From Mycobacterium sp. ENV421 (GTDB lineage Bacteria; Actinomycetota; Actinomycetes; Mycobacteriales; Mycobacteriaceae): a stretch of DNA of 64,000 nucleotides. Position 1 is the stretch's first letter. Each line of letters starts with the position of its first letter. The notes beneath the pieces are model-generated. The model ran no database searches, was not told the origin of the DNA, and was given only the letters and a program-made list of their open reading frames with translations. The stretch covers positions 1 to 64,000 of the forward strand of contig NZ_PDHO01000005.1 of the NCBI RefSeq assembly GCF_002887815.1, read 5' to 3'. Shown in pieces: positions 1-64,000 of this stretch. The position numbers and the translations under genes are program-made.

Positions 1-504
1 CAACCTCCCCGCTGAAAACGACACCGACCGACTCCACGCAGCTTGACAACGCCCGAACTCGTGCGCTTTAGCGAAATTGCTGGTGATTCCGGCGATATCC
101 GGGCTGAAGCTGACATCGCCCAGCCATCCTTCGCGGGCGGCTTCTGAGGCGCCCACCTGCTTCACGGCCTTGAGTGCGGACTCCAGGCGTGCGGCGTTTT
201 CCGAGCCGAGCATGTCGATACGTTGCTGCTTTTCTCGGTCTGCCTGCTCCTTGCGTTTACGCGCGGCGGCATCAGCCCGGGCTGCTTGGTCGATGCGCGC
301 CTGCTCCCGTGCGATGGCCTGGCGTTCCTCTAGTGCGCCGGCGCCCCGGTAAAGGGCGACGCCGAGAAGTACCAATCCACCGATGATGCCAACAGCGACG
401 AGGAATCCAATCACCGCGTGCATATGGCTGCCCAACCAGCCAATCACCAACAAGAAAAGGAGGAGTCCGCCTATACCTCCGCCGGACGAGCGATTCCTGC
501 TCAC
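1..504 (-). CDS. Membrane protein with coiled-coil region (partial, runs off the left edge)
   Basis: Open on the minus strand from a GTG at 504 to the window edge with no stop, so the C-terminus is missing. A GGGAGAAGG Shine-Dalgarno lies about 5 nt before the GTG. The product starts SRNRSSGGGIGG, then has two hydrophobic stretches (about residues 13-24 and 30-50), then a strongly charged Glu/Arg/Ala/Gln helix (about 55-95) that looks like a coiled coil, then a soluble part with WLGDVSFSPDIAGI. The topology suggests a small two-helix membrane anchor carrying a cytoplasmic coiled coil. I do not recognise the family. Its codons look less GC-rich than those of the genes to the right, which may mean recent transfer. 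Confidence 0.6.
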   Translation of the reverse strand, partial: MSRNRSSGGGIGGLLLFLLVIGWLGSHMHAVIGFLVAVGIIGGLVLLGVALYRGAGALEERQAIAREQARIDQAARADAAARKRKEQADREKQQRIDMLGSENAARLESALKAVKQVGASEAAREGWLGDVSFSPDIAGITSNFAKAHEFGRCQAAWSRSVSFSAGRL

Positions 505-585
505 TGCACCCTTCTCCCATCAACACACTTTTCCGGATGCTAACGAGGGTGGCTGACAAGCGAATCGGAGGCGTTTTTCAACGAG

Positions 586-1533
586 TCAATGTCGGCGTGC
601 CGACGAGGCGGTCGAGCCTTTCGGTTTGGGCTGGCTGGTCGACTTGGCGCTGCCGGAACCGGCTTTGGCGCGTTTCGTCGATGCTGCCTTGGCCGGTGGC
701 GCAGCGGATCGAGTTGGCTGGACCGCGGCCGGCGCATGCGGATCGGGAATGTCGACCGGCCGGTGGTAGGCCGCCTCGATGATCGGGCGCAGTTTCTTGT
801 CCAGCGCCGGGGCCAGTGGTCCGGCCCAGGCGACGAGCGGCAGTGTCTTCGTCGGGACCCACACGTAGGTGACATTGCCCGGCTGCCCGGCCACGTCCGG
901 TGTGTACCGCAGGTTGTTCGGATCGTTGAGGTCGACGTTGCGGTAGTTGGTGTGGATGGCGAACATCCCGGCGAACGCATTGGCGACCGCAAGCAGGTTG
1001 CGTGTGTCGTCCGGCCAGTCGGCCCAGCCGTCGTATTGCCGGATCACCTCAATGCCGGTGTAGGCGGTGTCCACCGGCAGCCACGGAGTCGTGGAACTCT
1101 CGGTCTTGGCTCGTCGGCCGCCGTACGGATTCTCCGGATTGCCGATCGATACCCAGGTCAGCCGGGACGGGTCGGGTGCGGCGGCCGGGTCGGCGGCAAA
1201 CCTGCGCAGGTCGGAATAGACGACCTGTCCGCCCTGGCTGTGCCCGAAGAGGACGATTTGCTCATCGGCGGGCAGACGCGCGATGGCCTGCTGAACTTTC
1301 GTCGCGCCCTGATCGGTGAAGGCGCCGCCGGGAAACGCGAAGTAGTCGACCGGCTGACAGTGATTCGGGCTCTTGCACAGGTCTCCGTGCAGCTGGGTCG
1401 GCACGAAGTGCACAAAGTGCTGCATCCCGACGAAGCCGCCCTCGAGCGTCAGCACCGTCGCGGCTGTGCTCACCGGAGCCGCCGCTATCAATGCGGCGCT
1501 CATTGCTACGGCCAATCCAGCTTTCGTGAACAT
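586..1533 (-). CDS. Secreted PE-PPE-domain serine hydrolase
   Basis: 315 residues from an ATG at 1533, preceded by a GGGGAGG ribosome-binding site. Residues 1-27 form a signal peptide (KAGLAVAMSAALIAAAPVSTA). The mature part matches the mycobacterial PE-PPE domain, an alpha/beta hydrolase fold: an early TLEGGF strand, a Cys pair around LCKSPNHC, and the nucleophile elbow GHSQGG near residue 98. The last 50 residues are a low-complexity Ala/Ser/Lys/Pro tail. Such domains are esterases or lipases; the substrate is unknown. There is no PE or PPE N-terminal domain, so this is the stand-alone secreted form. It is divergent from dapB. Confidence 0.85.
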   Translation of the reverse strand: MFTKAGLAVAMSAALIAAAPVSTAATVLTLEGGFVGMQHFVHFVPTQLHGDLCKSPNHCQPVDYFAFPGGAFTDQGATKVQQAIARLPADEQIVLFGHSQGGQVVYSDLRRFAADPAAAPDPSRLTWVSIGNPENPYGGRRAKTESSTTPWLPVDTAYTGIEVIRQYDGWADWPDDTRNLLAVANAFAGMFAIHTNYRNVDLNDPNNLRYTPDVAGQPGNVTYVWVPTKTLPLVAWAGPLAPALDKKLRPIIEAAYHRPVDIPDPHAPAAVQPTRSAAPPAKAASTKRAKAGSGSAKSTSQPKPKGSTASSARRH

Positions 1534-1620
1534 CCCCGACCTCCCCAGAGAAATGGTAAGTCCTAGCAACCCACCCTGGACGGTGAATGGTGCATTGAGA
1601 TGACGGCAGCGGTGCCTCGT

Positions 1621-2825
<1,205 letters not shown>

Positions 2826-2928
2826 CGGCTGATTCGCCGGGCGCGCGTCTCTGCAACGCCGTGAACACGGATGACGCGCGAGATCCCGGTCGTTGTGCTG
2901 ACTTCCGCGGCGACCTGGCGCTGAAACG

Positions 2929-3390
2929 GTGTCGGAGATGAAGCGTCTTCTGATTGTGCATCACACGCCGTCGCCGCACTGCCACGAGATGTTCGAGGCG
3001 GTGCTCGCTGGCGCGACCGACCCCGAGATCGACGGGGTCGAGGTGATTCGCAGGCCGGCACTGACATGTTCGACCGCCGACATGTTGGAGGCGGACGGCT
3101 ATCTACTGGGCAGCCCCGCCAATCTCGGCTACATCTCGGGCGCTCTCAAGCATGCTTTCGACCAGTCCTACTACCAGATCCTGGACTCCACCCGAGGCCG
3201 CCCGTTCGGCGTCTACCTGCACGGTAACGAGGGCACCGAGGGCGCGCAGCGCGCCATCGACGGCATCACCGCCGGGTTGGGCTGGGTGCGGGCGGCGGAG
3301 ACGGTCATCGTGTCCGGCAAGCCGACCAAGGACGATCTGGAGGCGTGCTGGAACCTCGGCGCAACGGTCGCCGCTGGGCTGATGGAGTGA
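2929..3390 (+). CDS. Flavodoxin-like NAD(P)H-dependent oxidoreductase, Rv2771c-like
   Basis: 153 residues from a GTG; an in-frame ATG four codons later is the alternative. The N-terminus has a flavodoxin phosphate-binding loop (LLIVHHTPSPHCHEMFEAV). Residues about 46-70 (DGYLLGSPANLGYISGALKHAFD) match the WrbA/flavodoxin FMN-binding segment, and YLHGNEGTEGAQRAID matches the second FMN loop. It probably binds FMN and acts as a small cytoplasmic reductase; the partner is unknown. It is third after dapB, with a 103-nt gap that holds nothing else I can see. Confidence 0.8.
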   Translation: MSEMKRLLIVHHTPSPHCHEMFEAVLAGATDPEIDGVEVIRRPALTCSTADMLEADGYLLGSPANLGYISGALKHAFDQSYYQILDSTRGRPFGVYLHGNEGTEGAQRAIDGITAGLGWVRAAETVIVSGKPTKDDLEACWNLGATVAAGLME

Positions 3391-3397
3391 CTACCTC

Positions 3398-4147
3398 TTA
3401 GCCTGACGGGGTGTCGATGCCTGGTTGAGAGAAGAGCGATTTGGCGACGATCGGTTGCACGGACGCCCGATCCACTCGACTCATCGCACTGGTGAATGCC
3501 GAAGCTGCTCGCGGGGTGGTGGCGTTCGACGGCTGACGGACGGCTGCCGCCTGTGCGGATGACGTGTTCGGGCTCTCCGCGATGATCCCCTGGCCCAGGC
3601 GGTCGATCTGATTTCCGGTGTCCAGAAAGGGCGGGATCAAGAGCTCCAACGGCTTCGAATCAGATACTTGCGTCGAATTTCGAAGGACTGGTCCGACTGC
3701 CACCACATTCGGCGGGGGTATCGGTCCCGCATTCTGGGCTTTCAACACATTGCTCTTGCTCCCGTCATCGTCGGGCTTGGTCGGGATGTCTGGCCCGCCA
3801 TCGTGATGAGGGTGGGGAGTGGCTTGCACCGGGCCGACGAAGAGCGGTGCCGCGGCGGCGGCCTGGCCAGGCGCCGATGCTGTGGGCGCCATCTGCTCCA
3901 GATACTGCCGCCACGCCTGAAGGTAACCGAACAGCTGTTGTGCGTAGTCCGGCGCGGGCGGCGAGGGCTGTGCCGGCGACGGCATGGCGGGCATGGGATA
4001 TCCAGCGGCCGCCGGGTTGGGCGGCATGAACGGATTGGCGGGAAGTTGAGGGCCACCGCTCGCGGTGGTCCACTGCTGCAGAAGCTGTTGTCCCGCTTGG
4101 AGATAGGCGAACAGCTGCTGCAGGTAATCCGGCGACGGTGTGAACAT
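3398..4147 (-). CDS. Pro/Gln-rich protein with a duplicated 20-residue motif
   Basis: 249 residues. The ATG at 4147 is 3 nt after the FAD-gene stop and has a perfect AGGAGG at 4155-4160, so it is the last gene of the accessory operon. Residues 6-25 (PDYLQQLFAYLQAGQQLLQQ) and 66-85 (PDYAQQLFGYLQAWRQYLEQ) are an amphipathic motif repeated with exactly 60-residue spacing. The two copies are joined by a Pro/Ala/Met linker. A His/Asp/Lys-rich stretch (about 112-130) and a low-complexity C-terminus follow. No signal peptide or membrane helix. I do not recognise a family. Repeated short motifs on flexible linkers are what [14 protein letters not shown] or scaffold tails look like, but that is inference only. 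Confidence 0.7.
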   Translation of the reverse strand: MFTPSPDYLQQLFAYLQAGQQLLQQWTTASGGPQLPANPFMPPNPAAAGYPMPAMPSPAQPSPPAPDYAQQLFGYLQAWRQYLEQMAPTASAPGQAAAAAPLFVGPVQATPHPHHDGGPDIPTKPDDDGSKSNVLKAQNAGPIPPPNVVAVGPVLRNSTQVSDSKPLELLIPPFLDTGNQIDRLGQGIIAESPNTSSAQAAAVRQPSNATTPRAASAFTSAMSRVDRASVQPIVAKSLFSQPGIDTPSG

Positions 4148-4150
4148 GGT

Positions 4151-6421
4151 TTAACCTCCTGCTGGTGCGGTCGGAAGGGCTGAGATGCCGAGCGGGTACG
4201 GAGCCACGATGTCCAAGGGGTGTGGCAGTGAACGCTCGCAAAAGTCTGAATCGATATTGCGGAGGGTGCGGGTGTCGGCCGGCTCTCGGTTCTCGATGTC
4301 GAACACATAGCAGTAGTCGCCGGCCGGTGTCGGCATCCGGATCGGACTGGACAGACTTTGGTCGAGGAAGCCGTACGGGAACACCCACTTCAGCGGCGGG
4401 CTCTTCTCCCGACGGTCGACGCCGCCCGATTCAACCCAGATGTAGTGGTCGAGAATGGCATTCACCGCATGGCGGCCCGACTCGCACGCGGCCTCCATCG
4501 ACGTCAGGCGAGTGAACGTCTTGTTCCACGTGCCGGCGAAGACCACCGAATTGTTGTGGACTTGGTAGCCGCCGTGACGCGCTTGCCAGACGTTGTCCTT
4601 TTCGAGGTTTTCGACCCAGACGTCCTCCGGCGGGATGAAACTCCACGACGTACCATGCGGATTCCACGGCTCGGTGCTGGGCCGATTGCCCCAATCTCCC
4701 ACGATGGGGACCAGATACGGAGTCTTGTTGCGGACCACCCGGCCTTGGCCCTGACCGGGCCCACCCGCCATGACGAGACCGCGATCGAGTGCGTACCACA
4801 TCGGGCTCGGCACGACCCCTTGTCCGCCTGATCCTGAATCGCCGGCCAGTGCGGTGGTGATCTGGCGCCACACTTCCACGGCAATCTCATCGGGCGTGCA
4901 GTCGCGTGCCGCTTTAGGTCGGCCGGACTCGTCGAGCACGTAAGGAGACGGGGTATTGAAATCGCCGATGTCGACCGACAGCACCGAGACGTGGCCGTCG
5001 CGGTCGAGTATCGGACGCTTCTCCCAGAGTCCGGTCTGGTTGACCGACGACAGGGCCCACGGGCTGCCGACGTAAAGCATGTGTCCTCGAACGAGTTGAA
5101 ACTCGGTGTCGAAGTAATATTGGATTCCACAAAGGGTTTGGAAGCGATCCCAGGGCACTCGGCCCAGTTCGTCTATCGAGTAGGGATCCCGCCACTGGGT
5201 GGGTCGGGTGGCGGAAGGTTGCAGCGGGCCCTCGGGTGGCGGCGCTGTGGTGGTGAAGCCCTCCAGCCTGGCCGCAGTACCGCCGGTGCCTCCCGTGTGC
5301 AGCGCGGTTGCGAGGTATTCGGCCGCGGGTGCATCGACAGCGACAACCGTGTAGTCCGCAGTCACCCGTGTACCGTTGGCGAACGCGATCTGCGCACGTG
5401 GCCGCAGATGCGCTGGCTGCTTTGGGTCTGGCACAGGCGGGTCAAGCCGGGTCGCCGCCGTATGGACGAACCGGACGCCGAGCGCGATCAGGTGGTGGTA
5501 CCAATGGTCGAACCACGACTCGGTGGTGGGACCGTTGAGCACACCGTCGGCCTTGTTGTCGCGGCGATCCATGCTCAGGTACAGCTGCAGATTCGTGCTG
5601 AGATTCGTGCGCGCGTCCCCCCAGCGTGAGTCGAGGGCAACCAAAACTCTTGGCATCTGGCGCAATAGCGTGTCGCACTGCGCGGTGTAGGAGTATTTGT
5701 CCGTTCCGGTCTGGGGGTCGTGTCCGACGAGGAAGTCGTATGCCGAGACGTTCTGCAGTTCGAACCTGCGGCGCAGAGGGCTGGTCACAAGGTAGCGAAG
5801 CAGTCTGCTCTGGTAGGTTGCTATGTCGGTCGGAGCGAACCCAAAAGTCGTGAGTTGCGAAAGGACGCTGAGGAATTCAGCTGGGCTGCGCGGAAGTTCG
5901 CGGGGAAACACCAACGATGGCTCTCCGTCGGCGGTGGCGCCTTGGGTAACTACCCGTCGGACGTTGTCGTAGACAGTGCGCGAGGTCGGCGTCCAGTGCG
6001 ATGTGCCGTCGGCTCGACGGGCGTTCTGGTAGACGGGTATTCGCTGGAACATGTCCCAGATGTGCAAGTAGTACGCGGGAAAGAAGCGAAAGCCATGCTC
6101 ACCCGGCACCGCCCGCCCGGGTGCCGGCGGGCGGCCACGACGCCCGGGGAAGGGCCGCAGCTCAGCTTGGCTTCCGTTGTATGTGCCGACCGTCGAATAT
6201 TGGGACGCGGCGAGACCGCCGAGTTTGACAGGCGGATACGCCCCGGCGAATGTGGGGCCCAACCCGTTTCGTTCGTCGTGTTCTGCCTCATAGACCGTGA
6301 CCACGAAACCTCGCTCGGCGAGTTCCTGAGCAGCGGTCAACCCCGCGATGCCGGCACCGATCACCGCTACGGTCGGACGGCGCTTACACGACGCCGGTGT
6401 CGTTATGCCGTGGTCGGTCAC
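4151..6421 (-). CDS. Large FAD-dependent oxidoreductase, phytoene desaturase/hydroxysqualene dehydroxylase type
   Basis: 756 residues from a GTG that overlaps the previous stop (GTGA). The FAD-binding motif GAGIAGLTAAQELAERGF is at about 22-39, with an acidic strand end (VYEAE). A motif typical of carotenoid and squalene amine-oxidase-like desaturases, GEHGFRFFPAYYLHIW, follows at about residues 108-123. The C-terminal cofactor region (FAGTWNKTFTRLTSMEAACESGRHAVNAIL) resembles the family's closing FAD motif. At 756 residues it is much longer than classical CrtI/HpnE (about 450-520), with inserts in the middle and a C-terminal extension. It probably oxidises or dehydrates a polyprenyl substrate. 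The adjacent SCP2-like, CrtC-like and prenyl synthase genes support an isoprenoid role. Confidence 0.85.
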   Translation of the reverse strand: MTDHGITTPASCKRRPTVAVIGAGIAGLTAAQELAERGFVVTVYEAEHDERNGLGPTFAGAYPPVKLGGLAASQYSTVGTYNGSQAELRPFPGRRGRPPAPGRAVPGEHGFRFFPAYYLHIWDMFQRIPVYQNARRADGTSHWTPTSRTVYDNVRRVVTQGATADGEPSLVFPRELPRSPAEFLSVLSQLTTFGFAPTDIATYQSRLLRYLVTSPLRRRFELQNVSAYDFLVGHDPQTGTDKYSYTAQCDTLLRQMPRVLVALDSRWGDARTNLSTNLQLYLSMDRRDNKADGVLNGPTTESWFDHWYHHLIALGVRFVHTAATRLDPPVPDPKQPAHLRPRAQIAFANGTRVTADYTVVAVDAPAAEYLATALHTGGTGGTAARLEGFTTTAPPPEGPLQPSATRPTQWRDPYSIDELGRVPWDRFQTLCGIQYYFDTEFQLVRGHMLYVGSPWALSSVNQTGLWEKRPILDRDGHVSVLSVDIGDFNTPSPYVLDESGRPKAARDCTPDEIAVEVWRQITTALAGDSGSGGQGVVPSPMWYALDRGLVMAGGPGQGQGRVVRNKTPYLVPIVGDWGNRPSTEPWNPHGTSWSFIPPEDVWVENLEKDNVWQARHGGYQVHNNSVVFAGTWNKTFTRLTSMEAACESGRHAVNAILDHYIWVESGGVDRREKSPPLKWVFPYGFLDQSLSSPIRMPTPAGDYCYVFDIENREPADTRTLRNIDSDFCERSLPHPLDIVAPYPLGISALPTAPAGG

Positions 6422-6825
6422 GTTGCACCAGCCCGCAGTTCGGACAGCAGTGCGGGTACCGACGCCGCCCGGACTGCACCGTGTATGTATGCCAGCAGTG
6501 TGTCGTGTGCGCGCTGAATGTCATCGAGGCACCCGTGCACCGACACCGCGCCGCCTTCCACGGCCTCGTCGAGACCGGCGTTGGCATCGATCAGATCGAG
6601 AATGGTGGTTCGCGACGTTCGGATCCGGACGTTGGCCGCCTGCGCGGAGCCGTCCGAGACCTGGAGGCGATGCCCCTGCGCGCGGACCGAAAACACGTCG
6701 TCGCCGACGCCGAGTTCGACCACCATCGGCCCGAGTTCGGCAACCATGAACCGGTAACTGGCGGGCACATCTTCCTCGAGATGCTCGATTGACCGCCGGA
6801 AGAGCGACGAGACCTGTTCAGCCAT
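6418..6825 (-). CDS. SCP2-like lipid carrier domain protein
   Basis: 135 residues from an ATG at 6825, overlapping the CrtC-like stop by 8 nt; its own stop overlaps the FAD gene start by 4 nt. It reads as a single small alpha/beta domain: a helix with RRSIEHLEEDVPASYRFMVAELG, then strands VELGVGDDVFSVRAQGHRLQVSDG, then a helix (SRTTILDLIDANAGLDEAVEGGAVSVHG). The closing segment with GAVSVHG resembles the SCP2 sterol-carrier fold. A plausible job is holding a hydrophobic isoprenoid between the synthase and the FAD enzyme. The family call rests on pattern only. Confidence 0.6.
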   Translation of the reverse strand: MAEQVSSLFRRSIEHLEEDVPASYRFMVAELGPMVVELGVGDDVFSVRAQGHRLQVSDGSAQAANVRIRTSRTTILDLIDANAGLDEAVEGGAVSVHGCLDDIQRAHDTLLAYIHGAVRAASVPALLSELRAGAT

Positions 6826-7840
6826 AAAGGAACTCGAATACACCGGTACCGTCGAAGGCGAAGTTCTCGCCCTTGATCGTGCCGTGCACCCGAACCGTCC
6901 CGTCTGTTTCACACAGCACAGTCGAGCGGTCGGGGCGCACTTCGCTTGGTTGCGCCAGACGAGCGTAGGAACGCGAATGGAACTCGGCATGCACGGAGTC
7001 GCCCACACGTGCCGCGGTGACCGTCACCCGCTCCGGCACACCGGGTATCTCGCCGTCGAGCAGTAGCCGCATAGGAGGGGGGAGAGTGCAATCGGCCGTG
7101 CGGGTGAGCCTGCCGTCCGAGCGCGCCTGGACTGCTGCGTGCCGGAATATCGCGGCGGGTTCGTCGTGGCGCCATACGTAGAGCGATCGCGATACCGACC
7201 GCAACCAGCTGCGGTCGGTTATCTCGACGAACACCATCGACCACGGGTCGTCGGGGGCCGTGGGCAGGATGGTTCCCCAGGTCCAGCCGAAATCGTCGCC
7301 CCAGCGGAATCGGCCCCAGTTGTGGTCGTGATAGGCCAGGTCGTCGTCGAATCGGTGATCTCGGCCGCCGATGTGCAGCCAGCCCTGCGCGCGCAGTCGT
7401 GGCACGAACAGCCAGCTGATCCGGCCTTCGCCAGCCGGTTCGTTGCGAACCACGAACGGCCGGCTGGTCGCGGCGAAGTGTAAATCACCCCGAATGTCTC
7501 GGTCGGGCAGATCTATTGACAGACGGTAGCCGTCAGCCCGGACGGTCATCCGGTTGTTGCCGATCGACAGGCCGCCCAGATCCAGTGAGACCTCGATCGC
7601 GTGTCCGTCGAACCGCTCAATGGCACCGGTCCAGTTCTCGTCGTGGGCGATCACGATGACGCGGGGTGCCGGTCGCACCTCGTCGGCTCCGAAGACTTCG
7701 TTGTTGAGGCTGAAGTTGATCAACACCCGCACGCCGTGACCGTGGATCACGAAGTGATGCCACTCCTTGAAGCCCGCGGGCCGGGCGCCGGCCAAGATCG
7801 GAGTTCGCAGAAAGTCGCTGCGCGCGAGCACGGCGCTCAT
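6818..7840 (-). CDS. CrtC/AttH-like lipocalin-fold enzyme (carotenoid 1,2-hydratase type)
   Basis: 340 residues, ATG overlapping the previous stop (ATGA). The N-terminus has the substrate-cup pattern GFKEWHHFVIHGHGVRVLINFSL. The signature YHDHNWGRFRWGDDFGW falls near residue 170 and is the conserved centre of the CrtC/AttH family, which includes carotenoid hydratases and terpenoid- or polyketide-modifying enzymes. The rest is strand-rich, as expected for a double lipocalin-like barrel. No signal peptide. It probably hydrates or isomerises a polyprenyl chain; the exact reaction cannot be read from sequence. Confidence 0.8.
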   Translation of the reverse strand: MSAVLARSDFLRTPILAGARPAGFKEWHHFVIHGHGVRVLINFSLNNEVFGADEVRPAPRVIVIAHDENWTGAIERFDGHAIEVSLDLGGLSIGNNRMTVRADGYRLSIDLPDRDIRGDLHFAATSRPFVVRNEPAGEGRISWLFVPRLRAQGWLHIGGRDHRFDDDLAYHDHNWGRFRWGDDFGWTWGTILPTAPDDPWSMVFVEITDRSWLRSVSRSLYVWRHDEPAAIFRHAAVQARSDGRLTRTADCTLPPPMRLLLDGEIPGVPERVTVTAARVGDSVHAEFHSRSYARLAQPSEVRPDRSTVLCETDGTVRVHGTIKGENFAFDGTGVFEFLYG

Positions 7841-8115
7841 CGCAGGAACCTTGCTATCGGGACGGTCGAGTCCGCGTCGATGCTCGTATGCAGTTGTTGG
7901 GTGCAGCAGTTGGCTATTCGCTCGACGGCCGAACCCAGGCTGGCGAGCCCCAGCAGGGCGTACCCGAAGTCATCGCAGTCCCGTACCGGGGCGGCGCCGG
8001 GGTCGGTGTCGGAGGCCAGAGCGCGAACCATTTCGGCGAGAGCAGCAAGACCGACCAGATAACCGATGAAATCGCTCTTGTCGGCGAGCGCGTCACGAGG
8101 CTCGGTGAGTGTCAT
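7837..8115 (-). CDS. Orphan small helical protein (92 aa)
   Basis: The ATG at 8115 overlaps the upstream stop (ATGA) and its stop overlaps the CrtC-like ATG (ATGA), so it is locked inside the operon. The product begins MTLTEPRDALADKSD and has two moderately hydrophobic helices (FIGYLVGLAALAEMVRALAS and YALLGLASLGSAVERIANCC) separated by an acidic loop. A Cys-Cys pair and a Thr/Asp-rich tail follow. The helices are amphipathic rather than clear membrane spans. I recognise no family. Double coupling argues it is a real, stoichiometrically controlled component. Confidence 0.65.
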   Translation of the reverse strand: MTLTEPRDALADKSDFIGYLVGLAALAEMVRALASDTDPGAAPVRDCDDFGYALLGLASLGSAVERIANCCTQQLHTSIDADSTVPIARFLR

Positions 8116-8570
8116 GTGAACCCCTCGGGCCGCAGCCGCGCCAAGGTGGTGTCGTCGAGGCCGTGTCCGACGAGAGCATCGACCAGGAGATCGGCCCAGG
8201 CGTCGGGGGTTCCGCTGGGCGCAGCGGGGCCGCCGAGAGTGTTGAGGCTCACCATCTCCCACACCCGGCGCAGGTTCTCCACCGATTCGGACGCTGCCAG
8301 TCCGTCGCGCAGTCGCGCTCCGCGGGGAGTATGGGCATAGCGGCGTCCCTCGGCCACCAGAAGGTCGTGCAGCCTGCGAGCGGCTGCTGGGTTGCCGAGC
8401 ACCGCACGCCGGGCGCCGATCAGCAGGTCGAAGAACGCCCGTTGCGTCCCATCGGCCTCTTCTGGTGGCGGCGGGTGCAAGTGTGGTGTCTCCCGCTCGA
8501 TGAGGTCGAGAGTGAGTTCGCGGAGTCGCTCGAGTTCCGCGAGCATGCCGGCCATCTGTTCGGGGGTCAT
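8112..8570 (-). CDS. Orphan helical protein (152 aa)
   Basis: 152 residues from an ATG that overlaps the polyprenyl synthase stop by 4 nt. It starts with a Leu/Glu/Arg helix that looks like a coiled coil (AGMLAELERLRELTLDLIERE), has a four-proline linker near residue 33, then an all-helical body with FFDLLIGARRAVLGNPAAARRLHDLL and a final small domain (PDAWADLLVDALVGHGLDDTTLARL). No membrane segment or signal peptide. The family is not recognised. Its position between the prenyl synthase and the CrtC-like enzyme suggests an accessory subunit of the same complex. Confidence 0.7.
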   Translation of the reverse strand: MTPEQMAGMLAELERLRELTLDLIERETPHLHPPPPEEADGTQRAFFDLLIGARRAVLGNPAAARRLHDLLVAEGRRYAHTPRGARLRDGLAASESVENLRRVWEMVSLNTLGGPAAPSGTPDAWADLLVDALVGHGLDDTTLARLRPEGFT

Positions 8571-9772
8571 CGCGTCCGCCCGTGCACGTAGTCCACGAGA
8601 TCGGCCAGCACGTCGCGGTGACGGCTGTGCGGGAACCAGTCGAACGTTGCCAGCACCGCGGCCGCCTGCCGGGTATGTGTCGCGGCGACATCACGCGCAT
8701 GCCGCAGCGATCCGACGTCGTGCATCAAGTCGAACAGCCAGCGAATGTCATTGATACTCTTGCAGTCCGACGGCTGGTGCCCCTGCAGGCGGGCTTCGAG
8801 TTCGACGCGCCCTGCCTGGGACAGTTCGCCTTGTGCCGCCAGTCGGTCCAGCAGCTCGGTCAGACCTTCACCGTCGGGACTCGGGCGGCGCTTGGCCAAA
8901 ACCCCCAGGGCCCGAGCCTGATCCTTCGGTTCGGCGTGCCGCAGGGTGTGCAGGAGCATCAGGGTTCGCTTGCCCTCCCACAGATCCCCGCCGATCTCCT
9001 TGCCGTACTCCTGCGGGTCGCCCCGAAGATTGAGCAGGTCGTCGGTGATCTGGAATGCCGCGCCGAGATGGCGTCCGAAGGACTCCAACGGGTCCATCCG
9101 CTCGGGCCCGACCCCCGCCGCGATAGCGCCCGCTTGTAGGGGTGTGATGAAGGTGTACCAACTGGTTTTCAGTTCCACCATCCTCAGGTAGTCGGCGTCG
9201 TCGAGCTGCCAACTGTTGGACCGCACCCAGTCGAGCTCCAAAGCTTGGCCGTCGACGGTCAGCCGCGTCATCTTGGCCACCGCGCGCAGGATGCGCAGTG
9301 CCGGCCCGAGTCCCACTCGCTCGACATTGTCGAGCAGCGGTTGCAGTGACAGTGAGAGCATGGCATCGCCGACATTGATGGCGATCGGGACACCGTGGTC
9401 GATGTGCAAGGTGGGTTTGCCGCGCCGCCACCAGGATTCGTCCTCGATGTCATCGTGGATCAGAAACGCGTTGTGGTAGAGCTCCAGGGTTGCCGCCGTG
9501 GGTAGCACCGCTTCGAGATGGCCGCCGAGCCCGAGGCATGTCGCGATGCTCAGCGCAGGCCGAAGCGCCTTACCGCCGCGCAGCGGATAGTCGAGGATCA
9601 GATCGTAGAGGCTGCCGTTTCCACGCTCACCCGGACCGTACAGCCGTGCTATTTCACCGTCGCAGGCCTCTTTACACAGTGCGAGATAGTCGTCGAGCGG
9701 GCGTGCCGGTGGCGGCGTGGGCCCGCTTGAAGCGGGCTTAGGGGTTGTGGATATTGGCGAGGCCGAGGTCAT
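8567..9772 (-). CDS. Polyprenyl diphosphate synthase with disordered N-terminus and C-terminal extension
   Basis: 401 residues. It builds prenyl diphosphates from allylic diphosphate and isopentenyl diphosphate. The first Asp-rich motif DDIED is at 107-111 and the second DDLLN at 244-248, with GGKALRP (66-72) and GKRT (267-270) also in place, so it should be active. DDLLN is common in geranylgeranyl diphosphate synthases. Two unusual parts stand out: residues 1-25 are Ser/Thr/Pro-rich and apparently disordered, and about 90 residues follow the usual end of the fold. The ATG at 9772 overlaps the shell-like gene by 35 nt. No better internal start was found. Confidence 0.93.
   Translation of the reverse strand: MTSASPISTTPKPASSGPTPPPARPLDDYLALCKEACDGEIARLYGPGERGNGSLYDLILDYPLRGGKALRPALSIATCLGLGGHLEAVLPTAATLELYHNAFLIHDDIEDESWWRRGKPTLHIDHGVPIAINVGDAMLSLSLQPLLDNVERVGLGPALRILRAVAKMTRLTVDGQALELDWVRSNSWQLDDADYLRMVELKTSWYTFITPLQAGAIAAGVGPERMDPLESFGRHLGAAFQITDDLLNLRGDPQEYGKEIGGDLWEGKRTLMLLHTLRHAEPKDQARALGVLAKRRPSPDGEGLTELLDRLAAQGELSQAGRVELEARLQGHQPSDCKSINDIRWLFDLMHDVGSLRHARDVAATHTRQAAAVLATFDWFPHSRHRDVLADLVDYVHGRTR
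9721..9737 (-). repeat. Perfect hairpin directly after the shell-like gene's stop codon
   Basis: A 17-nt inverted repeat with 8-bp arms (GCCCGCTT/AAGCGGGC) around a single base. It begins at the base next to the TAA (9738-9740) of the 255-aa gene and lies inside the N-terminal linker codons of the downstream prenyl synthase. No T-tract follows, so it is not a classic terminator. It could partly block readthrough or ribosome passage and lower synthase output relative to the shell protein. Confidence 0.6.
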
Positions 9773-10505
9773 CCGTGATCCTCAAGGCGTACCGGATCCG
9801 TGCGGTGAGCTGTATATGGCCGCCGCCGGTCTCGCCGTCGATCTCCAGGCTCGGCGGAAGGCTGACGGCGACGTCTACCGGCTCCTCGGCAGGCGACGCA
9901 TCAGGCGCTGAGCCCTGGGGGATTCGCCTTCGACGGCCAAGCACCACGATCCGCGTGTCAGGGTCCGCTCCGTCGAGATGCGTGGTCCGGTGCAGTGCGT
10001 TGACGTTCGCCCCGGTGAGCAGGCCGTCCAAAATTGAAGACCCGCTGACAAACTGGCTGAGATTGGTCAGCCCCTTCGTGTTGGTGATCAGGCACGATGG
10101 CGCCCGATACCCGCCATCCTCCACATGCGCACGGGCGGTGATCAGTTTCTTCAGCAGATCATTGTCGCCGTTGGTTGTTGGCAGGCTCAGGGTCGCGCTT
10201 GTGTAGAGCTGCGGCAGGATCGCGTCATCGACGTTCTTGGCGAGCACCTTCGTCCTGGCCATGACTTCCGTGAGTAGTGCGTCAGGAGTGGGCCCATTCG
10301 CTTGGGCGAGAGTCACGTCAAACGGCAGTTGTGCCAATGTCAGATTGAGAAAGCCCGGCGGATTGTATTTGCCGTCAGCGACTTGGATCTGGCCGGGATC
10401 ACCGACGTCCCAGTGCGGGATGGCCTGCCAGACAATGCTGCATTGCGCGAAAGTGTCGCGAACCGCCTGGTTGGCCAAGGCGAATCGTTCTGCGCTCAAA
10501 TACAT
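9738..10505 (-). CDS. Probable HK97-fold (encapsulin-type) shell protein
   Basis: 255 residues from an ATG at 10505 with a CGGGGG purine-rich stretch upstream. No signal peptide or membrane segment. The layout follows small encapsulins of about 260-280 residues. There is an N-arm (1-40). A strand segment FLNLTLAQLPFDVTLAQANG (52-71) leads into a long helix PTPDALLTEVMARTKVLAKNVDDAI (72-96), as in the family-1 segment before the spine helix. GGYRAPSCLITNTKGLTNL (131-149) matches the position of the family's GPY-LVINT segment. RIVVLGRRRRI (185-195) and a closing strand pair (VDVAVSLPPSLEIDGE and IQLTARIRYALRITDD, 210-246) resemble the terminal P/A-domain strands. I see no close match to a named encapsulin family, so the assignment is by pattern. 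The gene heads an operon of isoprenoid enzymes. Confidence 0.6.
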   Translation of the reverse strand: MYLSAERFALANQAVRDTFAQCSIVWQAIPHWDVGDPGQIQVADGKYNPPGFLNLTLAQLPFDVTLAQANGPTPDALLTEVMARTKVLAKNVDDAILPQLYTSATLSLPTTNGDNDLLKKLITARAHVEDGGYRAPSCLITNTKGLTNLSQFVSGSSILDGLLTGANVNALHRTTHLDGADPDTRIVVLGRRRRIPQGSAPDASPAEEPVDVAVSLPPSLEIDGETGGGHIQLTARIRYALRITDDLGLANIHNP

Positions 10506-10599
10506 GACTACGGACCCCCGACAAGTCGTAGATGTTTCGCCTGATCATGGCAGAGGAAATCGACGAGCGCGCAAGTAATTCACCGAATTTCCAAAATGC

Positions 10600-10613
10600 A
10601 GTAGTGCACTACT
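10600..10613. promoter_or_regulatory. 14-bp perfect palindrome over the cyclase stop codon
   Basis: AGTAGTGCACTACT is a perfect palindrome that includes the TAG stop of the upstream cyclase gene. It lies 95 nt before the shell-like gene. It may be an operator for a homodimeric regulator controlling the enzyme operon, or a small attenuator hairpin. The stop codon contributes part of the symmetry, so chance cannot be excluded. Confidence 0.35.
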
Positions 10614-13600
10614 TACTCAGGAGAACGATTTCTTGGCCGGGGTCCATTTCGCCACGCGTCATCGCATCACAGTGAGCTAAGTGCAGTGGCGCAACAGGAT
10701 CGTCGGGCAGCAACTGTCGGCAGCGTTCGAAGGCGGCGCGGGCCTTGTCGACATCTCCCGCGTCGAACAGTGCGAAGGCTTCGTCGAAGGCGGGCTGTGC
10801 CGCACGCTTGGCCTCTCGCACTTCATCCGGATCCGATTCGTACACTTCATAAATCGTCACCTGCTGGCGTCTGTTGACCACTCTGACCCGTTCCATGCGG
10901 CGGGTGTCGAACTCCGCCAGATGGGCAATCCGCGCCTGGGTCTGATCGGAGATCAGCAACGCCGACCCGTACCGCTTGTTGGTGCTCTCGATACGCGCAG
11001 CGAGGTTGACTGCGTCACCGATGATGGTGAGAACCATCCGGTTGACCCCACCAACCAGACCGACCCCCACGGTGCCGGTGGTGATCCCGATGCCGGCCCG
11101 CAGCTCCTGGGAACCAAGTGCTGCGCGCTCCTGGTTGTGATCGTGCAGAGACCGCAGCATGCCCAACCCCGCGCGGACAGCATCGGGCTCGGACTCGAAG
11201 ACGGCGACGATCTCGTCGCCGCGCATGTCTTGGATCATGCCGTTGTAGCTGATGATCGGTAGTTCCATGGCGCGCAGAAAGTCCGTCGCCAGGTTGCCCG
11301 CGTCGGCGACGTTCATATCCTCGATCATCGTGGTGTAGCTACGGATGTCGCTGATGAGTACCGTCATCTCGCGTTCGACCCGGTAGCCGCTGCGGACGCG
11401 GCGGAGGTCGTCGATGTCGAGGATGCGCAGGAGTTTGTTCGGCACGAATCGTGACTGAACGTCCATCAGGGACTGTCGGTACTCGTCGGCGGCCCGAAGT
11501 CGTGCCTCGAGTTGAAAGTTCGACAGCGGCGCCGCTGCTTGTGCACACACGAACTCGACCGCCTGCTTGTGGTCGGCGCTGAAAACTCCTGCAGATTCGC
11601 CCTTCTCGGCGTATACAACACCGATTATGTTGTCGTGCAGACGGATCGGGGAAGCGAGCACAGAAAGAGTTGTTGCTGCGCGATCAACGGCAACAATGAC
11701 AGGTGATCCCTCGTCGATCACTCGACGCACGATCGTCGGGTCGTAGGCGACTTCGGTCCACGGTCCGTCCACCATCGAGATGGCGCCGCGGTCATTGACG
11801 GCGCGAACTTCCAGGTGTTCGGGCCCGCCGGTGAGGAACAGGACGCGATCTGCGCCGGTGGTGTCGGCCACCGAGCCCAGAACGATGTTGGCCAGAGTGT
11901 CCGCCGTCCGCGCGGAAGACAACGAGTGGAGCAACTGGTGTGCCCCGACCGGATCGATACCTCCCGAACCCGACAGATCGCGCCGCAGTAGCCAGGGGTG
12001 CTCCCGTGCCAGCCTGTCGGCGCGCACCACGAAACCCAGGTTCTGCCATCGCTGGTAGGCCCTGCGCAGCATGTGTTCGCCGAGGGTCGCCCGCCCGGTT
12101 TCGGCGTAGAGCGCGGCGACCTCCTCGTGGGTGTACGCGCTCACCATCGGAAGTTGATGCTCCTCGGCAAGTCCGATCGCCTGATGAAGAAAGCGATCGG
12201 CCTTGGTGTTCTGGCCGCGCGCTCGCGCCCACGCCCCCTGAATGAGCGCATAGGATGCCGCATAATTCTCCGGTGCCCCCGCCGCCCACTTGCGGTGCAA
12301 CGCCAGAGCCTGACGGACGAAGCGAGTGGTCGCGGAATCCTTTGGTGCGCTGTGGATCATGCCAAGTGCGCCGAGTAGGTACACGAATTGTGAGGCAGGA
12401 ACCCCGGCCAGGCCGTCGATGTGCTCGATCGCCTCATGCGTGGCGGCGGCCGCGCCGGCGTAGTCACCGCACCAGAAATGCAGTCCCTGCTTCACGGCCG
12501 CGGCCGCGGCGAGCGTCACGGCATCGCCCTCGCTGCGCGCGGCTGGAAGCACGTCTCGCTCGTCGTAACCGCTCTCGCCGGCAAGCAGGAGCGGATCGGC
12601 GCTGCGCCCCATCAAATTGAGGCACAGTTGCTGCACGGCCTGGCAGAGGGCACTGGGCACGGGCTGTGAACGGATTTGCGGGATCAGGGATCTGGCGAGG
12701 GCGTCGATCTCGGCCAGCGGACGACCAAGCCAGAACGACTGAGAGAGCAGCACCGCGACCAGGAAGCCGGCGTTTTCCTGGTCGCCTTGGTCGAGTGCTG
12801 CATCCACCGCACCGCGAAGCTCAGACACCCCGTCGCGGATGGGGTGGCGCCAGTGATGGATGTAGTCGAGATACATGAAAACGACCTGCGGACGGGCCTC
12901 CCGGAATTCCGGTCGCGCGGCGAGTGCCCGCCCCACCTCACCGAAGCGCTGGGCGCCCGCGTGGTCGCCGAGCAAGACCAGCACGATTCCGTACCCGGCG
13001 ATGACCACTGGAGAGGAGGGCGTGTGGCCGTGCGCCAGCGTGAGATCGAGTTGCTTGCGGACTAATAACGGCAGGATGTTGGGCCGGATCAGGACCGCCA
13101 AATTGCACAGCTCGGCGAGGATCGGGTGAAGCGCGATGACCCGCTCGTCTTCGCAGTGCCGCAGCGCGAGCAGGCGTTCGTTGCTCCAGCGCCGCATCGT
13201 CAGTTTCATCTGGACGATGGCGTTGCCCATCCGGGGTTTGCCTGCGTCGGAAGCGATGGGTTCGCCGAGCTGGCGGAGAGCGTGGAGGCCTGTCTCGAGC
13301 GCATCCTGGAGGCGATTCTCGGTGACGCAGCCTTTGAGACGTAGATAGGCGATCCGCGCGCGGTCCGGCGGCTGGTGCAGGAACCGCTCGGCTTCGTCGA
13401 GCAGCGCGTTGAGTGTCGTCGCATCACCGACGAGCAATGCGGCGTCCGCGGCGTCGAGTTGCAGGTCTCGCGTCAGCGCGAAGTCTGTGCTCCAGCGTTG
13501 GTCGCCGAGCAGGTCCAGCGCATTGCGGCAGTAGTCGAGCGCCAGCGGAAAGGAGGCCTGCGCCCGAGCTTTTCGAGCCGCACGCCGTACGACTTCGACG

Positions 13601-14916
13601 AAGCCGCTGCGTTCCGCTTCTTCGGTCGCTTCGACGCCGGCGAGGCCGATATGGCGCGCCGCATCGAAGACGCGGTCATCCCCGAGTGTGATCAGCCGTC
13701 GACCGATGCGCAGATGGATGGCACGCAAGGTGTCGTCCGACAGCTCCGCGCGGGCGGCTTCGGCCACACGATCGTGGCTGAACCGATAGCGGGCGTCGCG
13801 GCTGATCGCGTTGGTGATCCGTTGCCCACCCGCGTCGAGCGCCTCGACCAGCCGGAGTTCGAGGCACTCCCACAATGCGCGGGCCACCACGTCGGGCGAC
13901 TTCGCAGCCGCCGCGATGGCGTCCTCGAGGTCGAACTCGCCGCCGATGCACGCCAGCGAACTCAACACCTCCCGATCCGGCGGGCGAAGCTGGTCGAGGT
14001 AGCGGCCCAGGAACTCGGCGGCGGTGGCGGACACCTCGATCGAGGTGAGCAGGCGCAGATCCCAGCGTGGATGGCCGCCCGGGCCGACCGGTACCAGCGC
14101 GCCCTCGCGTTGGGCACGGTAGAACAGTTGCCGGACGTGCAGGGGGTTGCCCCCTGTCCGATGATGAAACTCGGCGGCCACGTCGCCCATCTCCACGCTG
14201 CGGCCGCACACATCGGCCAGCAGCTCTTCGACGTCGGCGAGGCCCAGCGGTTCGAGCTGGATGGCCTGCAGGCCGTCCGATTTCAGGGCGACCCCGGCCG
14301 GATCGAACTCGCCCTCCCGGTGGGCGCCGAGAACCAGGACGTTGCGCAGCGACACCGTCAGCAGTTCAGCCAACAGCAACAGCGTGTCCCGGTCGGCCCA
14401 CTGGAGGTCGTCGATAGCCAGCACCACCGGTCGATACGACGCAGTGGCGGCGAGCAGCCGGATGACGGCACGGTGTAGCTGGTGTCGAGAGTCGGCGGCG
14501 TCGAGCTCGGTAGGATTGGCGAATTCGCCTAGTAGCGAAGCTAATTCGGGTACGAGTTCGGCGAGGATCCCCGCGAACCCGGACATCTCGGCGACGAGTT
14601 CGGCTTGCCACCGGGTGCGTTCGGCCGGGCCGGTGGCTTGCATGGTGCGCACGATCGAGCCCAGCGCGACGGACAACGCCGCGTACGGCGCCGGGGCGTC
14701 AGCACGGCACCTCCCGTAGCCGAACACGCACCCGCCGCGGGATACCTCGATGCCGAAGGCTTGGATCAACGTCGACTTGCCGACGCCCGGTGCGCCGCTC
14801 AGCAGCAGGCACGCCCCGCCGGCGCGCCCCGCCGCGTCGACCGCGGCCCGGAGGTCGGCGAGTTCGTTCCGTCGGTCGACGACACGACCGCCGAGGTCCA
14901 GAACCGGTGTCGTCAC
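10609..14916 (-). CDS. Giant ATPase/GAF/class III nucleotide cyclase regulator
   Basis: 1435 residues from a GTG at 14916. Domains in order: an AAA_16/STAND-type ATPase with Walker A GAPGVGKST (41-49) and Walker B VVLAIDDLQWAD (about 160-172); a long helical, TPR-like middle (about 350-1000); a GAF-like sensor domain (about 1005-1150); a class III cyclase domain with ISDIRSYT (first metal Asp near 1188), MRGDEIVAVF (second near 1230) and GDAVNLAARIE (transition-state Asn and Arg); and a short C-terminal TPR. Metal and transition-state residues are present. The usual base-recognition Lys, three residues before the GD pair, is Asp here (DMRGDE), so ATP specificity is uncertain. It lies 104 nt upstream of the shell operon on the same strand and is probably its sensor. 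Confidence 0.9.
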   Translation of the reverse strand: MTTPVLDLGGRVVDRRNELADLRAAVDAAGRAGGACLLLSGAPGVGKSTLIQAFGIEVSRGGCVFGYGRCRADAPAPYAALSVALGSIVRTMQATGPAERTRWQAELVAEMSGFAGILAELVPELASLLGEFANPTELDAADSRHQLHRAVIRLLAATASYRPVVLAIDDLQWADRDTLLLLAELLTVSLRNVLVLGAHREGEFDPAGVALKSDGLQAIQLEPLGLADVEELLADVCGRSVEMGDVAAEFHHRTGGNPLHVRQLFYRAQREGALVPVGPGGHPRWDLRLLTSIEVSATAAEFLGRYLDQLRPPDREVLSSLACIGGEFDLEDAIAAAAKSPDVVARALWECLELRLVEALDAGGQRITNAISRDARYRFSHDRVAEAARAELSDDTLRAIHLRIGRRLITLGDDRVFDAARHIGLAGVEATEEAERSGFVEVVRRAARKARAQASFPLALDYCRNALDLLGDQRWSTDFALTRDLQLDAADAALLVGDATTLNALLDEAERFLHQPPDRARIAYLRLKGCVTENRLQDALETGLHALRQLGEPIASDAGKPRMGNAIVQMKLTMRRWSNERLLALRHCEDERVIALHPILAELCNLAVLIRPNILPLLVRKQLDLTLAHGHTPSSPVVIAGYGIVLVLLGDHAGAQRFGEVGRALAARPEFREARPQVVFMYLDYIHHWRHPIRDGVSELRGAVDAALDQGDQENAGFLVAVLLSQSFWLGRPLAEIDALARSLIPQIRSQPVPSALCQAVQQLCLNLMGRSADPLLLAGESGYDERDVLPAARSEGDAVTLAAAAAVKQGLHFWCGDYAGAAAATHEAIEHIDGLAGVPASQFVYLLGALGMIHSAPKDSATTRFVRQALALHRKWAAGAPENYAASYALIQGAWARARGQNTKADRFLHQAIGLAEEHQLPMVSAYTHEEVAALYAETGRATLGEHMLRRAYQRWQNLGFVVRADRLAREHPWLLRRDLSGSGGIDPVGAHQLLHSLSSARTADTLANIVLGSVADTTGADRVLFLTGGPEHLEVRAVNDRGAISMVDGPWTEVAYDPTIVRRVIDEGSPVIVAVDRAATTLSVLASPIRLHDNIIGVVYAEKGESAGVFSADHKQAVEFVCAQAAAPLSNFQLEARLRAADEYRQSLMDVQSRFVPNKLLRILDIDDLRRVRSGYRVEREMTVLISDIRSYTTMIEDMNVADAGNLATDFLRAMELPIISYNGMIQDMRGDEIVAVFESEPDAVRAGLGMLRSLHDHNQERAALGSQELRAGIGITTGTVGVGLVGGVNRMVLTIIGDAVNLAARIESTNKRYGSALLISDQTQARIAHLAEFDTRRMERVRVVNRRQQVTIYEVYESDPDEVREAKRAAQPAFDEAFALFDAGDVDKARAAFERCRQLLPDDPVAPLHLAHCDAMTRGEMDPGQEIVLLSK

Positions 14917-14987
14917 GGCCGGAACGAGGCCTGGTACGGCGCCACCGGTCGCACGGCGTCGTGAAGAAATCGCAGGTTGACATCAAA

Positions 14988-15025
14988 ATGCATGGCCAGA
15001 CCCCCCGAGGGCAGTGTCCATGCAT
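14988..15025. promoter_or_regulatory. Inverted repeat ATGCATGG...CCATGCAT between tetR and the cyclase gene
   Basis: Perfect 8-bp arms at 14988-14995 and 15018-15025 with a 22-nt spacer containing a C-run. It sits 72 nt upstream of the cyclase GTG and downstream of the TetR stop. It could be an operator for the neighbouring TetR protein, or a hairpin between the two genes. Confidence 0.35.
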
Positions 15026-15067
15026 CTTAGTGACGAATCGACTGTTGCGTGCGCTATCCACGCCTGG

Positions 15068-15595
15068 TCAGGGGCGCAGGCCGGAAAGGATCATCTCGGC
15101 GAAGACCTCGCCGATCTCCGTCAATGAGCACCGCCCGCTGGGCGCGTACCACCGATGAATCCAGTTGTGCATCCCGAGAATTCCGTGGGTCACCAGCCGG
15201 GGCTCCAGGTCGGCGCGGAAAACCCCTGTGCCGACGCCCTCCTCGACGATCGCGAGTAGAGCTTGGACGTAATCCTCGGCGTTGCTGCTGATGCCCTCTG
15301 CGTCGGGAATCGCGGCGATGTGCTGACTCTCGTTGAACAGCAGGAACAACTCCGGATGGTTCTCGAGGTCGTCGACGTAACAATGCAGTGCGGCACGCAG
15401 TTTGACGTCGGCCGGCGCGTCGGATTCCAGCGCGGCACGGCAGTGCCGCGTCATGTCACGGGCCGGCTCCTCGATGAGGGCGAGCAGCAACTCTTCCTTG
15501 GTTCCGACGTAGTAGTAGAGCGACGCCCGGTTGATGCCGACTTCGGCGGCCACGTCTTCGAGCCGGGCTCGGGCAAATCCCTCCCGCCGGAACAC
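15068..15595 (-). CDS. TetR-family transcriptional regulator (start unresolved)
   Basis: The helix-turn-helix reads DVAAEVGINRASLYYYVGTKEELL, a textbook TetR signature, followed by an all-helical ligand-binding domain ending in HNWIHRWYAPSGRCSLTEIGEVFAEMIL. The first usable start codon, GTG at 15595, lies inside helix 1, which would cut the DNA-binding domain. The same frame stays open back to 15745 and encodes a typical basic lead (ARRRIERRAADRRASNERW) but contains no ATG, GTG or TTG. Another frame from a TTG at 15749 gives ETDPRHTPAERQRQ, which also looks like a TetR N-terminus. Either a one-base frameshift or a non-standard start must be involved. It is the likely local regulator of the accessory block. 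Confidence 0.75.
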   Translation of the reverse strand: MFRREGFARARLEDVAAEVGINRASLYYYVGTKEELLLALIEEPARDMTRHCRAALESDAPADVKLRAALHCYVDDLENHPELFLLFNESQHIAAIPDAEGISSNAEDYVQALLAIVEEGVGTGVFRADLEPRLVTHGILGMHNWIHRWYAPSGRCSLTEIGEVFAEMILSGLRP

Positions 15596-15895
15596 CTCGG
15601 TGGCGCCGAGAAGGATGCTTCGCCAGCGCTCGTTGGACGCCCGGCGATCTGCTGCCCGACGTTCGATGCGGCGCCTGGCGTTGTCGCTCTGCTGGCGTGT
15701 GACGGGGATCGGTCTCGCCCTTCCACTCGGGATCGGCTCGCCTAGTCAAACTACGTCATCAGCCCTGCGACCTTGCCTATCGCGACGCGTCCGCGTCCGA
15801 GACCGGGCAACACGATCTGACGTCTTTCTGGACCGGCAGGCCGGTCGGCCCTACCGTCATCTGCAACAACCGCCCGATGAAGGACGTGAGGTGTC
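15596..15895. other. Region between tetR and the next gene
   Basis: The left half (to about 15745) carries the in-frame N-terminal codons of the TetR protein without a standard start. The right half is non-coding, with the 16-bp palindrome at 15831-15846 and the ribosome-binding region of the gene starting at 15896. I see no other gene here. Confidence 0.6.
15831..15846. promoter_or_regulatory. 16-bp palindrome, candidate TetR operator
   Basis: GACCGGC-AG-GCCGGTC has perfect 7-bp arms around two bases. It lies in the divergent region between the TetR gene and the membrane protein at 15896, a typical place for an autoregulatory operator. High local GC raises the chance of a random match. Confidence 0.35.
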
Positions 15896-16375
15896 ATGCC
15901 GGGAATTGCTGATATCGCTCTGGGGGCCGCGCCGATCGCCGGCGGGGCGCTATTGGGTGTCGCCGCCGGCAATCTCCGGGGCCCTGACGTGCGCGGCGCC
16001 ATCAAGGCCGACCTCGAGCTGCTCGACCAGCTGCCCGAGGAGGACGTCGAGTTGCGCGCCAGGCTGCGCGAGAGCATCAACGTGCGGATCGTCGACCTCA
16101 TCGATGCCACCGAGAAAAGCCGCGAGCTGCGCGAGATCGCGGCGTCCTACAAGGGCAACTGGCGAGACATCGTGGTCTTCATCTGCGCGGTGCTGTTCAC
16201 CATCGTCTGGTGGAACGTGCCGCACAGCCGGACCAACTGGCTGGTGATGTTCGTATTCCTGATCCTGCTGTCCGGCGTCGTCGCCGTCTACGCCTCACGC
16301 GGCGTCATCCGCGCGCTGGCCAGCCTGCGCCACTCCCGACACAAGCACAAGCACGAGCACGACTCAGCGGGGTAG
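15896..16375 (+). CDS. Small membrane protein of unknown function
   Basis: 159 residues from an ATG with GAGG upstream. It begins with an Ala/Gly-rich hydrophobic segment (ADIALGAAPIAGGALLGVAAG). A charged helical region follows (about 35-80, DLELLDQLPEEDVELRARLRESINVRIVDLID), then two membrane helices (about 90-107 and 113-132), and a His/Lys-rich tail ([12 protein letters not shown]) that could bind metal. The family is not recognised. It is convergent with the hydrolase gene, overlapping it by 12 nt. Confidence 0.75.
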   Translation: MPGIADIALGAAPIAGGALLGVAAGNLRGPDVRGAIKADLELLDQLPEEDVELRARLRESINVRIVDLIDATEKSRELREIAASYKGNWRDIVVFICAVLFTIVWWNVPHSRTNWLVMFVFLILLSGVVAVYASRGVIRALASLRHSRHKHKHEHDSAG

Positions 16376-17104
16376 GTGGGCCGCGAAGAAGTCCCGCATC
16401 GCATCCCAGTGCCGCGCGGCGGCGGCCTCGTCGTAAGGCGCGTTGTCGGGGACCGCGAAGCCGTGGGCGGCCGGATACCACTCGATGGTGTGGTCGACGC
16501 CGACCGCTGTCAGCGCCTTGTCCAAGGTGTCGGCCTGGGCCGTGGTGAACGAGGCGTCGTCCTGGGCTCCGCCGACATAGACCGCCGCGGTGATCTGGTC
16601 GGCCAGCAGATGCGGGCTGTCCGGATCGTCGGAGGCCAGCCCGCCGCCGTGAAACGACATCGCCGCGGCGACGCGTTCGGGCACCCGGCCGGCGACCGTC
16701 AGTGACGTGCGCCCACCCATGCAATAGCCGGTCGTGCCGAACGCCTCGCCGGTCACCTCGGGGCGGCCGGCCAGGTAGTCGAAGAACGCCCGCGCGTCGG
16801 CGGCCATCGCGTCGGGCGTGACGCTGCCGATCATCGAGAACAGCCGCTGCCGCTCGGCTTTGTCGCTGAATACCGTCTCCATGTCGAAGGGCGCCCAATC
16901 GCCGCTGCGGTAGTACACGTCGGGCACCAACACCGCGTACCCCAGGTCGGCCAGCCGGGCCGCCATGTCGACAAACGTCGCGCGGGTGCCACCGGCATCG
17001 GGATACAGGATCACACCGGGCCACGGGCCCTGGCCGTCGGGAACGGCGAGGATGACCGGACAGGTTCCATCGGCGGTGGTGACGGTGTCAGAGATGGTCG
17101 GCAT
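16364..17104 (-). CDS. Dienelactone hydrolase family protein, Rv2765-like
   Basis: 246 residues; the ATG at 17104 gives the normal family N-terminus. Alpha/beta hydrolase of the dienelactone hydrolase type: catalytic Cys in GYCMGG (about 121-126), an Asp in the GAQDDASF region, and His in YPAAHGFAV (about 212). Substrates of this family are usually lactones or esters; the true one is unknown. It is divergent from thyA with 43 nt between start codons, the same arrangement as Rv2765/thyA in M. tuberculosis. Confidence 0.88.
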
Positions 17105-17134
17105 GGCTTCGTTTGTACTCTCTGCCTGCGGACG

Positions 17135-17140
17135 TAAGCT
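17135..17140 (+). promoter_or_regulatory. -10 element of a leaderless thyA promoter
   Basis: TAAGCT ends 7 nt before the GTG at 17148. The spacing and absence of a ribosome-binding site support leaderless transcription and support this GTG as the start. Confidence 0.55.
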
Positions 17141-17147
17141 GAGCGGC

Positions 17148-17948
17148 GTGCCGATCGCCACGCCGTACGAGGATCTGCTGCGACTTGTGCTCGAGCAGGG
17201 CACACCGAAATCCGATCGCACCGGTACCGGCACCCGCAGTCTGTTCGGCCACCAGTTGCGCTACGACCTGTCGGCCGGCTTCCCGCTGATCACCACCAAG
17301 AAGGTGCACCTGAAGTCGGTGGTCTACGAGCTGCTGTGGTTCCTGCGCGGCGAATCCAACGTCGAATGGCTGCAGCAGCACGGCGTCACTATCTGGGACG
17401 AATGGGCTTCTGCCACCGGCGATCTCGGACCGGTGTACGGGGTGCAGTGGCGGTCATGGCCGACCCCGTCAGGTGAGCACGTCGACCAGATCAGCGCCGC
17501 GCTGGATCTTCTGCGCACCGACCCCGACAGCCGCCGGATCATCGTTTCGGCCTGGAACGTCGGTGAGATCCCGCAGATGGCGCTGGCGCCTTGCCATGCG
17601 CTGTTCCAGTTCTACGTGGCCGACGGGCGGCTGAGCTGCCAGCTCTACCAGCGCAGCGCCGACCTGTTCCTGGGGGTTCCGTTCAACATCGCCAGCTACG
17701 CGCTGCTCACCCACATGATGGCTGCCCAGGCCGGACTGGCGGTCGGCGACTTCGTCTGGACCGGCGGTGACTGCCACATCTACGACAACCACGTCGAGCA
17801 GGTCACCGAACAGTTGAGGCGCGATCCCCGCCCTTACCCCGAATTGGTTCTCGCTCAACGTGATTCGATATTCGACTACACCTACGAAGATGTCGAGATC
17901 CGCAACTACGATCCACACCCGGCGATCAAAGCGCCCGTCGCCGTATGA
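17148..17948 (+). CDS. thyA: Thymidylate synthase (folate-dependent)
   Basis: 266 residues. ThyA methylates dUMP to dTMP with methylene-tetrahydrofolate, which it oxidises to dihydrofolate. Key motifs: [13 protein letters not shown] near the N-terminus (dUMP phosphate Arg), the catalytic Cys in [12 protein letters not shown] (about 149), the Arg loop [13 protein letters not shown], and the C-terminal [18 protein letters not shown]. The start is the GTG after the -10 hexamer. Its stop overlaps the dfrA ATG (ATGA), coupling it to the enzyme that recycles its product. Confidence 0.97.
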
Positions 17949-18427
17949 CGGGTTTGGGCCTGATCTGGGCGCAGTCGCCCTCCGGGGTCATCGGCCGCGA
18001 CGGCGGCATTCCGTGGCGCCTCCCGGAGGACCTGGCCCGCTTCAAGGAGCTCACGATGGGACACACCGTCGTGATGGGCCGGCGCACCTGGGAGTCGCTG
18101 CCCGGCTCGGTGCGGCCACTGCCCGGCCGGAAAAATGTCGTACTCACCCGGCAAGCTGACTACATGGCTGACGGAGCGACGGTGGTGGGCGCGTTGGACG
18201 ACGTGCCCGATGACGATATGTGGGTGATCGGCGGATCGGAGGTCTACCACCTGGCGCTGCCGGTGGCGACCCGCTGTGAGGTGACCGAGGTGGAGATCGA
18301 CCTGCGCCCGGAGGACGAGGACGCGTTGGCTCCCGTTCTCGACGAATCCTGGATCGGCACGTCGGGGGACTGGCGGACCAGTAGTTCGGGACTGCGGTAC
18401 CGGTTTCTCAGCTACCTGCGGGCATGA
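17945..18427 (+). CDS. dfrA: Dihydrofolate reductase
   Basis: 160 residues. It reduces dihydrofolate made by ThyA back to tetrahydrofolate with NADPH. Visible motifs: [24 protein letters not shown] (active-site loop with the catalytic Asp), [15 protein letters not shown] (NADPH binding) and [11 protein letters not shown]. Length matches the mycobacterial enzyme of about 159 residues. It overlaps thyA and the following gene by 4 nt each, forming a three-gene unit. Confidence 0.97.
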
Positions 18428-19632
18428 CCCGGCTGTCAGCCGATCAGGCCCGCCGCGTCGCCGTCTCAGCTCAGGGTTTCGCCGAACCCAAGCCACGTGG
18501 GTCCGTCAGCCGCGCGCATCTGCGCCGACTCGTCAGCCGCATCCAAGTGCTGCAGCTCGACTCGGTGTCGGTGGCGGTGCGCGCGCACTACGCACCGGTG
18601 TTCAGCAGGCTCGGCCCCTACGATCGCAGCGTCCTCGACGCCGCGGCGTGGAGCCACAGCGCCCGGGCGCCGCGGCTGCTGGTCGAATACTGGGCGCACG
18701 AGGCCGCGCTGATGGCGGTCGAGGACTGGCCACTGATGCGTTGGCGGATGCGGGAATACGCCCACGGCCGCTGGGGTCAGGAGATCGTCAAGAAAAACCC
18801 TCGGCTGGCCGAAAACGTGCTGGCTGCCGTCGACGAACTCGGGCCCAGTACGGCCGGCCAGATCGAAGCGCACCTGGAAGGGGAACGCGCGCGGCGCAAG
18901 GGTCCGTGGTGGGATCGCAGCGACACCAAGTGGGTGGCCGAGGCCTTGTGGTCGTCGGGAGCGCTGACGACGGCGACGCGGATCGGGTTCGCCCGGCACT
19001 ACGACCTCACCGAGAAGGTGTTGCCACCGCACGTTCTGGCCCGCGAGGTCGACGATGACGAGGCGGTGCGGGAATTGGTGCAGCGCGCCGCCGGTGCGCT
19101 CGGGGTGGCCACCGAACCGGATCTGCGTGACTATTTCCGGCTGAGTCCCAAGCAGAGCAAGCCCGCGGTCGCCGCGCTGGTTGCCGAGGGTGCGATCGAG
19201 GAGGTCGAGGTCGACGGCTGGTCGGCGCCGGCGTACCTGGCACCGGGGGTCACGGTGCCGCGGGTGGATCGGGGCACGGCGCTGCTGTGTCCGTTCGACC
19301 CGCTGATCTTCTTCCGGCCGCGCCTCGAGCGGCTGTTCGACTTTCACTACCGCATCGAGATCTACGTGCCAGAACCCAAGCGGCAGTTCGGCTACTACGT
19401 GTGGCCGTTCCTGCTCGACGGGCGTCTCGTCGGACGTGTCGACCTCAAGGCCGAACGCGCCAACGACGCGCTCAACGTGGTCGGAGCGTTCACCGAGCCT
19501 GGGCAGAGTCCGGCGGTGGTCGCGCCGAGGCTGGCTGCCGAACTGCAGAGCATGGCGGCCTGGCTCGGGTTGGGCAGCGTCACGGTCGGCATCCGCGGCG
19601 ACCTGGTCGGGGCGCTGGGCAAGGCCCTGTAG
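18424..19632 (+). CDS. HTH_42 (YcaQ/AlkX-like) DNA glycosylase
   Basis: 402 residues, ATG overlapping the dfrA stop. It belongs to the winged-helix HTH_42 superfamily, whose members include YcaQ/AlkX and AlkZ glycosylases that unhook interstrand crosslinks and remove bulky alkylated bases. The N-terminus carries [19 protein letters not shown] (about 38-56): the catalytic motif reads Q-Phi-D, the YcaQ/AlkX form rather than the Q-Phi-Q of AlkZ. Later segments ([20 protein letters not shown] and [13 protein letters not shown]) fit the family. Its place behind thyA-dfrA ties base-damage repair to nucleotide supply. Confidence 0.85.
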
Positions 19633-19709
19633 GCGCCCAGACCGCCACCATGGTCGTGATCCTCGCCGATCAGCAGCCCTGGTGTCGATCTCGTTGCGGT
19701 GGAACTGCG

Positions 19710-21269
<1,560 letters not shown>

Positions 21270-21378
21270 CTGACTCCTTCGGCATTGCTCAGTGACCTGT
21301 GGGAAGGTGCTCACGCATCCCTGCGACATCACTACCATCAGGAGAGATCACGATCACATCTTGGGGGCGCGGGGACAA

Positions 21379-22476
21379 GTGCATGGCATAGGCCTGTGGT
21401 GGCGACAACCCGACCACTACGACTGGCTGACGTCCTACCTCAAAGCGCGCCGCCTGCTGACGTTCATGCGCTGGCTGATGTTCGCCGTATTGGCGACCAT
21501 CGCCGCCGCCAATGCGCTGGCACTGGCCAGCCCCGCGGGCCCGCAGACTCCGGTGCAGCGCGCGGTCACCTGTGTGGCCAGTGCCGTCCTGGCCGTGATT
21601 GCAGTGTCGTACCTCCGGCGGTGGCCGACTCGTATTCAGTCGCAGGTGTTTTCGGTCGTGGGTAACGCGTGCATCGCCGTGGGTGTCCTGGCCGAGGCGG
21701 ACCCCCGCACCGCGATGGTCGGCGCGGTCGCCTTCGTCGGGCTGGCCGGATACGTCGCCTTCTTCCACACCGCACCGTTTCTGGTTTTGACACTCGGGAC
21801 GGGCGTGGCGACCGCAGCCGTCAGCGCCGCACGCATCGCCATGGCCGGCGATACCGCGATGGCGGTGGCCAAGTTGCTGATCCTGTGCGGCGGGATATTG
21901 GCGGTGCCCTTCTGCGGTCAGGTGATCGTCCACTGGTTGTCGGTCGACTCGCTGAAGTCCTCGACCGACACGCTCACCGGCTTGCCGAACCGGCGCGGCT
22001 TCTTCCGGTCGGCGCAGACCCTGTTGCGCCACGCCGACTACCGATCTCGGCCGTACTTCACAATCGCCATGATCGACCTCGACGGTTTCAAAAGGCTCAA
22101 CGACACCTTGGGCCACCCGACCGGCGACCGGGTTCTGGTCGCTGTCGCCGACAGCCTCCGAGACGTCAGCGGAACCAACACCGCGATCGCCCGAATCGGG
22201 GGCGAGGAGTTCCTCTTCGCGCAGCTGTCCACCCCGGAGCAAGCCAGGGAGAGCAGCGAAGAACTGCGCACGGCCATCGCCGCCGCGCCGTGGGGTGTGA
22301 CCGCCAGCCTGGGTTTGGCATCGACGGTGATCCGCGCGCCCGCGCTGAAACCACTCGAACTGATCGAATGGCTGATCGCCCGCGCCGATGCCGCGATGTA
22401 CGAGGCCAAACGCAGCGGCGGGAATCAGATTCGCTATGCCGGGGACCTGACGGGCGACGGGTCCGAGGCGCACTAA
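21379..22476 (+). CDS. Membrane-bound diguanylate cyclase (GGDEF)
   Basis: 365 residues from a GTG at 21379 with GGGG upstream; a longer in-frame start at 21292 lacks this. Residues about 30-195 hold six hydrophobic helices. The GGDEF domain follows: TDTLTGLPNRRGFF opens it, MIDLDGFKRLNDTLGHPTGD holds the metal Asp and substrate residues, and RIGGEEF is the active-site loop (GGEEF, an active variant). It should make cyclic di-GMP at the membrane. No EAL domain. The membrane part is a likely sensor for an unknown signal. Confidence 0.9.
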   Translation: MHGIGLWWRQPDHYDWLTSYLKARRLLTFMRWLMFAVLATIAAANALALASPAGPQTPVQRAVTCVASAVLAVIAVSYLRRWPTRIQSQVFSVVGNACIAVGVLAEADPRTAMVGAVAFVGLAGYVAFFHTAPFLVLTLGTGVATAAVSAARIAMAGDTAMAVAKLLILCGGILAVPFCGQVIVHWLSVDSLKSSTDTLTGLPNRRGFFRSAQTLLRHADYRSRPYFTIAMIDLDGFKRLNDTLGHPTGDRVLVAVADSLRDVSGTNTAIARIGGEEFLFAQLSTPEQARESSEELRTAIAAAPWGVTASLGLASTVIRAPALKPLELIEWLIARADAAMYEAKRSGGNQIRYAGDLTGDGSEAH

Positions 22477-22479
22477 GGT
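22474..22479 (+). promoter_or_regulatory. -10 element of a leaderless thyX promoter
   Basis: TAAGGT ends 6 nt before the thyX GTG and begins at the stop codon of the GGDEF gene. Confidence 0.5.
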
Positions 22480-22485
22480 GAGCCC

Positions 22486-23250
22486 GTGGCCGAGACCGCG
22501 CCGCTGCGCGTGCAGCTGATCGCCAAGACCGAGTTCCTGGCACCCGCCGACGTGCCGTGGGACACCGACGCCGACGGCGGTGAGGCGCTCGTCGAGTTCG
22601 CCGGCCGCGCCTGCTACCAGAGCTGGTCCAAGCCGAACCCCCGGACCGCGACCAACGCGTCATATCTCAAGCACATCATCGACGTCGGCCATTTCTCGGT
22701 GCTCGAGCACGCGTCGGTGACGTTCTACATCACCGGCGTCTCCCGGTCCTGCACCCACGAGCTGATCCGGCACCGGCATTTCTCGTACTCGCAGCTGTCG
22801 CAGCGGTATGTGCCCGAGAACGACGCCCAGGTGGTCGTGCCGCCGGGTCTGGAGGACGATCCGGAACTCCAGCAGATCCTGCTGACGGCGGCCGACGCCA
22901 GCAGGGCGGCCTACCTCGAACTGCTGAACCGGCTGGAAGCGAAGTTCATGGCCGGTCAGCCCGGCGAGAACACAGCTGTTCTCCGCCGCAAACAAGCCAG
23001 GCAGGCGGCCCGCGCGGTACTGCCCAACGACACCGAGACCCGCATCGTGGTGAGCGGCAACTATCGGGCCTGGCGGCATTTCATCGCGATGCGGGCCAGT
23101 GAACATGCCGACGTCGAGATTCGCCGCCTTGCCATTGCCTGCCTGCGGGAACTGCGCGACGCGGCGCCCGCCGTCTTCGCCGATTTCGAGATCACCGAAC
23201 TGGCCGACGGCACGGAGGTCGCGACGTCCCCGCTGGCGACAGAGGTGTGA
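22486..23250 (+). CDS. thyX: Flavin-dependent thymidylate synthase
   Basis: 254 residues from a GTG. ThyX makes dTMP from dUMP with FAD and NADPH, releasing tetrahydrofolate directly, so it does not need dihydrofolate reductase. The signature [15 protein letters not shown] is at 95-109, fitting the RHR-x7-8-S-x2-R type motif. [12 protein letters not shown] holds the C-terminal substrate Arg. Length is normal for mycobacteria. It is followed 24 nt later by dapA. Confidence 0.97.
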
Positions 23251-23260
23251 GCGGAGCGGG

Positions 23261-23266
23261 TAATCT
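23261..23266 (+). promoter_or_regulatory. -10 element of a leaderless dapA promoter
   Basis: TAATCT, a strong TANNNT match, ends 8 nt before the dapA GTG at 23275. Confidence 0.55.
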
Positions 23267-23268
23267 AG

Positions 23269-25853
<2,585 letters not shown>

Positions 25854-25873
25854 CCGGCCCGTCTGGTAGCGGA

Positions 25874-25879
25874 TAAGCT
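25874..25879 (+). promoter_or_regulatory. -10 element before the MFS transporter gene
   Basis: TAAGCT ends 9 nt before the ATG at 25889, giving a 5' leader of at most a few bases. Confidence 0.45.
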
Positions 25880-25888
25880 CTGCTGCTT

Positions 25889-27148
25889 ATGGCGGGCTCC
25901 GTGCGGGGCGGAAACTATCTGGCTTTGCTCACCCAGGGGACGTTCTTCAAAGTAGGCGTCCAGGTGAGCAGCATCTCGGCTGTCATCCCGTACATCGCCG
26001 ACCAGCTCGGCAGTCCGGGCGTGGTGGTGGCACTGCTGGCACCGGCATTCACCGTCGGAACCATGCTGGGAACAGTCCTCGGGCCCAAAGTGTTACGCCT
26101 CACCGACTCGGTCACGGGGTCGCTGGTCGGAGTCGCTTTGGCCCAAGCAGCGCTCACCGCGCTGGTCGCACTCGACATCGCACTGGCGCCGCCATGGCTG
26201 TTCGCGTACCCGTTGTTGCTGGTGTGTCTGCTCATCGGCATCGTCACTGGCAGTTCGCAGGTGGTCTCCCCGATGGCGATGTCGGCGCTGCTGTCGGCTC
26301 AACAACGCGGCGACGTCATGCTGAAACAGGCCGGATACAGTGGCGCGCTGGTGGTTCTGATCACCGCCTTCACCGCGGGACGCCTGCTACCCGACTTTCC
26401 TCGATGGCACGACGCCGATCTGCTCTGGATCTCGGTGGCGGCCATGGTGGTGGGCGCCCTGTGCTGCGCGACGCTGCGCACGCCCGGGGTGCAGCTGGCC
26501 AAGGGGCCGGCACGCATGATCGACACGTTGCGCCAGGGACGTTCGCAGTTGCGGGCCAATCGGTGGCTACGGCGTTTCCTGACAACGAATCTGGTCTTCA
26601 CCCCGGTGATCCTGACGCCCACCTTCTACGCCATCTACGCGGCCGAACTCCTTGGCTCCAGCCTCAATGTCGACCAGTTCCTGGTGTTCGTCGGTGTCGG
26701 ACTGCTTATCGGCATTCCGCTGTGGCGGGTGGTGCGCCGGAAGTTCGGTGCCCGCGGTGTCTACCTGTGCAGCGCACTGATCAGTATGGCCGCGGCGGCG
26801 CTGTGTATCGCCGCCCAGCAGTGGCATATCGTGCCGGGGCTGTGGGCGTTCGGGCCTGCGATGCTGCTCTCGGCGGTTGCCAATCAGGCGCTGCTGCCCG
26901 CCGCCTACGACTGGATTTTCGACCATGCCGACAGTGCGGACGCGGCGGTGCTGATCAGCTGCACCCACATCGTCATCAGTCTGGGAATGGTTGTTGCCGG
27001 CTTCACCCTCGGCCTCATCGCCGAAGGGGCGCCGGCTATCTGGCCGCTCGTGACGATGCTCGTGCTCACCGTCGCCGCCGCGTTCTCCGCGGTGCAGGCC
27101 CCGGGCATTCAGCGCGAGCGCAGCCAGGTGACCGCGCGGTCCCGATAG
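25889..27148 (+). CDS. Major facilitator superfamily transporter
   Basis: 419 residues with about twelve hydrophobic helices and a cytoplasmic loop after the sixth (about 205-225, TLRTPGVQLAKGPARMIDTLRQGRSQLR), the standard MFS layout. A GTVLGPKVLRLTDSVTG segment stands where the loop 2-3 motif is expected. The substrate is unknown. The last 40 nt overlap the 3' end of the demethylase gene on the other strand. Confidence 0.8.
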   Translation: MAGSVRGGNYLALLTQGTFFKVGVQVSSISAVIPYIADQLGSPGVVVALLAPAFTVGTMLGTVLGPKVLRLTDSVTGSLVGVALAQAALTALVALDIALAPPWLFAYPLLLVCLLIGIVTGSSQVVSPMAMSALLSAQQRGDVMLKQAGYSGALVVLITAFTAGRLLPDFPRWHDADLLWISVAAMVVGALCCATLRTPGVQLAKGPARMIDTLRQGRSQLRANRWLRRFLTTNLVFTPVILTPTFYAIYAAELLGSSLNVDQFLVFVGVGLLIGIPLWRVVRRKFGARGVYLCSALISMAAAALCIAAQQWHIVPGLWAFGPAMLLSAVANQALLPAAYDWIFDHADSADAAVLISCTHIVISLGMVVAGFTLGLIAEGAPAIWPLVTMLVLTVAAAFSAVQAPGIQRERSQVTARSR

Positions 27149-28092
27149 GGACTCAGTCCCTTGTAATCGACCATGTCGTCCGGCAATTCGGCCAACACCG
27201 CTGCGGTGCGCACCCGCCACTCGTCGACAGTGGCGATGTCGGCCAGCGGCAGCATGTAGCTGCGGATCAGAAAGCAGATCGCACCTGACTCGGGCAGGCG
27301 GATCAGGTGCTGGACTTCCACCCGCAGGTGGATGAGCCGGCCGAACGTGTCGTCATCGACGGCGTCCAGGTGCGTGCGGTCGGGCAGCCACTGCGGGACG
27401 GCCTCGGTGGATACGTCGAGCCGTCTGCCGACGGTCATCGACCAATTGGTCCGGCGGTAGATGCCGCCGACCTGCAATCGCATCAGGAACTCCCGGGCCC
27501 GGGTGATCACCCCGGTCTCTCGTAACCGGGGGACCGGTCCGTGGATCTCCAGGAAGGTCATCCCGACGTCGAATCCGAACGACCAGCCCGCGGCGAACGT
27601 GACCACACCGGCGTCGGCGAACAGGTCGCCGTCACGCTGGTCGAGCAACACGATGTCCTCCTGCACCTGCCCGGCGATGTAGGCCAGCGGATCGCACGGC
27701 AGGCTTGATTCATCGCCGGCCACGAATTCTTGGGTGATACCGAGCAATTCGTTGCGCCAGCACCAGGTGTCGCCGGCGCGGCTCAGGGACATCGCCGCCG
27801 GATACGAGTTGGCGAGCTCAGACATCAACGTCAGCATGGTGTCCCAGCACGCGATTCCCATGTGCGGCAACACCGCATGCCGGGATGGATCGGCGGCCAG
27901 GATGCGTCGCCGTTCGGCGAGTTCAAGGGTGTACTCGCTGTCGATGTCGACCACCCGGCCGCCCCACTGCCCGGTCGCGGTGGTGACCACCGTGCGGGCA
28001 GGCGCGATATTGGTGCTGTACCGGTACGAGTCGGCCGTATACGGGAACGGAAAGGACGCAACCAGATCCGGTGCCGACACCAGCCCGCTCAC
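27109..28092 (-). CDS. Heme-dependent oxidative N-demethylase (DUF3445), dimethylamine monooxygenase-like
   Basis: 327 residues, ATG overlapping the reductase stop (ATGA). DUF3445 proteins are the heme-binding catalytic subunits of bacterial dimethylamine monooxygenase-like demethylases. Recognisable parts: FPFPYTADSYRYSTNIAP at the N-terminus, VQEDIVLLDQRDGDLFADAGVVTFAAGWSF in the middle (split here for length), and IHLRVEVQHLIRLPESGAICFLIRSYMLPL near the end (same). The neighbours supply the expected electron donor and small subunit. The substrate could be a methylated amine other than dimethylamine. Confidence 0.85.
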   Translation of the reverse strand: MSGLVSAPDLVASFPFPYTADSYRYSTNIAPARTVVTTATGQWGGRVVDIDSEYTLELAERRRILAADPSRHAVLPHMGIACWDTMLTLMSELANSYPAAMSLSRAGDTWCWRNELLGITQEFVAGDESSLPCDPLAYIAGQVQEDIVLLDQRDGDLFADAGVVTFAAGWSFGFDVGMTFLEIHGPVPRLRETGVITRAREFLMRLQVGGIYRRTNWSMTVGRRLDVSTEAVPQWLPDRTHLDAVDDDTFGRLIHLRVEVQHLIRLPESGAICFLIRSYMLPLADIATVDEWRVRTAAVLAELPDDMVDYKGLSPYRDRAVTWLRSR

Positions 28093-29012
28093 AGGTCCAA
28101 CTCCACCAGGCCGGAGCCGCGGGAGACGCAGGCCATCATCGAGCCGCGGCGCTCATCGTCGGTGAGGAAGAGGTCGCGGTGCAGCACCACCCCGCCGCGA
28201 ACCGGAACCCGGCATTCGCCGCAGACGCCCTGCCGGCACAGATTGGGAATGACGTATCCGTGTGCGGTCAACGACTCCAGCAGCGAGACACCTGATTCGA
28301 CGGTGAAAGTGCTTCCATCGGAGGATAATTTGACCTCGAACGGATCACCGGGTGCCAGTTCTCCGCCGAAGTGTTCGACGTGGATGCGCCCCCGGGGCCA
28401 GCCCAGCTCGGTGGCGACAGCCACGACGTCGTCGATGAACTGGCTTGGACCGCAGAGGTAGGCGTGCGTGCCGAAGGGCTGGGCGGCCAGTGTGGCTGTC
28501 AGGTCGGCGAGGAAGACCGTCCGGTCGGTGAAGAACGAGGCGTTCTCGGTCAATGACCGGATCTCGTCGACGTACGCGCCTCGGCCGTCCCGAAAGATGT
28601 AGAGCAACCGCACATCTCGACCCCAGCGTCGCGCGCTGCGCAGATGCGACACCATCGGGGTGATGCCGATGCCCGCAGCGATCAGCAGGTGTCGCCGGGC
28701 TCGCAGAACGGGGGCGAAGGCGCTGCGCGGCGGGTGCACGACGACGGCATCGCCCACGCTCAGTTCGCGGTGGATCCACCGCGAGCCACCCCGGCCGGCA
28801 GGGCATTCCAGCACCGACACCACATAGTGGCGAGGCGCGACACTGTCCCCGGTCAGCGAATAGGCGTTGGCCCCGCCGGCATGTTCGATCACCACGTGGC
28901 TGCCGGGCGTGAACGATGGCAACGCCGCACCGTCGGCACGGGCCAAGTTCAAAGTCCTGATTCCGGGCACCGTGTCGTCGACCGCGACGACGTGCAACGT
29001 CAGCTTGGTCAT
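28089..29012 (-). CDS. Ferredoxin-NAD(P) reductase of the phthalate dioxygenase reductase type
   Basis: 307 residues from an ATG at 29012 that overlaps the upstream stop. Domains in order: flavin-binding barrel with NAYSLTGDS (about 54-62), NAD-binding domain with LLIAAGIGITPMVSHLR, and a C-terminal plant-type 2Fe-2S domain with Cys spacing in NLCRQGVCGECRVPV and a last Cys in MMACVS. It passes electrons from NAD(P)H to the heme demethylase encoded next. Gene order small subunit-reductase-heme subunit supports one enzyme complex. Confidence 0.9.
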   Translation of the reverse strand: MTKLTLHVVAVDDTVPGIRTLNLARADGAALPSFTPGSHVVIEHAGGANAYSLTGDSVAPRHYVVSVLECPAGRGGSRWIHRELSVGDAVVVHPPRSAFAPVLRARRHLLIAAGIGITPMVSHLRSARRWGRDVRLLYIFRDGRGAYVDEIRSLTENASFFTDRTVFLADLTATLAAQPFGTHAYLCGPSQFIDDVVAVATELGWPRGRIHVEHFGGELAPGDPFEVKLSSDGSTFTVESGVSLLESLTAHGYVIPNLCRQGVCGECRVPVRGGVVLHRDLFLTDDERRGSMMACVSRGSGLVELDL

Positions 29013-29539
29013 GGCGTGGTGTCGGCGGTCGTCGCGAATCCGAGGTGAGCACCGATCCGGCGAGAAACGTGGTAGTACACGAACAGTCGGCGTGCACAGC
29101 CGGGGCAGGTGATCTCCTCGGACAATCCCGTCGCCGCCGTGGTGGTGATCCGGCAGTGCGCGCAGTACACCTCGCGGGTGGCCACTTCGGTACTCGCGAC
29201 GGTGATTTCGTCGTCGGCGGCGCCGAGTTCGAAGGCGCGGGCGCGGATGCGAAGACACGCATGCGCGGGGCCGGCCAGCAGCAGCCGCCAGCCGACTTTC
29301 GCCTCCTCGAGGTCGGCGTCCAGCGCGGCACACGCCGCCTCGACGTCGGCGACCTGATGCACCCGGGGCCGGGCGTCCGGATGGGCGGCGTGGATCTCAT
29401 CAACCCACCGTGCGGCGACGGCGGCCGCGTCGGTGCCGACAGCGAGCACCGTCCAGTACCGGCCGGTGAGATCGGCGGTCGGACAGGTTGGTTCGACGGC
29501 CCAGGCCGGGACGCTGGTGAGCTCCAGATCGGGTGTCAT
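29009..29539 (-). CDS. Dimethylamine monooxygenase subunit DmmA-like protein
   Basis: 176 residues from the ATG at 29539. A longer reading from 29590 would overlap the divergent thiolase start; a TACGAT hexamer at 29549-29554 argues for the shorter form. The C-terminus carries a four-Cys zinc-ribbon-like motif (VYCAHCRITTTAATGL then ITCPGCARRLFVYYHVS), the hallmark of DmmA-family subunits. The N-terminal part is alpha/beta with no clear motif. It overlaps the reductase gene by 4 nt. Confidence 0.75.
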   Translation of the reverse strand: MTPDLELTSVPAWAVEPTCPTADLTGRYWTVLAVGTDAAAVAARWVDEIHAAHPDARPRVHQVADVEAACAALDADLEEAKVGWRLLLAGPAHACLRIRARAFELGAADDEITVASTEVATREVYCAHCRITTTAATGLSEEITCPGCARRLFVYYHVSRRIGAHLGFATTADTTP

Positions 29540-29548
29540 CGTCACCCG

Positions 29549-29554
29549 ATCGTA
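29549..29554 (-). promoter_or_regulatory. -10 element for the demethylase operon
   Basis: TACGAT on the minus strand ends 9 nt before the ATG at 29539, inside the alternative longer reading frame. It lies only 25 nt from the divergent thiolase start. Confidence 0.35.
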
Positions 29555-29579
29555 GTGCAGCGTGTGGTAGACAGCTTGC

Positions 29580-31070
29580 GTGTCAGCCATCGACCCGTCG
29601 ACTCCGGTTCTGGTCGGCTGGCATACGGTGAGCCGCCGTGACGGTGATCCTCGCGACGGTCAGGAAGCGGCCGAACTCATGGCGAGCGCCGCGCGCGTGG
29701 CGCTGCAGGCATCGGGCGTGGACGCCGCCGACGTGGACTGGATTGGTGCTACCGCGGGCCTGACCCGGTACCCCGATCCCGCGCGTCTGGTGGGTGAATG
29801 GATCGGCGCCGGCGCCGCGCACACTGTCCTCGCTCACATCGGCGTCATGCAGCAGACGCTGGTCAGCCATGCCTGTCGGGCCGTCCAAAGCGGCACTCAC
29901 CAGGTGGCGTTGGTAATCGGTGGCGAGGCTCATTATCGAAAGGTGAGAGCAGTCGCCGGCGGGCACGACCCGCACGTCACCACTCAGGCGGCGGGCGTCG
30001 TGCCCGACGAGTCGCTGACCTCTCCGGATTTCGACGAGAGCATGTCACATCCCGCCGAGGTGGCCGCCGGGCTTTCGGCTACTCCCGCGTACTACGCGCT
30101 GATCGACAGCTTCTGGCGCAGTCAGAACGGCCAGGGCATCGAGGAGCATCGCGATGAACTCGCGCGGGTATACGCGCGTTTCGCCGCCGTCGCTCAGCAC
30201 AACCCGGATGCGGTGCGCACCAAGGGCTATCGTCCCGACGAGCTGCGCAACCCGTCGGCCAGTAATCCGATGCTGGCCTTTCCCTACACCAAGTTGTTGG
30301 CGACGACCTGGACCGTCGATCAAGGGTGCGCGTTGGTCATCACAACCCACCGCCACGCCGAAGAACTCGGCGTCCCCGACAGTGCGCGGTGCTATCCAGC
30401 CGTGGCTGTCGAGTCTAATCACGTTGTGCCGGTGGCCGGCCGCACCCGGTTGAGTCAGCCGGCCGCAATGCGCATCATCGGCGACACGATTTCGCACCGG
30501 ATGAATCGGGATGTTTCCGAGATCGAGCTGCTGGATCTTTACTCGGCGTTCCCCGCACCGGTGTTCATCGGAGCCGAAGCGTTGCGGGTGCCGGCCGGAC
30601 GTGATCTGACCCTGACCGGTGGGATGTCCTTTGCCGGTGGTCCGCTCAACAGCTATGTCCTGCACGCCATTGCCGCGGCGGCACAGCGATTGACCACCTC
30701 GGACGCTCACGCCGCACTTGTCAGCAGTGTGAGTGGTTTGTACTCCAAACAAGGGGCCTTGGTGATCACCGCCGACGCGCCGCCCGACTCATTCGAGACC
30801 ATCGACGTCACAGACGCAGTCGCCGACGAAGAACCGCAGCTGCCAGTCGTCATTGACGCGCAGGGAAGCGGCCGGGTTGTCGCGTATACCGTTGTGTTCG
30901 AGAGTGATCGGCCCGAGCGGGCGATCGTGGTGGTCGATTTGGCCGACGGCCGCCGAGCCGTGGCGCGCAGCCACGATCAGGAACTCATGGCATCGGCACT
31001 GACACATGACGTCGTCGGTGCCGAGGTGGTTGTGCGCGACGGGGTCTTCGTCATCACCGACCGCGGCTAG
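29580..31070 (+). CDS. SCPx-like thiolase/acetyl-CoA acetyltransferase with C-terminal extension
   Basis: 496 residues from a GTG. The N-terminal nucleophile Cys is in VSHACRAVQSG (about 99). The C-terminal half holds IELLDLYSAFPAPVFIGAEAL and GGMSFAGGPLNSYVLHAI, as in SCPx-type thiolases. About 90 residues follow (from DVTDAVADEEPQLPVV) and look like a strand-rich OB-fold add-on domain. It probably acts on a branched or unusual acyl-CoA. A weak TAGACA -10 ends 6 nt before the GTG. Confidence 0.85.
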   Translation: MSAIDPSTPVLVGWHTVSRRDGDPRDGQEAAELMASAARVALQASGVDAADVDWIGATAGLTRYPDPARLVGEWIGAGAAHTVLAHIGVMQQTLVSHACRAVQSGTHQVALVIGGEAHYRKVRAVAGGHDPHVTTQAAGVVPDESLTSPDFDESMSHPAEVAAGLSATPAYYALIDSFWRSQNGQGIEEHRDELARVYARFAAVAQHNPDAVRTKGYRPDELRNPSASNPMLAFPYTKLLATTWTVDQGCALVITTHRHAEELGVPDSARCYPAVAVESNHVVPVAGRTRLSQPAAMRIIGDTISHRMNRDVSEIELLDLYSAFPAPVFIGAEALRVPAGRDLTLTGGMSFAGGPLNSYVLHAIAAAAQRLTTSDAHAALVSSVSGLYSKQGALVITADAPPDSFETIDVTDAVADEEPQLPVVIDAQGSGRVVAYTVVFESDRPERAIVVVDLADGRRAVARSHDQELMASALTHDVVGAEVVVRDGVFVITDRG

Positions 31071-31072
31071 CC

Positions 31073-31888
31073 TCAGCGCTTGTTCGTGAACCCTGCGTCG
31101 ACGGGCAACGTGACGCCGGTGACGTAGCGGCCCGCGTCCGACACCAGGTAGTACACCGCGTTGGCGATGTCCTCAGGTTCCAGCGTCTGGACCGGCAGCG
31201 CGTTGCTCATGTCGGGGCCGCCTTGCATCTGTTGGGCGAAGCCTTCGAGCCAGGAGCGGGTGAACTCGTTGTCGATCATCGGGGTATTCACTCCGGCCGG
31301 ATGCACCGAGTTGACCCGAATATTAAATGCGGCAAGGAAATTCGCGTACGCCCGCATCAGGCCTACGACGCCGTGCTTGGCGACCGTGTAGCCCAGCGAT
31401 CCCGCGACCGGCGCGCCGATGCCGACCAGGCCGGCCACCGAGCTGGTCAGCACGATCGCGCCGCCGTCACCCTGTTTGATCATCGGCTTCATCGCCACGT
31501 CGACGGTGTGATAGACCCCGGTGAGGTTGACGTCGATGACGTCCTGCCAGGCGCCGTCGTCGGCCATCGGGGCGATCCCGGCGTTCGCGATCACGATGTC
31601 GAGCCGGCCGAGTTCCTCGATGCCCTGGTACATAGCGTTCTTGAGCGCTGTCCGGTCACGGACGTCGGCCTCGCGGGCGACGATCCGCGCTCCGGTGTCC
31701 TCGACGAGCTTGACGGTCGCCGCCATGTCCTCCGGCGTGGCCATCGGATACGGGACGCTGGCGATCTGGTCGCAGAGGTCCACCGCGATGATGCTGGCGC
31801 CCTCCGATGCCAGCTTCACCGCATGCGCTCGGCCCTGGCCGCGGGCCGCGCCGGTGATCAGCGCGACCTTGCCGTCGAGTTCACCCAT
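31073..31888 (-). CDS. Mycofactocin-type SDR oxidoreductase, Rv2750-like
   Basis: 271 residues. Short-chain dehydrogenase: [23 protein letters not shown] (cofactor loop, split here), VIANAGIAP, the catalytic Tyr/Lys in [12 protein letters not shown] and the preceding Ser in VLTSSVAG. The extra segment after the second strand ([20 protein letters not shown]) is the mark of the mycofactocin-coupled SDR group, which hold NAD tightly and pass electrons to mycofactocin. It sits beside an ABM protein as in Rv2750-Rv2749. Confidence 0.9.
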
Positions 31889-31893
31889 GACGA

Positions 31894-32208
31894 TCAGGGA
31901 CGAACCTGGCCCTTGGCCGGGTCGCCGGCGGGGATGGGGGTGAGCATCTTGATGTCGGGAGCGCCGTCGAGGTGCTCACCGATCGCGCCGAACAGCGCGG
32001 TCACGCCGGGCGCGGTGCTGTGGGTCTTGAGGGCGTCCTCGTCGGCCCACTGCTCGACGAACACGAACGTCTTGTCGCCCTCATGGACGGCATAGAGGTC
32101 GCAGCCGGGCTCGCCGTGGACCTCCGCGACGGCCTTCTTGCAGGCCTCGCGCACGGCGTCGACGGATTCGGGCTTGACGGTGAAGCTGGCAACGACGACG
32201 ACGGGCAT
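31894..32208 (-). CDS. Antibiotic biosynthesis monooxygenase (ABM) domain protein, Rv2749-like
   Basis: 104 residues; GAGGAG lies 8 nt before the ATG. One ferredoxin-like ABM domain: [54 protein letters not shown]. Such small dimeric proteins act as quinone or heme-type monooxygenases or as carrier-like partners. It lies 5 nt before the SDR gene, in the same operon. Confidence 0.9.
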
Positions 32209-32401
32209 GAGCGGGGCTCCTCAGCTCTTCGGGGCAAGTGTGACGGCGCTTACGTTAGCCCTGCTTTGTAATGCCACGAGAAGGGGTCCCGGTCAGCGGC
32301 GCGGGGTGCCCAAAATCGACCTCAGCCGGCGTTTGTCGCAGTCTGGCAACGACCCGCCGTGGAACGGGTGTTGCGGATGGTGCAGATGGGGCACATGCGA
32401 C

Positions 32402-32407
32402 TAGGCT
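32402..32407 (+). promoter_or_regulatory. -10 element of a leaderless ftsK promoter
   Basis: TAGGCT ends 7 nt before the ftsK ATG at 32415; the ACTAGGCTTC context also precedes the LLM gene. Confidence 0.55.
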
Positions 32408-32414
32408 TCCCCGC

Positions 32415-34928
32415 ATGGCGAACAAGACGGCCGCTCGCTCAAGCGCGCGAACGACCAGGTCAAAGGGTGCGACGCGGTCGGCCAAGCCGGCCCCCCGGCG
32501 CAAGCCTGCCAAGAAGCGCACCTCCTCGCCGGTCGCCACCGCGGCCGCGACCGGGGGACGCGCAGCGCGGGCGACCTGGCTGATGTTGGCCAAGGGGGCG
32601 GGCTCGACCGCCCGATCGGTCGGTCGAGCCCGCGACATCGAGCCCGGGCATCGCCGCGACGGCATTGCGCTGGGGCTGCTGGCGGTCGCGGTCGTGATCG
32701 CGGCGAGTTCGTGGTTCGACGCCGCCCGGCCGGTCGGCGCCTGGATCGACTCTGTGCTGCGCACGATGGTCGGCGGAGCCGTCGTTCTACTGCCCGTCAT
32801 CATCTGCGCCATCGCTGTCCTTCTGATGCGCACCGAACCCAATCCCGACGCCCGGCCCCGCCTGATCCTGGGGTGCGCGATGGTCGCCCTGCCGGTACTG
32901 GGGCTGTGGCATCTCTGGTCGGGTTCGCCCCAGGACCCCGCGGCGCGTCAACGCGCCGGCGGCTTCGTCGGCTTCGCCATCGGCGGTCCACTGTCCGACG
33001 GGCTGACCCCGTGGATCGCCACACCGTTGCTGATCATCGCCGCGCTGTTCGGGCTGCTGCTGCTGACCGGCACGACGATCCGCGAGGTGCCGGACACCCT
33101 CTACGCGATGTTCAGCACGCGCGATCACTACGACGATGACGACGAGTACTACGACGACGAGGAGCCCGAGGACGTCGCTGTCGCGGAGCCGGAGGACTTC
33201 TCCGACGGCTACTACGACGATCCGCGGTCGTACACCGATGAGGCGCCGGCCTGGCCGGGCGAACAGGGGCCGGTCGGCACACCGCTGGACAACTATCCGC
33301 TCGATGAGGATGCGCCGACGGCACCCGAGCCGGTGAAGGCGCGGCGCAAGAAGGCAACTCCGAAGCCGGAGCCCACGCCGGACACCGCCACGCAGGAGAC
33401 CAAGGTCCTGGATCGTGTGGTCGAGGGCCCGTACACGCTGCCGTCGCTGGATCTCCTGGTGGCCGGCGACCCGCCGAAGCGGCGCAGCGCGGCCAACGAC
33501 CAAATGGTGGACGCGATTTCGAACGTCCTGCACCAGTTCAAGGTCGACGCCGCAGTCACCGGCTGCACCAGGGGTCCGACTGTGACCCGCTACGAGGTCG
33601 AACTCGGCCCCGGCGTCAAGGTCGAGAAAATCACTGCGCTGCAACGCAATATCGCCTACGCGGTGGCCACCGAAAGCGTCCGCATCCTCGCGCCGATCCC
33701 CGGCAAGTCCGCCGTCGGCATCGAAGTGCCCAACACCGACCGTGAAATGGTCCGGCTGGCAGACGTTCTCACCGCGCCGTCCACCCGCGGCGACCACCGC
33801 CCGCTGGTAATCGGGCTGGGCAAGGACATCGAGGGGCACTTCGTCTCGGCGAACCTGGCCGATATGCCGCACCTGCTGGTGGCCGGCTCCACCGGCTCGG
33901 GAAAGTCCAGCTTCGTCAACTCGATGCTGGTGTCGCTGCTGGCGCGTGCCACCCCTGAAGAAGTGCGAATGATCCTCATCGACCCGAAGATGGTGGAACT
34001 CACGCCCTACGAAGGCATTCCGCACCTCATCACGCCGATCATCACCCAGCCCAAGAAGGCGGCCGCGGCGCTGGCGTGGCTCGTCGAGGAAATGGAACAG
34101 CGCTACCAGGACATGCAGGCCTCCCGGGTGCGCCACATCAAGGATTTCAACGCCAAGGTGCGCTCCGGGGAGATCACGGCGCCGCTGGGCAGCCAGCGCG
34201 TGTACAAGCCGTACCCGCTGATCCTGGCCGTCGTCGACGAGCTCGCCGACCTGATGATGACCGCGCCGCGTGACGTCGAAGAGGCGATCGTGCGGATCAC
34301 CCAGAAGGCCCGCGCGGCCGGCATCCACCTGGTGCTGGCCACCCAGCGGCCGTCGGTCGACGTCGTCACCGGCCTGATCAAGACCAACGTGCCGTCGCGG
34401 CTGTCGTTCGCGACGTCGTCGCTGACTGACAGCCGGGTCATCCTCGACCAACCAGGCGCCGAGAAGCTGATCGGCATGGGCGATGGTCTGTTCCTGCCGA
34501 TGGGCGCCTCCAAGCCGGAGCGGTTGCAGGGTGCCTACGTCAGCGACGAGGAGATCCACGCCGTCGTGCAGGCCTGTAAGGACCAGGCCGAGCCGGAGTA
34601 CACCGAAGGCGTCACCGCGGCGAAGCCCAGCGGTGAGCGCACCGACGTCGACCCCGACATCGGCGACGACATGGACGTCTTCCTGCAGGCCGTCGAACTC
34701 GTGGTGTCCTCACAGTTCGGCTCGACGTCGATGCTGCAGCGCAAGTTGCGGGTCGGCTTCGCCAAGGCCGGCCGGCTCATGGATTTGATGGAGACCCGCA
34801 ACATCGTCGGACCTTCAGAAGGCTCCAAGGCCCGCGAAGTGCTGGTCAAGCCTGATGAACTCGCCGCGACGCTGATGCTGATCCGCGGCGGCAGTGCCGA
34901 GGACGACGACGAGGACGACGACTTCTAG
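32415..34928 (+). CDS. ftsK: DNA translocase FtsK
   Basis: 837 residues; the ATG at 32415 follows the -10 hexamer. FtsK pumps DNA at the division septum so chromosome dimers can be resolved. Order: a basic Lys/Arg/Ala leader (1-45); four membrane helices between about 75 and 225; an acidic Asp/Glu/Tyr-rich then Pro-rich linker (about 240-330); and the RecA-like motor with Walker A AGSTGSGKSS (about 489-498), Walker B ILAVVDELADLMM (about 603-615). A C-terminal winged gamma domain (about 765-815, SQFGSTSMLQRKLRVGFAKA) reads KOPS-like polarity sites. The protein ends in an acidic tail. Confidence 0.97.
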   Translation: MANKTAARSSARTTRSKGATRSAKPAPRRKPAKKRTSSPVATAAATGGRAARATWLMLAKGAGSTARSVGRARDIEPGHRRDGIALGLLAVAVVIAASSWFDAARPVGAWIDSVLRTMVGGAVVLLPVIICAIAVLLMRTEPNPDARPRLILGCAMVALPVLGLWHLWSGSPQDPAARQRAGGFVGFAIGGPLSDGLTPWIATPLLIIAALFGLLLLTGTTIREVPDTLYAMFSTRDHYDDDDEYYDDEEPEDVAVAEPEDFSDGYYDDPRSYTDEAPAWPGEQGPVGTPLDNYPLDEDAPTAPEPVKARRKKATPKPEPTPDTATQETKVLDRVVEGPYTLPSLDLLVAGDPPKRRSAANDQMVDAISNVLHQFKVDAAVTGCTRGPTVTRYEVELGPGVKVEKITALQRNIAYAVATESVRILAPIPGKSAVGIEVPNTDREMVRLADVLTAPSTRGDHRPLVIGLGKDIEGHFVSANLADMPHLLVAGSTGSGKSSFVNSMLVSLLARATPEEVRMILIDPKMVELTPYEGIPHLITPIITQPKKAAAALAWLVEEMEQRYQDMQASRVRHIKDFNAKVRSGEITAPLGSQRVYKPYPLILAVVDELADLMMTAPRDVEEAIVRITQKARAAGIHLVLATQRPSVDVVTGLIKTNVPSRLSFATSSLTDSRVILDQPGAEKLIGMGDGLFLPMGASKPERLQGAYVSDEEIHAVVQACKDQAEPEYTEGVTAAKPSGERTDVDPDIGDDMDVFLQAVELVVSSQFGSTSMLQRKLRVGFAKAGRLMDLMETRNIVGPSEGSKAREVLVKPDELAATLMLIRGGSAEDDDEDDDF

Positions 34929-34938
34929 CGCCGAGATC

Positions 34939-34981
34939 GACGTTTCGCCGGTGTGCACTCGCGCAAACGCGGCCAAACGTC
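34939..34981. terminator. Hairpin between convergent ftsK and argA
   Basis: GACGTTT-c-GCCG pairs with CGGC-c-AAACGTC, an 11-bp stem with one C-C mismatch, around a 19-nt loop. It fills the 63-nt gap between converging genes and is symmetric enough to stop transcription from both sides. No T-tract, as usual for mycobacteria. Confidence 0.5.
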
Positions 34982-34991
34982 GGTTTGGGCG

Positions 34992-35492
34992 TCAGAGCTT
35001 GAGCAGCATCCGGGTGTTGCCGAGGATGTTCGGCTTGACGTACGACAGATCGAGGAACTCCGCGACACCGATGTCGTAGGACCGGCACATCTCGTCGTAC
35101 ACCTCGGAGGTGACGGGGGTGCCCTCGATCTCGGCGAAACCGTGCCGGGCGAAGAACTCCGTCTCGAAGGTCAGCACGAACAGCCGCTGCAGTTGCAGTT
35201 CGCGGGCGACCGTCAGCAGCTGGTCGACGATCGTGTGGCCGATACCGCGGCCCTTGACCTTCGGGTCGACGGCGACCGTGCGGACCTCACCGAGGTCGGC
35301 CCACAGGACGTGCAACGCCCCGCATCCGACGACCTCGCCGTCCACCTCGGCCACCCAGAATTCCTGGACCGCCTCATAGAGGGTGACCAGGTTCTTCTCC
35401 AGCAGGATGCGGCCCGCGTAGATGTCGACCAGACGCTTGATATCCGCGACATCCGAGGTGCGGGCGCGGCGGACGACGACATCGGAGCTCAC
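34992..35492 (-). CDS. argA: Amino-acid N-acetyltransferase (N-acetylglutamate synthase)
   Basis: 166 residues from a GTG at 35492. GNAT fold: VVVRRARTSDVADIKRLVD at the start, VRTVAVDPKVKGRGIGHTIVDQLL (acetyl-CoA loop with the R-G-x-G pattern, split here) and LTFETEFFARHGF. Equivalent to Rv2747, the stand-alone acetyltransferase that starts arginine synthesis in mycobacteria. Position beside ftsK and pgsA3 supports this. Confidence 0.9.
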   Translation of the reverse strand: MSSDVVVRRARTSDVADIKRLVDIYAGRILLEKNLVTLYEAVQEFWVAEVDGEVVGCGALHVLWADLGEVRTVAVDPKVKGRGIGHTIVDQLLTVARELQLQRLFVLTFETEFFARHGFAEIEGTPVTSEVYDEMCRSYDIGVAEFLDLSYVKPNILGNTRMLLKL

Positions 35493-35498
35493 GGGTGC

Positions 35499-35504
35499 AG
35501 AGTA
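35499..35504 (-). promoter_or_regulatory. -10 element of a leaderless argA promoter
   Basis: TACTCT on the minus strand ends 6 nt before the argA GTG at 35492. Confidence 0.5.
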
Positions 35505-35534
35505 TCGGGCGTGAGGGGCCCGGCTGCCAACCGA

Positions 35535-35540
35535 TATTCT
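35535..35540 (+). promoter_or_regulatory. -10 element of a leaderless pgsA3 promoter
   Basis: TATTCT ends 7 nt before the pgsA3 GTG at 35548. It is only about 30 bp from the divergent argA -10. Confidence 0.55.
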
Positions 35541-35547
35541 GGTCGTC

Positions 35548-36153
35548 GTGTCGGGACAACCCCAAACCGGTCCGGCGGTCCCGCGCGTGCGGGTCGCCAA
35601 CCTAGCCAACTTCCTGACCGGTATCCGTCTGGTCCTGGTCCCGATCTTCCTGCTGTTCCTGTTCGCCGGTGATGGCCACGAAACAGCCAGCCGCCTAACG
35701 GCTTTCATCATCTTCGCGGTGGCGGTCATCACCGACCGGCTGGACGGTTCGCTGGCGCGCACCTACGGGATGGTCACCGAATTCGGCAAGCTGGCCGACC
35801 CGATCGCCGACAAGATGCTGATTGGCGCCGCCCTGATCGGGCTGTCGATGCTCGGCGACCTGCCGTGGTGGGTGACCGTGGTCATCCTGATTCGCGAGCT
35901 GGGCATCACGGTGCTGCGGTTCGCGGTACTTCGGCGCGGAGTGATCCCCGCGAGCCGCGGCGGCAAGGTCAAGACGCTGGTGCAGGCCGTCGCGATCGGG
36001 CTGTTCGTGCTGCCGTTGCACAACTGGCCACCGGCCTGGCACATCGTGGCCTGGGTGATCATGTGGGCCGCGATCGTGTTGACGGTGATCACCGGTGTCG
36101 ACTACGTGGTCTCGGCGGTCAAGGACTCTCGTGAACGAACCGCTGGCCGATGA
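35548..36153 (+). CDS. pgsA3: CDP-diacylglycerol-glycerol-3-phosphate 3-phosphatidyltransferase
   Basis: 201 residues from a GTG. A CDP-alcohol phosphotransferase: the metal and substrate motif DRLDGSLARTYGMVTEFG plus LADPIADK is at about 55-80 and has all four Asp and the Gly/Ala/Arg positions. Five to six membrane helices. It makes phosphatidylglycerophosphate at the cytoplasmic membrane. Equivalent to Rv2746c by gene order. The next gene starts inside its 3' end. Confidence 0.93.
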   Translation: MSGQPQTGPAVPRVRVANLANFLTGIRLVLVPIFLLFLFAGDGHETASRLTAFIIFAVAVITDRLDGSLARTYGMVTEFGKLADPIADKMLIGAALIGLSMLGDLPWWVTVVILIRELGITVLRFAVLRRGVIPASRGGKVKTLVQAVAIGLFVLPLHNWPPAWHIVAWVIMWAAIVLTVITGVDYVVSAVKDSRERTAGR

Positions 36154-36619
36154 CGGTGCCCGCGCGCTGGTCGCTCTGCTGACCGCACGCGGCGAAACCG
36201 TGGCGACGGCGGAATCGCTGACCGCCGGCCTGCTGGCAGCGACCCTGGCCGGGGTGCCCGGTGCCAGCGCGGTGCTCATCGGCGGCCTGGTGACGTACAC
36301 CGTCGAGACCAAGATTGCGCTGGCAGGTGTGCCGCGGCAGCTGCTCGACGACGTCGGGCCCGTCGCGGCGCCGACGGCCGCCGCGCTGGCCGAAGGGGCG
36401 CGCGACCGCTGTCAGGCGACCTGGGGTGTCGGCCTCACCGGGGTGGCCGGGCCGGAACCGCACGGCGGGCACCCGGTCGGCACCGTGTTCCTGGGGCTGG
36501 CCGGTCCCGGGTCAACGGAAGTCGCCGAACTGCGGCTATCCGGCTCACGCTGGGACATCCGGCTGGCGGCCGTACACCAGGCGATCAGGCGGCTGCACCG
36601 GTTCGTCGAGCGATCCTGA
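36131..36619 (+). CDS. pncC: CinA-like nicotinamide-nucleotide amidohydrolase
   Basis: 162 residues from a GTG at 36131, overlapping pgsA3 by 23 nt. Stand-alone C-terminal CinA domain: [24 protein letters not shown] with the catalytic Ser, [17 protein letters not shown], and [20 protein letters not shown]. It deamidates nicotinamide mononucleotide in NAD recycling. No N-terminal molybdopterin-like COG1058 domain. Confidence 0.88.
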
Positions 36620-36626
36620 GGTTCCT

Positions 36627-36655
36627 GGGAACCAAATCGGGCGTCCGCGGCGTTG
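36627..36655 (+). promoter_or_regulatory. Predicted SigE-type promoter of the clgR operon
   Basis: GGGAACC (36627-36633), a 17-nt spacer, then CGTTG (36651-36655). This matches the mycobacterial SigE pattern of GGAAC at -35 and CGTT at -10. The -35 is also half of the palindrome GGTTCC-TG-GGAACC (36620-36633). In M. tuberculosis the clgR-psp operon is known to be SigE-controlled. Confidence 0.6.
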
Positions 36656-36690
36656 AACGGTTCGTTGCAACTCTTGGAGGAGGACACCCG

Positions 36691-37026
36691 ATGGCGATAC
36701 TGCTGCGTGAGGTGATCGGCGACGTGCTGCGGAACGCTCGCACGTCGCAGGGACGCACCCTTCGTGAGGTGTCCGATTCGGCCCGAGTGAGCCTGGGATA
36801 CCTCTCCGAGGTCGAACGCGGCCGCAAGGAAGCCTCCAGCGAGCTGCTCAGCGCGATCTGCACCGCGTTGGACGTCCCGCTATCGCGGGTGCTGACCGAT
36901 GCCGGTGCCAAAATGGCCGACCGCGAGCGCATCGCTCGGCTGACCTCCGTGCCGGCCCAGGACGGCACCATCGACGTCGCCACCAAGGTGGTCATTCCGC
37001 ACCCCGTCACGATGGCGGTTGCCTGA
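36691..37026 (+). CDS. clgR: Transcriptional regulator ClgR
   Basis: 111 residues; GGAGGAGG lies 7 nt before the ATG. An XRE-type helix-turn-helix fills residues 9-65 ([20 protein letters not shown] then [19 protein letters not shown]). ClgR activates clp protease genes and the psp envelope-stress genes in actinobacteria. The last residues ([17 protein letters not shown]) end in Val-Ala, a possible protease-recognised tail. It precedes pspA as in Rv2745c-Rv2744c. Confidence 0.93.
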
Positions 37027-37143
37027 GCCACGAACCGGCCGCGACCGGGCCACATGCGGACAAGGGTGTGGCCGGGCGTGGTTAACCGATAAATTGGGCA
37101 CGACCACCGAACTGCGGCACCCGATACATAGACGGAGCAACTG

Positions 37144-37956
37144 ATGGCCAATCCGTTCGTCAAGGCGTGGAAGTACTTCACAGCACTCTTCAACTCGAAG
37201 ATCGACGAATATGCCGACCCCAAGGTGCAGATCCAGCAGGCGATCGAGGATGCCCAACGCCAGCACCAGGGTTTGACCCAGCAGGCCGCGCAGGTCATCG
37301 GCAATCAGCGCCAGCTCGAGATGCGCTTGAACCGTCAGCTCGCCGACATCGAGAAGCTGCAGGTCAACGTGCGCCAAGCGCTGACGCTGGCCGATCAGGC
37401 GGTGGCGTCCGGGGATGCCGCCAAGGCCACCGAGTACAACAACGCCGCCGAGGCGTTCGCGGCGCAGCTGGTCACCGCCGAGCAGAGCGTGGAAGACCTC
37501 AAGAGCCTTCACGACCAGGCGCTGCAGGCCGCCGGTCAGGCCAAGAAGGCCGTCGAACAGAACGCCATGGTGCTGCAGCAGAAGATCGCCGAGCGCACCA
37601 AGCTGCTCAGCCAGCTCGAGCAGGCCAAGATGCAGGAACAGGTCAGTGCCTCGCTGCGGTCAATGAGCGAGATCGCCGCACCGGGCAACACACCGAGCCT
37701 CGACGAGGTCCGCGACAAGATCGAACGCCGCTACGCCAACGCGATGGGTGCCGCCGAACTCGCGCAGAACTCGGTGCAGGGCCGCATGCTCGAGGTGCAG
37801 CAGGCCACCGTGCAGATGGCCGGACATTCCCGGCTCGAGCAGATCCGCGCGTCGATGCGCGGGGACGCTCTGCCTGCGGGTGACACCGCAGCCGCCCCGG
37901 CCACGCCGGCCGCTCCGGCCGTCACCCCCGAGCCCGAGAAGCCGTTAGGCCAGTAG
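37144..37956 (+). CDS. pspA: Phage shock protein A homologue (35-kDa antigen)
   Basis: 270 residues. An almost entirely helical ESCRT-III-like protein. An amphipathic N-terminus ([22 protein letters not shown]) can dip into the membrane, followed by long coiled coils rich in Gln/Ala/Glu (about 30-220). A Pro/Ala tail closes it. It binds and protects stressed membrane from the cytoplasmic side. Rv2744c equivalent, between clgR and pspM. Confidence 0.95.
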
Positions 37957-37970
37957 GAGGCGAGCATTCG

Positions 37971-38801
37971 ATGGCGGTGACACCGGACAAACCGGGATTC
38001 GTATCGCGTCAATGGCGTTCGGTCATGCAGCGCGGTATCGACACCGTCAGCGAGTACGCCGACGTGGCGGCCCGGAAGCTCAGTGCCGTCTCCGATCCGC
38101 GGGCCCGGCTGCTGCGCAAGCGGCGCTGGGCGTTGCGGCTGGGGATCTTCTTCTCATTCGCCACCGTGTTCTGGATAGCCGTCACCGGACTGCTCGCCAC
38201 GTGGAGCACACCGGTATGGGGTCTGATCATCACCGGGGTGATCGCCGCCGGCGCCGCAGTGCCGGCCACCTTGTTTTTGCTGCGTTACCGCTGGCTGCGG
38301 GGCGAGCCGCTGCCGCCCACCCGTCAGGTCAGCGGCCGCCGGCTGCCGCCGCACGGCTCGGTGGCCCGGCCGTCGATGTCGGCCCTCGGGGCGTCTGAGC
38401 GCGGCTTTCACTCGCTACTGGGTGTGATGCAGCGCGGGAACATGTTGCCGCCCGAGGAGATTCGCGAACTCGTCGCTGCAGCGGATCGCACCGCGGCGAC
38501 CATGGCGGCCACCGCCGACGAGGTGGTGTCGATGGAGCGCGCCGCGATCGAGACCCCGCATTCACAGTCCTACCTGGCGCCGACCATCAACGCGTTCACC
38601 GCGCAGCTCAGCACGGGTGTGCGGCAGTACAACGAAATGGTCACCGCCGCAGCGCAACTGGTCTCTGCGGCCAACACCGGCGCGATGTCGAGCTCGCCGA
38701 TGTCGCAGCAGCGCTACCGCAACGAACTCGCAGGCGCGACCGACCGGCTGATGGGTTGGGCGCAGGCCTTCGACGAGCTGGGCCAGCTCCGCCGCGCTTA
38801 G
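37971..38801 (+). CDS. pspM: Psp-system membrane protein PspM (Rv2743c-like)
   Basis: 276 residues; AGGAGG lies 8 nt before the ATG, 14 nt after pspA. A cytoplasmic N-terminus has RQWRSVMQRGIDTVSEYADV. Two membrane helices span about 53-72 and 80-100. A helical cytoplasmic C-terminal half includes ELVAAADRTAATMAATADEV. In M. tuberculosis PspM anchors PspA at the membrane. The fourth operon member of M. tuberculosis (Rv2742c, PspN) is absent here. Confidence 0.9.
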   Translation: MAVTPDKPGFVSRQWRSVMQRGIDTVSEYADVAARKLSAVSDPRARLLRKRRWALRLGIFFSFATVFWIAVTGLLATWSTPVWGLIITGVIAAGAAVPATLFLLRYRWLRGEPLPPTRQVSGRRLPPHGSVARPSMSALGASERGFHSLLGVMQRGNMLPPEEIRELVAAADRTAATMAATADEVVSMERAAIETPHSQSYLAPTINAFTAQLSTGVRQYNEMVTAAAQLVSAANTGAMSSSPMSQQRYRNELAGATDRLMGWAQAFDELGQLRRA

Positions 38802-38812
38802 AGCGTGAGGCC

Positions 38813-39256
38813 CTAGAGCGTCGGACGTAGCCCCGGCACCACTGCGCCGATGAGGCCGCGCACGGTTGCCTTGGTCATGTCGAACATGTCGAAGTAGTCC
38901 CGCCACAAGGTGATTCGGCCGTTCGTGACCTCGAACACGCCGCACACCCAGAACTGCAACCGCACCGGACCGACCCGCAGCACATCGGTGCGCTCGGTGA
39001 GCACCACCGGGCCGTTGACCGCGATGCGGTGGATCTTGACCTCGAAGCCGAAGCTGGGCCGCTGCAGGCCTTTGAACAGCTTCATGGTCCGCTTGCGGCC
39101 GCGGACGGTGGGGAAGCCGACGTTCTGGTAGACGAGATTGTCGTCCAGCTGGAGATCGGCGGTGGCCAGGTCCTGGTCCTGCAGTGCGTTCAGGAAAACC
39201 TCGACCGTATGGGCATTGTCGATATCGGAGCTCACGTTGGTGATCTGCTCGGTCAT
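38813..39256 (-). CDS. ephG: Limonene-1,2-epoxide hydrolase family protein, EphG-like
   Basis: 147 residues, ATG at 39256. One NTF2-like cone-shaped domain: NAHTVEVFLNALQDQDLATA, LVYQNVGFPTVRGRK, VLTERTDVLRVGP (with the Arg/Asp pair) and ITLWRDYFDM (the second Asp). These are the Asp-Arg-Asp residues of limonene epoxide hydrolase. Equivalent to Rv2740, which hydrolyses sterol or fatty epoxides. Confidence 0.88.
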   Translation of the reverse strand: MTEQITNVSSDIDNAHTVEVFLNALQDQDLATADLQLDDNLVYQNVGFPTVRGRKRTMKLFKGLQRPSFGFEVKIHRIAVNGPVVLTERTDVLRVGPVRLQFWVCGVFEVTNGRITLWRDYFDMFDMTKATVRGLIGAVVPGLRPTL

Positions 39257-39263
39257 GCTCTCG

Positions 39264-39269
39264 AGCCTA
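39264..39269 (-). promoter_or_regulatory. -10 element of a leaderless ephG promoter
   Basis: TAGGCT on the minus strand ends 7 nt before the ATG at 39256; it is within the palindrome GCCTAGGC. Confidence 0.5.
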
Positions 39270-39298
39270 GGCCGGATGCGCTGTGGCAGGGTAGGCCC

Positions 39299-40465
39299 GT
39301 GCGCGTCGCGGTGGTGGCAGGACCGGATCCCGGCCATGCGTTTCCCGCGATCGCGCTGTGCCTGCGCCTGGCGGCCGCGGGCGACCATCCCACTCTGCTG
39401 ACCGGAACCGAATGGCTGGAGACTGCCCGCGCCACCGGTATCGAGGCGGTGGAACTCCTGGGACTCGACGTCACCGACGACGATGACGACACCGACGCCG
39501 GCGCCAAGATCCACCAGCGCGCGGCGCGGATGGCCGTGCTCAACGTTCCGGTACTGCGTGAACTGGCGCCCGACCTGATCGTCTCTGACGTCATCACCGT
39601 CTGCGGCGGGATGGCCGCCGAGCTGATCGGCACCCCATGGGTCGAGCTGAATCCTCAGCCGCTGTACCGGCCGTCGCGGGGACTGCCGCCCTTGGGCAGT
39701 GGGTTGGCGCCCGGCACCGGCATCCGCGGCCGGGTGCGGGACTCGATTCTGCGCGCCCTGACGGCGCGGTCGTGGAAGGAAGGGGAGCGACAGCGTTCGG
39801 CAGCACGGGTGCAGATCGGGCTACCCGCCCGCGAACCGGGGCCGGTGCGCCGGCTGATCGCGACCCTGCCCGCCCTGGAGGTGCCGCGCCCGGACTGGCC
39901 GGCCGAGGCTGTCGTCGTCGGGCCGCTGCACTTCGAGCCCACCGACGCGGTGTTGCCGGTTCCGCCGGGTGACGGCCCGGTGATCGTGGTGGCGCCGTCA
40001 ACCGCCGCGATCGGTGCCCAGGGCGTGACCGAGCTGGTGCTGGAACATCTGGTGCCCGGACGAACCCTCCCGGACGGGTCGCGGGTGGTGATCTCCCGGC
40101 TCGGCGGCCGGGAACTCGAGGTGCCGCCGTGGGCGAGTGTCGGGCTGGGCCGCCAGGACGAACTGCTGACCCACGCTGATCTGGTGATCTGCGGTGGTGG
40201 GCACGGGATGCTGACCAAGACACTGCTGGCAGGCGTGCCGATGGTGGTGATCCCGGGTGGGGGTGACCAATGGGAGTTGGCGAATCGCGTTGTGCGCCAA
40301 GGCAGTGCGCGCTTGATCCGGCCGCTTGCCGCCGAGGTTCTGGTGGCGGAGGTGGGTGAAGTGCTGTCCTCGCCGGGCTATCGGGAGGCGGCCCGGCGCG
40401 CCGGCGAGACCATCGCGGACGTCGCCGATCCGGTACGGGTGTGCCATGAATCGGTGGCTGGGTAA
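39299..40465 (+). CDS. GT1-like glycosyltransferase, Rv2739c-like
   Basis: 388 residues from a GTG at 39299. A GT-B fold of the macrolide/UGT type. The N-terminal donor-free domain begins VRVAVVAGPDPGHAFPAIAL. The C-terminal sugar-nucleotide domain has LTHADLVICGGGHGMLTKTLLAGVPMVVIPGGGDQ (two joined motifs, listed as ADLVICGGGHGML and GVPMVVIPGGGDQWE). Donor and acceptor are unknown. Gene order places it as Rv2739c. Confidence 0.88.
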   Translation: MRVAVVAGPDPGHAFPAIALCLRLAAAGDHPTLLTGTEWLETARATGIEAVELLGLDVTDDDDDTDAGAKIHQRAARMAVLNVPVLRELAPDLIVSDVITVCGGMAAELIGTPWVELNPQPLYRPSRGLPPLGSGLAPGTGIRGRVRDSILRALTARSWKEGERQRSAARVQIGLPAREPGPVRRLIATLPALEVPRPDWPAEAVVVGPLHFEPTDAVLPVPPGDGPVIVVAPSTAAIGAQGVTELVLEHLVPGRTLPDGSRVVISRLGGRELEVPPWASVGLGRQDELLTHADLVICGGGHGMLTKTLLAGVPMVVIPGGGDQWELANRVVRQGSARLIRPLAAEVLVAEVGEVLSSPGYREAARRAGETIADVADPVRVCHESVAG

Positions 40466-40468
40466 GTT
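40463..40468 (+). promoter_or_regulatory. -10 element of a leaderless promoter before the DUF3046 gene
   Basis: TAAGTT begins at the glycosyltransferase stop codon and ends 6 nt before the GTG at 40475. Confidence 0.45.
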
Positions 40469-40474
40469 GGTGGC

Positions 40475-40669
40475 GTGCGGCTGACGGAATTCACCGAACT
40501 CGTCGAGGGGCAATTCGGCCGGGTTCGTGGTGGCTCGCTGCTGGTGGATCACGTGCTCACCCAGTTGGGCGGACGGACCGCCGCGCAGGCCATCGAGGAC
40601 GGTGTGGAGCCCCGCGACGTGTGGCGGGCGCTGTGCGCCGACTTCGACGTGCCGCGCGATCAGTGGTGA
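40475..40669 (+). CDS. DUF3046 protein, Rv2738c-like
   Basis: 64 residues from a GTG. The entire chain fits DUF3046: LTEFTELVEGQFGRVRGGSL, LVDHVLTQLGGRTAAQAIED, then GVEPRDVWRALCADFDVPRDQW. A small helical actinobacterial protein always near recA. The function is unknown. Confidence 0.9.
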   Translation: MRLTEFTELVEGQFGRVRGGSLLVDHVLTQLGGRTAAQAIEDGVEPRDVWRALCADFDVPRDQW

Positions 40670-40673
40670 GCGC

Positions 40674-41363
40674 GTGAGTACCTTCGCGTTGATCCATGGC
40701 GCCTGGCACGGGCCGTGGTGCTGGGAACGGTTGATTCCCGAATTGGAGCGGCGCGGGCACCGGGCGGTCGCGGTGGACGTCCGGTTCGATGATCCAACGG
40801 CGACGTTCACCGACCATGCCGCCACATTCGCCGCGGCCATAGATGAGAACGACCACGACGTCGTCGCTGTCGGCCACTCGCTGGGCAGCTATGCGTTGCC
40901 GTGGATCGCAGACCGGTGCCTGCTTCGTCACCAGGTGTATTTGTGCGGCTTGGTCGCCGAGCCCGGCCGCACCATCGCTGAGCTGAATCGGGAGCAACAC
41001 ATACTCAATCCGGATCATTCGGCCGGACTCGCCAAGGTCGATGGCGGCACCCGATGGGTCGACTTCGACCTGGCGCGATCGATCTTCTATCCGGATTGCG
41101 ACGAAGAGATCGTCGCGTCGGCGATCCCACGGCTGCGAGTTCAGGCGCGGGAGCCGATGTCGCAGCGCTGCACGTTCGATCGGCTCCCATCGATTCCGGC
41201 CACCTACATCGTGTGCTCGGAGGACCGGATGGTCGATCCAGGCTGGTCGCGACGGGTGGCGACGGAGCGGCTCGGGGCGCAGGTGGTAGAGCTGCCGGGG
41301 GGTCATTCGCCGTTCTACTCCCGCCCGGAGGCTCTGGCCGACGCCCTGCATCGGCTCGTCTGA
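40674..41363 (+). CDS. Alpha/beta hydrolase
   Basis: 229 residues from a GTG 5 nt after the DUF3046 stop. It begins FALIHGAWHGPWCWERLIPEL with the oxyanion HG motif. The nucleophile elbow is GHSLGSYA (about 65-72), the acid is in SEDRMVDPGWSRR, and the His is in LPGGHSPFYSRPE. The compact form resembles plant-type salicylate/methyl-ester esterases. The substrate is unknown. Confidence 0.87.
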   Translation: MSTFALIHGAWHGPWCWERLIPELERRGHRAVAVDVRFDDPTATFTDHAATFAAAIDENDHDVVAVGHSLGSYALPWIADRCLLRHQVYLCGLVAEPGRTIAELNREQHILNPDHSAGLAKVDGGTRWVDFDLARSIFYPDCDEEIVASAIPRLRVQAREPMSQRCTFDRLPSIPATYIVCSEDRMVDPGWSRRVATERLGAQVVELPGGHSPFYSRPEALADALHRLV

Positions 41364-41388
41364 CACGCGGCGGCGCGCCTCCTTGCCA

Positions 41389-41404
41389 TCGAACACATGT
41401 TCGT
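41389..41404. promoter_or_regulatory. LexA (SOS) box of recA
   Basis: TCGAACACATGTTCGT matches the mycobacterial SOS box TCGAAC-N4-GTTCGA at 15 of 16 constrained positions. A TATGGT hexamer at 41405-41410 directly follows and can serve as the -10 of the LexA-controlled promoter. Confidence 0.85.
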
Positions 41405-41428
41405 TATGGTGGTCAGCGTTCGACCGTT

Positions 41429-41451
41429 TTGTCGGAGCCTTGTCCTAACGT
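41429..41451 (+). promoter_or_regulatory. RecA-NDp-type (PafBC-dependent) promoter of recA
   Basis: TTGTCGGAG, 8 nt, then TAACGT fits the known RecA-NDp pattern tTGTCRgtg-N8-TAnnnT, used for the LexA-independent DNA-damage response. It lies 54 nt before the recA ATG. Confidence 0.75.
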
Positions 41452-41505
41452 CACGGCCAACCGACCGAGAACCGGTCAACAACGACTACCGGAAGAGGTA
41501 TCACC

Positions 41506-42558
41506 ATGGCTCCGCAGGCACCTGATCGCGAGAAGGCCCTCGAGCTCGCACTCGCGCAGATCGACAAGAACTTCGGCAAGGGCTCGGTGATGCGCCTCGG
41601 CGACGAGGTCCGACAGCCGATCTCCGTCATCCCGACCGGATCGATCGCCCTTGACGTCGCCCTCGGTATCGGCGGTCTGCCGCGCGGCCGCGTCGTCGAG
41701 ATCTACGGCCCGGAATCGTCGGGTAAGACCACCGTCGCACTGCATGCGGTGGCCAATGCTCAAGCCGCCGGTGGCATCGCGGCGTTCATCGACGCCGAGC
41801 ACGCGCTGGACCCGGATTACGCCAAGAAGCTCGGTGTGGACACCGATGCGCTACTGGTCAGCCAGCCCGACACCGGTGAGCAGGCACTCGAGATCGCCGA
41901 CATGCTGGTGCGTTCAGGTGCCATCGACCTCATCGTCATCGACTCGGTGGCCGCCCTGGTACCCCGCGCCGAGATCGAGGGCGAGATGGGTGACAGCCAC
42001 GTCGGCCTGCAGGCCCGCCTGATGAGCCAGGCGCTGCGCAAGATGACCGGTGCACTGAACAACTCGGGCACCACCGCGATCTTCATCAACCAGCTGCGCG
42101 AGAAGATCGGCGTGATGTTCGGCTCACCCGAAACCACCACGGGTGGTAAGGCTTTGAAGTTCTACGCCTCGGTCCGCCTGGATGTGCGGCGGATCGAGAC
42201 ACTCAAGGACGGCACCGACGCGGTCGGCAACCGCACCCGCGTCAAGGTCGTCAAGAACAAGGTGTCGCCGCCGTTCAAGCAGGCCGAGTTCGACATCCTC
42301 TACGGCAAGGGCATCAGCCGCGAAGGCTCGCTCATCGACATGGGTGTGGAGCAGGGCTTCATCCGCAAGTCCGGATCGTGGTTCACCTACGAAGGTGAGC
42401 AGCTCGGTCAGGGCAAGGAGAACGCCCGCAACTTCATGATGGAAAACCCCGATGTGGCCAACGAGATCGAGAAAAAGATCAAAGAGAAGCTCGGTATCGG
42501 TGCGGTGGTGACCGATGAACTCGTCGATGACGTCCTCCCCGCCCCAGTCGACTTCTGA
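41506..42558 (+). CDS. recA: Recombinase RecA (no intein)
   Basis: 350 residues. Walker A GPESSGKT is at about 68-75, [21 protein letters not shown] holds Walker B and loop L1 (split here), and [14 protein letters not shown] leads into L2. It forms DNA filaments for homologous recombination and triggers LexA self-cleavage. Length is that of a plain RecA; the intein known from M. tuberculosis is absent. GAAGAGG lies upstream of the ATG. Control is by LexA and PafBC-type promoters. recX starts inside its 3' end. Confidence 0.98.
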
Positions 42559-43045
42559 GACCCGCGAAGAGCAGGCGCATGCGTTGTGCCTGCGCCTGCT
42601 CACCGTGCGTCCGCGAACCCGATCCGAGCTCGCCGGCCAGATGGCCAAGCGGGGGTACCCCGACGAGGTCGCCGCGCATGAACTCGACCGGCTGGCCGCT
42701 GTCGGTCTGATCGACGACGCCGACTTCGCCGAACAGTGGGTACGTTCGCGACGGGCGCGCGCGGGAAAAGGTAAGCGCGCCTTGGCTGCTGAGTTGCGGA
42801 CCAAAGGTGTCGACGACGAGATGATCGCTGCCGCGCTCGACGACATCGACGCCGGCGCCGAACGGCAACGCGCCGAGGAGTTGGTGCAGCAGAAGCTGCG
42901 CCGGGAGAAGCTCGACGACGGCGACGACACCAAGGTGATGCGCAGGCTGGTCGGCATGCTGGCCCGTCGCGGCTACAACCAGAGCATGGCGGTGGCCGTG
43001 GTCAGAGACGAGCTGGCGGGGGAGCGGGAACGCCGCCGGGTCTGA
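42515..43045 (+). CDS. recX: RecA regulator RecX
   Basis: 176 residues from an ATG 44 nt inside recA (an ATG four codons later is possible). Three-helix repeats typical of Rec[43 protein letters not shown] and [21 protein letters not shown]. It limits RecA filament growth. The overlap ensures co-expression. Confidence 0.95.
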
Positions 43046-43606
43046 TCACCGCGATCCCAGCAGCGTCTTCATGGTGGTGATCTGCCGTTCCTGGGTGGCT
43101 TCGCCGCCGCCGGCGACCGCGACAGTCGCACGATAGGTGCCCTTGTCGACCTCGGTCTTGCTGAGGGCGAGGGCTCGCTCGCGGTTGGCGATCATCTGCT
43201 CGAGGTACAGCCTGGCCGCCAGGGCTGGTTCGGCGTCCTGGATCGCAGCCGTATGTGTGCCGGACGCCTGCTCGGCGGCGCCCGGGGCCGGAGCGCCCCA
43301 GTCCTTGAGCCATTGCTGCAGCTGAACCACCTCCGGACGATCGTTCTCGTGTATCGCCCGGGCTATATCCGAGACGTCGCGGTCGACGCCGGGTTTGGCC
43401 AGCAGCGCCTCGCTCATCGCGACCGCCTGCTGCTCCAGCGGGATCATCTGCTGGGCAAAGGAAACGTCGGCGTCGTTGTGCTCTTCGTAGCCCGGCGGCT
43501 GGGTGGGACCCGCTTGCGGGGTTGCTGCCTGCTGCAGGGAACATCCGGCGAGTACGCCGAATGCCAGTAGGGCGCCTGCACTGGTCTTGACGAATTGCCT
43601 GCGCAT
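43046..43606 (-). CDS. DUF305 lipoprotein lacking the His pairs
   Basis: 186 residues. The lipobox LAGC gives a lipidated Cys near residue 22. Two DUF305 units follow: NDADVSFAQQMIPLEQQAVAMSEALL and RLYLEQMIANRERALALSKTEV (each shown in part). In standard DUF305 proteins the segment after MI carries His-His; here it reads PLEQ and ANRE. The ferritin-like fold may remain while metal binding is lost. It is convergent with recX with no gap. Confidence 0.85.
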   Translation of the reverse strand: MRRQFVKTSAGALLAFGVLAGCSLQQAATPQAGPTQPPGYEEHNDADVSFAQQMIPLEQQAVAMSEALLAKPGVDRDVSDIARAIHENDRPEVVQLQQWLKDWGAPAPGAAEQASGTHTAAIQDAEPALAARLYLEQMIANRERALALSKTEVDKGTYRATVAVAGGGEATQERQITTMKTLLGSR

Positions 43607-43687
43607 GTCGTTCTCCTTCCGCCACTGCGGATACCCACGTGACAGCGCGACGCAACCTTGAAGTTGTCTGGTCAGAGCCTGCGTGGC

Positions 43688-44974
43688 TCAGCGCACGGTG
43701 TAGCCGAGCGGGCAGGGATCGGCCGCGCGCGCCACGCCGCCGATCTGAGCGGGCACCGGACGCGGATGTCCTGTCCACTCGGGCCTCATGTTGTAGCGGC
43801 CCACGAGGCGAGTCATCGCCATCGCCATCGCCGCCAACGAAAACGGCTGTGCCGGACAGGAATGCCTGCCGTGCCCGAAGGCGGTCACCAGCATCGGTGA
43901 CGGCAACGCATGCGCGTCGGCGAGCCGGTGCCGGTGCCACCGGCTGGGATTCCACTGCTCCAAGCCGGCGGCGGCCGAAGTGTTCAGCAGCGGTAGCAGC
44001 GTCGCGATGGTCCAGCCCTTCGGTACGTCGACCACACCCGCGCCGGTGTCGAATGTGACCGGTTCGAGTACGGCGCGAGCCATGATCGAACGCTGCGCCA
44101 ACCGGGTGCTTTCGAGAGCACAGCTGGAAGCCAGCTCACGGTCGCCACCCGCGACCAGGCGGAGCTGATCGGGATGGGCGATCAGGTCGACGAGCGCCCA
44201 GCCGAGCGCTGCCATCAGGTTCGACATCGAGGCGATGTGGATGAGCGCGACGTCCATCGCGACACCGCGGCTGCGGATGTCCGGCGATTCCGATGCCCAA
44301 GCCTCGACGATTCGGCTGAACAGACCCGCGCCGACCCCGGACGTCGAATCATGGTGCCGCAGTGACTCTTCGATCACCTCGGCGACGTCATCCAAGGCGG
44401 CCCGTTCGGCTCGCATACCCGAAGCGGCCACCGCCGCCATCGCGTCGGGGTGAACGAAGGCATCCGAACCGTCGAGGACGTCGAACGCGCGCACCAGTCG
44501 CTCGAACGCCTCCCCGTCAGCGCAGCCCGGCCCGGCCCACGACGCCAAACCCATGCGGTGGCCAAGCCGTCGGGTCAGCGCGAACAGGTCGACTGTGCCG
44601 CTCTCGCCGAGTTCGGCCTCGGTCGCATCGAGGGCGCTGTCGAGGTTGGCGAGGTATGACGTGACGTCGTCGCGGCGAAACAGTGAACTCGGCAGTAGCC
44701 GTCTGCCTGAGAACACCTCGTCGGGCAGCTTGCGCCGCAGCATGAGAAAGTCCGCGACACCCTTGCTGGCGGCTTCTTCGACGAGCGCGTAGAACGATTC
44801 GACGCCGGTGGGAGAGAAGGTGAAAAGATAGCGGTCGCTTCCACTCTCGACCACGAACGTATCGCCGCGGCGTTCGCGTGCCCCGGCGATCGCGGCCACC
44901 GCGTCGTCAACCTCGACATCCCACGGCAGCCCGACGCCATCGGCGACGGGTAGGACGTCGAGCGGGCTCGGCAC
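43688..44974 (-). CDS. Cytochrome P450
   Basis: 428 residues from a GTG with AGAAGG upstream. The heme-thiolate motif FGHGRHSCPAQ places the Cys ligand near residue 370. The K-helix E-x-x-R is ESTR in ALESTRLAQRS. The I-helix region (HIASMSNLMAALGWALVDLI) lacks the usual acid-Thr pair; Asn and Met stand there, which may point to non-monooxygenase chemistry such as rearrangement. No ferredoxin or reductase is adjacent. The subfamily is not assigned. Confidence 0.88.
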   Translation of the reverse strand: MPSPLDVLPVADGVGLPWDVEVDDAVAAIAGARERRGDTFVVESGSDRYLFTFSPTGVESFYALVEEAASKGVADFLMLRRKLPDEVFSGRRLLPSSLFRRDDVTSYLANLDSALDATEAELGESGTVDLFALTRRLGHRMGLASWAGPGCADGEAFERLVRAFDVLDGSDAFVHPDAMAAVAASGMRAERAALDDVAEVIEESLRHHDSTSGVGAGLFSRIVEAWASESPDIRSRGVAMDVALIHIASMSNLMAALGWALVDLIAHPDQLRLVAGGDRELASSCALESTRLAQRSIMARAVLEPVTFDTGAGVVDVPKGWTIATLLPLLNTSAAAGLEQWNPSRWHRHRLADAHALPSPMLVTAFGHGRHSCPAQPFSLAAMAMAMTRLVGRYNMRPEWTGHPRPVPAQIGGVARAADPCPLGYTVR

Positions 44975-44991
44975 TTCTCGATGCCTTCTGG

Positions 44992-45225
44992 CTACCAGCT
45001 CCAGACGATGCCGCGGCGACGGTCCCGGACATTCGGCGTGATCTCACTGACGTTGGGGGCACGCGTCTGTGGCACCGCCTTGATGGACACGCTGCCGCTG
45101 GTCTCGCACATGACGTGGCTGCCCGCGTCATGACAGGTCTGCCGGGCACCGGCCACCGGAGCTGAAACCAGTGACGCCGCAACCACAGCTGTGGTCAGCA
45201 GGGAGATTCTTCCTCGCACGTTCAC
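44992..45225 (-). CDS. Small secreted protein (77 aa)
   Basis: GTG start with AAAGGAA upstream. The signal peptide is NVRGRISLLTTAVVAASLVS followed by an APVAGA cleavage region. The mature part of about 50 residues holds two Cys (QTCHDAGSHVMCETSG), probably a disulfide, and ends RRRGIVWSW. The family is not recognised. The pattern is common among small mycobacterial secreted proteins. Confidence 0.65.
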   Translation of the reverse strand: MNVRGRISLLTTAVVAASLVSAPVAGARQTCHDAGSHVMCETSGSVSIKAVPQTRAPNVSEITPNVRDRRRGIVWSW

Positions 45226-45274
45226 AACGCCGTTCCTTTCCCGCGGTATGTGGTGGCAGTCCGAACTGCGCGTG

Positions 45275-45709
45275 TCACGGGCACGCCGACACGAGAACTC
45301 GAGCGCTCGGGTCGAGCGGCGCGTCGGCGTCCTGCGCGTGCCTGAACGCGTCATCCCGCGCCGTTTCGACCGTCGGCCCGGCGCCGCCGGACACAATCCC
45401 GCTGCCGTCGTCGGCACCCACCGAGACAACGCACAGGTTGTCGTTGGTGACCTCGTCACGGCTGCACTGCTGGGCGCCGGCCTGCTGGCACGCGGCGATC
45501 ACGGCCGCCGAGGCGGCCTCATTGGTCGGGCCGGTAGCCGAGAACCCGGCAAGTACGCCGTTGAGCACGCCGGAGCCGACAGCTTGTGACAGGTCGTCGG
45601 CGCCGTCAACCGCGCCGTCCGGGCCGCCGGCCCACGCCGACGCTGCGGACAGCGTTGCCGCTACGACGCCGACGGCGACGATCGTGGAAACCCTGCGGGT
45701 GAGCGCCAT
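45275..45709 (-). CDS. Secreted DUF4189-like protein (144 aa)
   Basis: ATG at 45709 with GCAGGA upstream. The signal peptide is RRVSTIVAVGVVAATLSAAS ending AWA. The mature chain has four Cys (IAACQQAGAQQC, NDNLCVVSVG, VSACP) and the pattern NLCVVSVGADDGSGIVSGGA then TVETARDDAFRHA, which resembles DUF4189 secreted proteins. The function is unknown. It neighbours another small secreted protein on the same strand. Confidence 0.7.
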   Translation of the reverse strand: MALTRRVSTIVAVGVVAATLSAASAWAGGPDGAVDGADDLSQAVGSGVLNGVLAGFSATGPTNEAASAAVIAACQQAGAQQCSRDEVTNDNLCVVSVGADDGSGIVSGGAGPTVETARDDAFRHAQDADAPLDPSARVLVSACP

Positions 45710-45796
45710 TCGGGTCCTGCCTTTCACACTGATCGGCGAAGGTGATCCGTCACTGTAGCTGTATTTGACGCACTCGTCGGGGCATCGGCACGAGAC

Positions 45797-45802
45797 TAGG
45801 CT
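45797..45802 (+). promoter_or_regulatory. -10 element of a leaderless promoter for the LLM gene
   Basis: TAGGCT ends 7 nt before the ATG at 45810, in the same ACTAGGCTTC context as at ftsK. Confidence 0.55.
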
Positions 45803-45809
45803 TCACTGC

Positions 45810-46634
45810 ATGCAGATCTCGGCCAAACTCGCTCCCACCTTCGACTATCCCGAGCTCGAACAGTTCTGGCGCTCGGCCGATGCGCTGGGCTTCGAAGCGG
45901 TCTGGAACTACGACCACTTCTACGGTCTGATCGAGGATCGAAAGCCCACGCATGAGGGGTGGACGACACTGGCGGCAATGGCCGTGGTGGTCGGCCAGGC
46001 GCGGATCGGGTGCATGGTCACCGGCGTGACGTACCGCAATCCGGCCATCCTGGCCAAGATGGCCGTCACCGTCGACCACATCAGCGGCGGACGACTGAAC
46101 TTCGGTATCGGAGCCGGCTGGCACGAAGCCGAGCATCGCGGCTTCGGAATCGAATTTCCCAGCGCGGGAACACGAGTGGCGATGCTCGACGAGGCGCTCA
46201 CCGTGATTCGCCGCCTCTGGACGGAAGAGACCGTGACGTTCGAGGGCCGCTTCTACACGCTGAACGAGGCGATCTGCGAACCCAAGCCGCTGCAACGGCC
46301 CTATCCGCCGATCGTGGTGGGCGGCTCCCAGCCCAAGATGCTACGAGTGATCGCCCGGCACGCCGACGAGTGGAACATGCCCAGCCATGAGGGTCCGCAG
46401 CAGTGGGGTGAGGTCAATGAGCGGCTCACCGAAGCCTGCGCCGAGGTCGGCCGCGATCCGGGCGACGTCCGTCGTTCGCTCCAGCTTTTCCTGCACCCGC
46501 GCGACCCCGAACAGGTTGCCGCGCAACTGGATCAGCTGCCGCAGTACGCCGAACTGGGCTGCGAGCATGCGGTGTTGAGCTTCTACCAGCCGCCGTCGAC
46601 CGAACTGCTGGAGCGCTGCGCCCAGCTCCGCTAG
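45810..46634 (+). CDS. LLM-class F420-dependent oxidoreductase
   Basis: 274 residues. Luciferase-like monooxygenase barrel: FWRSADALGFEAVWNYDHFY, RIGCMVTGVTYRNPAILAKM, and LNFGIGAGWHEAEHRGFGI, the classic LLM/F420 segment. RPYPPIVVGGSQPKMLRVIA follows. It probably uses coenzyme F420 to reduce or oxidise an unknown substrate. Length is slightly short for the class but complete. Confidence 0.9.
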   Translation: MQISAKLAPTFDYPELEQFWRSADALGFEAVWNYDHFYGLIEDRKPTHEGWTTLAAMAVVVGQARIGCMVTGVTYRNPAILAKMAVTVDHISGGRLNFGIGAGWHEAEHRGFGIEFPSAGTRVAMLDEALTVIRRLWTEETVTFEGRFYTLNEAICEPKPLQRPYPPIVVGGSQPKMLRVIARHADEWNMPSHEGPQQWGEVNERLTEACAEVGRDPGDVRRSLQLFLHPRDPEQVAAQLDQLPQYAELGCEHAVLSFYQPPSTELLERCAQLR

Positions 46635-46641
46635 CCGAAGC

Positions 46642-47937
46642 TCACACCTTGCGAACGGCCGGCGGATGCCACGTACCGGCGATGGCCTCGCGGCGCGGGG
46701 CGTAGAGCCGCATCGTGACACCCAACGTTCCCAGCGGCGCGGGCAGCCAGTTGGCCACCTTCTCCGGGCCCGGGTTGCGGTGCTGCAAGTACAGATCCAG
46801 TGACCCGTCTGCGTTGTACTGCAGCGCATCTCGATCGCCGATCGCAAAGCGATCGATCTCGTTGGCGACCTGATAGCCCTCGGCGTCGTACATCGTCACC
46901 GACCAGAAGGCGTCCACCGGGGGCAACGTGCCGGCATCGAAGTGGATGACGTAGTCGTTCTCGCCGGCCAACGGTTGACCGTCGGCGTCGGTCACCAGCA
47001 TGGGATACACCGCATCTTCGGGAGGGTTGGCTCCCAGCCCTATCAGCGTGACGACGGCACGCCGCAGATACGCATTGCCGTAGACACCCATGCCCTCGCT
47101 CAGGGTCATCCACCCGTCGACGATGTTGCCCAAAGTCGGGGCGGACGATGTGATGGCGGCAAGTGCGTCCTGTGCCCCTGCCTCGATTTCGGCGCGTTCT
47201 TCGGCGGAGAACCGCTGGACATCGAACGGCTTACCCGCCTCGATTCCCAGGCCGGACAGCCGGGCCAGAATCGAAAAGTCGGTCGGGTGCGGCGGATTCA
47301 CGCTCAGCAAGTCCGCGGCATAGGACAGATAGTCGAGCGCTGCCATGGCGTTGACTTTGCGCAGCGGTTCGGTGGTGACGTCGTAGGACTCATCCCGGAC
47401 GAATGTCGGTGCTGCCACCGGCGTCAGGGTGTAGCCGTCCTGGACGGCATGCACCGCCGGGTAGTCAGCCGGCCCATTGGTCTGGGTGCGGCCGATGATC
47501 CACACATGCGGTGTCGGCGCGTGGATCACCGGAATGTCTTGCGGCAGCTCCCCGGTGTGACCGGGGCCGACGATCGCATAGCGCTGCGGCCCGGTTCCCG
47601 AGGTTCGCTTTCCGGGATTGGCGAAGACATCGGTCCACATGTCCAGCAGCGGCAGCATGAAGTACCGGTCGTCGGTGTCGGGGACGCCGAGGATCACCGG
47701 GCCCTGGGTCAGGTCGAGCCACGCCGACGAGTAGAGAGTGTCGAAGTTGGGGCGTACCACCGCGCGAAAGTCGGCGTCCGGGTACTGACGGACGTGGTGG
47801 AACTCGTTGGGCGGGCCCGCCCCGATGCCCGAACGGTTCAGCGTCTGCAGCCGCGAAACATCCATCGTCACCAACGGATAGAAGTAGACATAGGCCTCGT
47901 AGCTCAGCGTGCGCAGATCGGACGACAACGTAGTCAT
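46642..47937 (-). CDS. DUF1254/DUF1214 domain protein
   Basis: 431 residues, ATG at 47937. DUF1254 occupies about 10-150 (EAYVYFYPLVTMDVSR, VVRPNFDTLYSSAWLDL, YFMLPLLDMWTDVFANPG). DUF1214 covers about 320-425 (VDAFWSVTMYDAEGYQVANE and LPAPLGTLGVTMRLYAPR). No signal peptide, unlike some family members. The function is not established. Confidence 0.9.
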   Translation of the reverse strand: MTTLSSDLRTLSYEAYVYFYPLVTMDVSRLQTLNRSGIGAGPPNEFHHVRQYPDADFRAVVRPNFDTLYSSAWLDLTQGPVILGVPDTDDRYFMLPLLDMWTDVFANPGKRTSGTGPQRYAIVGPGHTGELPQDIPVIHAPTPHVWIIGRTQTNGPADYPAVHAVQDGYTLTPVAAPTFVRDESYDVTTEPLRKVNAMAALDYLSYAADLLSVNPPHPTDFSILARLSGLGIEAGKPFDVQRFSAEERAEIEAGAQDALAAITSSAPTLGNIVDGWMTLSEGMGVYGNAYLRRAVVTLIGLGANPPEDAVYPMLVTDADGQPLAGENDYVIHFDAGTLPPVDAFWSVTMYDAEGYQVANEIDRFAIGDRDALQYNADGSLDLYLQHRNPGPEKVANWLPAPLGTLGVTMRLYAPRREAIAGTWHPPAVRKV

Positions 47938-47951
47938 GGGCCTGGTCTCAC

Positions 47952-48815
47952 CTAGTCTCCCGGTTCCAGCGCGGCCTGTGTCTGCGCGGGGACACCGGCG
48001 CGCTTGGACCGCCGCAACCGTCGCTCCAGCCGCGTGGCCGCGACTGACAGTGCGAAGTTCGCGCTGATCATCAACACCGCGATCACAATCAGCGCCGGCA
48101 CGTAGTTGCCGTAGCTCGAGCCGACCACTGTTCCCTGGCGGACCATTTCGACGAACGTGATCTGGTAGCCGATCGCGGTGTCCTTCAAGACCACCACCAG
48201 CTGCGACACCAACACCGGCAGCATCGAGGTGACGGCCTGTGGCAACAGGATCGACCGCATCGTCTGGCCCCACCGCAATCCCAGCGCGGAAGCGGCCTCG
48301 CTCTGCCCGCGCGGAAGCGACTTGACCCCGGCACGCACGATCTCGGCGATCACCGCACCGTTGTAGAGCGTCAGACCCGTCACCACGCCGGCCAGCGCCA
48401 GATGCGTCGAGGCGAACACGTCATAGAGCGCGAACAGGAAATACGCGAAGATCATCATGATCAGCACCGGCACGGCGCGGAAGAACTCCACGATCACCGC
48501 CGACGGCCACCGGATGTACCCATTGTTCGACAGCCGCCCCATGCCCAGCGCGAAACCGAGGATCAGCGCCAGCACGATCGAGAGCGCCGCCGCCGTCAGT
48601 GTGCCTTCGATACCCGGCAGCACATAGGTCTTCCAGAGATTGCCGGTCAGGAACGGCTGCCATTTGGCCGCTGTCAGCTGCCCTTTGCCGGCCAGCTTGA
48701 CGATCACCGCCCAGACCACCAGGGCGGCAACGACAATCGTCACCGCCGTGACGATCCGATTGCGGACCCGCGCCCGCGGACCCGGCGCGTCGAAGAGAAC
48801 CGAAGCCGTGCTCAC
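47952..48815 (-). CDS. gluD: Glutamate/polar amino-acid ABC transporter permease
   Basis: 287 residues from a GTG that overlaps the gluC stop. Five to six membrane helices and the ABC EAA loop (ALGLRWGQTMRSILLPQAV). The first helix follows a basic lead (GPRARVRNRIV). With the three genes upstream it forms a complete importer. The name follows the gluABCD order known from Corynebacterium; substrate by analogy. Confidence 0.9.
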   Translation of the reverse strand: MSTASVLFDAPGPRARVRNRIVTAVTIVVAALVVWAVIVKLAGKGQLTAAKWQPFLTGNLWKTYVLPGIEGTLTAAALSIVLALILGFALGMGRLSNNGYIRWPSAVIVEFFRAVPVLIMMIFAYFLFALYDVFASTHLALAGVVTGLTLYNGAVIAEIVRAGVKSLPRGQSEAASALGLRWGQTMRSILLPQAVTSMLPVLVSQLVVVLKDTAIGYQITFVEMVRQGTVVGSSYGNYVPALIVIAVLMISANFALSVAATRLERRLRRSKRAGVPAQTQAALEPGD

Positions 48816-49492
48816 CTCGCCACCGCCAGACGCTTACCCAGCCACCCGAACAGCAGACCGACCGGTAGCGTGAGGATCACGAAGCCCAGCGCGAAGATCG
48901 TGCCCACGGTCACCAGCGCCGCGGTGTTCTCGATCATCCCCTTCATCAGCAGCGCCGCCTCGGCCACTCCGATGGCCGAGGCAATCGTGGTGTTCTTGGT
49001 CAACGCGATCAGCACCGAGCCGAGCGGAATGATCACCGAACGAAATGCCTGCGGCAACAGGATCATTCGCAGGTTCTGTCCGAATGTGAAGCCCAGCGAG
49101 CGGGCCGCTTCGGCCTGGCCCAGCGGCACGGTGTTCACCCCCGAACGCACCGTCTCGCACACGAACGACGCCGTGTAGACCGTCAACCCGAGCACCGCGA
49201 GCCGAAAATTGCTGTCCTCGATCGAGGTTGGCGAATTCGGGTCCACCAGGGTGATGCCCAGCGTCTGCGCGAGGCCGAACGAACAGAACAGGATGATCAG
49301 CGTCAACGGGGTATTGCGCACCACGTTGACGTACGTGGTGCCCAGCCAGTTGAGCATCGGCACCGGCGCCAGCCGCATCGCGGCCAGCACCGTGCCCAAT
49401 ATCAGCGCTCCGATCGCGGAGAACACCGTGAGCTGAATCGTCGTCCAGAACGCCTCGAAGATCTGGCCGCGATATTCGCCGAAGATGTCCAC
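48812..49492 (-). CDS. gluC: Glutamate/polar amino-acid ABC transporter permease
   Basis: 226 residues with about five membrane helices. EAA loop: EAARSLGFTFGQNLRMILLPQ. The N-terminal segment (IFEAFWTTIQLTVFSAIGAL) is the HisM-type permease start. It pairs with GluD as a heterodimer in the membrane. It lies 12 nt after gluB. Confidence 0.92.
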   Translation of the reverse strand: MDIFGEYRGQIFEAFWTTIQLTVFSAIGALILGTVLAAMRLAPVPMLNWLGTTYVNVVRNTPLTLIILFCSFGLAQTLGITLVDPNSPTSIEDSNFRLAVLGLTVYTASFVCETVRSGVNTVPLGQAEAARSLGFTFGQNLRMILLPQAFRSVIIPLGSVLIALTKNTTIASAIGVAEAALLMKGMIENTAALVTVGTIFALGFVILTLPVGLLFGWLGKRLAVAR

Positions 49493-49504
49493 GCCCGCGC
49501 GACC

Positions 49505-50341
49505 TCAGCAGCCGTCGAGGGCCGGCGGCGCCGGCGCGGGGACGCCTGCCGGGCCGAGGTTCTTGTCGAACGCAGCCTTCCAGGAGCCGTCGGCTTCCAT
49601 CTTCTTCACCGCATCAGTGATCTTGGTGCACAGCTCCTTGTCACCCTTCTTCAACCCGATGCCGTAGCGCTCCTCGGAGAACGGCTGGCCGACGATCTTG
49701 AACGCGCCGGGCGATTGCGCGGCATATCCGGCCAAGATCACCTCGTCGGTGGTCACCGCGTCGATCGCGCCGTTCTTCAGCGCCTCCACGCATGCCGAAT
49801 AGGTGTCGTACTGCTGCAGCTGCACACCCGGGTACTTGTCCTTGATCCGCTGCGCCGGGGTCGACCCGCTGACCGAGCACAGCTTCTTGTTGTTCTGCAG
49901 CGACTCCGCGCCGGTGATGTCGGTGTTGTCGGCGCGCACCAGCAGGGACTGGCCGGTCACCAGATACGGACCGGCGAAGTCGACCTTCTCCTTACGCGAA
50001 TCGGTGATCGAGTAGGTCGCGACGATGTACTTCACCTGGCCGTTCTGGATCAGGTTCTCCCGCTGCCCGGACGGGGATTCCTTCCACTCGATCTTGTCCT
50101 CGGGATAGCCGAGTTCCTTGGCGACGTACTTGGCGACGTCGACGTCGAAGCCGCTCATCGTGCCGTCCGGATTCTTCAACCCCAGACCGGGCTGGTCGAA
50201 CTTGGTTCCGATGACCAGCTTGTCGCCGCTGCCACCGCCGCCGCATGCGGTCGCGGCGAACGGCAGCGCCACGGCCAGCACGGCGGCGCCGACCCCACGC
50301 CAGGACAGACGGGGGATGGTAGGGCCAGAAAATATCGACAC
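49505..50341 (-). CDS. gluB: Glutamate-binding lipoprotein of the ABC transporter
   Basis: 278 residues from a GTG with AAAGGAA upstream. Lipobox with Cys near 33 (FAATACGGGG). Solute-binding family 3: KLVIGTKFDQPGLGLKNPDG, MSGFDVDVAKYVAKELG, VDFAGPYLVTGQSLLVR and AIDAVTTDEVILAGYA. It captures the amino acid outside the membrane. The C-terminus ends in a Pro/Ala tail with a final Cys. Confidence 0.93.
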   Translation of the reverse strand: MSIFSGPTIPRLSWRGVGAAVLAVALPFAATACGGGGSGDKLVIGTKFDQPGLGLKNPDGTMSGFDVDVAKYVAKELGYPEDKIEWKESPSGQRENLIQNGQVKYIVATYSITDSRKEKVDFAGPYLVTGQSLLVRADNTDITGAESLQNNKKLCSVSGSTPAQRIKDKYPGVQLQQYDTYSACVEALKNGAIDAVTTDEVILAGYAAQSPGAFKIVGQPFSEERYGIGLKKGDKELCTKITDAVKKMEADGSWKAAFDKNLGPAGVPAPAPPALDGC

Positions 50342-50360
50342 AGTGGGTGTTCCTTTCGCC

Positions 50361-51113
50361 CTAGTGGTTGAGGATCTTGCCGAGGAAGTCTTTGGCGCGC
50401 TCCGAGCGCGGATTGTCGAAGAACTCAGTGGGCGGGGCGTCCTCCACGATCGCCCCGTCGGCCATGAACACCACCCGGTTGGCGGCGCGGCGGGCGAAGC
50501 CCATCTCATGGGTGACCACCACCATCGTCATGCCGTCGGTGGCCAGGGACGTCATGACGTCCAGGACCTCGTTGATCATCTCCGGGTCCAGCGCACTGGT
50601 CGGTTCGTCGAACAACATCACCTTCGGCTTCATCGCCAGCGAACGTGCGATCGCCACCCGCTGCTGCTGGCCGCCGGATAGCTGGGCTGGGTATTTGTCG
50701 GCCTGGTTGGCGATCCCGACCCGCTCCAGCAACGACAGCGCGTTCTCGCGGGCCTTGTCCTTGGCGACCTTGCGCACCTTCACCGGCGCCAGTGCGACGT
50801 TCTCCAGGATCGTTTTGTGCGCGAAGAGGTTGAACGACTGGAAAACCATGCCCACGTCGGCTCGCAACTGCGCGAGTTTGCGCCCCTCCGAAGGCAATTC
50901 CACGCCGTCGATGGCGATCGTGCCCTCGTCGACGGTTTCCAGCCGGTTGACCGTGCGGCACAAGGTCGACTTGCCCGATCCGGACGGGCCGAGCACCACC
51001 ACCACCTGGCCGCGGTCGACCTCGAGGTTGATGTCTTTCAGAACATGCAGGTCGCCGAAATGCTTGTTGACGCCCTGAATCGAGATCATCGGCTTCTCGC
51101 CGCTGCGCCCCAT
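50361..51113 (-). CDS. gluA: Amino-acid ABC transporter ATP-binding protein
   Basis: 250 residues. Walker [10 protein letters not shown] is at 42-50, signature LSGGQQQRV near 145, Walker [14 protein letters not shown] and the switch His in VVTHEMGFA. The ATG at 51113 is preferred over one eight codons later because a TAGGGT -10 lies 8 nt before it. It powers GluCD. Confidence 0.95.
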
Positions 51114-51121
51114 GCGTTCAG

Positions 51122-51127
51122 ACCCTA
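51122..51127 (-). promoter_or_regulatory. -10 element of a leaderless gluABCD promoter
   Basis: TAGGGT on the minus strand ends 8 nt before the gluA ATG. Confidence 0.5.
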
Positions 51128-51194
51128 CCCAGGTAACCCCCAGTTTGCCGAGCGTTGACCGATCCGCGATTTCTCACCGCCTCGTGGTGCTCCG

Positions 51195-51200
51195 TACGAT
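51195..51200 (+). promoter_or_regulatory. -10 element of a leaderless miaB promoter
   Basis: TACGAT ends 6 nt before the miaB GTG at 51207. Confidence 0.5.
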
Positions 51201-51206
51201 GAGCAC

Positions 51207-52742
51207 GTGACATCGGTGCTGACCAACGACAATCCGGCGGGCGAACTGCCCGGATCGGGCGATGGACGTACCGATGGTCGCACCTACCAGGTCCGCACTT
51301 ACGGCTGCCAGATGAACGTCCACGATTCCGAACGGCTCGCCGGGCTGCTCGAAGCGGCCGGATATCACCGCGCGCCCGAGGGCACCGACGCCGACGTGGT
51401 GGTATTCAACACCTGCGCGGTCCGGGAAAATGCTGACAACAAGCTGTACGGCAACATCAGCCACCTGGCGCCGCGCAAGCAAGCCGACCCCGAAATGCAG
51501 ATCGCGGTCGGCGGCTGCCTGGCCCAGAAGGACCGCGAAGGACTGCTGCAGAAAGCGCCCTGGGTCGACGTCGTCTTCGGCACCCACAACATCGGCTCAT
51601 TGCCCACGCTGCTCGAACGGGCCCGGCACAATCGGCAGGCTCAGGTCGAAATCGCCGAGTCGCTGCGGGAATTCCCGTCAACGCTGCCCGCTGCACGCGA
51701 ATCTGCTTACGCCGCATGGGTTTCCATTTCGGTAGGCTGCAACAACACCTGCACGTTTTGTATCGTGCCCGCGCTGCGGGGCAAGGAAGTGGACCGCAGG
51801 CCCGACGAGATCCTCGCCGAGGTGCAGTCCCTGGTCGACCAGGGCGTGCTGGAGATCAGCCTGCTGGGCCAGAACGTCAACGCCTACGGAGTCTCGTTCG
51901 CAGCCGGCACCCCGCGCGATCGCGGAGCGTTCGCCGCACTCCTGCGCGACTGCGGGCGCATCGAGGGGCTGGAGCGGGTCCGGTTCACCTCACCGCACCC
52001 GGCCGAGTTCACCGACGACGTCATCGAGGCGATGGCCCAGACCCCGAATGTCTGCCCCGCCCTTCACATGCCGCTGCAGTCCGGGTCGGACCGCATACTG
52101 CGCGCGATGCGGCGTTCCTACCGAGCCGAGAAGTATCTCGGCATCATCGAGCGCGTGCGTGCGGCGATGCCGCACGCGGCGATCACCACCGACATCATCG
52201 TCGGCTTCCCCGGCGAGACCGAGGACGACTTCGCCGCCACCCTGGACGTGGTGCGCCAGGCCCGGTTCAGCACCGCGTTCACCTTCCAGTACTCCAAGCG
52301 TCCCGGCACCCCGGCGGCCGAGCTCGACGGCCAGCTTCCCAAAGCCGTTGTGCAGGAACGCTATGACCGGCTCATCGAGCTGCAGGAGCAGATCTCCTTC
52401 GAGGAGAACACCGCCCAGATCGGTCGTGAGGTCGAGTTGCTGGTGGCCACCGGCGAAGGCCGCAAAGACGCCAGCACCGCCAGGATGAGCGGCCGCGCCC
52501 GCGACGGCAGGCTGGTCCACTTCACGCCGGGCGATGCCGCCCCGCGCCCCGGCGACATCGTGACCACCACGGTCACCGGCGCCGCTCCGCACCACCTGAT
52601 CGCCGATGCGCCGCTGCTGAGCCACCGCCGCACCCGCGCCGGCGACGCCCACGCGGCCGGGCAACGGCCCCGTACCGTCGGTCTTGGGCTGCCGCCGGTG
52701 GGCAGACCACAGATCGAGGAAACGACGGGATGCCAGCAATGA
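51207..52742 (+). CDS. miaB: tRNA-2-methylthio-N6-dimethylallyladenosine synthase
   Basis: 511 residues from a GTG. The N-terminal UPF0004 domain carries the auxiliary-cluster Cys in [14 protein letters not shown] (near 34), [10 protein letters not shown] and AVGGCLAQK. The radical-SAM triad is C178, C182, C185 in [21 protein letters not shown]-terminal TRAM domain covers about 425-485. It adds the methylthio group to i6A37 made by MiaA, encoded downstream in this window. Confidence 0.97.
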
Positions 52743-53335
52743 GTCGCCACGACGAAGACCCGAGCGAGGCCTACCGCTCTGACATGGAGAAGGCCGAACG
52801 CAAGGTCGCCGGAGAGATCCAGCCGGGAGCCCGCGCCATGGTGGTGGCGATCCTGGTGTTCGTCCTGCTGGTGTCGCTGATCCTGCCGCACACCGGCGCC
52901 GCCCGCGGCGTCGACGTCCTGATGGGCGACGACAAAGCGCTCAGTGTCGGCATCGCGTTACCGTCTCGGCTGTTCACCTGGTTCGTGCTGGTGTTCGGTG
53001 TCGGCTTCTCGATGCTGGCCTTGACCACCCGGCGCTGGGTGCTGGCCTGGATCGCCCTCGCGGGGTCGGCGCTGTCCTGCGCGCTCGGTCTGCTGGCCGT
53101 ATGGTCCCGTCAGACCGCCGTGCACGGCCATCCCGGCCCGGGCATCGGGTTGTTGCTGGGCTGGGTGGCGGTCATCCTGCTGACCTTCCACTGGGCCCGG
53201 GTGGTCTGGACGCGAACCGCGGTGCAGTTGGCGGCCGAGGAACAGCGCCGTGCCGCCGCACGGGAAGGCCAGTCCCGCAGCCTGCTCGACGATGTCGACC
53301 ATCGTGAGCGCAAGCAGCCTCCCGCCGCGGGTTAA
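52730..53335 (+). CDS. Conserved membrane protein, Rv2732c-like
   Basis: 201 residues; GAGGAAA upstream favours the ATG at 52730, while an ATG at 52739 would give a 4-nt overlap with miaB. A charged N-terminus ([20 protein letters not shown]), four membrane helices between about 38 and 160, then a charged helical tail ([18 protein letters not shown]). The function is unknown. It follows miaB as in M. tuberculosis. Confidence 0.82.
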
Positions 53336-54657
53336 CGCTTCTTACTGAGCGACTCGACTGCCGCGTCGGCCCATTGCCGCCATTGCTCGGCGCTGGCCCT
53401 GGCCGCTTCGGCATCTTTGGTGCGGCCCGCCGCTTCGGCCTTCTCGGCCTGCCGCTCGAACTGCTCGACCCGGGCGCGGAACTGCTCGGCGCGGGCCTGC
53501 GCCTCCGGATCGGTCCGCCCCGAGTCGGCGGCGTCGCGCACCTTCTTCTCGACCGCACGCAAGCGGCGTTCCAGATCGGCCGATCGCTCCCGCGGCACCT
53601 TGCCGATCGCATCCCACTTGTCGGTGATGTTCCGCAATGCCGAGCGGGCCGCGTCCGGGTTGGCGGTGTCGAGTTTCTCCGCTTCGGCCAGCAAGGCCTC
53701 CTTGGCGGTGGCATTGGCCTGGAATTCGCTGTCCCGCTCGGCATTCACCGCGTTGCGCGCGGCGAAGAAGGTGTCCTGGGCCGCCTTGAACCGATGCCAC
53801 AGGGTGTCGTCGACGTCCTTGGCTGCCCGGCCGGCCGCCTTCCACTCGGCGAGCAGGTCGCGGAACGCGGCCGCCGTCGCCGACCAGTCGGTGGAGCCGG
53901 ACAGCTCCTCGGCGCGCACGCACAACTGCTCCTTGGCCTGCCTGGCGCCGGCGCGTTCGCGGTCCAGGTCGGCGAAGTGCGAGCCCCGGCGCCGGTTGAA
54001 CGTTTCGCGGGCCGCCGAGTAGCGCTTCCACAGCGCGTCGTCGGTCTTGCGGTCCAGGCCGGTGATGGTGCGCCACTCGTCGAGAATTGCGCGCAACCGG
54101 TCGCCGGCGGCCTTCCACTGGGTGGAGCTCGTCGCCAGTTCCTCGGCTTCGGCGGCCAGCGCCTCCTTGCGCGCGGTCTGCTCGGCCCGGTGTTGCTCGC
54201 GACGGGCCCGATCGGCCGCCGCGGTTTCCTCGGCGTGGTCGCGGATCGCGGCCAGCCGCGCGGCCAGCGCGTCGAGGTCGCCGAGAACGCTTGCCGTGGG
54301 CAGGGTTTCAGCCAGAGAGGCAGCCGCGGCTTTGATCTTGCGGGCATCGCCGGTGCCGGAGGCCAGCCGCGTCTCCATCAACGTGACCTCGGTGGCGAGA
54401 TCTTCGAAGCGCCTGCCGAAATGGGCGAAGGCCGCCTCGGTGTCGCCGGCCTGCCACGAGCCGATATTGCGTTCGCCCTCCGAAGTGATCAACCAGACCG
54501 TGCCGTCGTCGTCGACCCGGCCGAACCGGTGCGGGTCACTCGATGGCGGCAGCACCACCGGCGCGGTGGGTGCGTGGGGCTTGGGGACGGGTCGCGGTGG
54601 TCCCGGTCGGGGAGCCGGCTTCGGGGCTCCGTCGGCGCTGGGTTGGTCGATTGTCAT
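53332..54657 (-). CDS. DUF349 repeat protein, Rv2731-like
   Basis: 441 residues. A Pro-rich start (about 1-40, [20 protein letters not shown]), a small [21 protein letters not shown] segment (shown in part), then repeated DUF349 helical units. Each unit carries a W-K-x-A or W-R-x-I core, for example [40 protein letters not shown] and [20 protein letters not shown]. The whole is a long helical rod. DUF349 proteins have been linked to ribosome-associated roles; the function here is not known. Confidence 0.88.
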
Positions 54658-54872
54658 GGACTCGCCTCACCTACCCTCCGCGCGGTGTTCCCGCGCATCT
54701 GCCGCGCGACGCGGCGCCACTGCTGCACGTCCGGCGACCATGGTCACGGCCGCCGTCCTCGTTGGTATTGAACCAGGTCGATGCCACCCATGCGCCCGGG
54801 TTGGCTGGTCTGAGGTTGCGGACGACGTCAATCGGCGGGCACGCTGACTGCCCGAGCACGAGGAGATCAGTG

Positions 54873-55757
54873 ATGCACAGGTCGGACATCGCCACCCTGT
54901 TCGCTCTCGGGGCCGCGCTGCTGATCGCGATCGGCGACGTCATCCAGCAACGTTCCGCGCACGCCGTCACCGACCAGCAGGTCGGTCCCATCGCCTTGTT
55001 CCTGCAGTTGCTCAGGGACAGGACCTGGTGGCTGGGCAGCCTGGTCGCCGCCGGCGGATTCGCGCTGCAGGCCGCCGCCCTGGGGTTCGGCTCGGTCCTT
55101 CTGGTGCAGGCCCTGATCGTGACGTCTCTGCTGTTCGCGCTGCCGCTGAGCGCGCGCTTCGCGGGCCGGCGGATCACCCGCTACCAGTGGATCTGGGCGG
55201 TGCTGCTGGCCACGGCCGTTGCCGTGATCGTCACGGTCGGCGACCCGTCCAAGGGGCAGGCGCGGGCTGGGTTCGAGATGTGGAGCTGGGTGGCCGCCAC
55301 GCTGGGTCCGCTGCTGCTGCTGTGCCTGCTGGGTGCGCGGGTCTTTCGCGGCAAACCGGTGGCGGCGGTGTTGCTGGGGCTGGTGGCGGGTTCGTTGTGG
55401 GGGTTGTTCGCGGTCCTGATGAAGGGCGTGGTCGACGAACTCGATCACGGGATCGTGGCGGTGCTGAAGCTCCCCGAGCTCTACGTGTGGGCGGTGGTGG
55501 CCATCGCGGCGACGGCGATTCAGCAATCGTCCTTCCGGGCCGGGTCGATGGCCGCGTCGCTCCCGGCGGTCACGGTCAGCGAACCATTGGTCGCCTCGGT
55601 TCTCGGCGTCGCCATTCTCGGGGAGATGTTGCGCCCCGGCCGGTCCGGGTGGGCGTTTCTGGTGATCGCCGTCGTGGTGATGATTGCGGCCACAGTGGAG
55701 TTGGCGCGCACGGAGGCCGCGCCGATGCCGGATCCCGCCGCGCCGATACCCGGCTGA
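54873..55757 (+). CDS. EamA-like/DMT transporter, Rv2729c-like
   Basis: 294 residues; GAGGAG lies upstream of the ATG at 54873. About ten membrane helices with short loops and an internal repeat, as in DMT proteins (DIATLFALGAALLIAIGDVI at the start; LVASVLGVAILGEMLRPGRS near the end). The substrate is unknown. The 215 nt before it hold no other gene I can support. Confidence 0.85.
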   Translation: MHRSDIATLFALGAALLIAIGDVIQQRSAHAVTDQQVGPIALFLQLLRDRTWWLGSLVAAGGFALQAAALGFGSVLLVQALIVTSLLFALPLSARFAGRRITRYQWIWAVLLATAVAVIVTVGDPSKGQARAGFEMWSWVAATLGPLLLLCLLGARVFRGKPVAAVLLGLVAGSLWGLFAVLMKGVVDELDHGIVAVLKLPELYVWAVVAIAATAIQQSSFRAGSMAASLPAVTVSEPLVASVLGVAILGEMLRPGRSGWAFLVIAVVVMIAATVELARTEAAPMPDPAAPIPG

Positions 55758-55764
55758 CGGCCAC

Positions 55765-55770
55765 TAGCGT
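55765..55770 (+). promoter_or_regulatory. -10 element of a leaderless promoter for the Rv2728c-like gene
   Basis: TAGCGT ends 7 nt before the GTG at 55778. Confidence 0.45.
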
Positions 55771-55777
55771 GGGAGGC

Positions 55778-56464
55778 GTGCTGTCCGCCGTTGTCCTGAC
55801 GCCTTCGGCGCCCGTACTGGTGCCTGAACTGGCCGGTGCGGCCGCCGCCGAGGTCGCCGAGTTTCGCGACGCCGCGCTGGCTGCTGCTGCCGCGCTGCCC
55901 GATCGATGGGTCGCCGTCGGTGTCGGCGCCGCCGATCAGACCATCGAGCCCGACGCCCGCGGCACCTTCGCCGGCTACGGGGTGGACGTTCCCGTCGCGC
56001 TGTCCCCGGACGCGCCCGCCGCGGTGCGTGAGTTGCCCCTGTGCGCCCTGTTCGCCGGGTGGCTGCGCGGGCAGGCCAACCCCGCGGCCTGCGCGCAGGT
56101 CCGGGTGTACGACGCCGACCACGACGCCGGCCGGGCTCTGGAGTTCGGCCGGCTGCTGCGCGCCGAGATCGACACCACCGACGAACCGGTCGGTGTCCTG
56201 GTGGTCGCCGACGGCGCCAACACACTGACGCCGCCCGCGCCCGGCGGCTACGACCCCGACGCCACGGCCGTGCAGGCCGCCCTCGACGACGCGCTGGCCT
56301 CAGGTGACAGTGTTGCGCTGGCGGGGCTCCCCGGCGGCATCGTCGGCCGCGTCGCCTACCAGGTGCTGGCCGGGCTGGTGGGTTCCGGACCGCGGGAGGC
56401 CACCGAGTTGGCGCGGGGTGCGCCGTACGGGGTGGGGTACTTCGTCGGCACGTGGACGCCGTGA
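55778..56464 (+). CDS. LigB-like (class III extradiol dioxygenase-type) protein, Rv2728c-like
   Basis: 228 residues from a GTG. An Ala-rich protein with [20 protein letters not shown] at the start and [20 protein letters not shown] in the middle, then [19 protein letters not shown]. The layout recalls class III extradiol dioxygenase B subunits, but the usual metal His residues are not obvious, so catalysis is doubtful. Its stop overlaps miaA. Confidence 0.75.
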
Positions 56465-57378
56465 CCCGGCCGATCGCGGTGATCGGGCCGACGGGTACCG
56501 GGAAGTCGGCGCTGGCCCTCGACGTCGCCGAACGGCTCGGCGGCGAAATCGTCAACGCCGACGCCATGCAGCAGTACCGCGGCATGGACATCGGCACCGC
56601 CAAGCTCACCGTCGCTGAACGGCGCGGCATCCCGCACCACCAGCTCGACGTCCTCGACGTGGCGCAGACCGCGACGGTCGCGCGCTACCAGGAGGCCGCC
56701 GCCGCCGACGTCGAGGCCATCGCGTCGCGCGCAGTGCCACCCGTGATCGTGGGCGGCTCGATGCTCTACATCCAGTCGCTGCTCGACGACTGGGCGTTCC
56801 CGGCCACCGACCCCGAGGTTCGGGCGCGGTGGGAACACCAGCTCGCCGAGGTCGGGGTCGCCGCCCTGCACGCTGAGCTGGGCCGTCGCGATCCGGCCGC
56901 CGCCGAGGCGATCCTGGCCACCGACGGCCGGCGGATCGTGCGCGCGCTGGAGGTGGTCGAACTGACCGGCCAGCCGTTCGCGGCGTCGGCACCCCGGATC
57001 GGGACGCCCCGCTGGGACACGGTGATCTTCGGGTTAGATTGGGACACAAGCATTCTCGACGAGCGACTGGCGCAGCGCACCGACCTCATGTTCGAGGGCG
57101 GTCTGGTCGACGAGGTGCGCACGCTGCTCGACGCCGGCCTCCGGCAGGGCGTCACCGCCGCGCGCGCCATCGGCTACGCCCAGGTGCTCGACGCGCTGGA
57201 TGCCGGCGCCGGAGATCAGGATCTGGCCCAGGCGCGCGAGCTGACCTTCATCGGCACGAGGCGATATGTGCGCCGGCAACGGTCGTGGTTCCGCCGCGAC
57301 CATCGCATCCACTGGCTCGACGGCGCCGCCCCCGACCTTGCCGACCAGGTGATAGACCGGTGGCGGGACGTATCCTGA
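56461..57378 (+). CDS. miaA: tRNA dimethylallyltransferase
   Basis: 305 residues from the GTG at 56461 (GTGA overlap); a GTG three codons earlier is possible. P-loop [20 protein letters not shown] near the start, then [18 protein letters not shown] and [23 protein letters not shown] and [12 protein letters not shown] follow, and the C-terminus has [18 protein letters not shown]. It prenylates A37 of tRNA using DMAPP, upstream of MiaB action. Confidence 0.96.
57371..57376 (+). promoter_or_regulatory. -10 element before a mini-ORF and dapF
   Basis: TATCCT at the end of miaA ends 6 nt before a GTG at 57383, which opens a four-codon frame (GTG ATC TAC GCA TGA) whose stop overlaps the dapF ATG. 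Confidence 0.4.
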
Positions 57379-57393
57379 TCAGGTGATCTACGC

Positions 57394-58263
57394 ATGATCT
57401 TCTCGAAGGGGCACGGCACCGAGAACGACTTCGTGTTGCTGCCCGACCTGCCCGCGCAGCTGCAGCTGGCGCCCGCCGCCGTGGCCGCGCTGTGCGATCG
57501 GCGCCGAGGGCTTGGCGCCGACGGCGTGCTGCGGGTCACCACCGCAGCGGCGGCCGTCGATGCCGGTGTGCTGGACCGGCTGCCCGAAGGCGTGGACAGC
57601 GGCGACTGGTACATGGACTACCGCAACGCCGACGGCTCGATCGCCCAGATGTGCGGCAACGGGGTCCGGGTGTTCGCGCACTACCTGCGGGCCAGTGGCC
57701 TGGAGCAACGCGACGAGTTCGTGGTCGGCACCCTGGCCGGACCGCGCCCCGTGGTCGTGCATCACGCAGATGCGCTGGCAGCCGAGGTCACCGTCGACAT
57801 GGGGAAGGTCAACCTGCTGGGGACCGGCACCGCCACCGTCGGCGGCAGGCACTTCACCGGAGTCGGCGTGGACGTCGGGAACCCGCACCTGGCCTGCCTT
57901 GATCCCGGTCTCACCGAACAAGCGCTGGCCGACCTCGACGTCGCCGCGCCGGTGGTGTTCGACCACGGGCAGTTCCCGGACGGCGTCAACGTCGAGGTGC
58001 TGACCATCGCCCGCGATGGCGCCGTCAGCATGCGGGTACACGAACGTGGTGTCGGCGAAACGCGCTCCTGCGGAACCGGAACAGTCGCCGCTGCGGTCGC
58101 GGCCCTGGCCCACCTCAATCTGTCCACCGGCACGCTGCGTGTCCGCATCCCCGGCGGCGAGGTCACCGTCGAGGTCACCCACACCTCCAGCTCGCTGCGG
58201 GGCCCGTCGGTCCTCGTCGCGCACGGCGAACTCGCCGACGACTGGTGGGCGGCCCAACTCTGA
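57394..58263 (+). CDS. dapF: Diaminopimelate epimerase
   Basis: 289 residues. It converts LL- to meso-diaminopimelate for peptidoglycan and lysine. The two catalytic Cys are C87 in [10 protein letters not shown] and C226 in [26 protein letters not shown] starts the protein. No ribosome-binding site is visible directly before the ATG; translation may be coupled to the mini-ORF. Confidence 0.97.
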
Positions 58264-58320
58264 CGGCACGTTATTCAGGTGCACGACGTTGGACACCCGT
58301 GGCACCATCGATTACCGCTT

Positions 58321-59736
58321 ATGACAGAAACGCCTATGACAAGAGCTGACCCGCCCGACCCCAGCGTCGGCGAACTCGCGCTCGAAGACCGCGCTGCCCT
58401 CAAACGGGTTGCCGGGCTGTCCACCGAACTCACCGACATCTCCGAGGTCGAGTACCGCCAGCTTCGGCTGGAACGGGTCGTCCTGGTGGGGGTGTGGACC
58501 GAAGGCAGCGCCGCCGACTCCGAGGCCAGCCTGGCCGAACTGGCCGCGCTGGCCGAAACGGCCGGTTCCGAGGTGCTCGAAGGGCTCATCCAGCGCCGTG
58601 ACAAGCCCGACCCCTCCACCTACATCGGCTCCGGCAAGGCTCAGGAGCTGCGCGAGGTCGTGATCGCGACCGGCGCCGACACCGTGATCTGCGACGGCGA
58701 GCTCAGTCCCGCGCAGCTCAACGCGCTGGAGAAAGTGGTCAAGGTCAAGGTCATCGACCGGACCGCGCTGATCCTGGACATCTTCGCTCAGCACGCCACC
58801 AGCCGGGAAGGCAAGGCGCAGGTGGCGTATGCCCAGATGGAGTACATGCTGCCGCGGCTGCGTGGCTGGGGTGAATCGATGTCCCGCCAGGGCGGCGGCG
58901 CAGGCGGCAGCGGCGGCGGCGTGGGTACCCGCGGCCCCGGTGAGACCAAGATCGAAACCGACCGGCGCCGGATCCGCGAACGGATGTCGAAGCTGCGCCG
59001 CGAGATCAAGGACATGAAACAGATCCGCGACACGCAGCGCAGCCGGCGGTTGCACAGCGACACCGCGTCGATCGCGATCGTCGGCTACACCAACGCAGGC
59101 AAGTCCAGTCTTCTCAACGCGCTGACCGGCGCCGGTGTCCTGGTGCAGAACGCATTGTTCGCCACCCTCGAACCGACCACTCGCCGAGGCGAATTCGACG
59201 ACGGACGACCGTTCGTGCTGACCGACACCGTCGGTTTCGTCCGGCACCTGCCCACCCAGCTGGTCGAGGCGTTCCGCTCCACGCTGGAAGAAGTGGTCGA
59301 CGCCGACCTGCTGGTGCACGTGGTCGACGGCTCCGACAGCAATCCACTGGCGCAGATCGAGGCTGTCCGTCAGGTCATCCGCGAAGTGCAGAACGACCAC
59401 CACGCGCCGCCGGCCCCGGAGTTGTTGGTGGTCAACAAGATCGACGCGGCCGACGATTTGATGCTGGCTCAGCTGCGTCGCGCGCTGCCCGGTGCGGTCT
59501 TCGTCTCGGCGCACACCGGTGAGGGATTGCCGCGTCTGCGCGCCCGGCTGGGTGAGCTCGTCGAGCCGCGGGAGATCACCGTCGACGTGACGATCCCGTA
59601 CGACCGGGGCGATCTGGTCGCGCGGCTGCACAGCGACGGCCACGTCGATGCTGTCGAGCACACCGAAGCGGGCACCCGCCTGAAAGCCCGGGTGCCCGCC
59701 GCGCTGGCCGCAGGCTTGCGGGAATACGCGACGTGA
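58321..59736 (+). CDS. hflX: GTPase HflX
   Basis: 471 residues from the ATG at 58321. The N-terminal HflX domain has RRDKPDPSTYIGSGKAQEL and LSPAQLNALEKVVKVKVIDR. A Gly-rich loop (GGGAGGSGGGVGTRGPGETK) follows, then the G domain: G1 VGYTNAGKSSLLNAL (about 254), G3 TDTVGFVRHLP, G4 VNKID. It binds and splits stalled 70S ribosomes. Rv2725c equivalent. Confidence 0.96.
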   Translation: MTETPMTRADPPDPSVGELALEDRAALKRVAGLSTELTDISEVEYRQLRLERVVLVGVWTEGSAADSEASLAELAALAETAGSEVLEGLIQRRDKPDPSTYIGSGKAQELREVVIATGADTVICDGELSPAQLNALEKVVKVKVIDRTALILDIFAQHATSREGKAQVAYAQMEYMLPRLRGWGESMSRQGGGAGGSGGGVGTRGPGETKIETDRRRIRERMSKLRREIKDMKQIRDTQRSRRLHSDTASIAIVGYTNAGKSSLLNALTGAGVLVQNALFATLEPTTRRGEFDDGRPFVLTDTVGFVRHLPTQLVEAFRSTLEEVVDADLLVHVVDGSDSNPLAQIEAVRQVIREVQNDHHAPPAPELLVVNKIDAADDLMLAQLRRALPGAVFVSAHTGEGLPRLRARLGELVEPREITVDVTIPYDRGDLVARLHSDGHVDAVEHTEAGTRLKARVPAALAAGLREYAT

Positions 59737-59767
59737 CCGCGGATCGGGTGTACTGACGCGTGAACGA

Positions 59768-60730
59768 TCAGGTGATCCGGGGCGGGTCGCCGGTACCGTC
59801 GCGCCGAAGCCGGATGAAATGGCGCGCGCCGACAACCATGATCGCCGCCGCCAGCACACCATTGGCGACGGCCAATGCGAGCGTGGCTCGGCCGGTGCGC
59901 TCGGCGCCGGGGCCGAAGCTGGCGCGGAAGGCGGCGATGTCACCGTAGGCAAGCACAGCGGTCTCGTTCACCGCGGGGGCCTGCTTGTCGCTTCCGGTGG
60001 TGTGGGTTGCCCCCGGCTGCCCCCAGAACACCACCGGATCGCCCGCGCGCAGTCCGCATTCTTCTACCCGGTAGCCGCTGGCCGGCCAGCCCCAGGCCTG
60101 CCGCACCGAGCTGATGCCCTGCGCCCAGGCCTGGGAATCGTCGGCGAGGTGCAGGGTGAACGACGATGGCAGCCACGGCTGTATCCGTGACGGTGCGGGA
60201 GGCCCGATGTTCTCGCACTGGTACGACGCCAGCAGGGTGCTCATGTCGCGGCGTTGGCCGGGCGTTCGCTCGCCGAGGCGGCCTTCGACGAGTACCCCGT
60301 AGATCCGGTGGCGGGGCGCGCTGTTGCGCCAGTCCAGGATGCCCTCGCCGGTGCGGATCTCAGGCAGTGTCGCGAACTGCAGTCCGTCGTCGGCGATGCG
60401 CCACAACATCATGGCGACCGCGGTGAAAGCCGCCGCCAACACTGCGCACAGGGTGGCCGCCGCCCATCTGTCGGCGCGGCTTCGCAGGCGGGGGAGCACC
60501 ACCACGACAACGGCGACCGACAGAATAGTGACGATCACCGTGCCCCCGAAGGTCTTCGCCGCCCGTTCGAAGATCGCCGTGACGCTTGGACCGGTAAGCA
60601 AGAATGTGACGGCCAGCGCCACCGCTGATCCGATGGCCACCACGCACAGACGCAGCGCCTTGTCGCGCCAGCGGGAGGACAGCGCAGCGGTGGCGGCCGC
60701 GATGGCCAGCCACGCCGCGACCAGGTTCAT
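59768..60730 (-). CDS. Membrane protein of unknown function
   Basis: 320 residues; ATG at 60730 overlaps the upstream gene's stop (ATGA). Four membrane helices at the N-terminal third (about 2-17, 25-47, 58-80, 88-110). A long extracytoplasmic region with Cys in SYQCENIGPP and VEECGLRAGD follows. One C-terminal helix (LALAVANGVLAAAIMVVGAR) precedes a basic tail. The family is not recognised. Confidence 0.8.
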   Translation of the reverse strand: MNLVAAWLAIAAATAALSSRWRDKALRLCVVAIGSAVALAVTFLLTGPSVTAIFERAAKTFGGTVIVTILSVAVVVVVLPRLRSRADRWAAATLCAVLAAAFTAVAMMLWRIADDGLQFATLPEIRTGEGILDWRNSAPRHRIYGVLVEGRLGERTPGQRRDMSTLLASYQCENIGPPAPSRIQPWLPSSFTLHLADDSQAWAQGISSVRQAWGWPASGYRVEECGLRAGDPVVFWGQPGATHTTGSDKQAPAVNETAVLAYGDIAAFRASFGPGAERTGRATLALAVANGVLAAAIMVVGARHFIRLRRDGTGDPPRIT

Positions 60731-61401
60731 CGACGGAGGTCTCCGAGTGCGATACGGCAGGCGAGACCGAGCTCGACGAAGTCCTGCAGGCACTCGGGTG
60801 CGCGCGTGGCGTCGCTACGCACCCGCACGGTGACGCCGTCGGTGTCCAGGGTCACCGCCGGCTGATCGCGTTCATCACCGTGACGTGCGCACCAGGCACA
60901 GACGGCATCGGCGACAGCGGTGAGTTCGGGGCCATCGCGGTCGGCCGTCACGAACACCAACAGCCGCGGGTCGGCCGAGCTGAGCGGCCTCAGCCGGGCG
61001 CCGTCGCCGAACCGGGTCAACCCCAGCCAGCCGCGTGCCGGACCGGCCATGGAACCGATCAGCCCGATCGCCATGTCGCGCAGTGGACCTGGCGGTGAAG
61101 GCCCGGCGAGCAGTGCGCCCTCGGGATGGCTCGGCCACGCCGACGACCACGTGCTCACGACGATATGGGTGGACGGCGGGGATTGCTGCGCGGCGAAGGA
61201 GCGCGAGGTGCGGACCTCCCAATCGCCGTGCCCGGGTCGCACGGTCGTCGAGTCGCCGTCGCGCAACCGCATCCAGCCACGCTCGCCGAGCAACGCATCG
61301 AAGCGCGCCCGCCGTCGACGGGACCGGGCGAGCAGCGCGGCCACCCCGAGGCCACAGACGATCGCGGCGAGTACCGCCACTGCAATCGCCATCCGATCCA
61401 T
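60727..61401 (-). CDS. Membrane-anchored protein of unknown function
   Basis: 224 residues from an ATG at 61401. One N-terminal membrane helix (AIAVAVLAAIVCGLGVAALL), a basic stop-transfer run (RSRRRRARF), then a soluble alpha/beta domain with THIVVSTWSSAW and LLVFVTADRDGPELTAVADA. I recognise no family. It is coupled to the following membrane protein, so the two probably form one complex. Confidence 0.75.
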   Translation of the reverse strand: MDRMAIAVAVLAAIVCGLGVAALLARSRRRRARFDALLGERGWMRLRDGDSTTVRPGHGDWEVRTSRSFAAQQSPPSTHIVVSTWSSAWPSHPEGALLAGPSPPGPLRDMAIGLIGSMAGPARGWLGLTRFGDGARLRPLSSADPRLLVFVTADRDGPELTAVADAVCAWCARHGDERDQPAVTLDTDGVTVRVRSDATRAPECLQDFVELGLACRIALGDLRR

Positions 61402-61465
61402 GAAGCCGCCCGTTCTTGAGGACACCGCGCCTTGCCTCGGTGCGAGCGTAGCCAATCGCGACGCG

Positions 61466-61585
61466 TCAGGCGCTGTTCCATGTCGTGCAGCTCTCCGCCG
61501 AGGGTGGACAGAAGCTGACACCGCGGTAGCGGCTCATGTCCCGGAGACTGACGGCGGGTTCACGTCCCCGCTCGGTGACGGTCAC
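61466..61585 (-). CDS. Possible 39-aa protein after the molybdopterin oxidoreductase gene
   Basis: A short frame from a GTG 8 nt downstream of the oxidoreductase stop. It ends SRYRGVSFCPPSAESCTTWNSA (last 22 residues shown in two parts: SRYRGVSFCPPS and AESCTTWNSA). Two Cys. No clear ribosome-binding site. It could be chance in high-GC DNA. Confidence 0.25.
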   Translation of the reverse strand: MTVTERGREPAVSLRDMSRYRGVSFCPPSAESCTTWNSA

Positions 61586-61593
61586 GACCCTGG

Positions 61594-63876
61594 CTATCGG
61601 ATCTCCGGGGGGTGGTGCGCCCGTACCGGCGGCAGCGGGCCGTCGAACTTCTCCACCTGCACCAGCACGGCGGCGCCGGTGCAGCCTTGGGCCAGCGACG
61701 AGGTGCCGACGTCGTCGGTCAGCACGTTGGGATTGCCGTGCACGCACATCGAGTCCGGGTCCGAGGGATCCAGCGGGTCGTACCACGCTCCGGTCGACAG
61801 CTGTACCACCTGCGGCCGCAGCGCCTCGTCGAGGACAACTCCCGCCAGGCAGGATCCGCGGTCGTTGAACACCCGCACCACCTCGCCGCCGGCCAGCCCG
61901 CGCTGCGCGGCGTCGGACGGATGCATCCGGATGGGTTCGCGGCCCTGAACTTTCGCGTTCTGGCTGACCGCACCGCCGTCGAGCTGGCCGTGCAGCCGGG
62001 TGGCCGGCTGGTTGGCGATCAGGTGAAGCGGAAAGCGTTGGGCGCGTCCGCCGCCCAGCCACTCGACGGGTTCATACCAGCGGGGGTGACCGGCGCAGTC
62101 CGGATACTCGAAGCCCGCGATGTCGTCGGAGAAGATCTCGATCTTGCCGCTCGGGGTGGCCAACGCGTGCCCCTGCGGGTCGGCGCGGAAGTCGGCCAGC
62201 AGGGTCAGCCCGGTCTCGACCGGAAGCCGCAGGACGCCGTCGGCCCAGAACTGGTCGAAGTCGGGGACCGCGAAATCGATTTCTGCGGACCACTTTTCGT
62301 ACATGTGCTCGAGCCATTGCCGGGCGGTGCGGCCTTCGGTGAACTGCTCGGCGAAGCCCAGCCGCTCGGCGAGCGCGGCGAACGTGGTGTAGTCGTCGCG
62401 GGACTGCGCGAAAGGCTCCGCCAGCGCGGGCATCGCCACCAACAGGGGGTCGTTTCGGGACCCGGAATAGTCGTCACGCTCGAACGCGGTGGTGGACGGG
62501 ACGACGATGTCGGCGTGCCGTGCCATCGCGGTCCAGTAGGGCTCGTGCACCACCACGGTGTCGACGCGGCCCAGCGCCCGACGCAGCCGGGGCAGGTTCT
62601 GGTGATGGTGAAAGGGATTGCCACCGGCCCAGTACACGCATTTGATGTCGGGATAGGTCAGGGTGCGGCCGTTGTAGGTGAACGTCTCACCGGGGTGCAG
62701 CAGCATGTCGCTGATCGCCGCGACCGGGATGAACGTCCGGACCGGGTTGACCCCCTGCGGCAGCGACGGCAGCCGATGCCGCAGCGGCGGCAGGCCGGGT
62801 TCGTTCATCGAGCCGTATCCGTGGCCGAATCCGCCTCCGGGAAGGCCGATTTGGCCGAGCATGGCCGCCAAGGTCAACCCCATCCACGGCGCCTGCTCGC
62901 CGTGCCGGACGCGCTGTAGTGACCAGCTGACGGTGACGATCGTGCGCCGGCCGGCCATCGTCGTAGCCAGGTCGGTGAGGACCGCGGCGTCGATGCCGCA
63001 GATCCCGGCGGCCCACTGCGGCGATTTCGGCACGCCGTCCTCGGTGCCGAGCAGATACCGCTCGAACTTCTCGTAGCCGGTGCAGTAGGTGTCCAGGAAC
63101 TCGCGGTCGGCGAGGTCCTTCGTGGCCAGCACGTAGGCGAGGGCCAGCATGATCGCCACATCGGTTCCGGGGACGGCGGGCAGCCACTCGCACTCGCCGT
63201 CGACGTCGCTGTGCAGCGGGCTGATCGAGACGATCGTGCCGCCATTGGCCCGGAACCGGTGCAGCGCGTCGCGGGCCGGGTGCCCGGTGGTGCCGCCGTG
63301 GTTGATGCCGGTGTTCTTCAGGTTCACGCCGCCGAAGCAGACCAGCAGATCGGTGTGCTCGACGATGACGTTCCATTCGGTGGACCGCTTGAACAGGTCG
63401 TCGTGGGTGCCGACCACCCGCGGCATGATGACACCGGTGGCTCCCAGGCTGTACGAGTGCCGCGAAAATGTATATCCGCCAAGCATCTTCAGGAATCGAT
63501 GCACCTGGCTCTGGGCGTGGTGGAACCGGCCCGCGCTGGCCCAGCCGTAGGACCCGCCGTAGATCGCCTGGTTGCCGTAGGTGTCGACCACCCGGCGAAG
63601 TTCGCCGGCGAGGAGCTCCGTCAGCTCGTCCCAGTCCAGCGCGACGAACTCGTCGGCGCCGCGGGCGCTGCTCGGCCCGGGCCCGTCGCGCAACCAGCCG
63701 CGGCGGACGGCGGGTGTGGCGATGCGCGAGGAATGTCGTAGCGACCCGGGCAGGTTGCCAAGCAGCGGAGACGGGTCGGTATCGCCGGGAAACGGGGTGA
63801 CCGCGATGATGTCGCCGTCGGCGACGTCGGCGCGAAACGCTCCCCAGTGGGCGAGGCTGCTGCGGGCGTCGGGCAC
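61594..63876 (-). CDS. Molybdopterin oxidoreductase, biotin/TMAO/DMSO reductase type
   Basis: 760 residues from a GTG at 63876. Family of BisC/TorA-like bis-MGD enzymes: TYGNQAIYGGSYGWASAGRF, then the Mo-ligand Ser region FSRHSYSLGATGVIMPRVVG. LVCFGGVNLKNTGINHGG and IGLPGGGFGHGYGSMNE follow. The C-terminal domain has IANQPATRLHGQLDGG and VFNDRGSCLAGVV. No N-terminal 4Fe-4S Cys motif and no twin-arginine signal, so it is cytoplasmic, like BisC. It probably reduces an S- or N-oxide such as biotin or methionine sulfoxide. Confidence 0.92.
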   Translation of the reverse strand: MPDARSSLAHWGAFRADVADGDIIAVTPFPGDTDPSPLLGNLPGSLRHSSRIATPAVRRGWLRDGPGPSSARGADEFVALDWDELTELLAGELRRVVDTYGNQAIYGGSYGWASAGRFHHAQSQVHRFLKMLGGYTFSRHSYSLGATGVIMPRVVGTHDDLFKRSTEWNVIVEHTDLLVCFGGVNLKNTGINHGGTTGHPARDALHRFRANGGTIVSISPLHSDVDGECEWLPAVPGTDVAIMLALAYVLATKDLADREFLDTYCTGYEKFERYLLGTEDGVPKSPQWAAGICGIDAAVLTDLATTMAGRRTIVTVSWSLQRVRHGEQAPWMGLTLAAMLGQIGLPGGGFGHGYGSMNEPGLPPLRHRLPSLPQGVNPVRTFIPVAAISDMLLHPGETFTYNGRTLTYPDIKCVYWAGGNPFHHHQNLPRLRRALGRVDTVVVHEPYWTAMARHADIVVPSTTAFERDDYSGSRNDPLLVAMPALAEPFAQSRDDYTTFAALAERLGFAEQFTEGRTARQWLEHMYEKWSAEIDFAVPDFDQFWADGVLRLPVETGLTLLADFRADPQGHALATPSGKIEIFSDDIAGFEYPDCAGHPRWYEPVEWLGGGRAQRFPLHLIANQPATRLHGQLDGGAVSQNAKVQGREPIRMHPSDAAQRGLAGGEVVRVFNDRGSCLAGVVLDEALRPQVVQLSTGAWYDPLDPSDPDSMCVHGNPNVLTDDVGTSSLAQGCTGAAVLVQVEKFDGPLPPVRAHHPPEIR

Positions 63877-63882
63877 CCCAGG

Positions 63883-63888
63883 AGTCTA
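63883..63888 (-). promoter_or_regulatory. -10 element of a leaderless promoter for the molybdopterin oxidoreductase
   Basis: TAGACT on the minus strand ends 6 nt before the GTG at 63876. Confidence 0.5.
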
Positions 63889-63953
63889 AGTGGCGGCGCT
63901 TCCACCAGTGGCTTTGGCGAATCCGTCGGTTGCCACGCAGGGCCACCGTGACG

Positions 63954-63971
63954 ACCAACCATCCGGTTGGT
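63954..63971. promoter_or_regulatory. 18-bp inverted repeat, candidate operator
   Basis: ACCAACC-ATCC-GGTTGGT has perfect 7-bp arms. It lies 78 nt upstream of the molybdopterin oxidoreductase start and near the window edge, so it may control that gene, a gene to the right, or both. The form is typical of TetR-family operators. Confidence 0.45.
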
Positions 63972-64000
63972 TATCCTCGTCTGCAAACCCACAGCGCCGT

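Follow-up and report, generated by a model that had tools for sequence, protein, structure and literature searches.

Introduction

In the available part of PMC8346489, Family 1 encapsulins are distinguished by an N-terminal helix in place of the extended N-arm, the terpenoid enzymes found in encapsulin operons are assigned to Family 2B, prenyltransferases are proposed as Family 2B cargo, and the partner enzymes of that family are described as carrying 50–100 disordered residues. For Family 2A, the available part of PMC8049743 describes the cargo of SrpI, a cysteine desulfurase, as having a disordered stretch of 225 residues with two motifs. Here we describe a locus in which a predicted encapsulin-like shell gene heads a chain of putative isoprenoid-enzyme genes. 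It lies in a window of 64,000 nucleotides from Mycobacterium sp. ENV421 (contig NZ_PDHO01000005.1, positions 1 to 64,000).

Organization of the locus

Every open reading frame of the cassette lies on the minus strand of the window, and the features are arranged as follows.

10609..14916 (-): adenylyl-cyclase/STAND gene, 1435 aa; STAND/AAA_16 ATPase, GAF, class III adenylyl/guanylyl cyclase
9738..10505 (-): encapsulin-like shell protein, 255 aa; modelled with an HK97 fold and a Family 1-type N-terminal helix
9873..9926 (-): loop codons for shell residues 194-211, conserved and poorly modelled, RIPQGSAPDASPAEEPVD
8567..9772 (-): polyprenyl diphosphate synthase (short-chain, GGPP-type), 401 aa; PF00348
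8112..8570 (-): orfA, conserved orphan protein, 152 aa; alignment of 16 loci
7837..8115 (-): orfB, small orphan protein, 92 aa; alignment of 16 loci
6818..7840 (-): AttH/CrtC-type double-lipocalin-fold protein (predicted structure), 340 aa
6418..6825 (-): SCP2-like lipid carrier, 135 aa; Pfam SCP2 match below cut-off
4151..6421 (-): FAD oxidoreductase, amine oxidase/phytoene desaturase type, candidate cargo, 756 aa
4155..4159 (-): GGAGG ribosome-binding site within the 3' end of the FAD gene, 7 nt upstream of the start codon of the tail
3398..4147 (-): Pro-rich repeat tail gene, in ENV421 separate from the FAD gene

The adenylyl-cyclase gene is the first of the conserved cassette, and 103 nt separate its end from the shell gene. 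Its product matches AAA_16 (E 1e-26), GAF (E 2e-6) and Guanylate_cyc (E 4e-7) in Pfam, and 34 aligned sequences of this protein show the cyclase region to be conserved. The positions of the open reading frames in the preliminary description, and the chain of overlapping starts and stops that it had reported, were confirmed in the sequence, with neighbours overlapping by 4 nt (ATGA or GTGA), by 8 nt (CrtC-like and SCP2-like genes) or by 35 nt (shell and synthase genes); the FAD oxidoreductase begins with a GTG that overlaps the SCP2-like stop. The seven genes named there stand, but the cassette is longer, since the adenylyl-cyclase gene upstream and the repeat-tail gene downstream had been overlooked. 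Pfam and NCBIfam profile searches with the cassette proteins revealed neither a terpene cyclase nor a phytoene synthase.

Predicted structure of the shell protein

An AlphaFold model and fold searches predict an HK97/encapsulin-like fold for the shell protein, so that the resemblance of the 255-aa protein to small encapsulins, first proposed from its length and order of segments, holds, and the predicted fold is not the unrelated one that could have refuted it. Two of the five models were poor, with mean pLDDT of 68.4 and 54.7. The model can be superimposed on cage-forming encapsulins with an rmsd of 2.2 Å over 233 residues, in which the predicted N-terminal helix, spine helix and A-domain are aligned, and the identity in its structural matches to Family 1 encapsulins is 12–15%. 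Encapsulins are better structural matches to the model than HK97-type capsids. A helix spans residues 5–22, and residue 1 onward aligns to chain residue 9–12 of most Family 1 structures. Residues 195–205 have pLDDT below 50, and residues 196–210 have a mean majority-residue frequency of 0.82 in the alignment, which also shows strong conservation in the N-terminal 45 residues and in residues 121–150. Mean pairwise identity is 0.50 for the shell, as against 0.65–0.76 for the enzymes and the carrier. Short RecA matches in the solved-structure search were taken as chance.

At the sequence level, Pfam yields nothing for the ENV421 shell protein, even at E up to 10. Among 89 shell homologues, Linocin_M18 (PF04454) is weakly matched by two (best E 0.058), and unrelated families reach equal or higher scores, DEC-1_N with four homologues (best E 0.0058). 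In a PF04454 search of 24 genomes the shell locus was not matched, and a true PF04454 encapsulin is present elsewhere in 21 of these 24 host genomes. Encapsulin models are likewise absent among the 11 NCBIfam families that reach E 10 or lower with any of the 89 homologues. With 211 of 215 shell proteins (230–330 aa) as input and one of 36 encapsulin loci dropped by the length filter, hhalign gave a probability of 32% for shell against encapsulin profile, and 5% with a smaller alignment; the same method missed even the known relation of Family 1 to Family 2B (E 0.26), so weak E-values there are no evidence of absence.

The cyclic-nucleotide-binding insert of Family 2 is absent from the 255-aa protein, which, together with the lack of encapsulin models among the NCBIfam matches, bears out the earlier view that the shell candidate is not Family 2. 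The Family 2B model has no match over cut-off in the ENV421 genome. At E 0.001 it matches 140 of 178 genomes, mostly below cut-off via the cyclic-nucleotide domain, and Family 2B was therefore counted only over cut-off (8 of 178). The predicted HK97-like fold of the shell protein is closer to that of Family 1 than to that of Family 2.

Distribution of the cassette

The shell and orfA were found in an identical set of 23 of the 198 genomes of the genus. The preliminary description had pointed to the neighbourhood of shell homologues as a check, and the prenyl synthase follows the shell in all 22 loci of a first set and in 40 of 41 named loci of a second, the single exception being truncated at a contig end. 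The cassette genes are clustered throughout the first set of 22 loci and likewise, within contig reach, at the 41 named loci; the gene order is therefore not due to chance. The adenylyl-cyclase gene is present in all 22 loci (one copy is cut at the contig start), as is the SCP2-like gene in its kept position. The genomic surroundings differ between loci, dapB adjoining the cassette in only 6 of the 41 named loci.

In another family of the phylum, a related group of synthase, CrtC-like and SCP2-like genes was observed (G699, L135), with no detectable shell or FAD relative; the frame of an orfB-profile match at this group (E 8.5e-4) is doubtful. The phylum-level match G691 (E 3.5e-4) falls in a frame antisense to a cysteine synthase-like ORF and was for this reason taken as chance.

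Enzymes, orphan proteins and lipid carrier

The polyprenyl diphosphate synthase had been correctly recognised: it matches PF00348 with E 7e-59 (199 bits against a cut-off of 27), and its closest solved relatives are the GGPP synthases 1wmw and 1wy0. Among NCBIfam models it scores best against the Family 2 encapsulin cargo prenyltransferase, with 189 bits, which is below the cut-off of 450. Across 16 aligned loci the first DDxxD motif, DDIED, is invariant, the second motif is DDLLN, and the variable N-terminal stretch of ~10–30 residues has no shared motif. orfA, for which no solved relative was found by sequence, ends in LRPEGF plus one residue. In orfB the N-terminal two thirds are better conserved (16 loci aligned).

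A structural model of the CrtC-like protein shows the AttH/CrtC double-lipocalin fold, in agreement with its initial designation. By sequence, no solved relative was found. All 15 members match DUF2804 (best E 0.01; the ENV421 copy scores 15 bits against a cut-off of 26.9) and five of 15 match the tocopherol cyclase family (best E 0.031), with no match to either over the curated cut-off. The protein likely acts on a hydrophobic substrate as a hydratase, cyclase or lyase. The SCP2-like carrier was upheld in part, as it matches Pfam SCP2 (E 0.027) but below the curated cut-off; its TolC matches in solved structures were regarded as chance only.

FAD oxidoreductase and repeat tail

The designation as a large FAD oxidoreductase agrees with Pfam matches to NAD_binding_8 (E 1e-8) and Amino_oxidase (E 6e-7), but both are limited to the Rossmann start, as are the matches in solved structures. 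A repeat tail forms a C-terminal extension of the oxidoreductase in 19 of 38 loci. In ENV421 the FAD gene ends in TAA and the tail begins 3 nt later with an ATG in the same frame; this tail contains a QL(F/L)xYLQAWR-like helix motif twice. The helix motif is present once in eight tails, including that of the deep branch L078, and a PKSLF-like motif occurs in only 22 of 36 tails. In 37 of 38 loci, among them 18 of the 19 with a fused gene, a GGAGG lies 6–7 nt upstream of the tail start; the tail starts were themselves chosen by the presence of GGAGG, and, as the loci are related, the 37 cases are not independent.

To our knowledge, the tail motif is not among the known Family 1 targeting peptides. 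The tail resembles a cargo-loading element, which makes the FAD oxidoreductase the likelier cargo. The parallel to Family 2B drawn originally would point to the prenyl synthase as cargo, but the loading-like tail goes with the FAD oxidoreductase and the predicted fold is nearer to Family 1. In the 19 loci of 38 that lack a covalent link between tail and oxidoreductase, loading would have to act in trans.

Discussion

Since the gene of a predicted HK97-like shell protein adjoins genes for predicted isoprenoid enzymes, part of the chemistry likely takes place inside a small protein compartment. Taken jointly, a shell, a tail-loaded FAD oxidoreductase and the enzymes of an isoprenoid pathway are probably the best explanation of the locus. 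The shell protein would assemble into a small closed shell, and the Pro-rich repeat tail would hold the oxidoreductase by binding the shell interior, possibly at the conserved N-terminal helix by analogy with Family 1. Internal initiation could yield free tail beside the fusion protein. The prenyl synthase would make an isoprenoid lipid, perhaps of C20 type, which the AttH/CrtC-fold protein would reshape and the SCP2-like carrier hand on; the substrates of all the cassette enzymes are inferred. With a flavin oxidase enclosed in this way, an intermediate that is reactive or dissolves poorly would stay within the shell, as would any peroxide, and cAMP from the upstream cyclase may regulate the system.

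The synthase could instead be the packaged enzyme, as is proposed for Family 2B, with the FAD tail otherwise employed, for example in membrane or lipid-droplet binding via amphipathic helices. Its gene directly follows that of the shell (35-nt overlap in ENV421), its best NCBIfam model is the cargo prenyltransferase mentioned above, if below cut-off, and Family 2B prenyltransferases are proposed cargo in the available part of PMC8346489. However, its variable N-terminus comprises only ~10–30 motif-free residues, compared with the 50–100 disordered residues given there for Family 2B, and the tail, with its repeated motifs, goes with the FAD oxidoreductase; we consider packaging of the synthase unlikely. 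The full-length HK97 core that matches cage-forming encapsulins (2.2 Å over 233 residues in the model) and the strong conservation of the N-terminal 45 residues and of residues 121–150 argue against an open scaffold, that is a sheet, ring or partial shell that would cluster the enzymes outside as a metabolon with no lumen. The conserved, poorly modelled loop 194–211 is characteristic of the shell family, and divergence has been more rapid in the shell (0.50) than in the enzymes and the carrier (0.65–0.76), both of which would suit such a scaffold, yet we think it quite improbable.

That the shell gene is a stray capsid gene from a degraded prophage, lying by chance near an isoprenoid operon, is strongly disfavoured and would be most surprising. 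The HK97 fold itself, a UniRef label of 'phage major capsid protein' on two homologues among the matches listed, and predicted viral capsids that match at E about 1e-12 would fit such an origin, but encapsulins outmatch HK97-type capsids in the fold search, a PHROG search with six proteins gave nothing under E 0.2, and the cassette genes at the 22 and 41 loci include none of phage type. No relative of the shell was found in a scan of viral contigs, and the shell is present in exactly the 23 genomes that have orfA, with differing neighbourhoods around the loci; on these results a prophage was rejected as the current identity of the gene.

No description of this system was found among the listed titles and abstract starts of open-licence PMC papers, and our verdict is that the shell represents a new lineage of encapsulin-like proteins, coupled to a new pathway. 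More tentatively, a closed shell with tail-loaded oxidoreductase may represent a fifth encapsulin lineage, in which a Family 1-type shell surrounds the FAD oxidoreductase of an isoprenoid pathway, with dual-form tail loading (fused and free) and a cAMP switch, as a terpenoid organelle beside the ordinary encapsulin in mycobacteria and Pseudonocardia. If the shell assembles, it would constitute a protein-organelle lineage that sequence models miss. In that case, a Family 1-type compartment would be coupled to lipid biosynthesis rather than to stress enzymes, an oily and perhaps reactive intermediate would be kept in a protein box, and the tail would be a natural one for cargo loading. The locus also offers a genetic handle on a putative mycobacterial isoprenoid, since a genome has either both shell and orfA (23 of 198) or neither.

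Comparison with known systems

The AttH, CrtC, kievitone hydratase and pericyclase group has its fold in common with the model of the CrtC-like protein, at 9–14% identity in the matches. Family 4 is truncated to the A-domain, whereas the shell here gives a full-length HK97 match over 233 residues, and Family 3 is found, by description in the available part of PMC8346489, in NRPS, PKS and sulfotransferase clusters whose genes differ from those of the cassette. As in the Family 2A SrpI system, the candidate cargo has a stretch of disordered type and sparse conservation in which short motifs recur. With Family 2B the locus shares a predicted HK97 fold adjoining a prenyl diphosphate synthase and a link to cyclic nucleotides, although in Family 2B the cNMP-binding domain is inside the shell protein and here a cyclase gene stands beside that of the shell. 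Family 1 encapsulins are members of PF04454, which the ENV421 shell protein does not match, and their cargo is a peroxidase or ferritin, in contrast to the terpenoid-type cassette found here. The conserved extra loop at residues 194–211 also sets the shell apart from Family 1. The N-terminal helix of Family 1, to which M. xanthus EncA and the T. maritima and mycobacterial encapsulins belong, is present in the shell model as well.

Gene layout and conservation of the cassette

The cassette is read from the minus strand of the window, and comprises the following genes in transcription order.

10609-14916, minus, STAND/GAF/cyclase gene (1435 aa), first in transcription order
9738-10505, minus, shell candidate (255 aa)
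8567-9772, minus, prenyl diphosphate synthase
8112-8570, minus, orfA
7837-8115, minus, orfB
6818-7840, minus, AttH/CrtC-like gene
6418-6825, minus, SCP2-like gene
4151-6421, minus, FAD oxidoreductase (756 aa)
3398-4147, minus, Pro-rich (tail) gene, last in transcription order

Consecutive genes overlap throughout the stretch from the shell gene to the FAD gene, and the stop of the latter is separated from the tail gene start by 3 nt. Beyond the tail gene, after two small ORFs, comes dapB.

A search with the shell protein found it in 23 of the 198 genomes of the genus sample, and an orfA search returned the identical 23. Gene order is the same in the 22 loci fetched from these genomes; in one the CrtC-like match is split into three parts, and in another the start of the contig truncates the cyclase gene. 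A scan of named genomes, which relied on two peptide patterns, yielded 41 loci (39 from Mycobacterium or Mycolicibacterium and two from Pseudonocardiales); this set overlaps with the fetched loci, so the two figures should not be summed. The synthase gene directly follows the shell gene in 40 of the 41, the remaining locus stopping inside the shell gene, and the complete set through the FAD gene is present in 38, with contig ends truncating the other three. This adjacency and the common order of the fetched loci bear out the gene order of the preliminary description, in which the shell gene headed an operon of putative isoprenoid enzymes. Since dapB adjoins the cassette in just 6 of the 41 named loci, the genomic surroundings differ between loci. 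In Pseudonocardia eucalypti the cyclase gene is found at the opposite end of the cassette and on the other strand, but has remained its immediate neighbour; such persistence speaks for a functional connection and against chance gene order. A TetR-like gene upstream of the cyclase gene (window 15068-15595) is matched in only two named loci (L043 and L049) and is therefore probably outside the system. In Mycobacterium lepraemurium the cassette is present with its cyclase, shell, CrtC-like and FAD matches in pieces, which suggests that it is decaying there.

The shell was found in 7 of 298 genomes of the order sample, one of them outside the genus, and matched in 7 of 396 genomes of the phylum sample, six of them within the genus; the seventh match (genome G691) was taken as chance. 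In another family of the phylum, a locus (G699:C3:100500-120400) brings together matches to the prenyl synthase (45% identity), the CrtC-like and the SCP2-like proteins; neither a shell nor an FAD partner was detected in it. Among viral contigs, 27 stretches carried a pattern and none coded for a relative, and no phage gene was found among the scanned window proteins, a set that takes in a minority of the window's non-cassette genes. Among the open-licence papers listed by literature searches, no title or abstract opening contains a description of the cassette.

Relation of the shell protein to encapsulins

A profile of 211 shell sequences was compared with one of 35 Family 1 encapsulins from genomes of the same phylum, giving E 5e-4 and a probability of 32% over 232 collinear columns, against E 0.078-0.66 for five unrelated control profiles and E 0.04 over 45 columns for a Family 2B profile. 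With an alignment of 89 shell sequences the Family 1 match was E 0.0072 at 5% probability (controls 0.1-0.79). The shell protein is thus encapsulin-like with a monomer of Family 1 type, yet lies outside the Family 1 sequence model. According to an excerpt of PMC8346489, four encapsulin families are named, prenyltransferase partners are assigned to Family 2B, and the targeting-peptide pocket of Family 1 is partly formed by the N-terminal helix. Conservation of the shell alignment is highest in the N-terminal 45 residues and in residues 121-150 and 196-225. Residues 194-211 (window 9873-9926, minus; RIPQGSAPDASPAEEPVD) form a highly conserved loop that mostly faces a gap in Family 1, and its part 195-205 has pLDDT below 50 and is left unplaced by the predicted model. 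Source names for the protein, where given, are mostly "hypothetical protein"; among the UniRef names listed, homologues P0026 and P0178 are called "Phage major capsid protein", perhaps through automatic naming.

A true PF04454 encapsulin is encoded elsewhere in 21 of 24 cassette genomes, that of the window's own genome (G000:C34:35701-36453) lying away from the cassette, and therefore cassette-bearing cells likely have two encapsulin-type shells.

Fused and split forms of the FAD enzyme tail

In a set of 38 loci (the window and 37 named loci, leaving out L065, L075, L082 and L083) the tail is the C-terminus of the FAD enzyme in 19 and a separate gene in 19. The split versions vary in frame and overlap, and fission or fusion therefore probably happened more than once. 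Conservation after the FAD enzyme is usually poor, with a mean pairwise identity of 0.31 for the tail and 0.75 for the FAD domain. GGAGG lies 6 or 7 nt upstream of a tail start codon in 37 of the 38 loci, L054, which lacks GGAGG, being the exception, and is retained in 18 of the 19 fused genes, where it encodes glycines; starts were chosen by script on this very criterion, and the loci are related and not 18 independent cases. GGA makes up 13% of glycine codons in these genes. Retention of this ribosome-binding site suggests, at sequence level, that fused genes also produce free tail, one gene giving two proteins (window 4145-4180 and equivalents in L043-L081).

Proline accounts for 17% of the tail, which from its composition is probably disordered. 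In the 36 usable tails (one was excluded for want of a GGAGG start and one was masked), a QL(F/L)xYLQAWR-like pattern, set after inspecting the tails, occurs in 64 copies versus 0.005 in residue shuffles, with two copies in 28 tails and one in 8. A PKSLF-like motif is present in 22 of the 36 versus 0.3 in shuffles. The tail is found once in the window's genome, the second match (E 0.09) not being significant.

Proposed working and comparison with known systems

We propose that the synthase would produce a C20-type prenyl diphosphate, which, or a derivative of which, the FAD enzyme and the AttH/CrtC-type protein would alter, and that the SCP2-like protein may carry the oily product or intermediate. 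The encapsulin-like shell would hold the FAD enzyme inside, via its own tail or free tail, and the cyclase may set the state of the system through cAMP. As described in an excerpt of PMC8049743, the cargo domain of the SrpI system resembles the tail in being sparsely conserved and probably disordered, with few short motifs, and in belonging to an enzyme encoded beside the shell gene.
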